This document shows positions 1 through 64,000 of a stretch of DNA of 64,000 bases, in pieces. The notes beneath the pieces were generated by a model. The model saw nothing but the letters and a program-made list of their open reading frames with translations, did not search any database and had not been told where the DNA came from. Position numbers and translations under genes: made by a program. How positions within the stretch are numbered: the first letter of the stretch is position 1; every line of letters begins with the position of its first letter. The stretch is from Ipomoea triloba (Eukaryota > Streptophyta > Magnoliopsida > Solanales > Convolvulaceae): contig NC_044916.1 in NCBI RefSeq assembly GCF_003576645.1, forward strand, positions 27,580,596-27,644,595. The letters are read 5' to 3'.

Positions 1-2380
1 ACACAAAAAAAATGCCCACACTAAAGAAGACATGCTCTCACCCCTTCTAGTGTACTTTTTCCGGTTCCCATCTTCATCATCAGCATAATATGAAATTTCA
101 GAATTTTGTCTTTCTACTTGTATTGCGCTCTTTCGTGTGGTAGCCCCTGGCTGGGAGGAGTGGCACCAAGAAGTGGATGTAAGAAAAATAAAATACCTCC
201 TATGCATAATTTGAAGTTTATTTGTATGCTTTGTGCAAGTTTAAGTGCTCTACAGTTGTATACATGTAAAAATAGCAGTAGTATTTGCTTACAGCAGGAG
301 GACTCGAGCTTTTAGTAAAATTGGCCTCATGATTGGAATGAGCTGAAGCTGAGTTTAGTCCATCTATTTCAACAATATCAATGGCTGAAGGTTTTGCAGA
401 ACCTGTTGTAGGGACAGCTGTATATCCTTCAAAATCTTTTCCAGGAGATCCAGCTTCAGAAACATGCTTCAATGGATCTGAAGCAAAAGCAGGTGGGGGA
501 CTTTGAGAATCTGTTGGCGGCAATAAAACAGGATGATTTCCAAACAAATTCTTCTCCATTCCAGTCTGGACCACATTAAAATTAATTACAAAAAAACTCG
601 CAAGCCAGAATATAATAAAGGCAAGAAGTCAATATTAAGCATTATTAGCAAATAAGAAATACCGGAGTACAATAAATGTGCAAAGAAAGTTTCTAAAGCA
701 GTTTTTATAACAAAGTAAATTTACCTGCATTATTGCTTCTTTCAGTTTTAAATGAAGATGAGACCCTGAATCTTTGAAATGTTTAGGAGGCCATATCTAC
801 ATCAATAAGCAAATCTCTCAGACATTAAAGGCAATTAAGCGGGAAAAGAAGAATATGTAGTTTGGTTTCTATTAACCCCCTCCCTCACCCCCCAAAAAAA
901 TGCTTACACACATATTTAAAAACCAGAAGTCATGCTATTAATAAACTCTTATTGTGCTTCATATCAAAGTTCACACTCTTTCTCCATTATATGATAGCTA
1001 CTGTAGCTCCATGGCTGAATTTTGAAGCCCTATGTTCTGAATAGGGGCATACATGTAGCCATTATTTCAAATCCTTTCGTATATGCAGTTATATCATTAT
1101 GGAAGACAGTATTAATTCACATTAGAGTGATGGCCAAGATGATTATCTTAGTGATTCAGGCTAATTTACTAAGTGAATAAATGAGAAATAGAGTTTATTA
1201 CTCCAGCTCAAAGCAATTAAATTTAGCAACTTCTTACACTTCCTGATTCTCCAAAGTTACAAGTTTCTATATACCAGTTACTGGCAGTGCTTTGAAATTC
1301 ACTCTTTCCACTGCAACTGGAGTACTGTATTCAAAATATTAAAAAATTGCTTAGCTTCTGTAAGTAAAACTTACTGAAGTTGAACAGGCTGGACAGACGT
1401 ACCCAGCTGGAGCAGTTTGTGGTGGGAATCCTTTAATATGTGAAACCAAGCAATTCGTATGCATGACATCTACAAAAAAGCAATTAACAAATGTAAGATG
1501 CTCTATATAAGGAATGTGCAAAACCACATGCAAATTTTGCAGGTGAAATTGCATTGGTATGAATACATACGCAAGCAGCCCAATCGAGTAGTTTGAGTAT
1601 CTGTTGCCTCTTCAAGCACAGCATGGCAGAAACAGCAATCTGGAGGCCAATCATACTCTCCATCTATGACCCATTCTGAATAAGTGCGCACCTAAAATGA
1701 TTAATTTTTTTAAATTCCAATAAGAACATGGGAAATAAGAAGTCTCCAAAGTTTAAGATGGCAATGAATTCCAAAGCATACCACACATATTTGATGCTCG
1801 GGAAGGCATATGCATTCTCCACAAACTGGAACCTTGTGTACGAAACAGTACAACTTAGTTGCCTGAAATTCACCAGATCACCATTCAGTGATTTAATAAA
1901 GCCACCATAATCAACAAACTCAAACTGCTATACTATACTCAATTATCAACCTCAATAGACATGAAACAGAAACACTAGCTCTACATCACTTAGTTGAAGT
2001 TTTAAAGTTTTGGCTATCATAATTGATCAAGTGGAAATCAACATACAGTAAGCACTAAAGTTAAAACAATTTATTTTTGGTCTTCTAATGCGTTTAATAA
2101 CATCATTGATCAACTCAGCAAAACCAGCTAGACGCAGAACTGCAGCCGAGATTCATCAACATTAATTTGAACCAGTAATAATAATTCAAAATGAGATTAA
2201 CGAATACTCTGCAGATTGTAAATTACTGACTCGACTAGATCTCATTTTTACAACATAAATGATTTGTAAACAAGCAGAGCCACCATTCCCTCTACAGCTT
2301 AAGATGAGTGCGTGCGTGCGCGCGCGCGTATAACGAGAGAATTATTAAGCGGTTACCTTCCGGCATCTACAGACCACCAT
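1..2380 (-). CDS. Zinc finger protein-like 1 (ZFPL1) homologue, 3' end outside window
   Basis: ZFPL1 proteins are Golgi-associated membrane proteins with an N-terminal B-box-like and RING-like zinc-binding region. Seven exons can be read on the minus strand: 2357-2380, 1782-1862, 1571-1691, 1375-1469, 725-796, 293-565 and 42-150, all with GT/AG borders and compatible phases. The protein starts MVVCRCRK and continues into a Cys/His-rich region (motifs CFVHKVPVCGEC, VRTYSEWVIDGEYDWP, ETRLGCL-like TTRLGCL, then TAPAGYVCPACSTSIWPPK). The last visible exon contains SEISYYADDEDGNRKK and ends in phase 1. The motif order matches plant ZFPL1 proteins that I know. The C-terminal transmembrane part expected for the family lies beyond position 1. 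The start is the first ATG in a short first exon with a good donor. I am confident of the family; its precise role in plants is not established here. Confidence 0.88.
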
Positions 2381-2741
2381 TGCATGTGCTGAATTGGAGC
2401 AGTATATGAAATCGAGATCGGGATATTACAGTTGTGATCTCTTCTAGGGTTTTAGGCTTTTAGCTGAGAAAATTTGGAATTTCGCAAATCAAACACGAAT
2501 TCTCGACATGATTCTGTGTTTGCAGATCCATTCCCGACTTCCAGTGTTTCAGAGTCACGGCGACAGATTTCATTTCCTATCAAAGTCCACCTGGAACTGA
2601 GGTGTCTCAGGTCCCAACATCAACACTGGGCCAATCCATTGGGCCAACTGCCTGGACCTCAAATCTTATATACGGAGTACATCAAAGATAACAATTTCCA
2701 TAATGCACTATGGACCCTGATTCAATACATAAAATTTCAGT
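2381..2741. other. Upstream region of the ZFPL1 homologue
   Basis: This stretch holds the 5' UTR and promoter of the minus-strand zinc-finger gene. A short purine/pyrimidine alternating tract (gtgcgtgcgcgcgcgcg) lies nearby at about 2309-2326, inside intron 1. No gene is seen in the stretch itself. Confidence 0.4.
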
Positions 2742-3423
2742 CGTTATACAGTGGACCATGGTCCACGACTCACAAAATGACGCCGTTTCAGTAAGCAGGA
2801 GAAACGGCTGACGTAAATCGTAACGGAGCTCCGTAACTAATACTACAGTTCATCTCAAAAGATACTGCCTCACATTTGTTTTGATATTATCGAATGAAAC
2901 TATAGTTATATCGAAATATAACTGTAGTTATGTTGAAATGTAACTGCAGTGTATATAAACTAATATTGAATAACAGTTTCACATTTTTGAGTTTTATATT
3001 ATCGAATGAAATTGTAGTTATATCGAAATGTAACTGTAGTTGTGTTGAAATGTAACTGCAGTGTATATAAACTGATACTGAATAACAGTTTCACATTTTT
3101 AAGTGTATATTGTCCGATGAAACTGTAATTATATTGAAATGATATTGTAGTTGTATTGAAATGAAACTGCAGTATATTATAAAAGAAATTGTAGTTGTGT
3201 TGAAAGGAAACTGAATAACAGGATCACATATTTGAGTGTATAATATCGAATGAAACTACAGTTATATCGAAAAGAAACTGCAGTTGTAATGAAATGTAAT
3301 TGCAGTGTATATAAACTGAAAGTGAATGGCGCAAAACAGAGACTATTCCAGCCGTCTGTTTTCATTAATCAAAACGGCGTCGTTTTGATGCATGGTCGAC
3401 CACGGTCCACAGTAAAATTTGCG
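2742..3423. mobile_element. Foldback/MITE-like element, copy A of the GTGGACCATGGTCCAC family
   Basis: The left end reads GTTATACAGTGGACCATGG followed by an acgccgttt block. The right end, read inverted, is TTTTACTGTGGACCGTGG followed by acgacgccgtttt. The inside is an array of diverged units about 30 bp long, grouped into units of about 120 bp (gaaactgtagttatatcg / aatgtaactgcagtgtat). There is no coding capacity. Copy B at 34268-34864 has the same ends and the same internal array. This looks like a non-autonomous TIR element whose superfamily I cannot assign. Confidence 0.7.
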
Positions 3424-3635
3424 ATAAAATTTGGCTTCATAATGTACATAATTCATTTTCATAATACACAGAACTCATGTTCATAATACACATACACATA
3501 AATACAATATAATAAACATGAATTAAACACTTAATATAATACACATAATTCATGTTCATAATGCACAAAATTCATATTCATAATAAACATACACATAAAC
3601 ACGGTATAATGAATATTAATTAAACACTTAACATA
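3424..3635. repeat. Degenerate array of atacacataattcat units
   Basis: Short imperfect repeats of the type ttcataatacacagaactc run through this stretch. They resemble the internal array of element C (49016-49737), so this may be the remains of a second element abutting copy A. Confidence 0.5.
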
Positions 3636-3830
3636 CACTACTACATAAAACACTTTTAACGTCGGTTATTATCTACATTCAACGTCGATTTTTTTGCGAC
3701 GTAGTTCTGGCCAACGTAGTAAATAAATGAAACAACGTCGGTTTTTTAAAACCGACGTCATATGTCATTTTTTTTATTAAAAAATTAAGATACGACGTCG
3801 ATTTTTTTTTTTTTAACCGGGCCAATGAGC
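3636..3830. mobile_element. CACTA (En/Spm-type) transposon terminus
   Basis: The segment starts CACTACTACATAAAA and is followed by repeated subterminal motifs (aacgtcggtt, caacgtcgattttt, aaccgacgtc) in both orientations. A CACTA terminus plus subterminal GTCGGTT repeats is typical of dicot CACTA elements. No opposite terminus was recognised, so this is a fragment or the edge of a degraded copy. Confidence 0.6.
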
Positions 3831-4528
3831 TTCTCTTTGCTCTTTGGGTATGTGGGTTTGAACAAACTGGAGTGAGTTCATGTGTTCATGGAGTCGCTGG
3901 GTGGAAGAAGAAGGAGATGAAGAACGTGATTTTGTATCTTTTTTTATTTCTTTAATTTAATGTTTTTTAAATTATGATTATGTGGCAGCCAAGTACCCAA
4001 TCTAAAGCTTATGTGGCGAGCCACATAAGCATTTACCGGTTTTTACCACAGAGGTAACCGGGGGTAATGGGGTGGGATGACTCAAAATCGCAAGTTCATG
4101 TGTTCAATTGAACTTTTAAAAAGTTCATGGACCTAATAGACTTTTCGCGAAATATTTAGGGGCTATTTGCACATTTTCCTTTCATCTTGCAATATCGTAA
4201 CTTTTATATAGTGGTATCTTTTTTATTTTTATTTTTATTTTTTAGAATTATAAAATTCATTGGTATTACATGTATATCCGCACATAATCTATTAACTACA
4301 TGTTTAAAAAATCAATACCTTAACTCCATAATAAAAACTTGCTAATTTTTAACCAACTATTTCTTAAAATTATACTATAGTCATGATTACATGTCAAAAA
4401 CTAATTCAAAATTGTACTTTTAAATTTAAATATAAACTGGATACTGCCACATAATTGTAGTAATAATCAAGGAATATGATTACGAAGCCAATACAACAAA
4501 TTTAGAAGATAAAATATACAATATTATA
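3831..4528. other. Spacer, no gene seen
   Basis: AT-rich sequence with poly-T tracts. I see no coding exon or structured repeat here. Confidence 0.3.
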
Positions 4529-4620
4529 AGTTTATAAACTCAATAGTGGGGCGTTTGGTTCAAGTTATACAAAAAGTTTATAAACTCAATAGTGGGGCGT
4601 TTGGTTCAAGTTATACAAAA
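4529..4620. repeat. Perfect 46-bp tandem duplication
   Basis: A 46-bp unit starting agtttataaactcaatag and containing ggggcgtttggttcaag is present twice head to tail without a mismatch. This indicates a very recent duplication, or an assembly artefact. Confidence 0.8.
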
Positions 4621-4659
4621 TAACTAAGGTTATACTCGATTTCGTCTTATTCCTAATAT

Positions 4660-4855
4660 TGAGCTATTACATAACTACTTTCTCAACCTATTAAAGCACA
4701 AGAATCAGTATTGTCTCCACTGAGAGGCGAACCCACCACCGAGAGGCAAACCCACTACCGAATCAGTATTGCCTCCACTGAGACTCGAACCCACCACCTC
4801 CCATATAAAGGGAAGGGTTTGATGTCACTGGACCACAAGGTCCTTGGCAAGTATT
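4660..4855 (-). mobile_element. tRNA-related SINE, inverted copy with internal duplication
   Basis: Read on the minus strand it starts ggaccttgtggtccagtg (A-box-like). It continues with a B-box-like gtgggttcgagtctc and ends with aataggttgagaaagtagtt, as in the other SINE copies of this window. A stretch around the B box (gtggtgggttcgcctctcag) is duplicated with changes, so this copy is longer inside and damaged. Confidence 0.7.
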
Positions 4856-5064
4856 AACATACTTAGTTTATGAACTTTAACTTTAAATTTATTTAGTTAT
4901 CACTCACATATTATGATAATGGATAAGATTAATATATGAGATGATTATCTTATGCAACATGTAACTTAAAATTACAAGTAATAGTAAGTTAAAATGATCA
5001 ATTGTATCATGTTTAAAGGTGTTTTTGGAATTTTTTTCAATGGTCTAGTTGTATTTTCTTTTTG

Positions 5065-5606
5065 GAATTAATTCCATTTTTTGTCATAGATTTAAAGGTG
5101 ACGTTCCAATTTTAGTCCTTTTTTTTTTCAAAACATCCTATATTAGTCCTAGTTTTATTGTGACATGACCATTTTTTGTCATCCGTTAATAAAACCGTTA
5201 ACCTACCGTCAACTATTAAGATATTTTTGTCTCTTTATATAAAATAAATATTTTTTTATTAGTATTAAAATCCCTAATTCCCATTAATTATTAATCAAAT
5301 AATTCCACAGCAGTCTTCCGCAAAATATTAATAATAATAATTAATAATTATTTGAGTGCTGCGGAATTAGTTGATTAATAATTAATGGAAATTAGGGATT
5401 TCATAATACTAATAAAAAAAATTATTTATTTTATATAAAAAGATAAAAATATCATGATAGTTAACGGTAGGTTAACGGTTTTATTAACGGAGGACCAAAA
5501 ATTGTCATGCCACAATAAAACTAGGACTAATATAGGATGTTTTGAAAAAAAAGGACTAAAAGTGGAACGTCACCTATAAAACTAGGACCAAAAATGGAAT
5601 TAACTC
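5065..5606. mobile_element. Long-TIR foldback MITE, Mutator-like
   Basis: Two arms of about 260 bp are inverted repeats around a centre near 5330. The termini are GAATTAATTCC on the left and GAGTTAATTCC (inverted) on the right. Shared blocks include gtgacgttcc, catcctatattagtcctag, gttaacctaccgt and attagggattt. The flanks 5056-5064 (ttctttttg) and 5607-5615 (ttttttttg) match in 8 of 9 bases, consistent with a 9-bp target duplication of Mutator type. There is no coding capacity; the transcript would fold into one long hairpin. Confidence 0.8.
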
Positions 5607-6159
5607 TTTTTTTTGGAATAGTTTGACAATTTATTTGATTATTATCTATTGTTTTTACAAGGAGTTAATTTCACCAGAAGTCTCTTGTCTTTGGTGACAA
5701 TTTTAAATTTAGTCTCAGACTATCGTTTTTGACATTTAATATCCCAGATTATTATTTTTGGACACTTTTAGTTCTTTTGAAGACTTTTTTCGATTTTTAG
5801 TAAGGGCATTTTTGTCTTTTCATATTTTTCTGGTTTCAATCGGTTTTATTGGTTTAGGACTTTAGGTAACATTTAATTTTTAGTAGCCATATTTTTCAAC
5901 AGATTTTTAGCACTGTTGCAAAAATCGGCCGCCTAGGCGCTAGGCGCCCCTACGCCAAGGCGAATTGCTCCTTAGGTGGCTGCCTAGTGCCTAACTCGGG
6001 CGACTATGTCGAGTTGACGGCCAACTTAGCTAAATTCGACCGAGTAAAGGAAGCTCTGAAATGGATTAAATCGCGGGGGGTGATGGAGGTCTCTGTCCAA
6101 TCTGATTGTCTTAATTTGATCCTAGTGTTGGTAGGAGAACGGTAGTTAGATCTTACTTT

Positions 6160-8984
6160 TTTTTTTTTTTATGGTGGATGGAGGATAAAATCCTGGATCT
6201 TTAGCTGACCCTAACAACATGTGACGCTCCTAAGAGACCAAGTTCGTCCTCGCGCAGAATCCTCTCGATCTCCCATGGTGGCTCAGAAAACCAATCAACC
6301 GCTCCCGTCTGATTGCGAGCGCCCTTAGCTAAAGTGTCTGCTGCTTTGTTTTGCTCCCTGGGAATATGTCTAAGGTTCACTTCCCAGTTTCTGCACTTCA
6401 AGTCTTTGCACAGGTCGGTGAGGTTTCCAGTAGGTCCATCACATCCTTGACTTCCATTAATGAGTTTTGCTGCTGTAGCGCAGTCCGTTTCCAGCTCCAC
6501 TTTTCGGTAGCCTCGATCCCATGTTTCCTCTAGCCCGATAAGAATTCCCCACAACTCAGCTTCCAGCGGTGTGCACAAGCCCACGGTCTTGGAGAAAGCT
6601 CCTAAGAACGCCGCTTCAGAGTTTCGGAAAATTCCTCCACACGTAGCGTGATTAAACTTGTTCACACAGCCGTCCGTATTGATTTTAGTCCAGCCCTCCT
6701 CCGGTGGTTGCCATGGTTGGTTTCTCCTTGTTTCTCTTTGCTGCCTTTGTCAAAGGTCCCTCTCCTCGTTCCATTGCTGCCTCTATTTCCTTGAATTGGG
6801 TCTGCAGCCACGCAACTTTGTCCTTCACATCTTTTTCCTCTCCGTTAAACACTAGGCTATTTCGCCATTTCCATATCCACCAAGCTGTGATTGCGAACCT
6901 CGCGCTCCTTTGTCTACGTCTCTGCCCACCGTCGGCTCCTGCCAAATTAGTGGTTAGCCAGTTTTCGAAAACCATGGAATTGAGCATACCTGAATTCTCT
7001 ACAATGTTGATGCCTTTCCACACCGCCTCCGCAGCCTGGCATCTTCGAATGGTGTGCTCTACGTTCTCGCTCTCTGCACTGCAGATGGCACATCGTTCAT
7101 CCGACGTGAAACCTCGTTTCTTTCTCTCCGCATTACACATGATCCTTCCATGCTTAACCAACCAAAGGAAAGATCGTATTCTATTCGGTACCCTTAATCT
7201 CCAAATGTCCATCCATCCTTCAGTAATCTCATTGCTCTGCTGGTTCGAGATCATTCCATATGCCGATTTGGTGGAGAAGGCATTGTCGTTAGTATTTCCC
7301 CATCCTAGGGTGTCCTCCTTGTCAGCGTTTCTCAGAAGTGCTCTAGCGGCTATTTCATTCCTTTTGTTAGGGTCCAGTGCCACGTCTATCTTTTCCAAGT
7401 CCCACGTGCCCCTTGCATTCCACAGATCAGCCACTCGCAGGTTCTCGTCATTCCTTTTGAGCGGTCCGATTAAGTGTTCACGAAGGGGTCCTTTGCCTAT
7501 CCAGCGATCATTCCAGAAGGAGGTGCCCCGTCCGTTTCTAACAATCTTTGTTACTCCATTCTCCAGCACTTGAGCAGCTTCGCAGATCTCTTTCCAAACG
7601 TTGGAATTGTTCCGTTTTCTCTTTATGTTCTCGACGTATGCCCCTGTCTTCATGTATTTGCAAGTAATGACGCGAGCCCAGGTACTTGTTTTTTCCTTTA
7701 GAACCCGCCACCCTAGCTTGGTAAGGAGCGCCCTATTCATGTTGCGCATAGACTTGATCCCAAGCCCTCCTGCTTCTTTAGGAGCCGTTACCGTATTCCA
7801 GTTCACCAGACTTACTTTCCCCTTCGTTCCATCGCCTCCCCATAGGAAGCTACGTACACTCTTGTTAATGGCGTCACAGACGCCCTTCGGGAGGAGCATA
7901 GTTTGCATTGAGTAAGATGGAATAGCATTAAGCACTGACTGGACTAAGACTTGCCTCCCTGCCAGGCTTAGGAATCGAGTCTTCCATCCTTCTAGTCGGC
8001 TCTGCACCCTGTCCATTATGGATTTGCAATGATCCTTCGTCACTCTTCCATGGAGGGATGGGACTCCGAGGTATCTTCCCAGATCTGTGGTCGATATTAG
8101 ATTTTAGTTTATTAATTTTCTGCCCCGAAGACTTATAGAATTCTTCCAGGCATTCCATTATGACATGGATCTGTTCCTCCTCCGCTTCCGCGAATAGGAC
8201 CATGTCGTCTGCGAAGAAGAGGTGGGAGATGGTGGGTCCGTTTTTAGATGCTTTGATCCCTTTCCATCTACCTTGAGACACTGCTTTGGAAATTATGTGA
8301 CCAAGGCGCTCGATACACAGAACGAACAAGAACGGCGAGATAGAATCACCCTGTCGTACTCCTCGTTCGGATCTAAACTTATCAAGATTTCTCCCTTCCC
8401 ATAAAATCGACATGGTAGCGGTTTCTACGCAGTGCATGATGTTTCTAATCCAGTTGTGGTTGAAACCACACTCCTTGAGCGTGGAGCGTATAAACCTCCA
8501 GTCCAGCCTATCATAGGCTTTTTCTAAGTCGATCTTCAAGACCATGTATCCCTTTCGACCTTTGTCAGTCCTGATGGAATGCAGAATTTCTTGGTAGATT
8601 ACGATATTGTCCGTAATCTGCCTATTTGCGACGAAGCTGCTCTGGTTCGGGCACACGAGGTCCGACATTATGAGCTTGATTCTATTTGTCATGACTTTGG
8701 TAACCAGTTTGTATGCGACGTTGCATAAGCTTATGGGTCGTAGTTGAGCGATTTTCTCCGGATTCTCCACTTTTGGTATAAGAACCAGGTTAGTCTCATT
8801 AAGGTCTTCCGGTAGTTTGCCTTCTGCGAAAAACCGTTCGACCAGCTTATGCATGCAATCACCTGTTATGTTCCAATATTTCTGGTAGAACATTGCATGG
8901 AAGCCGTCCGGTCCCGGCGCCTTGAGGGGAGCCATAGCCGTTACAGCTTCTTTAACCTCCTCTTTGGTTACTCCCGGCGCCTTC
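6160..8984 (-). mobile_element. 5'-truncated L1-type LINE with 16-bp target site duplication
   Basis: Perfect copies of agttagatcttacttt flank the insertion at 6144-6159 and 8985-9000. The 3' poly(A) tail is the poly-T run up to 6170, next to the left duplication, so the element is read on the minus strand. Its 5' end is cut inside the reverse transcriptase, at about 8984. The body encodes the C-terminal part of ORF2 only: RT, the zinc-binding zf-RVT region and RNase H. The intact duplication points to target-primed insertion with 5' truncation. At least two frameshifts show it is dead. Confidence 0.93.
6201..8984 (-). pseudogene. LINE ORF2 remnant: reverse transcriptase, zf-RVT and RNase H
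   Basis: From about 8970 down to 8090 the frame encodes an L1-type RT: APGPDGFHAMFYQKYW, LRPISLCNVAYKLVTKV, a palm motif FFADDMVLFA, and RGVRQGDSISPFLF. Near 8090 the frame shifts (after INKLKSN). The next frame (about 8085-6720) continues DLGRYLGVPSLHGR, then the zf-RVT region (FLWLVKHGRIMC...CAICSAESENVEHTIRRC). A second shift near 6710-6740 leads into an RNase H domain (TKINTDGCV..., LEAELWGILIGL, ETDCATAAKLI, HIPREQNKAADTLAKGA) ending at 6201. The endonuclease and ORF1 are missing because of 5' truncation. The key catalytic Asp pair of the RT is present. Confidence 0.9.
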
Positions 8985-9000
8985 AGTTAGATCTTACTTT

Positions 9001-9366
9001 GACTCTATTATTTACGATTATAGAGCTATCTGCAATCTGTTTTTAGCTTGTATTTTTCAGTACATTCCTAAATCAGTGAACCGAGCGGCTCATATTTTGG
9101 CTAAAACGATTGGTTCTCACGCTGGTCGTATGAATTGGGAGGATGTCCCTCCTCATTTTCTTCTTGATTTAATCTAATATATCCATTTGGTTGGCTTTCT
9201 ATTTTACGCATTTTATGACGCTTTTACGATTCAAAATAGATCAAAGTAATCAAACAACCGAATTCAATTTGTCATTTCAAAAATCCATTCCCACCTGGCA
9301 CGCGAACAACCCGCTCTCATTCAAACACGGTCTTCACAGACTTCACTCTATCCGAACAAAACCCTA

Positions 9367-9369
<3 letters not shown>
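9001..9369. other. End of RNase H relic and BUB3 promoter region
   Basis: Positions 9001-9177 are the 3' half of the RNase H relic. After that comes about 190 bp leading into the BUB3 5' UTR. No clear TATA box is seen. Confidence 0.4.

Positions 9370-9411
<42 letters not shown>
9370..9411 (+). repeat. CT microsatellite in the BUB3 5' leader
   Basis: About 21 uninterrupted CT dinucleotides lie 45-86 bp before the BUB3 ATG, so probably inside the 5' UTR. Pyrimidine tracts of this kind are common in plant leaders and are length-variable. Confidence 0.85.
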
Positions 9412-9414
<3 letters not shown>

Positions 9415-9455
9415 CTTCTGAAGAGCTTTAGAGCTGACCGGAGCTCTGAGGAATA

Positions 9456-12400
9456 ATGACGGCGGCACCACTCCCGACAGGACGTGAGCTGTCGAATCCT
9501 CCGAATGACGGCATATCCAACCTTCGCTTCTCCAACCACAGCGATCAGCTCCTCGTGTCTTCCTGGGATAAGGTGAGTCTTTCTGTCGTGTGTTTTCTTT
9601 TGTCCCAAGCTCGTTTTGGTTACAATTGTTGGCAGTTTATTGGATTTGGTTTTCGAGGTTGTAGATCCTACTTTAAACATTTTGCTTTTCTATTAGACTG
9701 TTCGATTGTACGATGCTAGCGCCAATGCTCTGAGAGGAACATTCGTTCACGGAGGCGCGGTGCTTGACTGTTGTTTCCATGACGATTCTTCAGGCTTCAG
9801 TGCCAGTACTGATAATACTGTTAGAAGGTGCATATTGGAGCCTTTTTTTAAACTTTCAAGTTTCTTCCATTTTGAGGAGAATTTGATACTCTGATTCCTT
9901 ATAAGCACTGTAGAGTTACCAAACCTTGGTGAATCCAATGGTACTTAATTCAGATTAATGTATCCAGTAATACAATAATGAGAAATATCCTTGAATGGTA
10001 GACATTTGAGTTTATTGATTAGGAGTAGTTATTGGTTTCAAGTGGTGCTCAACAGTGCAGTAATTTCATTATAAAATATTAAAATCTTAAAAATCTTATT
10101 TGTAAGGAATTAGGATTCTTCCTTAAAGATGGGAACTTGTATAAAGTAGAACTTGTGAAATATACCAGTATGGCATTATGTAATAGTTCCTTGATGCATA
10201 ATGAAGTTCTTCTGACTTGAGTAGATCTTATGTCAATACATAAACATGTCTAAATGTTTCCCTTACTAGAAAGTGTTACTCTTGATTTTCCAGGCTTGTA
10301 TTCAATTATGGAAGGGATGATATTTTGGGGAGGCATGATGCACCTGTTCGCTGTGTTGAATACTCATACACTGGTAATTGTAGTCTGCAGATGCTAGGAA
10401 TTAGTACTGTATAATTCTCAATATTCCACCTTTTTATTTATTTATTTTTTTAATTTATATTTTGGTTTTCTTGTTATTAAATGTTAAAAATACTAATCCA
10501 TATAAAATATTAAAATATGTGCTTTAAGAGGTTCTGGAGATTAAAAGAGAATTATGTGGATAACAGAAATATACAACAAAACATATAATCAATTTTATGG
10601 TTTTAACTGCGGTGATAAAGTCAGTACTCAGTTCATGAACTCTTGTGCTCTTATCAATCTTAAATGATTAGGTAAATCTAGTGTTACACTCTTACCTATT
10701 TATATTACTCATTCAAGTTGACTTAGAAAAGAAAAACGCGTGTTTTTGTCATGTATAGGACAAGTGATCACTGGTAGTTGGGATAAAACCTTGAAGTGCT
10801 GGGATCCTAGAGGTGCTAGTGGACAGGAGCGCACTCTTGTTGGGACTTACGCACAACCAGAGCGTGTTTACTCTCTGTCTCTTGTTGGCAACCGTTTAGT
10901 AGTGGCAACTGCTGGGAGGCATGTTAATGTATATGATCTGAGAAATATGTCTCAACCTGAGCAACGGAGGGAGTCATCGCTGAAATACCAAACAAGATGT
11001 GTGCGTTGTTATCCTAATGGAACGGGTACACTTCTGAATCTTCAATCTCTATATTTTAAGGGCTGTTATTGGCTCTGCTTGATTGCAAGCTTTTAGTTCA
11101 CACTTCACAGTATACACATTTTTTGTGTAATTATAACTCACTTTCAGAATGATAATTAAGGTTTGGTTTTGGAGATGATATACCGTTTTACTATGGTTTC
11201 TCATAAATCCATAGACATATATGAGTTTTTTTTTTGGGTGCTATTCATTCTTGAGTTGAGCATGTAGCATAGGCTAACAACTATAAAGGAATATAGCTTA
11301 GGTATTGAACATCTGCTCAAAACTTTGTCCAGTTTTACATTTTACTGATTTTAGTTGTATGTTAGTGGAATTGGTGCTTCTGAGTTATTCTTATGTTGTG
11401 TGTGTTTGCATTTAATTGGACATGTAATTTGCAGGTTATGCTCTTAGTTCTGTTGAAGGTCGCGTTGCCATGGAATTTTTTGATCTGTCTGAGGCTGGTC
11501 AATCCAAAAAGTATTGCTATTCTTTACCAAAAACCTGCAACAGCACTTTCCACTTGATTAAAACATGAATGCTTTTGAGGATTTTTCATCAAACACAGGC
11601 TGAACCTTTTTCCTGAAGTTTTCTTCATAGTGCCAGCCAGCCTTTGCTGGTTAATTAGTCTACAGTATATGTACTTCCTATTTTTGTAGAACTCATTTCT
11701 CCAATCTATATTTAGTAGAGTGATAGCTATAAGAAGTTGCAAATAAAAAGTAGATTCATCTTAGTGGCCAATAGTTGTTTACATAGTTTTTAATTTTAAT
11801 GTGCAGATATGCATTCAAATGTCATCGAAAATCTGAAGCTGGAAGGGATGTTGTCTACCCTGTTAATGCCATTGCATTTCACCCAATGTAAGTGTTTGGT
11901 TCCATGTACTCATGGTTTTCTGGGTAGAATCATAAAATTAACCTGATTCAAAACTTTCTGTGGCTCCTTATTATACTTAAAGATTTGCTTTGCAAAATTA
12001 TTCTGCAGCTATGGTACTTTTGCTACTGGGGGTTGTGACGGTTATGTTAATGTTTGGGATGGAAACAACAAAAAGAGGTTATATCAGGTAATTATATCGA
12101 ATTCTTAAGAATACGCAGACACAGTGATTCCTCTTACTGATTTTCTTAATTGTACTTAACCTGCAGTATTCCAAATACCCTGCAAGCGTTGCAGCCTTGT
12201 CATTCAGCAGAGATGGCAGACTGTTGGCTGTGGCCGCAAGTTATACATTTGAGGAGGGAGATAAACTGTAAGTGGTGTAATTAATGAGCGTATCCACATA
12301 TGCAACAATATAATATGTATATTTCATTTTTTTTTTGAGAACATGTATATTTCATATTTGTAGCAGTTTATTGACTGTATTTGTGTTCTTGCAGACATGA

Positions 12401-12482
12401 ACCAGATGCCATATTTGTCAGAAGTGTGAATGAAGTTGAAGTGAAGCCAAAGCCTAAAGTGTTGCCCAATGCTGCTACTTAG
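9456..12482 (+). CDS. BUB3: Mitotic checkpoint WD40 protein BUB3
   Basis: BUB3 is a seven-bladed WD40 propeller that recruits BUB1/BUBR1-type proteins to kinetochores in the spindle checkpoint. Nine exons: 9456-9572, 9697-9827, 10295-10373 (this exon could be off by one base), 10759-11025, 11435-11510, 11807-11887, 12009-12087, 12167-12267 and 12395-12482, all with GT/AG borders. The protein of about 340 residues starts [16 protein letters not shown]. It carries WD-type blades ([43 protein letters not shown]) and the conserved [18 protein letters not shown] and [11 protein letters not shown] segments, and it ends [10 protein letters not shown]. Length and motif order match plant BUB3.1-type proteins along the whole length. 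No damage is seen. A CT-rich 5' UTR precedes the ATG. It is convergent with the ClpR1 gene. Confidence 0.96.
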
Positions 12483-12978
12483 ACGAGAGTTGTAATGGCT
12501 TAATTTATTGTAACTGTCAATATAATTTTGTTATAAAGTAGAAAAATTTATAAAATGTAAGATTGGCTGTTTAAATATGTACTTGAGGGCATAATATACT
12601 TAATGGCAGATGAACTGAACTTGCAGCTTTGGTTTGGTTTACAAATGCTTGTTTGAACTAAAACTTTTAAACTAATAAACTTCAAAGTCAGCTTTTTATG
12701 TTAGCATTTTAAGATTTTAAACATCAACCGTCAGAGAACACATAGTTAATAGTTTTCACAATAGCAAAGCAAAGTAGCTGGGCATCAATTCACAATACTT
12801 TTTTAAAGTACAATCTTGTATAAGTATCAGGGCACTACTTAAACTTGTGAACTGGTGATTACAGAAATTTTAATACAGTACAATTGAAAGTGCCTGCCTC
12901 TACACCAGATACTTGAAAGACCATATTTCAAAGGTAACCAGAAGTTTTCATTCTTCAAATTTGGACACCGTGAGTTAC
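12483..12978. other. Shared 3' intergenic region of BUB3 and ClpR1 genes
   Basis: About 500 bp between two convergent genes. It must contain both 3' UTRs and both poly(A) sites. No other gene or repeat is seen. Confidence 0.6.
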
Positions 12979-15900
12979 CTACCTAAACCCAGAGCCAGCA
13001 GCCGCTTGTGCGCCTGATCCAGCTGCTCTCCTCATTGCTCTTGATTGGGCAAGCATGCCTTCGTAATCCTGATGGTTGTTATTGTTCTCACTTTTAGCAA
13101 CAAAGAAGGATAAATATATTGACAATGTTATGAAGAATGAGATGGCAAAATTACCCGTTTCTCAAATATAGAATCTTTTGGATCAATAATCTTGTCTGCA
13201 ATGCCATAGTCAATGGCCTCTTGTACTGTGAAATATGCAGGACGTTGAATATCTCTCTCAATTTCTTCCTTTGGTTTACCAATCCCTTTGGACAATAGCT
13301 CGAGGTAATAGTCTTTGTTTGCTTCAAGCTCTTTTGCCTGTAGGATTCAATGTAACTCAAATATCTTTTGCCAAAAACACAGATGCACACATTGGGTGTA
13401 GTGTAGTTTATTCAGTGGGAGAGAGGATGACCTTAATCCACATTTCAGTCACAGGTCCACTTGATTTGTAAACATCAGGTAGATATAATTTTGCTGCATT
13501 GCACGATACAAAGTCAAAATCAAGGGAAGACAAGCAAACAGCAAATCAATTCATCTCGCCAGTATAACTGCATAATGTCGGTTAGATAGGCAGTACAAAG
13601 AAGATAACTATTTAAGAAGTAACCAAATAAATTATCAAATCCACAATGTAACACGTTACAGGCTAACTATTTATTTTGCTTTAATGATCACACTACACCC
13701 CCCATACTACATTCAAAGATCTTTATCATAACAGACGACATTATAGAAAATGCAGAAAAGTAGTCTTACTGGATGCACTTGCTTGTAAAGCTCGGAAGCC
13801 TTTCTTCCCAAGTGACAGAAGCATTCCTGCCTGACCATATGCCTTACCAACATTCACTGTACAAACATCTGGTTTGCTTAACTGAGCCAGTGTAAACAAG
13901 AAAAAATTATTAGGTTACAAGGAGATGAACCAGCTGAAAAAAAAATAACTGACACAGTAGCGGTATAGTTTCTAATTTCATAACCATTATAGTACACCCA
14001 AGGGAAAACCCATATTAGGGGAATAGGGGCGCTGAGGCTCCCTTTTATTTATTTATTTATTATTTATTATTTTTTATTTTTATAAATCAAAATTGTAATT
14101 ATCATTGAAGGAAGTATACAATTATAATTACCTAGCTATAGGTACAATAATAGATAGAAAAACCTATATAGTTGACAAAAATAATGAAATATTCATACAA
14201 AAGTGCCACGCCTATTATTGTAATCCATTCATCCCATTTTATGACATGCATGGATAACGAGGCATGACTCGAATTATTTACAATTTAATTTTCTGTAATA
14301 TTTAATTTAATATTAGTAGATAAAATTTATATATTTTAAAAACTATATTATTAGTTCTATTAAACACAAATAGCCAATTTAAAAATTGCATGAAATTGTT
14401 TAAGAAAATAAGTGAAGAAAGAAGAGTTGGATTAACCAACAAATAATAGATAGGACTTATAAAATGAGAAAGATGGAGTAATTATAGTGGTGAAGTCCAT
14501 CAAGAATAATACTTCCTTCCAAAAAACAAAATATTACTAAATTGAATACAATAACACAACTATTAAATTATACCAATTCATTCCAAATTCTATTTAATTT
14601 AAAATGTTAAATATCTAATATTCCTAAATTGAATACAACTATTTGTGTCTATATTTATTTGATTTTGGCCTTGTCCAATTTATTTTAATTATTTTGGAGT
14701 TGACCAATTGGTTGTAATTTTTTTTTGGGCTTACTATTAGATTGAATTAGTTAATTTACATTTTAAAAAATTTCTGGAGGGCCGAGGCCCCCACCCGAGT
14801 GCACCTTTTTACAATTGTGGGTAGTGCAATTACAAGCTATATCAGATTCAAGTATATTAGTATAACGCTAGATACTCACACGCATGGCATCAGCAATGGC
14901 ATATGCATCTGTTTCAGAACCAACCAACTCCTTCTTCTCATTCTGTGCAAAAATGTGGTGTAAGAAAACAGCACCATGTACCCGCTCAAAAGAAAAAATA
15001 GGTATGCAAATTGCGTCTCAAACTTTTAATGTTCCCTATATTATGATACACACAGAACCACCCGGTTTTTCATGAGTTTAATGAAAACATGAATGACAAA
15101 TTAATACTAACCTGGGTGCCATGTGAATTTATGTAGAGATATATAGGCTTTGTAGGATTATCATAATCCAACCACAAAAATTGAGCAACAAGAAGCTCAC
15201 TAACCGCTGGTACAATCTGTTATAGCAAATGGAAAGACAGGGAGAATTTAGAATAACAAAATTTAATACCATAAGAGTGGTTTAAAGAATTAAAGGCAAG
15301 ATTTATAGAGGTACAGAACTGGCATGCCCAGATACACAATTCGAGCATCTAGAAGCAAAGAAGGCAAATCAGGAGGAGCAGATCTAGGCCTTCCACCATA
15401 TCCCCTTGCCCCTCCATAATACATGCTGTAGGACATTTTTGAAGGACGCTTTCCATTCATGCTTGACATAGTCCACATCCCACCATTGTTCAGATAATTG
15501 TGTCTTGATGATATGCTTTCCTGTGAAATCACACTACACAGATAAGGACCTTTTGACAGTTAAGTAAAGGCCTGGAGACAACTCTTAGCAAGGATTTGGT
15601 TTAAACATAGGTATTGGAATTGGAATAAAAAAAATAAGGAATGAGAATGGATTTTATCAAAAGTAGCCAGTTTGTTTGGATATGAACTACCAATGTAATT
15701 GGAATTAAAGTAAAAAAAAAAAATCTATAATAACAATAATAGTTTACTTAAATTAATATTACTCCATTTGACAATTAAACAATTTAAAATTCATAGTAAT
15801 AATAATAAAAGAAAAGAAAATAATGTGTTGAGGAAAGAAATTGGAATGAAACCCATGGTTGGAGGGGTAACAAGAAAACCCATTCTTTCCTTTCTTCACT

Positions 15901-17003
15901 CCCTGTTCTTGGAATCCAAAAATTCTTACCGAGCATCTCAATCATTTCATTTCCACTCTTGGGCTTGAAAGTAGCAAGCCAAGCATCCCCAATTCATTCA
16001 AATGAAATATCAAATATTCACCACATCAATTGTTTATAATTCTATTTGTCAGCACCATATTAGATTGATAATTCTATTTGTCAGAACCACATTAGATTGG
16101 AAAACAAAACGAACCTCAGTGACACTTTCAGATTGCCTATGCACATGGCTATCTTCTTTCAGGAACAAATCCATCTGTGATGGAGTAAGGCCATAGAGAG
16201 TCTGAGGCACATTTTTATAGTTTTCCATCACTACAAAGAAAATAAATAAATAAATAGGGATAGCAGAATAAATTTTAGCAATGGTTACTGAAATGACCAG
16301 TAACACATAACAATAAATAGTGTAACAGAGACACAGCTGGAAAGTCAGATTCATTCCAGGAAAGAGAACAAGCCTCTCAGATAAAAAGCTAAGATACTAT
16401 TTCATCATTTCTTCAATGAATTGCCAAGAAAATGACAAATGGAAAACTTACAATAACACATATACTTTACTAGATAATTTGCAGCTTAGTTATCAAGAAA
16501 AAGAGATAGAAAAGTAGAACAAAAATCTGAACTCCTTATACGGTTCCCATTGCTCAACGACTAGGTCCAACTATTACTGAAATAACAAACAGAAAACACC
16601 TAACAATTGCTCACATCAAATAAATCAAAACAAAAATCCAAGAAATTGCTAATAAATAATACCGAGTAGCAGATGAGATGGATGATAAATTTCTAAAATA
16701 TTAACAAAAATAAGTACACCAAATAACAAAGGGTTAAAGAGACTGACACCCTTCTTTGAGATTCTCCTCTCGGAATTGTTTAGGTATGTGGTCGAGAGAC
16801 TTAGAAGAAGCTACGGGAGACCTGTAGGGACATCCTCCTCTCACACCGTTTTTTGCTCTAGGGCTGGGACCAGAAGGTGCGAATATGAGGTTTTGGGAGG
16901 AGAGAAAAGTGGATTTGTGGAGGCTTATAGAAGAACATAAGTCGCGGTTGTTCCCGGCGGTGGCCGGACCAGGAAGCCGAGATAGAAGCAGAGAAGAAGA
17001 CAT
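12979..17003 (-). CDS. CLPR1: Plastid Clp protease non-catalytic subunit, ClpR1 type
   Basis: ClpR subunits sit in the plastid Clp core ring without proteolytic activity. Exons on the minus strand: about 16762-17003, 16115-16230, 15320-15520, 15112-15216, 14880-14942, 13770-13881, 13432-13493, 13155-13337 and 12979-13068. The first exon encodes a Ser-rich transit peptide and then LDHIPKQFREENLKEG. Next come NYKNVPQTLYGLTPSQMD, SISSRHNYLNNGG, APPDLPSLLLDARIVYLGMP and DYDNPTKPIYLYINS. In the active-site segment AYGQAGMLLSLGKKG the nucleophilic Ser of ClpP is Gly, and the catalytic His segment is also replaced (TKLYLP), as expected for ClpR. The C-terminal insert and tail (DYEGMLAQSRAMRR) match ClpR1. 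Oddity: the obvious GT donor ending exon 1 and AG acceptor of exon 2 do not join in frame (see findings). Confidence 0.9.
14015..14815. mobile_element. Possible transposon relic in ClpR1 intron 5
   Basis: The largest intron of the ClpR1 gene (13882-14879) contains an AT-rich insert. It is bordered by ggggcgctgaggctccc on the left and ggagggccgaggcccccaccc on the right, which are imperfect inverted GC-rich ends. No coding capacity and no clear target duplication were found. Confidence 0.35.
15600..15990. repeat. AT-rich MITE-like relic in ClpR1 intron 2
   Basis: The intron between exons 2 and 3 holds blocks such as attggaattggaataaa, and gtttgtttggatatgaac that recall the ...gtttggt... ends of hAT/Tourist-type MITEs elsewhere in the window. 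The ends are not clear. Confidence 0.3.
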
Positions 17004-17261
17004 GGAGTGCAGACACAGAGCGGAGGTTGCTTCCAGAGTTAAACTGATGGGTGCCTGCGATTTCTGTAAAGATTATTGACAGGGACGAAATGTAAACAGG
17101 CCAGATCGGGTCTTGTACAAATTACTAATTAGATAGATAGTAAATTTATGACCCATTTTATTCACAGTCCAATATTAAATGGGCCTTCAAGAAGGCCTAA
17201 TAAAAAAATACAATCCAACACCGTTAATATCAATTGAGTTTATTTTTATTATTTTTTGGGA

Positions 17262-17592
17262 AAAGGGTTAAATAAGCTCTTAAACATTTCGTGAAAAGTT
17301 AATTAGACCTCTAAACAATTAAAAAGTGCAATTAAGTCCTTTAACATGTTAAATTGACAAAGAAATCCAAAAATTGGTAATTGCAGGTCATTTACTATTT
17401 CGGTGAAAATCCGGCAATTGACGGCGGTTACCGTCGGGTATCGGTCGCTGGATTTTCATCGAAATAGTAAATGACCTGCAATTGCAGTACATTTATCAAT
17501 TTTTGGGCTTCTTTACCACAATTTAACATGTTAAAGGACCTAATTGTAGTTTTTAAATGTTTATAAGTCTAATTAACTTTTCAGGTAATGTT
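17262..17592. mobile_element. Foldback MITE with long inverted arms
   Basis: Arms of about 135 bp are inverted repeats of each other (for example gttaattagacctctaaac against its inverted partner near 17565, and atttactatttcggtgaaaatcc against its partner near 17455). They are separated by a short GC-rich centre at about 17420-17450 (gacggcggttaccgtcgg). There is no coding capacity. The ends (agggttaaataagctcttaaac) resemble the MITE at 44931-45353. Confidence 0.75.
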
Positions 17593-18004
17593 TATGATTT
17601 TTTTTTTCTTTCATGTTTCACGATTATTGGCTTATTTTCACATTTGATTTTTTACTGTTAAGTTTTTCATATATGGTCCAACGACATTAAAGAACTTGCC
17701 ACATTTGGGCCTCCGACCTAATTTACGATCACCGATGGTGACTATCAACTTTATCCTTATAGGATAAGCAACTAAACTATTATGGGCTCATGTTCAATAA
17801 CATATAGATACAATTTGGTCACCGGTGGTCAGAAATTAGGTTGGAGGATCAAATGTGGCAATAATTTAAAAGTCGTAAGATGAAATGTGGCAATATTTTA
17901 AAAGTCGTGGGATTAAATGTGAGAAAAAAAATAGTCAGGGATCAAATGTGGAAATTGTTCAATAGTCGTGGGACCAAAAGTGAAAAAAAAAAAACTAATA
18001 TCAA
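17593..18004. other. Spacer with weak inverted repeats
   Basis: Segments reading gatcaaatgtggcaat and similar are repeated several times in direct and inverted form (17700-17990), suggesting another decayed foldback element. No gene is seen. Confidence 0.35.
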
Positions 18005-18248
18005 TTGTTATATTGTGGACCATGATCCACCATGCGCATGATGAACCCTATCCATAATATATACTTACTGTTAACATATTATGTATTTTTAATTAGTAAG
18101 TTAGGCACTTATTACCATTAACCTATTATGTATCTATAATTAAATATTATGTACATTCAGTTTATTTACAAGTACATAATTTGAATGTCTTTTTGAAATA
18201 TGGTCCACAATGCAAGGTAAAGCCTGGTCCATGTGATGGACAATTTAA
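18005..18248. mobile_element. Foldback element, short copy F of the GTGGACCATGGTCCAC family
   Basis: The left end is TTGTTATATTGTGGACCATG and the right end contains atggtccacaatgc and cctggtccatg. The inside is only about 180 bp, with repeats of the ttatgtatntataatta type. It has the same end signature as copies A, B and C but a different, shorter interior. Confidence 0.55.
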
Positions 18249-19106
18249 ATAATGTCATAGCAAGTACACGAATATATAATAATAGTGTGCAAAAGTAAAG
18301 GTCGAATCCACATAAAATTGATACAATGCAAATTATAAACTTGAAATTAAAATAATTAACTTAACAAGTTAAAGTGCACAAAACAAATACTCAGTATCAA
18401 AGATAAAGGTTAACTCAAATAGTCAAATGCAAAATCATTAAATCAAAACTCAAGAAGCTAAGCAATAAACTACGAGGAACTAGAATAACAAATTATAAAT
18501 CAAAATGGAAAAGTCTAAGAATATGAATAAATTACTATTACTTGTTCTGTAAATTAGTTTAACTTGCCAACCAAATTAATGGTTCGTTCTTTTCTTTAAT
18601 ATGATAACTTCGTATGACGTTCAAAGTAAATCAGGTGCTTTAACCATTCATGTACTTAAGATACCTTATTCAAACAGTTAAAACCATTATGCCTAAAAAG
18701 AACACATATACGGAATACGCAGTTTAAGAACGAAATAAATAGTCTAATAAGACATGCAACCAGACGATTTATTCATTTATTCTAAAGAACTTGGAATTAT
18801 TAGGCACGATGTGTACTTTAAAAATTCCGTCTATTACGAAGTTTTTTTTTTTTTTTTTTTTTTGGAAACATTACGGAATATTTTTTAGAGAAGAATAATC
18901 AACTATTTACTTTAAAAGAAATATTATGGCCCTAGTTTGGTAACATAATTAGCTTATCAGTCAATTTCACTAACTCAATCAGCTAATAGCTATCAGCTAT
19001 TTACTAAACACCTTTATGTCTTACGTGATATAATTTCATTCAAGACTAATTATTTGGTATCCAATCAGTGACAAGTATATGAATGCATTACTAAATGAAT
19101 CCAAGG
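18249..19106. other. Spacer with MITE relics
   Basis: AT-rich. The block ggccctagtttggtaacat with ctatcagctatttactaaaca (18930-19010) resembles ggccctgtttggtaaatgac at 32361, so a hAT-like MITE family is present in both places. A poly-T run lies at 18843-18862. No gene is seen. Confidence 0.4.
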
Positions 19107-19243
19107 ACGTTGTGGTCCAGTGGCATCAAACCCTTCCCTTTATACGGGAGGTGGTGGGCACTCTTGTGCTTCAATAGGTTGAGAAAGTAGTTATGAACAG
19201 ATACTGCATTGTAATAGAGTTAGTAGTATTCAAAAAAAAAAAA
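19107..19243 (+). mobile_element. tRNA-related SINE
   Basis: The copy reads acgttgtggtccagtggcat (A-box-like), ggaggtggtgggca (decayed B-box area), then ttcaataggttgagaaagta and atgaacagatactgcattg. It ends with a poly(A) tail, and it shares its 3' part with the SINEs at 30957, 43044, 44604 and 51650. Confidence 0.75.
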
Positions 19244-20132
19244 AGTAGGCTTCATTTACTTTAATTTTTCAGTTCTCGAGTGCAATATTAATTCGGGAAA
19301 TTCTCTATTTTTCTATTAAAATAAAATAAAATAGACAATACGTTTATTGGTATATATATCTCTACTTTCTAAATTAAAGAGATTCATTTTTTTTTTTTGT
19401 TTCTTCTCTAATTTTTCATTTTTAAAAAATATATAACTTAAAATTTCTCCATTTAATAAATTATTATGAACTAAAAAAAAAACTCTTTTTATTGAACCAT
19501 GTGAATTTTATATAAAGCCTTAGGCAGTTGCAACGTGCCAGCAGTGTGACCACTCACTACTGCCACTAATAATTATCAAGGTAGTATATATTATCACTGG
19601 CATTACATTAATTCTAATTATTAATTGACTTCCCAAAGATATCCACATTTTAATATACCTTTGGTGGCCATGTGCTTTGTGTTTAATCTCCATTAAGTCA
19701 GCCTGTACTATACTAGTATTATTCCTTCTTTTATTCTTTGAACTCTTTTTTTTTTTTCCCTTTTAAATTTTTAATATAATACTAATTATTATTATTTATT
19801 GAAAAAGAGTGTCACGTCAATTGCCTTGTAGGATATTATCAATGTTAAATGGGAATTAATTGGTTTCTGGACTTCAATGTACGAAAATTACGAATTGATA
19901 AGTTTAATTGGAATTTTAAAAAATTTAATGGCTAATTGACACCTTAACTTGTATAGAGTTTAGGGGTCTACGTGACCCTTTTATTTTTGATGTATTTACT
20001 CACTTATTATATAAAAATAAGTGTAATTTTTTTTTTGAAAGGTAGCACTTTTTAACAAATATGTAATACGGAGTACTTTTAAAGAAAAATGTATTACTTT
20101 TCAATTAATATCATATTATCATTGGCTCAATC
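19244..20132. other. AT-rich spacer before the LTR element
   Basis: No gene or clear repeat is seen. Several poly-T/poly-A runs are present. Confidence 0.4.
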
Positions 20133-20137
20133 ATAAA

Positions 20138-20529
20138 TGACGGTAATAATGTGTTTACCGGTATATTATTTGAGTATTTGAATGTTTGAATACCATATTG
20201 AGCGTAGTGCTCAGTGTACAAGTGAGTTCAGTATGTATTGTCTAAGTTCAAGTGTCGTCTCCACTATGTGGTTGTGAGTCCTTTTATTCCTTTCAGCTCA
20301 GTAACGGAGCATTGATGAGGAGTTGAACGTTGGACATCAATACCTAGGTGTTGAATGCTAAGGAGCTTAACGTTGGTCATCAATGCCGAGGAGCTGAACG
20401 TTGGCCATCAATGCTGAGGAGTTGGACCGTTGCGCATTGATGCTGAGGAGTGAGGTGTCTTGGTAGTTTGAACGGCAACTGTCTTGGTTATGACGACGGT
20501 TCCGGGTCGGGTACCCAATTACCCTGTCA
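20138..20529 (-). repeat. 3' LTR (by transcription direction)
   Basis: Partner of 29539-29930, with the same length and the same internal 27-bp tandem series. It is preceded by the target duplication ATAAA at 20133-20137. Confidence 0.97.
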
Positions 20530-20548
20530 CCAGCCCCCCACTCCCTAG
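20530..20548 (-). promoter_or_regulatory. Polypurine tract
   Basis: On the minus strand, AGGGAGTGGGGGGCTGG lies directly before the 3' LTR, where the plus-strand primer of an LTR retrotransposon is expected. Confidence 0.75.
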
Positions 20549-20740
20549 CTAGCGAGAATGGCTGAGGTAGTTAGGGAGTATCAGCCGGTGTTTGAATGGA
20601 TCGCCCTTGGAACTTGTGGAAGAAGATTTGGTATGTCGAATTCTGGAAGGAAATTTTACCGGAAGGAAACTTCACATATTTATGGAATATTTCCTAATCT
20701 CCCTGCGATTTTGTTTCCGTGTATGGGCCGGCTTCATATG

Positions 20741-20749
20741 TATATAAGG
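20741..20749 (+). promoter_or_regulatory. TATA box of the first antisense gene
   Basis: The motif tatataagg lies about 70 bp before the ATG at 20810. It is followed by a CT-rich leader (cagaatctgtgtctttcacccc) typical of a transcription start region. Confidence 0.5.
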
Positions 20750-20809
20750 ACCCTCTCAGAATCTGTGTCTTTCACCCCTCCTCATTACGTTAGCTCAGCT
20801 GGTTTTATC

Positions 20810-21089
20810 ATGAGTCCAAAGAGAGCGAGTGCTGCTGAAGCAGGTGCGGGGACGAAGAGGCGCCGATCGTTCCGTTTGATGGAGCTGGCTAGACGGGAGA
20901 AGTTGAAGCAGAGGAAGGAGCGTGGGCACGAAGTTGGTGATACCGTTGAGGATCCACTAACCCTTCCGTCAGAAGGATGCCGTGAAGCAACTGAAACAAG
21001 TTCCCGTGGAAGAAAGTATGGCCATCGTCCTTGTGCCTGATGATGAGCTTCCTTTGGCAGTGGAATATCCCAAGTCCTCGAAGACCTAA
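20810..21089 (+). pseudogene. Small basic antisense-strand protein, frameshifted
   Basis: The ATG at 20810 opens a basic frame (MSPKRASAAEAGAGTKRRR, RREKLKQRKER) that ends as an ORF at 21040. Around 20970 the protein-like sequence continues in the +1 frame (KDAVKQLKQVPVEES, LVPDDELPLAVEYP) and ends at 21087-21089. So one small frameshift appears to break an original ORF of about 90 codons. Poly(A)-signal-like aataaaataaaa follows at about 21151. I do not recognise a family. The KR-rich head suggests nucleic-acid binding or nuclear targeting (inference). Confidence 0.5.
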
Positions 21090-21239
21090 AGTCTTGAGTA
21101 GGAGTTAGTAGTTTGAAGTGTAATAGTGCGTGATGGCATTGAATGTTATTGGAATAAAATAAAAAGTTTTACTTCGAACCGTTCCCTTCCCTTTTTTTAT
21201 TTTTTATTTTTTATTTTTTATTTTTTTTTTATCCTGACT

Positions 21240-21335
21240 TCAGCCCCGTGCCTGGTCACGGTGTTGTAACTTCGGCACGGGGCCGAAGCTACGTGACGTG
21301 ACCTCGGCACTGGGCCGAGATGCTGGGCGTGACTT
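21240..21335. repeat. CTTCGGC/CCTCGGC hairpin cluster 1
   Basis: Two to three short inverted repeats (cttcggcacggggccgaag, cctcggcactgggccgag) lie between the two antisense genes and are followed by a poly-T run. Confidence 0.8.
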
Positions 21336-21527
21336 CGATTTTTTTTTTTTTTGGTTCATCTTCCCTAATTATCCGGGATAATTCAGGATGTGAATCATCA
21401 TAACCTTCTTAGACAATCCTTAGAATCTTGCAAAATATATGCCACTTGCAAAATATATGCCAGGATTTGTTTTAGGAAATCCCATTGATACTAGGAATAT
21501 TGGGTTTCCTTATACAAAACCCTAGGG

Positions 21528-21536
21528 TTATAAAAA
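21528..21536 (+). promoter_or_regulatory. TATA box of the main antisense gene
   Basis: The sequence gggttataaaaaccc sits about 30 bp before a pyrimidine-rich 5' UTR stretch (cttctccttcttttgtactc). This reads as a compact TATA promoter. The leader then runs to a strong donor at 21605 (cctg|gtaagt). A matching acceptor at 21849 (gctgatag) lies 43 bases before the ATG at 21893, so the 5' UTR probably contains an intron of about 245 bp. Confidence 0.6.
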
Positions 21537-21659
21537 CCCTTCTCCTTCTTTTGTACTCAACCCTTCTTTCTTTACCGATTGCATTCCTACTCCCAACTAT
21601 CCTGGTAAGTTCAATGTTTAGGTCACATAGCGTGACTCAACCCTTTTTTTTTTTTTTAC

Positions 21660-21770
21660 GCACTCCCACCTCGGCACCGTGCCGAGGTCGCATGACCTCG
21701 GCGCTGGGCCGAAGTCACGCGGTACCGTGACTTCGGCGCTGGCCGAGGTCACGCGGTACATTTTTTTTTT
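21660..21770. repeat. CCTCGGC hairpin cluster 2
   Basis: At least three hairpins (cctcggcaccgtgccgagg, cctcggcgctgggccgaag, cttcggcgctggccgagg) lie inside the predicted 5' UTR intron of the main antisense gene. Poly-T runs stand on both sides. Confidence 0.8.
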
Positions 21771-21892
21771 CTTTAGCTCAGGGCTATGCTTGTGTTGAAT
21801 TGACAAGTTTGTTTTTGTTTTTTCGTTTTTCTTTCTGTTGTGCTGATAGGTTGGTGATTGTGCCTACCCATAACCAGGTTAGTTCCTCTATT

Positions 21893-23926
21893 ATGGATTC
21901 GAATTCAAATTCGTGCTCGGAGTCTTTTGACAATGAATCTTCATCTTATGATGGTGAAGATACATTGACCTATGGTGGTGACACCGAGGCATTGGCCCAT
22001 GGTGATGACACCGAAGACACCTCCTCTCTGTCTTCTTCTCCTTCCGAAGAAGACACCGTAGATCTCGATCCTCTTGCCCCTTCTGTTAGTTGTAAAAGGA
22101 AGAGGCGCCAGATCTCGTACTCCCCCATAGATAGTTCACTTATCGAGAGTACCTATCGCCGTCTAAAACCTGATGATGTAGAAGATATCCAAGGTCTAGT
22201 GTGTGGGAATGTTAGAATTGTCCTCCCTGGGCATGATGTCAGCATCATGGAACCCCCGGAGCCCTCCTTTTTTGGTGTTCACCTGTTGTCCGTGCAGGTA
22301 GGACTTAGGTTTCCCCTTCACCCTTTCCTGATTGAGTTTCTGAATTTTTATGAAATAGCCCCAGGTCAGCTTGCCCCAAACGGTCACCAGGTTATCGCAG
22401 GATTTCTTTCTGTGTGTAGCCAAAAACGAATGAAACCCTCCTTAGGTCTCTTCCAATCGTTGTTTAGAGTCATGAGGGCACCTAGAGAGGGTAAGGGTTT
22501 CGTGTGTATCTCCTCTATGCCCCGTAAGCAGCTTTTCGATGATCGTCCCTCCTTCAACAAAGACTGGAAGTCTAGGTTCTTCTTTGTCTCCCTAGGTATC
22601 CCTTCTCCTTTTGCTGTCGCATGGGGTACCCGAGTTAGATGCCATCCAACTTTGGACGAGAGTCCAGATATGCTTAGGAAGGTCAAGAAACTTCTGAAGG
22701 GTGGTCCTTTTAAGGTTGTCGGGAGTACTTCTGAGTGGTGGCTTCAGAATTTGGGGTTTAAGAGGATCCGGCCAGCTGCCCTTGACGTACCTGGTACCCC
22801 TCTCGGTGTTTAGCTGTTTCTTGCATGCTGTTTTCTTGTAACTGTTTGCCATAACTTGAAATTGTTTGCAGGTGCTATGTCGTCGAAAGGTGCTATATCG
22901 TCAACAGCTGCTCGGTACTTGTCGCAAAGTGGGCAGTATCCTTCCAAGAGAAACAAAACTGACAAAAAAGGAAAAAAGAGTCAAGCCTCCACATCTGGTG
23001 GAGGAGCTTGTAACCTGACGCTTCCGCGAACAAGATCTTCAACTCAGCCAGGATCTTCAATTTCGGATGTGGATCCCTTGCCCGAGGGATTGTCTGCCCA
23101 GCCCCCCGAGCAAGGGGAAGCCTCGCCAGTTCCACGCATTCGAACCAACTTGGTCCGGCTCGGTATGGATGTGCTCCCCGGGAAATCCTTCTTAGAAGGT
23201 ACTATTGACGCCCCCGAGCTTGTTCGTAGCCTCGTCACCCACAGAGATGCAGAAATTCTTGAAGAGCAGGGTTTGGTTGCGCTACGGGAGCGATATTGCA
23301 AAATGGCGATGGAGTCTGTGTTGATAGGGGACAGTCTTCATTTGCAGTACGAAGCTATGCTCCGCGATTCTCTTTTGCAGAGGAAGAAACTCGCAGAAGA
23401 CCAACTGCTTTTGGATACCGAGTTGAAGAAACTGAGGGAAGAGAACATAACACTGAAAACTGATCACTCAAAGTTAGAGCAGAAGCTGAAGGATGAGCGA
23501 AAGGGGCACCAGGAGACTCGTGCTACTGTCACCAAGCTGGAAAAGGCACGAGAGACGTACAAGCATTCATCTAAGTTCAAGGATGACGTCCGGGAGTTCA
23601 TGAGGACTCCAGAAGCTGTAGAGGAGTTTTCTGCGTCCGCGGCGGGTCGGGCTGCACTCGAGGCACAGACTCAGCTAGCATTCGACCTTGGAATGTTCAC
23701 CATGCAGCAGCAGATTTATCCGGTGCTTAAGGGAGAGAATCCTAATTTTGATCCGGAGGCTGTGGGCTTGCCTAAGTTTATGGAGAATCCCGACCCTGAG
23801 TCTGAGGAGTACGACATATCCCCTGTTGATGCTGATGATGCGGGAGTGTCTGATCGTCCTGACAACACCAACACCGCTGCCCAAGACGCTGCTGAGGATC
23901 CCACCACTGCTACGAAGGATGCTTAG
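21893..23926 (+). CDS. Antisense-strand retroelement gene, putative gypsy-type transposase-like protein
   Basis: Two coding exons, 21893-22805 and 22872-23926, join in frame through a GT/AG intron (donor CTCG|GTGTTT, acceptor TTGCAG|GTGC) to give 655 residues. Exon 1 has an acidic Ser/Asp-rich start, a basic KRKRRQ patch, and then a domain with FPLHPFLIEFLNFYEIAPGQ, SEWWLQNLGFKR and similar motifs. I recognise this as the plant putative gypsy-type transposon domain (Transposase_28, PF04195). Exon 2 is Ser/Pro-rich and then a long coiled coil (about 23360-23570, LLLDTELKKLREENITLKTD), ending in an acidic tail. It lies opposite to gag-pol, between integrase and the 3' LTR. Such antisense extra ORFs are known in Tat-lineage elements; their function is unknown. 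A TATA box and a 5' UTR exon precede it. Confidence 0.85.
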
Positions 23927-24039
23927 CATATCTGATTTATTTTTCGTTGCTATCCACATTCGCACTGTTTTTTGAATACTAGTTTCGCAGTTATTCGTGT
24001 GTTGAACACTTGTATTGTTTTTTCGAATTATCTTCTTGT

Positions 24040-24392
24040 ATATTTTTTTTTTTTTTTTTTTTTTTTTGCCCTCGGCACTGGGCCGAGGTGGGACCTCGGC
24101 GTTGTGCCGAGGCTTTACCTCGGCGCTGGGCCGAGGTTTTACCTCGGCATTGTGCCGAGGTGGAAACCTCACCTCGGCTTTGTGCCGAGGTGGTGTGCCG
24201 AGGTGGAAACCTCACCTCGGCTTTGTGCCGAGGTGGTGTGCCGAGGTGGAAACCTCACCTCGGCTTTGTGCCGAGGTGGTGTGCCGAGGTTTCACTTCGG
24301 CACAATGCCGAGGGAAACCTCGGCATTGTGCTAAGGTGGAAACCTCACCTCGGCTTTGTGCCGAGGTGGGACCTCGAAATTTTTTTTTTTCA
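24040..24392. repeat. CCTCGGC hairpin cluster 3, large array
   Basis: About ten copies of CCTCGGCNNNNNGCCGAGG (7-bp stem, 5-base loop) lie between the 3' ends of the integrase ORF and the antisense gene. Poly-T runs flank the array on both sides. A unit of about 43 bp (one hairpin plus tggtgtgccgagg and a spacer) is repeated three times almost perfectly. Long ORFs across it are by-products of the repeat. Confidence 0.92.
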
Positions 24393-24488
24393 ACTTATAT
24401 GATGCCCCTCTTTATATAAAAAACATGGAATTTTATTCGTCTGGGTTGGACGGACCAAGACAACCTGGACAGACCAGGACTTGACTTC

Positions 24489-25871
24489 CTAATGATAAAA
24501 TTTTGTTAAGTGTTCTGAATTCCATATCCTATCAATCAACCTGCCACCTACTGTCGTCAACTTGTAAGTTCCTGGGCGAATCACTTCGTCAATGATGTAC
24601 GGACCCTCCCATTTTTTCGCGAACTTGCCTCCTTCCAAGGGTTGACTGGCTTCTCTTCTTCTCAAAACATAATCACCTACTTGAAAGTACCTGGGTTTAG
24701 CTTTGGCGTCATGATAGGACTTCAACTGCCTGTTGTAGTTTTCCATCCTACAGAACGCAGCTTCTCGCCTTTCATCTATGAAATTGAGATCGGTTCCCTG
24801 TTGGATCTCATTTTGCTCTGCCTCGTACTCTTCCATCCTTCTACTTGGTATCATCGCCTCTGCTGGAGCTCGAGCTTCGAACCCGTAACTCAATGCGAAA
24901 GGAGTTTCACCCGTAGCCCTCCTTGGGGTTGTGCGATAGGTCCAAAGGATGCTATCCAGTTCTTCAACCCACGCCCCGCCAGCTGCTTCCAATTTCCTCT
25001 TTAAACCGTCAAGGATGGTTCTATTGGCATTCTCTACCTGACCATTCGCCTGTGGGTATGACACCGCCACCCGACTATGCTTGATGCCCCATTCCGTCAA
25101 AAAGTCTGAAAACTCTCTACCTTCGAATTGACGTCCGTTGTCCGTGATTACTTGGATGGGGATGCCGAAGCGGCACAGTATGTTCTTCTCCACGAACTTT
25201 TTACACCTGGCTGCTGTGATACTAGCCAGCGGTTCAGCTTCCACCCATTTGGTGAAGTAGTCAATGGCCACGATAATGTACTTCCGGCTTCCCGAGCCCG
25301 TGGGAAGGGCTCCTACCAAGTCTATTCCCCATCTCGAGAATGGAATTGCGGTGCTCACCGGAGTGTAGTTGGTTGCGGGTCGTCCTGGCAATGTCTGGAA
25401 CTCTTGACACTTAGGGCATCGCTTGGCGTATTCTGCGCAATCCTTCAACATCTTTGGCCAGAAGAAACCTTGCAGCATGATGCGTCGAGCTATGGTGTAT
25501 GCTCCTTGATGCGCGGAGCACACTCCTTCGTGGACTTCTCTCATCATCAGCTCTGCTTCGTTAGGGTACACACACTTCAAGAGTGTGCCATTATAGGATC
25601 GTTTATATAACTTGTCTTCCAATATCACGTAGCTGGGTGCCCGCAACCTTGTTAGCTTTGCATCTTGCTCGTCCACTGGTAAAGTGCCTTCCTTCTTGTA
25701 CTTTGTGATGTGGTCAATCCAACATGGCTCTCTGGATTGCACGGGGCAAACCCATGAGATATCGATGCTGGATGTCTCCAAATCCTCAACCCGAGCAATC
25801 TTACGAATGTGGCCAGGGATCCCAGTGCTCAGCTTGGAGGGCCAACCTTTTAGAGGCGGTGACCGCAGCAA
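24489..25871 (-). CDS. Integrase ORF
   Basis: This ORF overlaps the end of the RT ORF in another frame. It has the HHCC zinc-binding region (His 114, His 121, Cys 152, Cys 155). The catalytic core carries the triad Asp 184 (WGIDLVG), Asp 244 (ITDNGRQF) and Glu 280 (NGQVENANR), with exactly 35 residues between the second and third. A GPY/F-type module follows near the C-terminus (KKWEGPYIIDEV, PGTYKL). There is no chromodomain. The first 30 or so residues (SKLSTGIPGHIRKIARVEDLE) look like the linker that normally follows RNase H, so the deletion join lies at about 25830-25855. Confidence 0.93.
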   Translation of the reverse strand: MLRSPPLKGWPSKLSTGIPGHIRKIARVEDLETSSIDISWVCPVQSREPCWIDHITKYKKEGTLPVDEQDAKLTRLRAPSYVILEDKLYKRSYNGTLLKCVYPNEAELMMREVHEGVCSAHQGAYTIARRIMLQGFFWPKMLKDCAEYAKRCPKCQEFQTLPGRPATNYTPVSTAIPFSRWGIDLVGALPTGSGSRKYIIVAIDYFTKWVEAEPLASITAARCKKFVEKNILCRFGIPIQVITDNGRQFEGREFSDFLTEWGIKHSRVAVSYPQANGQVENANRTILDGLKRKLEAAGGAWVEELDSILWTYRTTPRRATGETPFALSYGFEARAPAEAMIPSRRMEEYEAEQNEIQQGTDLNFIDERREAAFCRMENYNRQLKSYHDAKAKPRYFQVGDYVLRRREASQPLEGGKFAKKWEGPYIIDEVIRPGTYKLTTVGGRLIDRIWNSEHLTKFYH

Positions 25872-28335
25872 ACACTGTTTTCTCCACGGCAGTGTACCGT
25901 AGTTCTGCGTCGTGTAGAGCCTTGCTCACATAGTAAATGGGACGCTGAGTCCCTCCTTCCTCTTTGACCAACACGGAGCTGATCGCACCCTGTGATATAC
26001 CCAGGTATAAGAGTAAGGTTTCACCTGCCTCTGGTTTCGCAAGCAGTGGCGGGGATAGCAAATATCTTTTCAAGTCATCGAAAGCCGACTGACACTCTGG
26101 GGTCCATTCAAACCCCTTATTCTTCTTTAGTATCTGGAAGAAAGGGAGGGATCGTTCGGCCGATTTAGATAGAAATCGACCCAAAGCCGCTAAGCGACCG
26201 TTGAGTCTTTGGACTTCTTTAATGGACCGCGGGGGTTCCATGTCAAGAATGATTTTTACCTTTTCTGGGTTTGGTTCTATCCCATTTCTAGTGACCATAA
26301 ATCCCAGAAACTTGCCCCCATTGACTGCGAAAGTGCATTTTTTAGGGTTCAAGCGTAAATTAAAATTTCTCATAATAGAAAATACCTCGTTAAGGTCTTT
26401 GACATGAGAGGCACCTCTGCGGCTTTTGACAATCATGTCGTCTACATATGCCTCCATGTTTCGCCCCAGCACTTTTCCAAACAACTTGGCCACCATCCGG
26501 GTGTAAGTTGCGCCTGCGTTTTTGAGGCCGAACGGCATGACCAAGTAGCAAAAAATGCCTTCTGGGGTGGTGAACGCAGTCTTCTCAGCATCCTCCTCAT
26601 GCATGAATATCTGATGGTACCCACGGAAGGCATCCATGAAGCTCATCAACTCACATCCTGCCGTCTCATCTACTAGCTGGTCTATGTTTGGCAAGGGGAA
26701 TCGATCCATAGGGCAGGCTCTGTTGAGATCTGTATAATCCACACACATTCTCCATGTGGAGCCTTTTGGGGCCAGGACTATGTTGCTCAACCACACGGGG
26801 TAGTAGATCTCCTTGATATGTCCTGCCTGTGTCAACGCGAACACCTCGTTTTTCACAAAGTCCCTTCGTTCAGCCGACATATATCGCTTTCTTTGTTGTA
26901 TTGGTTTCTTGGTAGGGTCCACGGCTAACTTGTGAGTTATGATGTTTCGATTGATACCTGGCATGTCTTCTGGACCCCACGCAAAAACTTCTTTAAACTG
27001 TCGGATGACTTCGACTATCTGGGCTCTTAGTTCGGGTGCCAACCCAGTACCAATCTTTACAACCCTATCTGCTCGTGCAGGATCGACCACCACGTCTTCT
27101 GTTTCAGATGCAGGCTCGGCGCGGGGCCAACCCTCCTCTTCTCTCAGCACTTTTTCTGCGATGGTGTGGACCTGCAGATCTTTCTGTCCAATCTTCTTGC
27201 ACGCTTTGACGTAGCAGCTACGAGCTGCTCTTTGATCTCCTCTCGCAACTCCTATCCCGTATGGCGTGGGAAACTTCATGCACAGGTGCTCCATCGAAAC
27301 TATCGCCTTCAAATCTTCCAGAGCCGGCCTCCCCAGTATGATGTTATGGGCACACGTGAGTTTCACAACGATGAACTCCATGTTTATTTTGGAGGTGTTG
27401 GGGCTCACACCTATCTCTACTGGTAGTACCACAGATCCCTCCGTCTCTATTGAATCCCCAGTAAAACCAGAAAGTGGAGTCCGTACCTCTTTGAGTTGAT
27501 TTCTGGGGAGTCCCAGTTTGGTGAAAGCGTCGTAGTACATCACGTTGACTGAGCTTCCGGTGTCTACGAGTATGCGATGCACAATGCTGTCGTTAATCTC
27601 CATCTTGATCACCAACGCATCTCGGTGAGGCAGTGGACCTTCTGGGAGGTCATCGTCAGAGAAGGTAATGGCTTCCCTCCTCTGCTGGAGGTCATCGTCA
27701 GAGAAGGTAATGGCTTCCCTCCTCTGCTTTTTCCCCTTTGGAAGGCTGACCACGGCTTCCCTCCTCTGCTTTTTCCCCTTTGGAAGGCTGACCACCTCAC
27801 CTACATATAACTGGCGACTCCACTTCTTCCTTTCTGCTTGTGTGTCTCCGTCTGCAGGACCTCCGTAGATGAAGTGTATGGTCTGCTTCTTGTGTTTCCT
27901 GGGCTCTTCTGTGTCTTTGTCAGAGAGATCTGTTACTGTAACTTGGTCGTGCTCCCTTTTCTTACCACTCGAGGATGACGGCTCGGAGCTGTCATCCTTC
28001 TTCCAAACATTTTTTGGTAAATTACGCGGAGGTTGTTGCTGGCTTGACTTTTGGCCCGGCTTTTGCTGGCCTGACCGTTTGACGAACTGTCTGAAGTATC
28101 CCCTCTGGATGAGCTCTTCAATCTGGCGTTTTAACACATTGCATTCATCGGTATCATGGCCCACCTGCCTATGGAATCTGCAATACTTGGATTGATCCGC
28201 ATTTGGGGAGACTTTCATGCACTCCTGCGGAAATTGCACGATCCCCATGTCTTCGGCTTGATTTAGGATTACGCTAACTGGGTGAGTCAGCGGTGTCAGA
28301 TGTCGCAACGGGATGAGGCGAGGTCGGTCATCTCT
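25801..28335 (-). CDS. Gag zinc knuckle, protease and reverse transcriptase ORF
   Basis: The frame is open from just after the N at 28336; it has no ATG at its head (first usual start-like codon TTG at 28308), so it is read as the continuation of gag. Residue numbers are from that TTG. 43-56 is a knuckle of CX2HX4HX4C type. 172-221 is a basic linker with two tandem duplications (SLPKGKKQRREA and ITFSDDDL). 249-252 is the protease DTGS. RT follows, with MCVDYTDLN at about 521 and the active-site YVDD at 621-624. RT is complete up to TAVEKTVFAAVTASK (about 820). The frame then runs for 15 residues of out-of-frame sequence and stops. The RNase H domain that should follow is missing. Confidence 0.93.
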   Translation of the reverse strand, partial: RDDRPRLIPLRHLTPLTHPVSVILNQAEDMGIVQFPQECMKVSPNADQSKYCRFHRQVGHDTDECNVLKRQIEELIQRGYFRQFVKRSGQQKPGQKSSQQQPPRNLPKNVWKKDDSSEPSSSSGKKREHDQVTVTDLSDKDTEEPRKHKKQTIHFIYGGPADGDTQAERKKWSRQLYVGEVVSLPKGKKQRREAVVSLPKGKKQRREAITFSDDDLQQRREAITFSDDDLPEGPLPHRDALVIKMEINDSIVHRILVDTGSSVNVMYYDAFTKLGLPRNQLKEVRTPLSGFTGDSIETEGSVVLPVEIGVSPNTSKINMEFIVVKLTCAHNIILGRPALEDLKAIVSMEHLCMKFPTPYGIGVARGDQRAARSCYVKACKKIGQKDLQVHTIAEKVLREEEGWPRAEPASETEDVVVDPARADRVVKIGTGLAPELRAQIVEVIRQFKEVFAWGPEDMPGINRNIITHKLAVDPTKKPIQQRKRYMSAERRDFVKNEVFALTQAGHIKEIYYPVWLSNIVLAPKGSTWRMCVDYTDLNRACPMDRFPLPNIDQLVDETAGCELMSFMDAFRGYHQIFMHEEDAEKTAFTTPEGIFCYLVMPFGLKNAGATYTRMVAKLFGKVLGRNMEAYVDDMIVKSRRGASHVKDLNEVFSIMRNFNLRLNPKKCTFAVNGGKFLGFMVTRNGIEPNPEKVKIILDMEPPRSIKEVQRLNGRLAALGRFLSKSAERSLPFFQILKKNKGFEWTPECQSAFDDLKRYLLSPPLLAKPEAGETLLLYLGISQGAISSVLVKEEGGTQRPIYYVSKALHDAELRYTAVEKTVFAAVTASKRLALQAEHWDPWPHS

Positions 28336-28336
28336 N

Positions 28337-29453
28337 GAATTGCTGCCTTCGAATCGAAGTCATATACGTTGTTGACTTCTTTTTTCCATTTGCTTAAGAA
28401 GTCTCGCAGGCTTTCTCCCTTATCCTGTTTTACCCCACCGAGATGTGAGAATGGTTTCTTATGTTGTATACTCCCTGAGAAATAAGACAAGAAACTTTTG
28501 GATAGCTCTGCAAAAGTTTGAATTGATCCGTCCGGAATTGTGTTAAACCAATCTTGAGCAGTTCCGTCCAAAGTGGACAAGAACGCTCTGCACATGATGG
28601 CATCGCTTACCCCAATCATGACCATGGCTGCCTTGTATCTTGTCATATGGGTACGCGGATCTGAAGTGCCAGTGTAGGCCTTGATGGTGGGTAGTCGAAA
28701 GTCTTTTGGAAGAGGAACTTCCATTATGTCGGGAGAGAATGGAGCGGCCATTCTTACCTCCGGTTCTGGTGAGTGTTCTCTTGCTTCTACTTTCTTTTCC
28801 AAATCATCTATCTGTCTTTGGAGTTTTTCCACCAGGCCTTCTTGTGGTGTTTTGTGTCTAGTGGAGTGACGCGGAGCCAATCCACCAGATTCGCCCATCC
28901 TTTCTCCGGATGGTCGTTTGGTTACTGCCTTTCCTGCTTGGGCATGGGGACCTCTATTGGAGGATCCTTGCACCCCCAGCCGATCTCGGACAGATCTAGA
29001 AGCCGCCGGACGTTCTCGAACAGATCTGGAAACTGGTCGAGTTCCACCTTCCTGTCGTTGAGTTCTGTTTTGCCTCGGAGATTGCACTTCTTCCTCCAGA
29101 GGAGGTGGTGGCGGTAACATCTGGCCTTGCATTCCTGCGACTAGTTGGGCCATCGTCGCCGCCGCCTGTTGGATGACCTGCGCTGCTGCCTGAAGATCCA
29201 CCACCTGGGCGGGAGCAGCAGCTGGGAGGGGAGTATGGCCACCACCATGGTTGTTGTTGAGTTGGCTAGTGCGGCCACCACCATGGTTGTTGTTGAGTTG
29301 GGTACGGAGGTCACCTTCTCTGCGGTTATTGTTGTTAAGTTGGCTGCGAAGGTCACCTCCACGGTTACTGTTGAGCTGCTCACGAAGATCACCCGAGGGG
29401 TGACCCTTGTTCACCTGACTAGGTGTATGCGAGCTGCTGGATCCAGATGCCAT
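28337..29453 (-). pseudogene. Retrotransposon gag, N-terminal and core part, interrupted at an N
   Basis: Gag forms the virus-like particle. The frame opens with MASGSSSSHTPSQ. It has an Asn/Gly/His-rich tandem region (QLNNNHGGG repeats), a charged coiled-coil-prone stretch (about residues 210-230), and the Retrotrans_gag core (RAFLSTLDGTAQDWFNTIP, SFLSYFSGSI, ESLRDFLSKWKKEV). It then runs through the single unknown base at 28336 and stops 16 codons later, at 28296. The next part of gag continues in another frame in the adjacent ORF. Family comparison suggests that a segment of the gag C-terminal core is missing exactly at the N, so the break may come from the assembly rather than the element. 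Confidence 0.85.
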
Positions 29454-29518
29454 TGCTCGTGATGAGATGAACTGAGTGGTTTGAGATTTTTGTAAATTTA
29501 GCCTGAGATCTGATCTCG

Positions 29519-29538
29519 GCTCTCAATGAGGGCACCAA
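29519..29538 (-). promoter_or_regulatory. Primer-binding site
   Basis: Directly inside the 5' LTR the minus strand reads TTGGTGCCCTCATTGAGA. It begins with TGG one base after the LTR, as a tRNA-primed site should. I cannot name the priming tRNA. Confidence 0.65.
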
Positions 29539-29930
29539 TGACGGTAATAATGTGTTTATCGGTATATTATTTGAGTATTTGAATGTTTGAATACCATATT
29601 GAGCGTAGTGCTCAGTGTACAAGTGAGTTCAGTATGTATTGTCTAAGTTCAAGTGTCGTCTCCACTATGTGGTTGTGAGTCCTTTTATTCCTTTCAGCTC
29701 AGTAACGGAGCATTGATGAGGAGTTGAACGTTGGACATCAATACCTAGGTGTTGAATGCTAAGGAGCTGAACGTTGGTCATCAATGCCGAGGAGCTGAAC
29801 GTTGGCCATCAATGCTGAGGAGTTGGACCGTTGCGCATTGATGCTGAGGAGTGAGGTGTCTTGGTAGTTTGAACGGCAACTGTCTTGGTTATGACGACGG
29901 TTCCGGGTCGGGTACCCAATTACCCTGTCA
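29539..29930 (-). repeat. 5' LTR (by transcription direction)
   Basis: 392 bp, TG...CA in plus orientation, 99.5 percent identical to its partner by eye (differences at ttatcgg versus ttaccgg and gctgaac versus gcttaac). It contains an internal tandem series of about 27 bp with the core gaggagctgaacgttgg and catcaatgc, repeated about four times. Confidence 0.97.
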
Positions 29931-29935
29931 ATAAA

Positions 29936-30956
29936 TAATAGGATTTTCATCACAAGTTTACAATATCTACAAATCTAATAAGAGACAATATATAAAGTTA
30001 GGCTCCTGGCGACTAAAAAATGTTGGTGTAATTGTTTAATGAAATGAATGGTTCAAATTATTTCAATTTTAGTACTTTTTATTTTCTTATTTTATCCTCT
30101 ATTGTATCATTTACTTTTTCTAAATATCCTTGTAACTTCGTTAGTGTAAACTTTAGTAACCAAATATTCCATTAACTATTTATTCTTTTAACGAGGTTTG
30201 CTCCTCGCCCTGTGATCCTAGCCGGCAAAGGACCACAATGAGGTAAACCAACCTAGGTTACCCATAGCTGACCGGCTCAAACCTAAGGGTTTGAGGATCG
30301 AACCTCCAACCTCTCGGCTGTAGGTAGAGGACTCTTACCATTTTTAACTTACTCATTGAATTTCATAAGGAAGGTCTTAGGTTCGAACATCATCCCAATC
30401 AAAAATGACATACTTGTTGAACATATATTATGAATATGTTAGAGTGTATTAAAAAAATACAATATAAAATTTAACATGAACTTTGGTCAATTAATTAGCC
30501 AAACTATATACATAGCATTCAAAGTTGAGCATCAAATAGTGAAGATGGTTATTAAAAAAAAAATTGTGAAGATGGAGACAAGGACAATGCTAACCAAAAG
30601 AGAATTAAGAAGACTGGGAGAAATTCAAAACAAAAGTAATATTTATTTAGATTGTCATGTTTAGACTAAATATTTAGAGTTTAGACTATCGATTTTACAA
30701 AGTTACAAACATTTATCTTAGTAACAATTATAATGAATCTCAGCTCTTATATTATATTGCATTCATATACTTTGAATTACCTATTTAAATAAACAAATTC
30801 GGCATTCAATTACCTATGCATGAACTTATCCTATATAATCTTGCATTGATATACTTTGAAATACTTGTTTAAATATAAACATTGGGTATTAGCCAATGCC
30901 CATTCGCGCAAGGTTCATGTTAAACTAGTATCAATATAAGTAATAATCAATTTTAC
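29936..30956. other. Spacer, no gene seen
   Basis: AT-rich. A weak tRNA-SINE-like or repeat stretch (gctcctcgccctgtgatcct ... aacctcccaacctctcggct-like) occurs at about 30190-30340. No coding exon is recognised. Confidence 0.3.
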
Positions 30957-31117
30957 TCAATTGTGGTCTAGTGGCACCCGGTTTACACTCTCACATTGAA
31001 GGGAGTGGGTTCGAGCCTTAGTGGAGGCGACTGTTGACTCTTTGTGCTTCACTATGTTGAGAAAGTAGCTATGAACAGATACTACATTGTAATAGAGTCA
31101 GTAGTACTCAAAAAAAA
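30957..31117 (+). mobile_element. tRNA-related SINE with 12-bp target duplication
   Basis: It reads ttgtggtctagtggcaccc (A-box-like), gtgggttcgagccttag (B-box-like), then ttgagaaagtagctatgaac and a short poly(A). Perfect target duplications aatcaattttac lie at 30945-30956 and 31118-31129. Confidence 0.92.
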
Positions 31118-31129
31118 AATCAATTTTAC

Positions 31130-32657
31130 CCTATATAGTACCACAATTTCACTCATACGTATTACACCTTTCTATCAACTATCCTTTATTAGTACGGAAT
31201 ATTACATTTTCTTTCATAAGTATTATGCGTTACGTTATAAATAACAATACATTTGTCCCTCACAAGTCACAAGTTTTCTCATAAGTATTACAGCTGGCAA
31301 CCTCTATCATAAGTAACAATCTTTTTATTCCAAATTAGGATCACATGTTTCCATTATAAGTATCACAATTAATATCATAATTAACATCCATTTATCTCAA
31401 CTTAGTATTACATTTCCAACATAAGTATTACGATTTCCATCATATGTAATAATCAATTTATCCCTACTTAATATTATACTTCTCCTAAAAATATTATAGA
31501 TTTCCTGACCTCAAAATTATTATAATTCTCATACGCGTAATGGGTCGGGTGAATATAGAAATATAATGCTTATACTAGAAAATGCAATACTAATCATGAA
31601 TAAATTGTTTGTTACTTACAAAGGAAATCGTAATATTTTTTTAAATGTAATATTTTTAAATCAAAATGTAATATTTAGGGGTTGATCATTTACTTTTGAA
31701 AAAATATAGTTACTTATAAGAGATAATGTAATACTTATGTAAAAAAAATGTGATACTTTTGATGAAATGCAATAATACTTTTAAATCAAAATAGAGTATT
31801 AAAGGTTGAGGAATTACTTATAAGTAATTTTTATATTAATTAACTACAAGCGAACTTATCTTCAGACGGAGATGCCAATTTTTGGATACATAAGTCACAA
31901 GCTTTTATGTTGTACAATTCAAACTCATTTATAAAGGAATTATATTTATACTAGTACAAACGCACATCCATTTTCATCTGTAGAACAAAGGTTCTTTATA
32001 AGCCTCTACAACTCAATTTTTTCTCAACTCAAATGGATACATTTTAGGAAACAATTCTCATTCAACCATTATCCATTTTGTACATATAATAATATATCAA
32101 AACCTCTCGCTTAGAAGAACCCGAATCTATTTGACCCAACTCAATCAAAAGTAAACCACCACTGAATATTATACTATAATGCATGTTTGGTTCAATGTAA
32201 TTTAGGTGTAGTGAATTGCAATTCAATAGATGCCACGATTACGCCGTTTGGTTGGAAGGAATTGCACTTCGACTGAATTGCAATCCCTTCCAAATGCTAA
32301 ATTCTAATTCATAGCTTTGAATTCTAATTCACCGCGTAATTGGAGGAAAAAAGCTATTGGCCCTGTTTGGTAAATGACTGGTAGCTGATTGGGTTAGAAG
32401 GTATAATTAATTGATAATATTAGCTGATTGTAGAAAAATGTTTGGTAAGCTGATAGCTAATAGCTGTTTTGTATAATTTCTTTTCTCAAAAGGCTAATTG
32501 AAAAAGTTGCTTTCAGCAACCTTTTGAAATTTAGTATTTTAGAGTTATAAAAAACTTATTAACAAAACGTTTATATATATTGCTTTTTTAACTAAGTCAA
32601 ACAACTAATGATGGTCAAATATACTGCTGCTACTGCTACTGCTACTGCTACTGCTAC

Positions 32658-32695
<38 letters not shown>

Positions 32696-34267
32696 CGTCA
32701 TTGTATCACTTATTTCCATTTCAATTCTCTGTAATCATATTCATGCATATCAACATTGTAATTTGAATTCCTACTTTATTCTCACCTTATTATTTTCGCA
32801 CCGAATTATAATTCTTTTCTCTCCTAATTCCTTGCTTCCAACCAAACGCCCTGTAAATTACTACTTTAGATGCCATTTTAAGCCACATTTTCCAACACTA
32901 CATAATAATATCCAATTCAAATTGAATAAGAATCAGTAGTTAATTAATTGCAACGTAGGTATGAGTAGAACTTGAACATAATCCCTGGTGGCTGGCTAGC
33001 TAGTACGTAGTATATTATCTACACTTTTAATAAGAGCCAATAATGTTAGACCCCTAATTGGAACTAAAAAAATGTTGGTGTAATAGATTCTATAACATAT
33101 TGTACTTTGTGTTCTTCTTATTGTGCAACTTCTAATTAAATTTTTAATATATCCTAATCTTTTATAATTTTACCAAATTCTTTCTGTCAAATATAACGGA
33201 AGTTTAACATCAAATTCTTAAGGCAATTTGTTTCTTTATTGCGGTTTTCAAACAAATTGACAATTTGTTTCTTAATAATCACAACATCACATGTGTACTT
33301 AAAATTAGAATATTAAAGTTTTAATAGGATTCTATAATACAATTTTGCATAGATTCCTAACTAAATCATTATTCTACCCAAAACAACAGTATATAAATCC
33401 CTCTCCTTCTTACTGGTATTCACCCAAAACTAAACCTAACATATTCTACAACACACCTCTACGTGACATTCTATAGGTATGATTGTCAAAATCTTATCAT
33501 GCATGTTGGTTCTATTATTTGTATTTGTATTCATAATGATTACAATTTTTTTTAAAAATCAATGATGGTATACATACTCATTAATTAGTATAACTTCAAT
33601 ATCATTATGTAAATATATTTATTGTATAATATGTTCATCTATACTTGTATCCTTGTATGTAATGTTGTGGTTGTCATTATATTCCTCTATAATAATCTAC
33701 ACATTTTAGTTACTCCTTATGTTTTATTAAAATATATAAGCATCGAGACTATTTATTTGATTTTTATTAATTTATTAGTAGTTTTTTCTTTCATTATTAT
33801 ATGACTACTTTAACTAATTAAGGAACACTAATTTAAAACTTCACATTAAGCATTGATACTTCACATTAGGCATTGATTTTATCGCGCAACGCGTGTGTGA
33901 TAACTAGTAATATATAGTACGTGGTGATACTGTTGAAATAATAGAATGATATATTCTTGTGGCAAGTATGTTGAGATCTTGAATAGAGATCCTTGTTGTC
34001 TAGTATGCAAATCTTTGAGTTTAGGCAGAGAGAATCAATCTTGTCTACTCCTCCGGCCTGCATCATTATATATATTGTTCCCCAACTTGGCTGTATTTGG
34101 ATCTTGTCTTTCATGCAACGTAACCTTGGAATTATGATTATGATTCTCATCTATTATATTTCATTCAATCTTTTAACACTTGTAATCCCAACTTTCATCT
34201 CTTATATATATATTGCATATTTGCATTCAATCTTTAACTTGTAATTTCGGCCCAACTTTTTACCGTT
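31130..34267. other. Long AT-rich spacer with MITE relics
   Basis: No gene is seen. Between about 31150 and 31800, units of the type agtattaca/tacttataagtaat are repeated loosely. A MITE-like block opens with gcatgtttggttcaatg (32183) and closes with ccaaccaaacgccctg (about 32838-32853). It contains a second nested one starting ggccctgtttggtaaatg (32361). Confidence 0.4.
32623..32694. repeat. Compound trinucleotide microsatellite
   Basis: A (ctgcta)n-like tract is followed by about twelve uninterrupted tat units. Confidence 0.9.
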
Positions 34268-34864
34268 GTTATAAGGTGGACCATAGTCCACGTACAATGC
34301 ATTGTGGACTAATGGTCACAAACGCCGCCGTTTTATTAAGTAATAGAAACGGTTGCGGCGGAGCTCCGTAAAGGATACTACAGTTCATCTCAAAAGATAC
34401 TGCCTCACATTTGCTTTTATATTATCAAATGAAACTGTAGTTATATCGAAATGTAACTGTAGTTGTATTGAAAGGAAATTGCAGCATATATAAAACGAAA
34501 CTAAATAACAATTTCACATTTTGGGTGTATATTGTCCAATGAAACTGTAGTTATATTGAAATGATACTGTAGTTGTGTTGAAATGAACCTGCAGTGTATT
34601 ATAAAAGAAACTGTAGTTGTGTTGAAAGAAAACTGAATAATAGTTTCACATATTTGAGTGTATAATGTCGAATGAAACTGCAGTTATATCGAAAAGAAAC
34701 TGCAGTCGTGTTGAAATGTAACTGCAGTTGTGTTAAAATATAATGTAACTGCAGTATATAAACTGAAAGTGAATAACGCAGAACGGAGGCCGTTTCAGCC
34801 GTCTGTTTTCATTAATCAAAATGACGTCGTTTTGATGCATGGTCCACAATAAATTAAAATTTGC
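34268..34864. mobile_element. Foldback element, copy B of the GTGGACCATGGTCCAC family
   Basis: The left end is GTTATAAGGTGGACCATAGT, followed by cgccgccgtttt. The right end is aatgacgtcgttttgatgc then atggtccacaata and aaatttgcg, as in copy A. The interior is the same array of gaaactgtagttatatcg units as copy A, with rearrangements, so A and B are true copies of one element. Confidence 0.75.
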
Positions 34865-35292
34865 GAACTTTTTACTTTCCATCAAAAAGATTATATTCAC
34901 AATAATAATGTGTGGAAAAAAAAAAAGTAACAATGATATATGATATATGATGGAACTATATTCTTTTTTTAAAAACCGATCAAAGCATATAAATCGCACA
35001 ACAATAACATAAAGATTGAGAGAAAATATTATTGCTAAGATGAGAAAGTGATGATGTAATTAAATAATCATATTTATTGGACTTGGGAGACCTTATATTT
35101 CAACTTATTACTAGGAATACTAGCATATTCTCATGCAAACTAAGATATTGTCTTTAACGTTTCTTCCCATGCATCTTGAGTCAACTTATGCCACACCTTA
35201 GTTAGTTTCACTATATATTTCGGTCCATTGATGCGTTTATCCAACTGAACAACGATCTTGCCCCGAGTTTAGAAAAATATCCAAACATCAGG

Positions 35293-35336
<44 letters not shown>

Positions 35337-35562
35337 TACATAAAATATAAAATAATCGTACAATCTGTATCAAACTTTTTACACTGAATCTTATATTATT
35401 TGATATGATTTTATTTAATTAATTAACTTGTGATAAAAGTATAAAACAAACCGCTCTCTCTCTATGTGTGTGTGGTCTGAAACTCCTATGCGGTCGTGTG
35501 ACTGCATATTTGTCGTCGGATTGGAGTAATATAAAGGTGTCAATATAATCTTAGTGTTTAGG

Positions 35563-35601
<39 letters not shown>
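34865..35601. other. AT-rich spacer up to the assembly gap
   Basis: It contains AT microsatellites at about 35300-35330 and at 35568-35601, running into the gap. No gene is seen. Confidence 0.5.
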
Positions 35602-36500
35602 NNNNNNNNNNNNNNNNNNNNNNNNNNNNNNNNNNNNNNNNNNNNNNNNNNNNNNNNNNNNNNNNNNNNNNNNNNNNNNNNNNNNNNNNNNNNNNNNNNN
35701 NNNNNNNNNNNNNNNNNNNNNNNNNNNNNNNNNNNNNNNNNNNNNNNNNNNNNNNNNNNNNNNNNNNNNNNNNNNNNNNNNNNNNNNNNNNNNNNNNNNN
35801 NNNNNNNNNNNNNNNNNNNNNNNNNNNNNNNNNNNNNNNNNNNNNNNNNNNNNNNNNNNNNNNNNNNNNNNNNNNNNNNNNNNNNNNNNNNNNNNNNNNN
35901 NNNNNNNNNNNNNNNNNNNNNNNNNNNNNNNNNNNNNNNNNNNNNNNNNNNNNNNNNNNNNNNNNNNNNNNNNNNNNNNNNNNNNNNNNNNNNNNNNNNN
36001 NNNNNNNNNNNNNNNNNNNNNNNNNNNNNNNNNNNNNNNNNNNNNNNNNNNNNNNNNNNNNNNNNNNNNNNNNNNNNNNNNNNNNNNNNNNNNNNNNNNN
36101 NNNNNNNNNNNNNNNNNNNNNNNNNNNNNNNNNNNNNNNNNNNNNNNNNNNNNNNNNNNNNNNNNNNNNNNNNNNNNNNNNNNNNNNNNNNNNNNNNNNN
36201 NNNNNNNNNNNNNNNNNNNNNNNNNNNNNNNNNNNNNNNNNNNNNNNNNNNNNNNNNNNNNNNNNNNNNNNNNNNNNNNNNNNNNNNNNNNNNNNNNNNN
36301 NNNNNNNNNNNNNNNNNNNNNNNNNNNNNNNNNNNNNNNNNNNNNNNNNNNNNNNNNNNNNNNNNNNNNNNNNNNNNNNNNNNNNNNNNNNNNNNNNNNN
36401 NNNNNNNNNNNNNNNNNNNNNNNNNNNNNNNNNNNNNNNNNNNNNNNNNNNNNNNNNNNNNNNNNNNNNNNNNNNNNNNNNNNNNNNNNNNNNNNNNNNN
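35602..36500. other. Assembly gap (N)
   Basis: 899 unknown bases. It is bordered by an AT dinucleotide run on the left and a poly-G run on the right, both of which can stop sequencing or assembly. The true length is unknown. Confidence 0.98.
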
Positions 36501-37260
36501 GGGGGGGGGGGGTGGGGGGTGGGGATGGGGTCTGAAGCTCCTATGCGGTTGTGTGACGGCATATTTGTCGTCGAATTGGAGTAATATAAAGGTGGCAATA
36601 TAATCTTAGTGTTTAGGAAATTGCAATTCGCGTATGTTAAATGGAGGGTGTTATGGTAATTTTAGTATCTATATTACGTGAATTGAAATTGTGTATTTTA
36701 GTACATGGTGTGGTGCGTTTTAATACATGTTGTGGTACATTTTATTACGTATGTTGGTACATATAACTGTGGTGTAGAATGATGTGTTTTAATCCGTCCT
36801 CTAGTGCATTTTAATACGTAGAATGGTGTGTATTTTAACATATATTTTCTAATAAGTGTAATAGTGCATGTTTATAATCTGGGATGAGGATTTTCAATAA
36901 GTGGAATTGTGCACTTTAATACACGTTGTGGTGCATTTTAATACGTAGAATGGTGCATATTTTAACACATGCTTTTTAATATGTGTAATAGTGCAGTGTT
37001 TATAATCGGACATGAAGCAGTTGTGATGCATTTTAATACGTAGAATGATGCGTTTTATTATGTATGTTGATATAATAAATTTTAAGTGAATATGTGCATT
37101 TGGTTATAGTGTGGAATAGTGTGTTTTAATTTATACTCTGGTGCATTTTAGTACGTAGAATGATGTATATTTTAACACATATATATTGAGCGTTGATTTG
37201 CTAACTTGCTGTAATTTAATGGCTGCAAAATAGTCGTACGGCTGCACTTAAGGAGCAAGC
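36501..37260. mobile_element. TIR element D with internal minisatellite-like array
   Basis: The left end has tctgaagctcctatgcggtt; the right end, inverted, has ttcagatgcggcttgctcc. The inside (about 36690-37180) is an array of diverged units of about 35 bp with the core gtgcattttaatacgtagaa. The end motif is shared with element E (45888-46808). About 90 bp of the left part also occurs before the gap at 35478-35568. Confidence 0.5.
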
Positions 37261-38886
37261 CGCATCTGAATTCTACTATATATATATATTGATTTAGAAA
37301 CTTAAAATGGCAGAAGAAATTTCTAAGTTACGAAAGAAAAAAGTGATGGTGGGGCATGGGACAAAATTTTGGAAACTATCTTGCTTGGAGAAAATTTGTA
37401 CTATGATGGTGAAAGGTGATGATGAGTTATTGAGTTTGATAAGCCATTTTGATATATAAATGTTTAATTTAATCATAATATTTTACGATCCACCTAGCAA
37501 CTTTTAATTTCCACTTGCATTTACATATGATTCGGAAGAGTACAGTTCTACTACATGTGCTCCCAAATTTTACTCCATCACTTTTACTCCCTTTACTCCC
37601 TGATGTGGCAAATAAGGATTGGATACTTTTATCATGTGGGTCTCAAGATATGTGTCTACATCAAAAGTTTGTAAGAGAGTACAAGTTGAGAGTTTGAAAT
37701 GGGAGTCCATGTAGTATTTTCCGATTCGGAATTCAAGTGTAATTGTCTGAGAGAGAGAGTTCATATCAAATGAGAGGAACCATTATTAGGTTAGGGCATG
37801 AGGAGTTGAGGAATAATCACAAATCAAGTGGCTTAACTTGCAAACCTAGTACAAATAACAATTTTTATGATAAACTTATTTTTTACTTATAAAAAGTAAA
37901 ATTTTATCACCTCCAAAGCCTTTAGACTTTGTCCCAACAACAAAATAAATAGGTAAATTACGGTGACTCAACAATCATGTCAATTTTTTAAAATTTTATT
38001 TTATACATATATCCAAAGTAAATATTTGTTTATCTATCTTGTGAAGGAAATCTGAAACAATAAAACATTCCATTATACCTATGTATAATAAACTTGAAGC
38101 TAATAGGAGCCTTAGTTCTTAGGTTCTTTAATTTACACCTTACCATACTAGCTACCATAGCCAAATTTTATATTCCGCTTGCTTCATTATTGTTAATTTA
38201 CCATTTTAATGAATAATTTAATTAGATTTTAAAGGTTTCTCCATTACATTGATTAAAATGGTATATTTCATTATATTGATTTTTATTAATATTGGTATTG
38301 ATAATATCGAATACAAATTATATATCATATTTAGTTGTATCTTTGATTGACAAAAAAAATCTACTATCGTTCCCTTAAGAATGTTATGTTTAGTTATAAA
38401 CACTCTATCTGTCTCATTTTGTCTATCGTGTTTATTATTCATTGGTGCATGTGTCAAAATGGCTCCTTAACTATATTAAAATTATCAATTTGGTCTCGAA
38501 TTAACGGATGTTTAACGGCACAACAAACGAAAGATTAAATTTGCTAAGATTTTTAAAGTTGAAAGAATTTAATTGTTCAAAAAAATTAGTAAAAGACCAA
38601 ATCAATAATTTCGGAATAGTGAATGAAGAGTAATTAATTTTTTTTATTATAATTCTTTCTTCTTTTTTTTTTTTGAAGAGTTTTTTATTGTAATTCTAAG
38701 CTTTCAAAATCCGTGCAACTTTCGAGTTGACTTTGACTTAGAGAACAGGGGGAGAGAAAGAAAGCTGGATGTCAGTGGGGCGTGCGTAACAACACAAGCC
38801 GTGGTGTCTTAATCTCGCACACAGAAAAGATGATAGTATCCACTTTCCCCTGAAAATTGAGACTTGAGAGTAGTAAAAAGCAAGAG

Positions 38887-38933
<47 letters not shown>

Positions 38934-40591
38934 AACGAAATATATTGGGGCGAGGTGTCCACTTTTGCTTTCATTTTTAACAAGAAAGGAAAATTCTGGT
39001 ACCATGAAGTATAAACGCCGGTTCTAACAAAACTGGTAAAGCTCAGAGCTTTCTTTTTTAGCATGAAGTAGTGGTTAGTTGGATGATTGCAGAAAAAGAA
39101 AAAAAAAAAAAAGAAATACATAATGGCGGTGGCCTCTGTAGTTTCTTTTGGTTGGTTTGTGTGCACAAGTTGTTGTTGATAGATTTGTACATGTGGGTTT
39201 GGCCTCATTTGTCTACTTTGGATTGACTACCGGCCATCCTCAAAGTTGTTTCTTGAAGCAATTAAGGTGCAGATTGGAGGTGACATTTTAGGGTATAGTA
39301 GTGATTCTACATATGCCTGTCTTGATGTATGTGAAAAAGACGACTTGTTGTGTTGTACAAGGGTTAATGTAAGTAGCAAGTCTTGGGTTTTGTTGAGGTT
39401 TACAAGGAGAGTGACTTTTGGGTTGGTTGTCTATTGAAAATCAAGGAGGAATTGAAGCTAAGATGAAATTTAAAAAACATGGTTTTGAAGGGGAGTTTCT
39501 TTCATCTTTTCTTAGTTTCTAGATGCCTATGTTATTTTAATAACTGCAAGATTTGCGTTTGATGAAATGATTCTTTGGGTTACCTCAGATTTTGGTGTTT
39601 GCTGATGTATGATTTCGCCTTAAATAATGCATATATATAAATACATGGCTGTCCTGTCTATTTTATGATATTCTCTGATACTCATTTGGATTTTTTATAT
39701 TCCAGCTTTGCAAAAACTGTGGGGGAGATGCTTGCTGTCTACCGTTGTGGTGGTTTCTTCAACTGACAGCGAGATGCTGTTTTCCGTTGCAGCAGGTATA
39801 TATACATTTAAAAATATGATTATATATGCATATATGTTAAGCATGCTAGATTTACAAACATGTGAGTTCTTTATGAGGTGGAAACTTTGGAACTTTATAA
39901 CACTGATTGGAGATTTTGAAGTAATGAATCTTTAATGAAGCTTTTAGTAATATTGTTTATGCTGGAGAGAAATGGAATTAGAAGACATAGAGTACAGTCT
40001 AAGAGAGAGAGAGAGAGAGAACGGAATAAAGAAATGAGAAGGAGAGACGTGGGTGCAGTCAGATTGATGCTAGTGGATGTGTCTCTGGTTTTGAGAATAA
40101 TTTAGTGTTGAGAATCTGCTGGTTATGTCTCCTGGACTGACTAGGTTGCCCGGGGTCCATGGGCTTTGCCGTCGATCAAGGAAACAATTTCTTAGCTCTG
40201 GCTCTCTTCCCCGTTTAAGTGAATCATTTCTTTAAACATAAAATAACTGCACTTAACCATTTCTTCTATTTCTCCGATCCATTTCTCTACCTGTAAAACT
40301 GCCCCTGCCTTGGTTGCTGTCAAGATTCGGTCATACAAGGCATATATCCTTCCCATCTTGGAATCTTATTACCCTTCCCTTGAAGTTCAGAAATTTGGTC
40401 CCCACACCTTTGAGTCCTTCTATTTTCTGTTTTTGGGACTCTGCCCAGATTTTGGGGTTAGTTGTATTTGATCTTTTAGCCTGTCAGCCAATGAACACAG
40501 GGGTATTATTTCATTTTACAGTTATCAGTTGAGTGACATTGAAGTATAAGAGTTGAAGTTTCAAGGAGGAACAAATCTTGAAGTTGCCAAG
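37261..40591. other. Spacer and probable 5' region of the NPY-type gene
   Basis: A TA microsatellite lies at about 38890-38931. A pyrimidine-rich stretch before the ATG at 40592 and possible upstream leader exons between 39,200 and 40,580 are plausible but not provable without transcripts. No other gene is recognised. Confidence 0.4.
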
Positions 40592-43500
40592 ATGAAGTTC
40601 ATGAAACTTGGATCCAAGCCTGATTGCTTCCAATCAGAAGGGAACAACCTCAGGTAAGATGTTTTGCTAGCCTAGCCTTCTCAAAAGTTTATTACTAGCG
40701 GTCGTCATTGTTAGTATTGTGGTGGATTAATAGCAGTTTGTTTATCTGATTTTTTTTTTCTTTTACTATTTTAAATTTTCTGGGGTTCTGTTGATTTTGT
40801 GTGTAGTTTTATCCCTCTAATCCTTCCTTTTCCATTGAAACACAAATTCATCTTCAAATTTGAAGAGAGAATATGTGCTAGCTGAGTTCCGTCGGAAAGT
40901 GATATTGAAAAATGTGATCTATTCCTCTAAAATATCTTTGGTTGTTTGCATATTGTTTTTCATTGAGATCTCAGTGAATTTGATGGACTTCAAATTTTAA
41001 AATGGAATTTTGTAATACATTTGCTTATACTTATCTGTCGTGTTTTCTTCACGCGTAGACATGTAGTAATGTCGTTATTAAGCTGCTTATTAGTTCATTT
41101 TCCTTTAGTAAATTTCCGAAACTGAGAAGCTATCCTGCAGATATGTTGCTTCTGAGTTGGCATCCGACATCATCATTCATATTGGGGATGTGAAATTTTA
41201 CTTGCATAAGGTACGATGATAACTACATGTTTACTTTTAAATAGCGGTAAATGTTTTGTTTCAGCAGTTTTGCTTTGTTAGACTAGTGGAAGCATTAAAA
41301 AACTTAAAGCATCCTTCTGTTGTTATTTATTTTCATTTTCAATTTATCTTTGAGGGAACGGTGAATGAGAAGCCCTGCCAGTATTTAATAATATTGTGAA
41401 GATGTCTCTGCTCGGTTCTTTCAAAAGCACACATAAATTTAACAGTGGCTGTTTGAAATTACTTCCATTTATCCATTTGTTCATAGAGCCTATATCTTTT
41501 TTATTAAGAAGTTTAACCTGAATATGAGATAGGATTTAGTAGAACTAACAAGAACATCGATTACTAGTGCTAACATATAGTTCTGTGATTGTCTGAAATA
41601 GATATCTGCTATTTAGGGTGAGTATGAAGTTATGAACTAATTTTCCGAAGCATGCATTTAACAATCTTTATGCGAAGGAACCTTTTCCCGTTCCCCTTTT
41701 TGACCTGTCAATACTTCCCATCAGTTCAATTTTCGCGTTGAATACTTGATACTGATTGACTGCCCAAACTGGTGCTGCAGTTTCCTCTTCTGTCCAAGAG
41801 TGCTCATTTGCAAAAGCTGGTTACGAACTCAAATGAAGGAAATGGTGATGAAGTGCACATTCACGACATTCCCGGAGGGCACACTGCCTTTGAAACATGT
41901 GCCAAGTTCTGCTATGGTATGACCGTAACACTGAATGCTTACAATCTGATTGCAGCACGATGTGCTGCTGAGTATCTGGAAATGAATGAAAGTGTCGAGA
42001 AAGGAAACCTCATTTACAAGATTGATGTTTTCTTGAACTCGAGCATACTTAAAAGCTGGAAGGATTCGATAATAGTTCTTCAAACCACAAAATCTCACTT
42101 GCCTATGTGTGAGGAGTTGAAGTTGGTCGGCCATTGCGTTGAAGCTATAGCTTCCAGGGCATGTATTGATGTTTCCAAGGTGGATTGGTCCTATACATAT
42201 AACCGGAAAAAGATTCACGAGGAGAATGACATTGATCCCAACTTGCACGGTGCAAGAAGCCGGATGGTGCCAAAGGATTGGTGGGTTGAAGACTTGTCTG
42301 AACTTGAAGTAGTAGATACATATAAACGCGTTATTATGAGTATCAAGAACAAAGGGATTGTCTCTGATGAAGTCATCGGAGAAGCTCTGAAAGCTTATGC
42401 TTCGAGAAAGTTGCAAGGCTTTGGCAAGGGTCTCATCCAGAACAATGATGCTTCGAAATATAGCTCAATATTGGATACAGTTGTGTGGCTTCTGCCTGCT
42501 GAGAAAGGCAGCGTCTCTTGTGGTTTCTTACTCAAATTGTTGAAACTATCCATTTCACTTGATTTAGGAGAACATACCAAGGGGGAACTAGTCAAAAGAA
42601 TCGGACATCAACTGGAGGAGGCCTCTGTGAATGATCTTCTGATTCGAGCCTCAAATGGGGATACAACAAGCCTGTACGATGTCCACGTTGTCCAGCAAAT
42701 GCTGAAAGAGTTTATGTCGCGTGATCAAGACTCTGATGAAACTAGCGGTGAGATCAACCATGCTCAAAAGCCAGGCATTTTATCCGAAGCATCAAAACTG
42801 ATGGTGGCAAAGTTAGTAGATGGGTACCTTGCTGGGATTGCAGAAGACCCCAATCTGCCCTCGTCAACATTTGTTGGTTTGGCTGAGATGGTCTCAAGCT
42901 TTCCCCGCCCTTCTCACGATGGACTTTACCGTGCAATTGACATGTACCTCAAGGTGAGATTTCTTCACCCCCCACCCTTTTTCTTAAGATATATAATACA
43001 ATGCAAAATCCCAAAATAAATATTTTAACAATCAGTATCTAGTGGTCTAGTGGCACCCGGTTGCACCCCACATGGAGGCGATATTGGCTACTTGTGCTTC
43101 ATTTGGTTGAGAAAGTAACAATGAACAGATGAACAAAACAGATACTACATTGTAACAGAGTCAATAGTACTCAAAAAAAAAAAAAACAAAAACAAAAACA
43201 ATCAGTATCTAGTCTTTAAACATGCTATTGTGACTAATGAATGCTAGATTGAACATTTTCTGATGCATATATAATAAGTGGTATTGCTTTAGAGGCACCC
43301 TGGGATCAGCAAGAGCGAGCGGAAGAGAATATGCAGGCTGATGGACTGCAAAAAGCTCTCGGTAGAGGCCTGCATGCACGCTGTTCAGAACGAGAGACTC
43401 CCTATGCGAGTGATCGTACAGGTTCTGTTTTTCGAGCAAGTGAAGGCCAATGCAGCATCTTCTGGTTGCAGCACTCCCGATCTTCCCAGAGCCATCAAGG

Positions 43501-43871
43501 ACCTCAACAGCACCTCGTATGGGAGCTCAAGATCCGTGGCGACTAATCCAGAAGAAGACTGGGATGCAGTAGCCTCTGCGGACGAGCTTAAAGCTTTGAG
43601 AGGCGAGCTGGCTGCGCTTCGATTGGGGAATAGGAGTGCAGCGGAGAGAGTTAAGAGCAACAATAATAATAATAATGCTGACAAGGCGGCCATTAGTAAA
43701 GTGAAAGGCTTGCTAATGTCAAAAAGGATGTTCTCGAGAATGTGGTCAAGCAGCAGCAAAGGCGGACAGGGCGGGGAGAACAGCGGATCGGATTCATCGG
43801 ACAGCCTTGGCTCCACCATGGAAGAAGCAAAATCTTCACCTTTAAGAAAGGGTAGGCATTCAGTTTCTTAG
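40592..43871 (+). CDS. BTB/POZ-NPH3 domain protein, NPY clade
   Basis: Members of this clade (NAKED PINS IN YUC MUTANTS / MAB4) act with AGC kinases and PIN proteins in auxin-dependent organ formation. Four exons: 40592-40653, 41141-41210, 41781-42953 and 43293-43871, giving 627 residues with canonical borders. The start [19 protein letters not shown] is characteristic of the clade. The BTB/POZ domain spans about residues 25-125 ([34 protein letters not shown]). The NPH3 domain starts at about 210 ([13 protein letters not shown]) and reaches the conserved [29 protein letters not shown] near 450-484. The C-terminus is Ser/Asn-rich with basic patches ([12 protein letters not shown]). No damage is seen. 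A SINE sits in the last intron. Confidence 0.95.
43044..43196 (+). mobile_element. SINE inside the last intron of the NPY-type gene
   Basis: It reads ggtctagtggcacccggttg, then ggttgagaaagtaacaatg and a long A-rich tail with caaaaac units. A perfect 17-bp duplication (aacaatcagtatctagt) lies at 43027-43043 and 43197-43213. It has the same orientation as the gene. Confidence 0.95.
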
Positions 43872-44603
43872 CAGCATCAATGTGTACTTTCTTTGGGTGT
43901 TTTCTGGTTTTCCTTATTAAGAAATTAAACTAGTTTTTGTCTTTGTTTTCCAATCCATCAAAGAATGAAGGAAACAGATGAAATAGTTGTGAGTGATAAC
44001 CTTGTCTCTGTAGCCTGTAGGATGGATCATGGATGGCCTAAGCCTTTTGTGGAGCACAACTTTATGTATAGAGAGATCTAGTTTTAGCTCTTCTGCCTCA
44101 CTCTCAAATTACTATTATGAATTTTTCAATCTGGATCATCATTAACTTGTAAGGTAAATTACTAACATAAAATATATTTTTAATATATTAAATATTCATT
44201 TTAAATATATTGAACCTTCTTTTTTGAAGGTTCATTATTTGTGTAATAAAGGTTTATTATATACTATAATACTAAATAAAGAACCTTTAGGATATTAAAA
44301 ATAGGCATTTATTCATTATTCATATGAAAATATGACATGAACTCTCATTTCTTACTCTCAACTTCTACTCCTCACAAATATTGGATGTAGACACTTTTCT
44401 TGGGATACACGATGAAAATATCCTATATATGGTTGACACATCATGGAATAAAAGTGATGTAGTAGAATTTGGGAGTACATGTAGTAAAACCTTTATCCAT
44501 ATTGCATACTATAATGAGTGACGGAGACTAGTCAAGTCAAGATGAAAGTGTAATACTTATATTAAAAATATAGTATTAATGAAGAATAAAGTGTTTGTTA
44601 CTT
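43872..44603. other. 3' flank of the NPY-type gene
   Basis: This holds the 3' UTR and an AT-rich spacer. No further gene is seen. Confidence 0.5.
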
Positions 44604-44757
44604 GCTAATAACCTTGTGGTCTAGTGGCACCTAGTTGCACCCTCATGTGGAAGAGGGTGGGTTTGAGTCTCAATGGAGGCGTTGTTGTCTTTTTGTACTT
44701 CAATAGGTTGAGAAAGTAGTTATGAACAGATACTACATTGTAATTAGTAGTATTAAA
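44604..44757 (+). mobile_element. tRNA-related SINE with 16-bp target duplication
   Basis: It reads ccttgtggtctagtggcacc, gtgggtttgagtctca, then ttcaataggttgagaaagta and an A-rich tail. The flanks aaagtgtttgttactt at 44588-44603 and 44758-44773 match (the first bases overlap the tail). Confidence 0.9.
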
Positions 44758-44930
44758 AAAGTGTTTGTTACTTACAATGACGAGTGTAATACTTGTGAGA
44801 AAAAAAAAGTAATACTTTTAAATCAAAATATAAAAGATAAATTTTTTTGTATTACATTTTTTTATAAGTAACAAACACTTTATTCATAATTAGTATTATA
44901 ATTTTTCGTATATGTATTATATTTTCATAG

Positions 44931-45353
44931 GAATAAGAGTCAAATAGGTTATTAAACTGCATATCATAATGCAAATAGGCCACTAAATCTAAAAAAATTA
45001 CAATTAGATCCTTAAACTTACCAATTTCATACAATTTTTCTAATTTGCAGGTTTCTCAAATTTATTTTTTTAACTTAAAATAATTATTAAAAAGAAACAG
45101 AATGTCTCGGCCGAGTTTCTTCGTCTCCTGCCGACGTTCTGTTGTTTATTTATTTTTTTAAATTTTAAATAATTCTTTTAAAGTTTTTTTTTTAAAAATA
45201 ATTTCAATTTAAGGTGACCTGAAAAACTTGTTAATTTGACAAATTACATGAAATAAGTTAGTTTAGGGACTCAATTGCAATTTTTTTTTAGTTTAGTAGC
45301 CTAATAACATTATCGTATACAATCCAATGACTTATTTAACCTTTATTCCTATT
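44931..45353. mobile_element. Foldback MITE with long arms
   Basis: The ends are aggaataagagtcaaatagg on the left and, inverted, aggaataaaggttaaataag on the right. The arms of about 180 bp are imperfect inverted repeats with the shared block aggccactaaa/aggctactaaa. The centre (about 45100-45145) carries a small inverted pair around acagaatgtc and gacgttctgt. Confidence 0.65.
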
Positions 45354-45887
45354 TTCTTATCCGACCCATCTCACAGATATCAATTTTTGTCCAGTATAAT
45401 TTGCCAGAATTCCTGATTTGGGCCAGGGTTGTCTTGCTGTGGATAGGCTTTTGAAGAAACTCGGATCGAAAACCCTATTTGGAAATACTTGAACAAACAA
45501 AAATTCTAAATACTGACATCAACTTTGCAGAATATCATATTTCGAATGGGTTTCTACAACACACTTCCAGGCCAAACTAGAAAATTAAATTTCCAACATT
45601 TTGAAACGGGGTAAGCAAATAAATAGATAAATGGAAACGTGATCTTTTGGAATATACAATAATCTCTATTTCAACAATAATATATATAGTATAGGCAGAG
45701 AAAACAAATAAGCTGAATCAAGAAACAAGCCTAGAATACATCGTCCAACATTTTGGGTGTTTCTCCGCTTAAATAATAGGGGCTTGTGGCCTTTGGTAAC
45801 AAGTAGGGATAACAACAAAATATATATAATCACTAATAAAATGTTATCATATATATTAGCCCGGCTATATATATATATATATATAAG

Positions 45888-46380
45888 GGTTCAGGTGCGA
45901 GGAAGGATTCCCGTGCGATTGGGCGGTTACGCACCTTAAACATTACAATAGCGCACCTTAAGTACACAAATCACGCACATTAATTAAGTACACAAACAAA
46001 GCACCTTAGAAACACAAACCACGTGCACCTAAAGTTTTAGGCCGACACACCTTAAGTACACAAATCACACACCTTAAAAATACAAACCACGCACCTAAGG
46101 TTTTAAAATTGCGCACGTTAAGTTTCAACAACTCACACACCTTAAGCATACAAATCACGCACCTTAAGGAAAACCACACACCTTAAGCTTTATGTTCACT
46201 CACCTTACATTTCAACACCGACGCACCTTAAGGAAAACCACACACCTTAAGCTTTATGTTCACTCACCTTACATTTCAACACCGACGCACCTTAAGCATA
46301 CCAACCACGCAACTTAAGAAAGAAAAACACGCACTTTAAGAAGAAAAATTATGCACCTAAAGTAACCGTAAGAAAAACTA
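45888..46380. repeat. Minisatellite-like array of gcaccttaag units (element E, left part)
   Basis: It begins ggttcaggtgcgaggaagg and continues as an array of diverged units of about 25 bp with the core cacgcaccttaagtacac. One block of about 63 bp (from about 46155) is repeated immediately as a nearly perfect copy. No coding capacity. Confidence 0.75.
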
Positions 46381-46440
46381 CATTGTAACAGAGTCAATAG
46401 TACTATATATATTTAGAGAGAGAGAGAGAGAGAGAATAGA

Positions 46441-46801
46441 GTTCAAATGTGATCGCGAGTGCCTTAACATGCAGTAAGTGCGGTTGCACCATTAGGTATG
46501 CAAATATGTACCACACAATGTTAGAAAATGCACAACATAAATATGCACCATTAGGTACGCATCACCCAAAAATACACCATTAGGTATATGCATAAAAGCA
46601 GCATACAGTGTTCGAACATACACAATTAGGTGTGGGGAGTTATGGTGCATTATTTTTGGTGTGCTGTGTGTTTTTTTGGTGTATTTGTGCTTTTTCATTG
46701 TTGTGTATTTTCCTAACACTATTGGCGCATTTTGTTAACACTAGTGGTGTATATTTCAAGCGGCCGCACCGACCACATGAGAAGAAGCGACCGCATTTGA
46801 G
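46441..46801. mobile_element. TIR element E2
   Basis: The left end ttcaaatgtgatcgcgagtg, followed by gtgcggttgcacc, pairs with the inverted right end ctcaaatgcggtcgcttctt, followed by gtgcggccgc. The interior also pairs loosely (accattaggta units left, ggtgtatt units right). A poly-G run lies just outside, at about 46827-46838. Confidence 0.6.
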
Positions 46802-46808
46802 CATACTT

Positions 46809-47851
46809 ATATATATTTGGGGGTGAGGGGGGGGGGGTATATAAGTCTAATACAACTAACCCTACACACATCAATTCTAGGGCTTATCAAATTGGAATAG
46901 ACATCATCTCATCCACACACTCATTAGAATGCAACTAATGCGTATCATTGTCTCTAATTTCTCAACATACCTTTCATCCGAAACAAAATTTAAAATATTA
47001 GTAGTTTAGAATTTCGTATTTTCTGGTGATAAAAATTTGGCCCAATGTGATGGGTAATACATAATTATTTGATTGTCAAATTATAAAGTCTTTAATTGAT
47101 AAGTATTATCTAATCGCAATACATAAGTTTTACCCACTTTTATTGACATTTGTGTTGTATTATTATTACTGTATTGCATAGTTAAACCCCTAGCTATAAA
47201 TTACAGATTAAGTCGGCAAATGGAGAGCTCTATCTTCAATGAATCTTTTTTGTCGTCTTTGCCTGATCCAAATCCACAATCTGTGCTTTGGTAACTACGT
47301 TTTGCTGCATACGTAGTAGTCCTTATTTTTCACGTACGTTTGTTCCTACTCCCGGAGACTAGCTAGCTTCTTCTAGTTAATGCTACCTAGTCCCTTGTGT
47401 TTCTGTCTACTCCAATGAGTTTGGACTTTGGAGCCAGCTCACCTTAGGACAAACATATATCTAATTAATTAACACAAAGTCTAATCAATTAGTTAGATGC
47501 ATTAATTTAAAAGCATATTGAATTCCAATTTGCCTTTATTTAGTGTTGCCCCCTGCCTCCTACCAAAAATGGAAAAAACAACATTGGATCTTATAAATTT
47601 GAACTCCAAACTTAAGGATTTTTTCAATGTTTCTACACTGAACATGGTGGATGAGGTAAATCATGAGATATGTCTTAAGTGGCTGACATGTCCCTAAATA
47701 CTTGTTGTCAAGTGTTTTTGCAGTTACAGGTATTAAATTGGAGAATTTTCACTCTTCAAGATCAATATATTAGAAGTTTCAAGATTGGAGGAATTGAAGA
47801 AAAACTCAATAACTAAAATTTTTATTCCGTACATCATAAAAATTATTATTT

Positions 47852-47892
<41 letters not shown>

Positions 47893-49015
47893 GTGAACTC
47901 AAAGTTTCATATCCTTTCTTTTAATCTTTGTTTTTTATGAAACTTGCATAATCGTATAATATAATCTACTCAAAAGATTTTTATAAAAGTGTCAAAATAA
48001 TTTTTGAGGTTACGATTTGAAAATAAGTTTTTGAGATAAGAGTCAAATAGGTCTCTCTATCTATAATAAAAATGTAATAAGATCATCAAACTGAATAATA
48101 TATGTTGAATTGAATAGCTACTCTATTCTACAAAATTGTGCAATCAATGTCACATCATCATTTACTTGATAAGATTTCAATCTACCTACAAAAATAATAA
48201 TAATTGCATGATTTTTAGAATTTTATATAAGTGAATTTCACATATTTTCAAAGTAGAATATGATTTAATTGCATACTTTTTTAGTTTACCTAATTGCTTT
48301 TTTACTAGAATTAGAGGGACTTAGCATTTTTTTTCCTTAAATTTTAAGGTTTTGCCTCAAAATTATATTTATTGGATTATTTAGATCCAAACTTTCAAAG
48401 TGCACCTAATATCTATTCTAAGTCTTTAGAAATATAATGTGTAGAGTAATTGACAAATATAACCCCATGAAAAAATGACTTATTAATAAAATTTGTAATT
48501 ATATCATTCTAATTAAGGACTAAATGTGTCACACTATAAACAATTAAAAGATTAAATTTGTTCAAATCAATTTATAGGAGCCAAATTTCCAAAAGTAAAA
48601 CAATTCAGGGGCAAAAAAACATCGTTTTCCCTTTAAAAAATGATTTTTAACTTTTTGTTTCAAAACACTTGTTTTAAGTAAAAATTTATTTGTAATATTT
48701 TTATCCAAAACAATTGTTTTTAAGTCAAAAATTAGTTTTTAATTAATCAATTATCCATATTGGTTTCTTGATTCAAAATGTTTTGTACTTGTCTTAATGC
48801 AGGGAATTGAAGTCAAAATCAAAATATTATAATTATCAAATTAATTATTCAATCAACTTGGTTAGTTGAGTTTTCCAATTAATCCTTAAAATTCATGGAG
48901 GTCAAAATTGAAAAAAAAAAAATTAATAAAATGCAAACAGTAATCACATAAATGTATATATACGAGATCGATCGAAAAGGAATGTGATATATATTAAAGG
49001 AAGGGAAAGTGCAAT
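46809..49015. other. AT-rich spacer
   Basis: An ATT microsatellite lies at 47853-47892. Several gagtcaaatagg-type MITE remnants occur near 48040. No confirmed gene; a short exon-like ORF at 47220-47296 is listed separately. Confidence 0.4.
47220..47296 (+). other. Short exon-like ORF, unassigned
   Basis: An ATG opens a 24-residue frame beginning MESSIFNESF, rich in Ser and Pro, and followed by a donor-like tttg|gtaact. It could be a first exon or a gene fragment. No downstream exon was found, so the call is weak. Confidence 0.2.
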
Positions 49016-49737
49016 CGTTATACCTGCACCACGGTGCACATAGCAATGTGCACCACGTACGTAAAACGACGTCGTTTCGGTATTAGTAGACGCGGACGCG
49101 AATGACTCAGGGAATTCATTATCTATAATACAGATAATCATTATCTATAATACACAGAACGTTTGCCCAGAATACACAGAATATTGACATAAAATACACA
49201 GATGTTAGTGGACGCGAATGACTCCAGGGAATTCATTATCTATAATACACATAATCATTATATAGAATACACAAAACGTTTGCCTAGAATACACAGAATG
49301 TTTGCCCATAGTACACAGAATATTGACGCAAAATACACAGAACTCATCCTCCTAACATTCGAATGCACAAACACATCACAACTTGTGTTAATATCATGAA
49401 TACACATAATATTTACACAAAATACACAGAACTCATTCTCCTAAACATTCGAATGCACAAACACATCACAACATATGTTACTAACATGAAATCACAACAT
49501 GTGTTACTAATATGAATACACATAATGGTTGCCTATAATACACAGAACGGTTGCTTAGAATACACATAATGATTGTCTGGAATACACAGAATATTAACAT
49601 AAATACAAAGACCGGCCGAAACGGGAAACGTGATTTCCAAAAAAAACGGACGATTAATTTACAATGCTCAAAACGACGTCGTTTAGGTACGTGGTGCACA
49701 TTGCTATGTGCACCGTGGTGCACAGTATAATTTGCCG
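49016..49737. mobile_element. TIR element C, related to the GTGGACCATGGTCCAC family
   Basis: Near-perfect terminal inverted repeats of about 55 bp: CGTTATACCTGCACCACGG, then atagcaatgtgcaccacgta and a cgacgtcgttt block, mirrored at 49675-49735. Each TIR is itself palindromic (caccacggtgcac, gtgcac...). The inside is an array of diverged units of about 30 bp (aatacacagaatgtttgcc). No coding capacity. Confidence 0.85.
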
Positions 49738-51645
49738 GGAAAGTGGGGAAGGGCTTTTTGTGAATAATATAGTGGGATGAGTCATAAGTTCCATCACAAA
49801 CCACATTTACAAATTACAATATACAAGGGGGAAGGAATCTTTCCCAAAGGTTTCCACAAAAAATGACAACTTTAGATGATGTTGAAAGGGCATTAGGGAT
49901 ACTAGGCCAATTAGTGGGAGGGATTAACACTTCTCATACATAGTGAATTAAACTTTCCTTCCTTTTTAAAAAGCACCCCTCTAGTTAACAACATTTTTAT
50001 AGTATATATTATCGAGTGTACGTAAACATTTTTTTTTTTTTTTTGCCTCTAACTTTTACAAAATTGAAAATAGTTATTGTTAAAATTATGTGTGGTCAAC
50101 AGGCCAGGTGATCAATAGGTAGTCATTGCTTGTTGAGAAGACAGAAGCTATGATATGAAAGCGAGTGGAAAAAAAATATAATAAAGTGTATAATTACTAT
50201 TAATATCTCTATGCGTAAATAATAAAATTGCAATGAAATTAGTATTTTTTTTTTCGAAATACTCGTGAGTCAAGTTTCAATACAATAAAACAACAAAATA
50301 CCGAGAATTTCATTGTTTTACTTATAATTTTGTTTTTGCAAATTAAATACATACAAAATTTAGTAATTTGCTTACAGATTTTTCTATAGGTAAATTTAAT
50401 TTTTCTTATAATGTTTTGTTAACCGAATCAAACACATAAAATTAGACGGATATGATACATAATATATAGGTCACATAATACATCAAACCTAAGGTTACAA
50501 TAAGATCATGCTAGGTTTTCTTATTTCTCAACAATTGCTCATGTGAGTACTTATAATGTTAAAAAGAGTGAATTAATTAAGTTGGAAAATCATTGTTTAC
50601 CTCCTTATACAAAAATAATTATTAATTGTTCCTCAAGTACACTCAATTATGTTAAAGGTCATTGATGGATATCACTAAGTTTACCATATATAAAAATACT
50701 AATATAATAAAATGAGTCAACAAATCAATCATTTTCTCCCTTACGAAAGCCATTATAGAAATCAACATAGGATGATGAGAAAATACTGCGTATCAAATAT
50801 GGATGGTCTGCCTCATCTTCATCATTCTTAATTTCATGCTATGATATGATGCCCCATCGTGTTCTACAAATCATCTTACCACCAACCTGTTCTATCAAAT
50901 TAAAGATGAATAGAATAAAGTCATATTATTCGTATACAAATATTGTCTTTTTCTATTAAAATTAATAGCATTGTTTGGTTTATGAAATAAGTTATGAATA
51001 GAATAGACATATTCCATTATTTGTTTTGACCATTTTTTTCTTAAGAATAACATTCCTAGGAATGAGCTACCACATTGGGTCATAATCATATTATATATTT
51101 TGTATAAAGGTATTTATATCTTTTTTTAAAATTATATTCCATTTCTATTCCTTAAACCAACCAAATATTAAAATACAATTCCTAAAATCTATTACTTTAA
51201 CGAACAAAACAATAAAATACAATACCTACTCTATTCCTTACCTTTTTCATTCACTCAAAATTCATTTGGGGGAGACCGAGGGTTATAATTAACATGAATT
51301 TTTATTAGTAATATAATTATGAGAAGATATTTTGGCACCTATGTAATATATCTACTAACGTTTAGTTAAATATATATGTGATTAATACTTCTTAAATAGT
51401 TATTCTAAAAAAAATACTTCTTAAATAGTATAAAAAAACAACAAATAAAATGTATTTATTTGTACATGTTTTAAAATTATAAAACAGACAATGAAGAAGG
51501 AAAATTTAAAGAAAAATAAAATTGAAGAATTGAATTAAACCACATATTCTAAAAAGAGCACTCTCAATTTAAAGTTATTATACCCAATAAAGTTATTTAA
51601 TTTTTAGCTCAACATGGCCTGTAAATTAAAGAAACTCTTTAAGCC
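49738..51645. other. AT-rich spacer
   Basis: No gene is seen. A possible MITE lies at about 50980-51200 (cattgtttggtttatgaa ... accaaccaaatatt). Confidence 0.35.
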
Positions 51646-51766
51646 TAATACCTTGTGGTCCAGTAGCACCAAGTTGCTTACTTATGAGTCTTAATGGTAG
51701 CGACATTGACTCTTTGTATTTCAATAAGTTGAGAAAGTAATTATAAACATATACTGCATTGTGTAA
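51646..51766 (+). mobile_element. Degraded SINE copy
   Basis: It reads taccttgtggtccagtagca, then ttgagaaagtaattataaac and atatactgcattg. The B-box area is shortened and the poly(A) tail is gone, so this is an old copy of the same family. Confidence 0.65.
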
Positions 51767-52311
51767 TATTTAATTTAGGATCGAGAAAGTCCTTTTAATC
51801 AGTTAATCGCAATAATATCTTCTACGGAGTAAAATTTTTAATAAATAATAATGGGAGGGGGAAAAAGATTGGAAAATTAAAGTGGATCTGGGAAAAAATA
51901 TAATGCAGGAAAAAAAAAAAAAAAGATTGGAAAGCAATGTACGTAGGGTGCCCCGAGTCCCCGACCTATTCGCGGAAACACGGAGCCGCTATCACCAAAC
52001 ACTTCGGAACACTCTCCCACGCACTTCTCCATGCGTTCTCTTCTTCTTCTTCTTCAACATTTTATATCTCTCCCTCCATAACCCTAACCATGCTCAATTT
52101 TTAACCCGAGTTAAACTGCTCACTATCCCGGCCGCCTCACCTCTTCAGTCTTTACTCCATCTATAAATCTCCCTACCTTCCTTCTCTTCCATCGATCTAT
52201 CTCTAAACTCTGATGAATCTATTGTTTCTTGCTTCTCTCTCAAGCAAAGTATTGTTTGTTTTTAGATAGAGGGCGAGCCGATTAAGCTGGGCGTTATTGT
52301 TAGTTAGTTAG

Positions 52312-52323
52312 ATGCGGCGATGA
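52312..52323 (+). promoter_or_regulatory. Three-codon uORF overlapping the LBD start codon
   Basis: The leader contains ATGCGGCGATGA: an upstream ATG, two codons and TGA. The A and TG of the TGA overlap the main start as ATGA (52320-52323). Terminating ribosomes would end exactly on the main ATG, so this could tune initiation (inference). Confidence 0.6.
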
Positions 52324-53001
52324 GTTGCAACGGCTGCCGGATTCTCCGAAAGGGTTGCAATGAGAATTGCATACTCAGAGAAAGCCTCCAGGGCATTACA
52401 ACTCCTCAAGCTCAAGCTAATGCGACTCTCTTCGTCGCTAAATTCTTCGGCCGGGCCGGGCTCATGTCGTTCCTCTCCTCCGTTCCCGCCTCCCAGAGGC
52501 CAGGTATTTGTTTAATTACCCCTCAATTTGTGGTGTATAGTATAGAATTATAGATTAATTTGTGTGTATATATATATACATGCAGCGTTGTTCCAATCGC
52601 TGCTATTTGAAGCCTGTGGACGGACGGTGAACCCGGTGCACGGAGCCGTGGGACTGCTGTGGACAGGGAACTGGCACCTGTGCCAGACGGCGGTGGAGAC
52701 GGTGTTGCGAGGCGGAGTATTGCACGCGCCGTCGGATTTCGCAGGCGATTCGGCGGAGGAGACCGACGATGCGAAATTGTTCAATCCGCATGAAGCGAGT
52801 GTAAGATCGGTGATTGACGATCTAGATCTGGGGCTGAGGATGTCCAGTGAAGGGAAGGTAAACCGGCAAACGGCGATGAGGAGGAGGAGTCGGAGGCGCG
52901 GAACGCCGTCGGAGGAGTCGGAAATCACTACTTCAGAGAGCTGTTATGCGTACCATCAAAATGAGGGAAACGACGTTAAGCTTCTCAGACTCTTCTTCTG
53001 A
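52320..53001 (+). CDS. Class II LOB-domain protein, LBD37/38/39-like
   Basis: LBD37-39-type proteins are nuclear regulators that repress nitrogen-response and anthocyanin genes in Arabidopsis. Two exons, 52320-52503 and 52586-53001, give 199 residues. The N-terminus MSCNGCRILRKGCNENC holds the CX2CX6CX3C zinc-binding block (Cys 3, 6, 13, 17). The GAS region follows (ATLFVAKFFGRAGLMSFL, SQRPALFQSLLFEACGRTVN, GAVGLLWTGNWHLCQ). As in class II, a complete leucine zipper is lacking. Residues 141-145 (LDLGL) fit the LxLxL repression motif, and the C-terminus ends KLLRLFF like other members. The protein is somewhat shorter than the Arabidopsis relatives in its variable C-terminal half. Start codon by the conserved MSCNGCR. 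Confidence 0.95.
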
Positions 53002-53398
53002 AGCACAACAAGGAATTTCCATAAACAATATAAAATAGCTATGAAATTTTGGGGTTTTTTTTAATTCCTATTTTAAAATATAATTAAACCTTAGAAAATC
53101 AACTTCGAAGTTGAAAATTTTTGGAGGTTAAAAGCAACAGCCGGCGGCGATCCGATCCTCCGGTATTATGTTGACGGACGGAGTACGTATTGTACGTCCT
53201 AATGTCATTTTGCTAGTACTAAAAAAAATGTTACTACGTATTTTGTTAAGGGAGTAATAAATTTATATGTTATATTGATCTTGATTTTGTATAATTATTT
53301 ATATTTCATTTAATAATAATAATAATAAGCGAGGGAGCAAGGTTCTTTTTGGAGCAAATTAAAAGGTGGAGTGTAACAGGTATTTGATTGGAAAGACT
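53002..53398. other. 3' flank of the LBD gene
   Basis: 3' UTR and AT-rich spacer. No gene is seen. Confidence 0.5.
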
Positions 53399-53705
53399 TG
53401 GGGTGCGTTTGGTTCGCACATGGGAATCGGAATCGGAATGGGTATCAAATACTTGGTAATGATAATGGGTTTTAGTGAAAGTATTTAGCATTTTGGTAGT
53501 TGGGTGGAATGAGAATGATTATTAATAGTTGGGGAAGAAAGAAGGAAGGAAGATGAAACTCTTATTTAATAAGGGTATATGTTTTCTCATTAATGGGATA
53601 TTCCAAACCCATAGTAGCATTCATAAAATCTATCAACCAAACACATGCAATCACTTTCATACCCATTCTTTATGTCTAAACCCACCAACCAAACACACCC
53701 TTGAT
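53399..53705. mobile_element. MITE with ggtgcgtttggtt ends
   Basis: The left end tggggtgcgtttggttcgca pairs with the inverted right end agggtgtgtttggttggtgg. The arms further pair around aatgggtatcaaatac. There is no coding capacity. The ends are typical of hAT-like or Tourist-like MITEs. Confidence 0.6.
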
Positions 53706-53729
53706 TGCACACAGCTCTAATAATCATAC

Positions 53730-53915
53730 TATCAAATAATGTACTTTTAATATATTAAAAATGTATATTGTACTCGGAAAAAGTACATTATGTTAGTACT
53801 AAAAATACATTATTTTATATAATATATTTTCAGTATACAAATAATGTATGTTTATAATATTAAAAATATACATTTTGTTATGATTCACATAGCACAGTGT
53901 AGACCATAATTGCTG
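53730..53915. repeat. Degraded copy H of the GTGGACCATGGTCCAC family
   Basis: It ends gcacagtgtagaccataatt, a mutated form of the family end. Before that comes an array of atattaaaaatgtata units like those in copy G (58821-58967). Confidence 0.4.
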
Positions 53916-55009
53916 ATTGACCCGGTAGGCTGTAGGGTAGTTTGCGGGCCAATCAAAGAATTTTGGTTTGGAAGATATGCAGATAGTTACGTTGTTGAGA
54001 AGAATGAATAAATTTCTTGGCGTAGGAATATAATGTTAGGTAGAATTTGGGGGGGCATGGTTGGTTGTAGTCCACAGATGAGATCCAGGGTAGAAGATGA
54101 GAGTAAATAATAAATGAAATGATCCAAATTCCAATTGTTTTGGTGGAGAGGGGCTGATGGAACGTGTTATAGATTCCTGACTACACATATTGCTAATGCA
54201 TCTCACATCACACAATTATGCAAGCAAGCATGTGGAGTGTGGACAAACAGATTTAATAAAATGGATTGGAGAAAAACATAGATATTTTTTATTGAGTCGT
54301 TAAACAGACCAAAAGCAAAACGGATCGGATCGGAGGTCCCGCTTCACTTGCCCTATAATCCTATTCTCTACTTTAATTTACAAGCTCAAACCTCTTATTG
54401 CCTACTACAACTAATAAGATAATATTTTTAATCTTATTTTACTCGATTTAATATTTATTATTCTCTTCACATTTTACCTGTCATGTTTATTATTTATTAT
54501 TCAAATCAATTCTTTCTTTATTGTTTTTTTTAAAAAGTAATTTAAAATTTTTTTTTTGTGTTTAATAGTACTTTTAATGTAATTTTAAATATATAAATTT
54601 TATATATTAATACTAAATTTAATATTATAAAAAATTGAATTTTAAATAACTTCGACCAAATCTCTTTAATTGAACTACATAAAAAATGAGATGGAAGAAA
54701 TATTTATTAATGGTAAAAATATATTTCATTATTTAAAAGTAAATTTTGTTAATTTAACTAGATATAAGTCCTTTTCAAAAGAAAAAAATTATAGATATAA
54801 GAGATACGATGGGAAGAGTGAAAAATAAGTGAGTGGTCCTATAGAATCGATGATGGAGTAGACGTGGAATTGAGAATAAGTTGGTTGATTGTATTTGGGT
54901 GAGGGCCCATTGTGATGCCACCCAACCGCTGTGCGTCGCTGCATCCACAGTTTTTGACTACTTTTTGTGCCCTGTGGGCCCCAACATTAGTCACTCCATG
55001 AAAAATATT
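53916..55009. other. AT-rich spacer
   Basis: No gene or clear repeat. The last 9 bases (aaaaatatt) are the left target duplication of the Mutator-type element. Confidence 0.4.
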
Positions 55010-55337
55010 GAGTTAATACCTCCATTGGTCCTCCGAGTATTAGCAATATACCAGCGGTGATCCCTCGTCTTTAAAACGACTATACATTGTCCTCTATTTT
55101 TTTCAAAATAACCACCCGCGGTCCTCCGTTAGGTTGGGTGTCAAGTGGACGTTAACTTGTGAGGGCAAACGTGTCATTTCCTTATAGTTCATCTTTTAGT
55201 TGCAATCTGGAACCTTGTCTATCTCTCCCAAATTGAATTTCCCCCAAATTACTTAGCCCTAATCTGCGACAAAGAGGAAGAAATTCAAAAGCTAAGGTTG
55301 TATAGTTGACTGTGTTTGTTGAACGACGACGAAGAAG

Positions 55338-55514
55338 ATGACAACTGGACTCTTCAAGTTCATCCGCCCTACCCTTCGTCTGCAATCCACCGATTTCCAG
55401 GTCGCCGCCGCCGCTGCCTAGGGCATCGCTGCCAGCGCCACCGCCATCCAGGTTGTCCAGCCATTTGACTGGATAAGGAAGACGTTTTTTGAGAAAAAGC
55501 AAGAAGCAAAGTGA
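55338..55514 (+). pseudogene. QCR10: Retrocopy of cytochrome bc1 complex subunit 10 (QCR10, 6.7 kDa protein)
   Basis: QCR10 is a small membrane subunit of mitochondrial complex III. The frame starts MTTGLFKFIRPTLRLQSTDF, passes an Ala-rich stretch and then has VVQPFDWIRKTFFEK, and ends at TGA 55512-55514. The length of 58 codons fits the family. One in-frame TAG at codon 28 stands where related proteins have Trp, so it is a nonsense copy. No intron interrupts the frame. A leader precedes it, a 3' UTR-like region follows, and that ends in a poly(A) run at 55717-55733. It therefore looks like a processed (mRNA-derived) copy rather than a genomic capture. Confidence 0.8.
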
Positions 55515-55836
55515 TAGCATTTTCAACGATTTGGGAGCTATTTGGTGTTGTTGCTGCTGCAAAGTAGCAAACTCTAAGCAGGAATGAATTGAATAATACT
55601 CCATACATTTTCATTCTGTTGTTCTTGATAGTACAATGAAAGGTTTTGTTGTTACCTCAGTTAACTTTGGAATATTGATTCTTCAAATAATTGGATTTCA
55701 TTCTTCTTCTTTAAAAACAAAAAAAAAAAAAAATCTATGACAAAGAAACACAGCTGCTTCTTCTTCTCTCTCTGTCGCGTTTGATTCCAGATAGTTAGAA
55801 ATTTCCTACCCACAAGCACAGAAAATCTTGCAATAA

Positions 55837-56241
55837 GTGTTAATGGAAGAAAGATTAGTGGTTTTTGTTTTAGTAATAATGGCTGCACCAAACCCGCCGA
55901 AAATTACCGTTAGCGTTGTCGCAGCCTCGAACTGCCACTGCCTGTTCTTGCTGCTGCAATGTTGGAGACAGAAGAGATGGACACCGCCATTACTGAGGCC
56001 CGCTGCTTCGTTGCTGACGGAGGAAGAGCAAAAGACGCCGCTGTTGGCCGAACTGTTATTGTCGACAAGAGAGGATGCCAATCACTGCTCCGTTCATTGC
56101 AAGCCGCCGGATGAAGAAAGACACAAGATAGGGAAGGAAGAGGCGAGCGACTGCTTGGTCGAAAGAGGAAGACACGAAGATAGAGGGAGTAGATGGAAGG
56201 AAATGGTGAGATTTGGTGGAGGGGGTGGTGGTTGCCGATAG
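55837..56241 (+). other. GC-richer ORF in the Mutator-like element, origin unknown
   Basis: Both strands are open here (134 codons plus strand, 174 codons minus strand). No domain is recognised, and I cannot tell which strand, if any, was coding. The base composition is unlike the AT-rich surroundings, so it may be a second captured host fragment. Confidence 0.3.
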
Positions 56242-56458
56242 GAGAGGCAAGAAGAAGAAGGAGAAACAAGCAAATGATGAACTCGATGGGAAATGACATG
56301 TTTGTCCTCACATTTAAAGTCCGTTTGACACCAAACCTAACGGAGGACCGTGGGTAGTTATTTTGAAAAAGATGGAGGACGACGCGTGGTCGTTTTAAAG
56401 ACGAAGGACCACCGCTGGTATATCGGAGGACCAATGGAGGTATTAACTCAAAAATATT

Positions 56459-57565
56459 TTATATACTCTCATTCTTTACTCTTAATATTTACTCTTACAC
56501 ACAAAATTTTAACGTAAATACTTGTATTGGGATCTATATGAAAAAGATCTTACAAGCTACTTTTAAAATGAAATTATATATACTATTTTATCAAAAAGTA
56601 ACTTACAAGCTACTTTTAAAATGAAATTATATATAGTATTTTATCAAAAAGTAACTTATCAGTGCCCCGCCACATCAAAAGTAAAATTTGTAAGATTTGA
56701 GAGTTAGAACTCTTTCCATAAATATCTCTAATATTTTAAAATTTTGAAATGCACCGATATAAATTTTTAAAAAATAATAAATTTGTTCCTTAAACTATAA
56801 AATATGTTTTTAAGTTTATTTTCTTCATTTAGTGAGATAAAATAGTCACTTATAAAAGTTGTATTTTAATTTGTTAATATATTTCAAAACGAGAAAAAAA
56901 TAATCACAATTATAACTAATTAAAGGCCAAATTTGCAACTCAAAATAATTAGACACTAAATCTATACTACTTTATAACTTAAAGGACAAAAAAAGTATAA
57001 ATTTTTTCTTGATTTTATTTTATTTTCTAACATATTAAAAAAACTCTTTATACTACTATATATTAACATATTTGGTTAAGTTCATTGATTATGCTTTAAT
57101 TCCTAATTTGATTCTGGACTATTAACTTATCTAAACTTAATCCTTGACTACACAAATTTTAGGGGTCAAGAGTTTTACCAACTTCAAAGACTATTATAAA
57201 TCTCATGTTTGTTTCGAGTTATATTACTTCCTATCTCATTTTCTTAATTTATTAAAATCTAATATATATTGAAATTCATGTAATATTAGAATTGAACTCT
57301 AAAAAAAAATATGGAGTACAAATTAAACTACAATGCATGTAAAGAACTTTATATCTAAAGTAACACTGTAATAAATACTACAAATACAAATAAACATTTA
57401 ATCAAAGCAAAATATAGGGCAAATTTTTTAAGACATAACAAAAAGCATTGTTCCAAAGATCAATCCAGGTTTAACAGAACTAAATAAAGAAAAACATGCC
57501 CATTAAATCGTCTCTAGATCAAAATACTCCTTTCACTAACAAGCAACAAGCAGGCCTTCAATCCA
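56459..57565. other. AT-rich spacer and 3' flank of the S29 gene
   Basis: A perfect direct repeat (aacttacaagctacttttaa-type units) occurs at about 56548-56660. No gene is seen. Confidence 0.4.
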
Positions 57566-58659
<1,094 letters not shown>

Positions 58660-58820
58660 GTCTTCCTTGGATTTCAGCTGCCGCTTCTGAAACAATGAAA
58701 ACGGTGAAGACACAAGATTGATTATTAGGCTTATTTAGCGTTGACGAGTAATATTTAGGGCAAATATGGGCCTTGATATTTGGGCTACATTTTAACTGCT
58801 CCATTTTGTTAGTATGGCCT
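58660..58820. promoter_or_regulatory. Upstream region of RPS29
   Basis: 5' UTR and promoter of the minus-strand ribosomal protein gene. No clear TATA box was identified. Confidence 0.35.
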
Positions 58821-58967
58821 TATAGTCCACCGCAAATTATTGTATAGATCATGAATATAAGTTACATTTTTATTATACTAAAAGTATATTATTTTAGTAT
58901 ATTAAAAGTGTACTTTCTATTTATGGTCCACGCAGCTGTGGACCATGGTCCATGGAATAATAATTGT
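58821..58967. mobile_element. Foldback element, short copy G of the GTGGACCATGGTCCAC family
   Basis: It has ggtccacgcagctgtggacc and atggtccatgg near 58925-58953, and tatagtccaccgcaaattat on the other side. The interior is about 100 bp of attatactaaaagtatat units. Confidence 0.5.
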
Positions 58968-59786
58968 CCTACTATCAAACATGTAAAATATTTTCACCAA
59001 AATCAATTACCATTACCAAATATTTGATTCTCATTCCGATTTCAATTTTCTTGTGTGAATCAAACCCACCATAAATTTAAATTAAGCCTTTGATATAAAT
59101 TTTTAGACTTAAACCTCATTTTGTAAACTTAATCAGCAAAGAGCAGCTTCTGTTGGGACCAGCCTTTATTTATTTAATTATTTATTTATTTTGCATTAGA
59201 CATCTTGTCCAATTATCTTTTCGGATATTAACAAAAAGAAAAAAGCAAATATATTTTGACCGCTTGAGCCATAACAATTTTAATTAATTTTTTATATAAT
59301 TTATACATTTTTGGTTTTTTTTTTCTTTTTTTTTTTTTTGTTGGGCAAGTTTAATAAATTTAAAATTTAATAAATTTAAAATTTACCAAGACAAACAAAA
59401 GACGATGTTGGCATATTTTGTATTCTGGTTGTTGACACGATCATTGAGGCGTAAACAATATCATACAGCCAAAATTTGGCGCCATTAAAGAGATATTGTC
59501 TTAATCCGGTACAACATTTACACACTGAAAAAGGATCCCATCAGATCATGGCAAAAACATGAACATCTACAACAAAAATAGCACACATCTAACTTTATAC
59601 AAACCAGTAGAATTACTATGGTTGGGAGAAGATTTAAGGATATTAACTTGTAAGTGAAAATCTATGGATGAAGCTGTAGCCATGGCTATTTATAAAACTA
59701 CTACTGAGTACTTGGGCTTTTGAAAACATCAATACACAATAGATTCAGCCACCGCCATTTCCTACCGGAAACTTGAATATGTCTCG
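58968..59786. other. Spacer and 3' flank of ERV1
   Basis: AT-rich with poly-T runs. It includes the 3' UTR of the sulfhydryl oxidase gene. No other gene is seen. Confidence 0.4.
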
Positions 59787-61974
59787 TTACCAAAGCTTGT
59801 CACTTCCTTGCAAGTCACAGTTACGCTGCTCACAATCGAGCTTACCCCACCGTGCATCAACCCGTGCACAAGGGAAATTGGGTTTACCCAAACTGTTGAA
59901 AGAAAATTTCCGGGATTAGCATTGACAGTGGATATTGTTATATCCTTGTACAGGATTTCATACATGGGCAAGAAATTTTTAAAATAAGCTCTCTAGACCC
60001 TTGTCACTTACAAAAATTTGGGAAAATGAAGATAAGTCAATGGAGAGTGAGATGATGTATAAACCAATTAGCTAAATTCAAGTGAATAACCAGAGAGAAA
60101 TTGAAGTCGTCTCAATTAATTAGTAAATCAGGAAAGGCAAGTTCATTTATTTAGATACCGATAGGCGATAGGATAGGATATCTACAACATTAGGCCTGAT
60201 TGCATGAAAATGTTGAAAGATTTACAGCAAAATACCTTCTATTAACAACATTGTGCACATGACACAACCATTGGGAAAACTCAGCTTGAGATCTGGCTTG
60301 TACAGGATTTGCTCTGCAAGGACCGAAAAAAAAAATCAATTTTTATTAGAAATTAACTTTCCAATTTTTGAGTTTTGATAACAAAAAGAAAGCCAAAGGG
60401 AGGCACATTCTTATCCATTGAAAATGTGGGGACTGGGGAGAGGGGTGAATGAGTAGATACCGTAGAACTTCTTTAAAATGATCAGCACAGTCCTTGCAAG
60501 GGTACATGCGAGATAAGATTGCCATCTGCAAACCATGTGAAAGAGGAAAATATGAATTTAATTGACACAATAACAATAACTCTCTTACATTTTTACCTTC
60601 TCCAAGATTTACTCCAATGTAATTCAAATATAATTTATCTCAAGTCCTTGTAAAACATAACGGAAACTCAGAATTTGTGCCTTAATTGGCATTAAACACA
60701 AAGTTCACAGTTGACAAATCAGAAAAGCAAGATAGAGAATAATAAAGAAATTGAAATAGTGACTGTGGTGGTACAAGTGGCATCAACCTTCACATAGTCA
60801 TAGCCCCATAGAAACTATTCAGTGGTCCTTCTCAAATTAGAAGAACTGGATTTTATTTCCAGCTATTATGAACTGATGAAGTGAAAGGGAACTGAGAGGA
60901 AAAGAGAGTAGTGTACCAATTCTTTTACATCCTTCTTTTGTTGCCTTGTTGGCTTCTCTGGGTACTGAAATCAACAATTCAGATATAGAATCAAATGGCG
61001 AACAATTAAGAGCATCACAAAATCTAAAATGCAACAACGGAACAAATTATTATCATGTCCATCAGGTTATATATAAGCCTCAATTTTATGCCATTGATAA
61101 TTGTCAAAGAAAAGTACCAGCCTCCATCTTACTCAAAACCTCTAAGAACATAGAATAGAGCATATTGGTTGAATAAGACACAAGAAAAAAAAAATCATCA
61201 TACAAAAGGAATGACCAATGAAATGACCTGAGCTGCAAGAGTGTGAAGAAAAACCCAAGTGGCCCTTCCAAGCTCTTCTTTAGTCACTGGGCCAGCAGAA
61301 ATTTCCTGAATGGAATGACAATAAGAATAGCAACCTTCAACTGATTGCAGCATACTCTTATATGTTAAAATAAAATAAAATACGGAGTAAATGGGCTAAA
61401 TGCTAAGACAGGCCAAGAAAAAAGTTCCAATCAGTAACAGTATTCCTGAAATGAAATGCACGATCCTAAAGCAGTATCCAAAATGATCATAGCAGTAAAT
61501 CCTTTTATTCATTTCTATCTTTACATGCTCATTGCAGTAGTTTTTTGCACCACTATGCCTCTCGATGAACATAAATCTAAAAGAACACAACACTGCATTT
61601 TATTAATCTTGACTGGAACTTTTATTGAATAGCTAACAAGCATGAATTGTAAGTTTAGCCAATTCTTATAAAACAGACAAGAGAACTGCAGTGATGCTCA
61701 GACAATACCAAGAGGAAAGAAACAAAGTGCACGTCAAATGTATTTAAGGTGCTAAAGTTACCTTCTTTGGAACTTCAGCGGGATGGAGAAGAGCAGAGAC
61801 GGCAGGTCTTGGAGCCAAGCGGTTAGGTTTTGGAGCTGTAGAGATAGCAAAGAGCGGCTTGGCGTGTGGGTTGTTCGGAAATCTTAGGAATTGAGAGAGA
61901 TGGGTTTGGATGCTATTTGATACCTTCTCAAATGTTTGGAAGAGAAGCTGCAATGGATTCTCAGATGTCGACAT
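59787..61974 (-). CDS. ERV1: FAD-linked sulfhydryl oxidase, ERV1 type
   Basis: ERV1 re-oxidises MIA40 in the mitochondrial intermembrane space and passes electrons to cytochrome c or oxygen. Six exons on the minus strand: 61762-61974, 61228-61305, 60917-60964, 60461-60525, 60236-60313 and 59787-59892, total 195 residues, all phases compatible. Motifs: MSTSENPLQLLFQTFEK at the N-terminus, GPVTKEELGRATWVFLHTLA and YPEKPTRQQKKDVKEL (FAD domain start), the active-site CXXC (YPCKDC), WLCHVHNVVNR (FAD-binding HxxHN), and the plant-specific C-terminal CX4C (CEQRNC) in place of the N-terminal shuttle pair of animal and fungal ERV1. The ATG at 61974 was chosen because upstream codons in frame lack an ATG. 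Confidence 0.95.
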
Positions 61975-62680
61975 AGGAAGCCACAAGCTGGAGGAAGCAA
62001 TTTAGCAGGAAGCTCCACTTAATTTCGACAAATAGCAATCTCATTTTCATTAATAAAAAATGCTATTTATACTAAGTCTATTATCTAATACTATTAGAGC
62101 TGTCAAATCGGAGTGAGCCAACGTGCAGCCTGCCATTTGGTGGGATGGGCCAAGAAAACCTCAACCCAACCCAACCCGTCATGGCGCCACAGGTTGGGCA
62201 GCCCAGCGCACGAATAATTAAAAAATAAAAAGAACAAACACAAACTCAAAAAAAGTCAACAATTAGTCTAAATGGTCTTAAACAAACTTAAACACTCATA
62301 ATGCATTAACAAATATTTATTATTTTTCATTAATTCAATTTCTAACATTATCATTAAAAAATTACGATGAATAAGATGAAAGGAAAAAATTACACACCAG
62401 CTACTGCACTTTGTCTAATGGCATTCAAGAATTATAGCATAGCCTCCTCAATGACCAAACTTTTATTTACATTATGATCATCATATATATGAACATTTAA
62501 GCAAACTGTTATGAGCATATAATAAGCTCATCATTGGTAAGCATTTTAGCATTGAGTATGGTTTCTTTAGCATTTTAGACTTGCCTTTCCCAGTCTAACA
62601 AATCAGCTTGCATTAGAGTGTGATTTCATTCTCCAAGTTCTTTCAACCTGGTGACATTGTGACAGGTTAGGAGGTTACTT
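61975..62680. other. Upstream region of ERV1 and spacer
   Basis: It holds the ERV1 promoter side and a repeat-like GC-rich block (ggtgggatgggccaagaaaa, caacccaacccaacccg) at about 62110-62215. No gene is seen. Confidence 0.4.
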
Positions 62681-63580
62681 CTCTCTTTTTTTTTTTTTTT
62701 TTTTTTCTTTTTTGTGGATTTCCTTGGAACAACAGAACAAGCTAAGGTTAAAAATAAAAATAAAAAATTATACTGTAAATTTTGCAAGCTGTGCATTAAG
62801 AATCAGATAATTTCCAGGCTGGAGTTGCAGCTAGCTTAGCAATATGTGAAACTTGAAGAAAGGTAGGCTTAATTCATCACCCAGTTTCCCCAAATTTCCC
62901 CACTTTCAATACAAGTAGCAGATTATTTCCACAATAGTAATTAGTAGAACTATGGACATAGTAGTAGCAGCAAAGGTAAAAAAAATAAGTACTATCCAGA
63001 ATATGTAAGCCCCAATCCTGGTATTTTAGCATTAAATATATAGCCAAAAAGGACAAAAAATTTAAGTTGGAAGAAGGAAGAAAAGCATTTTCTAGGCATA
63101 TATTAACAAGATGAAGCATTCAAAACAAATTTTTTTTTTTTTTTTTTTTTTCTTTTTTGTGGATTTCCTTGGAACAACAGAACAAGCTAAGGTTAAAAAT
63201 AAAAAATAAAAAAATTATACTGTAAATTTTGCAAGCTGTGCATTAAGAATTCAGATAATTTCCAGGCTGGAGTTGCAGCTAGCTTAGCAATATGTGAAAC
63301 TTGAAGAAAGTAGGCTTAATTCATCACCCAGTTTCGCCCAAATTTCCCCACTTTCAATACAAGTAGCAGATTATTTCCACAAATAGTAATTAGTAGAACT
63401 ATGGACATAGTAGTAGCAGCAAAGGTAAAAGAAAATTAAGTACTATCCAGAATATGTAAGCCCCAATCCTGGTATTTTAGCATTAAAGTATAGCCAAAAA
63501 GGACAAAAAATTTAAGTTGGAAGAAGGAAGAAAAGCATTTTCTAGGCATATATTAACAAGATGAAGCATTCAAACAAATT
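62681..63580. repeat. Direct duplication of about 450 bp
   Basis: The segments 62681-63128 and 63131-63580 are near-identical copies, starting with a poly-T run and tcttttttgtggatttcc and ending gatgaagcattcaaa. They differ by scattered single-base changes and indels, mostly in homopolymers. The copies contain no recognisable gene; if spliced genes flank the region, the duplication could lie in an intron. Confidence 0.93.
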
Positions 63581-64000
63581 TCCAAGAGTTATGAAAACAT
63601 ATACTCCGTACTTTAAAGCCTTCATATTGAAATTTTAAAATCAATAAATATGATTATTTAATTTTCCCACATTATAAACAAAACAATGCCCAAAAAAAAA
63701 AAACACTAACGAAGATCTGTCATTTGCTTCTCTCCTAACAATAATTACCTTATGATTCAGCCGAACGGCGAGGCGGGGCTGGCAAGTGGCAACGGCGTCT
63801 TGTCGAGGAATGAGGATGGTGAATTGGCGGATATACTGAGATAAACTACATAGTTAAAGCAACTAAATATTTACAGCAAAATATTCCTAGAATATGAAAT
63901 AAGGGGATAGGGATTCACAGAAGAAAATAAAACAAAGAGGGAGATGGTGGGCAGTACTGTGACAGTCTGAGGTGTGACGTCCTGAGTCCGTCGCCGGTGA
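63581..64000. other. Window edge; possible 5' exon of a further gene
   Basis: A GC-rich stretch at about 63748-63835, followed on the minus strand by a donor-like gtaatt, stands out from the AT-rich surroundings. It could be a leader or first exon of a minus-strand gene starting near or beyond 64000. No protein family can be assigned. Confidence 0.25.

Follow-up and report, generated by a model that had tools for sequence, protein, structure and literature searches.

An array of CCTCGGC palindromes beside the pol genes of an Ipomoea triloba retrotransposon is read here, with moderate confidence, as a Retand-type hypervariable tandem region, in which palindromes with a CGG–CCG core stand in three clusters bracketed by T-runs and are probably cis-regulatory DNA. 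In form the clusters seem to be one version of a kind of module, for control or of tandem repeats, already known from other plant retrotransposons. The analysis covers one element in one assembly, and homopolymer lengths in assemblies are possibly inexact; ‘the window’ refers throughout to the whole 64,000-nucleotide stretch of DNA that was analysed, which is AT-rich (36% GC).

The array is carried by a long terminal repeat (LTR) retrotransposon of the Ty3/gypsy type that is read in the minus-strand sense. The main parts of the element, with the evidence for each, are as follows:

20138–29930, minus-strand sense: Ty3/gypsy LTR retrotransposon, Retand-like (LTR pair by self-BLAST, TSD and ends read from the sequence, Pfam domains)
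20133–20137 and 29931–29935: TSD ATAAA, 5 bp, flanking the element (read from the sequence)
20138–20529, minus strand: 3′ LTR (self-BLAST), including 28-bp tandem repeats
24489–25871, minus strand: integrase ORF (Pfam PF17921 and PF00665), its 3′ end toward the main array
25801–28308, minus strand: protease–RT–RNaseH ORF (ORF list and Pfam)
28296–29453, minus strand: gag ORF (Pfam PF03732, 1.1e-8)
29539–29930, minus strand: 5′ LTR (self-BLAST)

The two LTRs, at 392 bp each, are 99.5% identical by self-BLAST and the ATAAA duplication is present at both flanks, so the element is probably a recent insertion. Pfam matches on the ORFs place protease–RT–RNaseH before integrase, which is the gene order of Retand and of Ty3/gypsy elements, and an antisense TRP28 ORF, a further criterion for Retand, lies between pol and the 3′ LTR. 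The region from POL to the 3′ LTR (3,959 bp), the LTR and the internal region (9,009 bp) are all inside the ranges given for Retand in passages of Vicient 2025 (2,933–6,566 bp, 315–1,194 bp and 7,380–12,869 bp, respectively; PMC11963269). As judged from its sequence, the element fits the Retand lineage on every feature tested, namely gene order, antisense TRP28, region sizes and tandem array. Pol of the present copy may be interrupted, since its RNaseH and integrase portions lie in two ORFs of different frames that overlap at 25801–25871; the gag ORF has one undetermined base at 28336. The 28-bp tandem repeat of the LTRs (3.4 copies, at 20354–20450 and 29755–29851) carries GCYRAGG half-sites, and one of its copies has CAATGCCGAGG in common with the array unit at 24295, possibly by chance. 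Short dispersed repeats that are SINE-like and approximately 76–92% identical were observed at 19160–19241, 31037–31119, 43073–43182, 44614–44760 and 51686–51762, the first two of which terminate in A-runs.

The array itself is placed as follows:

24070–24366, no strand assigned: main palindrome array, 10 full units and 3 lone right arms

Its ten units have the form CCTCGGC-N5-GCCGAGG, eight of them being perfect, one (at 24295) having one mismatch and one (at 24318) having two, and the lone right arms are found at 24197, 24240 and 24283. When this pattern was sought throughout the window with up to three mismatches, 19 matches were found against 0.25 expected, and none of 100 shuffles reached 19. 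The main array accounts for 13 of these matches (the 10 units and three partial registers on the lone arms) and two smaller clusters for a further four; the remaining two, at 30312 and 63790, have three mismatches each. Neither LTR holds a match to the full palindrome at up to three mismatches. Counted with no more than two stem changes, 14 units of this type are present in the element. RNA folding of the main array gave z-scores of −18.9 on the plus strand and −16.7 on the minus strand (100 shuffles each). Tandem units of 24 bp (3.9 copies) and 43 bp (3.3 copies) were found, the latter being a higher-order unit whose copies at 24151–24290 are perfect, which indicates that part of the main array is a recent tandem duplication. 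Two ORFs converge on the array, the integrase ORF ending at 24489 on the minus strand and the antisense ORF ending at 23926 on the plus strand. A preliminary description of this DNA had reported about ten hairpins between two convergent retroelement genes, with the loops gttgt, tttgt, gctgg, actgg and attgt and with poly-T on both flanks, and these points stand: the number of units is far above chance, the hairpin potential is borne out by the folding scores, all five loops are present and the flanking runs comprise 25 T and 11 T. It had also placed a cttcggc…gccgaag variant in the array; this is actually found at 21270–21288, 2.8 kb away, and the only CTTCGGC of the array (24295) faces GCCGAGG. 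The 43-bp higher-order unit and the two smaller clusters go beyond what had been described.

A search of Rfam with positions 20000–30000 at E ≤ 0.1 returned five matches far below their gathering scores, the best being mir-624 (40.5 bits against a gathering score of 100), and these were rejected as chance arising from the hairpin shape. In viral contigs, six stretches fitted the integrase pattern, none of them encoding a relative, and no match to the two-hairpin pattern was found. A single locus among genome contigs, 26% identical and situated on a 5.4-kb contig of a bacterial MAG, was not used.

The two smaller clusters lie near the start of the antisense gene, the features of which are listed together with them:

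21270–21320, no strand assigned: cluster 1, with units c1a at 21270 and c1b at 21302 and a truncated arm near 21333; fold z −3.6 (plus strand)
21529–21534, plus strand: TATA box candidate of the antisense gene (read from the sequence)
21605 (GTAAGT donor) to 21848–21849 (AG acceptor), plus strand: candidate leader intron of the antisense gene (inferred)
21669–21748, no strand assigned: cluster 2, with units c2a at 21669 and c2b at 21696 and the 4-base-loop unit c2c at 21731; fold z −7.5 (plus strand)
21893–23926, plus strand: antisense gene with a TRP28/Transposase_28 domain and a C-terminal part (Pfam PF04195, 1.6e-13)
22794–22871, plus strand: predicted in-frame intron of the antisense gene (sequence prediction)

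The antisense gene, located between integrase and the 3′ LTR, is covered by two ORFs. Four proteins in total pass E 0.001 with the first of these, the best relative being an Ipomoea nil protein (P0001; 54% identity over 68%) and the second coming from Cuscuta europaea (41% over 33%), which points to a probable host in Convolvulaceae; of 7,996 candidates scored for the second ORF, none is a homologue at E 0.001. Joining 21893–22793 to 22872–23926 preserves one frame of 651 residues, and the junction region is similar to P0001 across the same point; the gene is probably spliced, with its intron at 22794–22871. The predicted leader intron, for which alternative acceptor candidates exist near 21781 and 21877, would take out cluster 2, along with the three ATGs that lie downstream of 21540 and ahead of the start at 21893. 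A candidate for a second small antisense gene was observed at 20741–21160 (TATA at 20741, ATG near 20810, ORF end at 21040 and AATAAA near 21153); the ORF at 20558–21040 has no Pfam match.

The three clusters bracket the antisense TRP28 gene: the TATA at 21529 is preceded by cluster 1, the GTAAGT donor and the acceptor enclose cluster 2, and the main array follows the antisense stop. The compensated CTTCGGC/GCCGAAG stem is borne by c1a in cluster 1. In cluster 2, c2b and c2c make up one long foldback, in which the arms GCCGAAG and CTTCGGC match each other, as would also be expected from inverted duplication or templated correction. The loop ACTGG is common to c1b and unit u1 of the main array, and the loop GCTGG to c2b and unit u3; this recurrence of loops in different clusters argues for a common descent of the clusters. 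The observed/expected ratio of CpG is 0.83 in the main array, 1.03 in cluster 1 and 1.22 in cluster 2 against 0.73 in the element, a modest enrichment, and 14 merged stretches of the element pass a CpG island test, including those with the main array and cluster 2; cluster 1 lies in none of them. The spacer of cluster 1 at 21289–21301 (CTACGTGACGTGA) has ACGT and TGACG cores, a type of core that plant bZIP factors recognise.

Each cluster is flanked on both sides by a T-run:

24043–24067, plus strand: run of 25 T, separated from the main array by 2 bases on its left side
24380–24390, plus strand: run of 11 T, separated from the main array by 13 bases on its right side
21221–21230 and 21339–21352: T-runs of cluster 1, 39 (left) and 18 (right) bases from its edges
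21644–21657 and 21761–21770: T-runs of cluster 2, 11 (left) and 12 (right) bases from its edges

There are six A/T runs of at least nine bases in the 9.8-kb element; all six are T-runs, at distances of 2–39 bases from the six edges of the clusters. No further run appears at a threshold of eight, and one (21192–21198) appears at a threshold of seven. The window outside the element has 40 A/T runs of at least nine, 22 of T and 18 of A. When six runs of the same lengths were placed at random, in a test that was framed after the pattern was seen, none of 1,000,000 placements supplied every one of the six edges with a run, whether at 40, 60 or 100 bases. An equally good explanation of the T-runs is that they have no role of their own and were inherited with a single duplicated module.

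The preliminary description had further stated that the loop bases vary while the stems stay paired, and had taken this to suggest that pairing is kept. The first part is correct for the loops, in which all five columns vary among the 11 distinct units; however, 5 of the 14 stem columns vary too, and uncompensated changes are present in two of the ten array units (T–G in u8; C–A and G–T in u9). Covariation was examined in 12 of the 14 units (u6 and u7 being omitted as repeats of u5), 11 of which are distinct. One both-sided change was found in 88 cells, which 219 of 500 shuffles matched, and the share of paired cells was 92.0% versus a shuffled mean of 91.8%. Across the 14 units, each of the seven stem changes is C>T or G>A, the kind of change expected from deamination of methylated C. 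Five stem pairs are not Watson–Crick pairs, and G–U rescue would apply to two of them on the plus strand and three on the minus strand. Sliding the partner as a control lowered the paired share to 31–44%, which establishes that the unit is a palindrome, and only that. Maintenance of pairing by selection is not supported, covariation being no better than in shuffled units. The lack of covariation above shuffles, alongside the lack of a G–U strand bias, was counted for DNA rather than strand-specific RNA; the missing covariation, like the C>T or G>A changes, is equally compatible with no constraint and with a constraint at the DNA level.

Several rival explanations have to be set against a regulatory role, and three of them (neutral minisatellite, transcript boundary and source of small RNA) are not mutually exclusive, and the confidence given to each reflects their overlap. 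On the neutral view, the array would be a palindromic repeat that is unstable, is tolerated in a hypervariable region and has grown by slippage and strand transfer, its stems being matched without selection. Templated repair or template switching, by which quasi-palindromes are corrected, would keep the stems matched. The perfect 43-bp triplication, the covariation at shuffled level and the restriction of all seven stem changes to C>T or G>A agree with such a neutral origin, as does the finding, in passages of the literature on Retand and Tat elements, that their tandem arrays differ in sequence and copy number; it is harder to accommodate the fact that the unit stands at three places around a single gene and has a T-run at each of the six edges, and we regard a purely neutral minisatellite as a serious possibility that falls somewhat short of even. 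Simple tandem expansion, which the preliminary description had raised as the alternative to kept pairing, does account for a part of the array (the 43-bp unit, with copies 100% identical), but clusters 1 and 2 and the T-runs are not explained by expansion alone. The strongly folded transcript might instead be processed to siRNAs that silence the element. The folding scores on both strands are in keeping with this, as is the excess of small RNA at palindrome clusters reported for maize Sireviruses in passages of the literature. Silencing would be a cost to the element, however, so a small-RNA source would explain the presence of the array only as a by-product, and the microRNA matches in Rfam are far below gathering scores; we consider this explanation rather doubtful.

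It is also conceivable that the hairpins and the T/A-runs stall polymerase, such that the convergent pol and antisense transcripts end before they overlap. Indeed the main array sits between two 3′ ends, and AATAAA at 24437 (minus strand) and TTGTA at 24010 and 24036 (plus strand) are each on their own gene's side of it. AATAAA and TTGTA are nevertheless short motifs of a type that readily turns up by chance in AT-rich sequence, transcription of full-length genomic RNA has to continue as far as the 3′ LTR, and neither cluster 1 nor cluster 2 is situated at the end of pol or of the antisense gene; we consider a two-way transcript boundary unlikely. Signals for packaging or dimerisation of retroelement RNA are usually found in the 5′ leader, and the array is far from it; in addition, covariation does not exceed that of shuffles and G–U rescue shows little preference for the minus strand (three versus two). 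The stable hairpins on the minus strand, which is the genomic one, are the point in favour of a packaging or dimerisation signal in genomic RNA, which we judge to be highly improbable.

Returning to the reading of the clusters as a Retand-type hypervariable region with a probable cis-regulatory role, the units may have arisen and spread inside the element through strand transfers made in the course of reverse transcription. Reverse transcriptase would stall at the GC-rich hairpins, the A-runs in the RNA would provide short homology for re-annealing, and tandem slippage would then have enlarged the main array; the observations behind this proposal are the three clusters, the loops that they have in common, the T-run edges and the 43-bp perfect triplication. 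The feature that is kept would be a double-stranded palindrome, a type of site that is bound by protein, more than an RNA stem. Position and form suggest that the clusters may regulate the antisense gene in cis, comparably to the promoter regulation proposed for the CGG–CCG repeated motifs of Sireviruses, and may also form a border where the 3′ ends of this gene and of pol face each other. By analogy with work on Sireviruses, RNA that reads through the array would form strong folds and might supply small-RNA silencing, at a cost to the element. Among other points that count against this overall explanation, the LTRs are without the full palindromes that define Sirevirus motifs, the CpG enrichment is only modest, and the perfect 43-bp triplication fits neutral expansion.

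Passages of Vicient 2025 (PMC11963269) report antisense TRP28 ORFs in 97% of Retand clusters and TRP28 in nearly all recent Retand elements, with a role described as unknown, and tandem arrays in about half of Retand elements, with units of 8–100 bp and mostly adjoining pol or the 3′ LTR. The present element resembles this description in its antisense TRP28 gene, in the array beside pol and in unit lengths of 24 and 43 bp; it differs from Retand as described in those passages in that its units are palindromic, one unit forms several clusters and the clusters are bracketed by T-runs. The main text of that paper does not contain Ipomoea, Convolvul- or Solanales, and ‘palindrom’ is present in its reference list only. 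Palindromic arrays in Retand are not described in passages of PMC11963269, PMC3290532 and PMC6911290, and none was found in the open-licence literature, where the results were mostly listings; six hairpin strings, sought as letters in the open-licence literature, had no match. Hypervariable tandem repeats in the 3′UTR of Tat/Ogre elements, for which an origin by strand transfer has been hypothesised (Macas 2009, as cited in passages of PMC7004042), are similar in being tandem, in following pol and in their proposed origin by abnormal strand transfer; in the present case, in contrast to the repeats as described there, a palindromic unit is dispersed to three sites in one element.

The repeated motifs (RMs) of Sireviruses are, in passages of Bousios et al. 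2010 (PMC2829016), palindromes present in 8–32 copies, of which 12 of the 13 listed have a CGG–CCG core; they are found upstream of TATA and upstream of ENV, and their clusters define CpG islands in most such elements. The present palindromes, set beside those passages, have the same core and many copies (14 units, where at least eight are required), with one cluster upstream of a TATA, here an internal one, and near a gene placed after pol. The host is, however, a Ty3/gypsy and not a Ty1/copia element, no palindromes are in the LTRs, the gene concerned is antisense TRP28 and not env, CpG enrichment is modest and the clusters are bracketed by T-runs. Since the superfamily is a different one and the LTRs have no palindrome, the array is not a Sirevirus motif by membership. 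Passages of a maize survey describe Ty3 elements as generally without an obvious peak of palindromic structures (PMC10760457), which makes the present gypsy case unusual, not categorically new.

A more specific proposal, which we put forward as speculative and improbable, is that the palindromes are operators of the element's own TRP28 protein, dimers of which would bind CCTCGGC-N5-GCCGAGG at the promoter, the leader intron and the 3′ border of their own gene and so create an accessory-protein feedback circuit in a Ty3/gypsy plant element; binding would perhaps extend to the GCYRAGG half-sites of the 28-bp repeats in the LTR. If true, this would give TRP28 a target. A defined palindromic site that recurs in the promoter, in the leader and at the 3′ border of this gene provides specific DNA with which binding can be tested. 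Given the likeness to the motifs of Sireviruses, CGG–CCG palindrome clusters of the same kind would be shared by two superfamilies of retrotransposons, and the modules bracketed by T-runs offer a case for the birth of tandem repeats, and later of satellites, inside retrotransposons.
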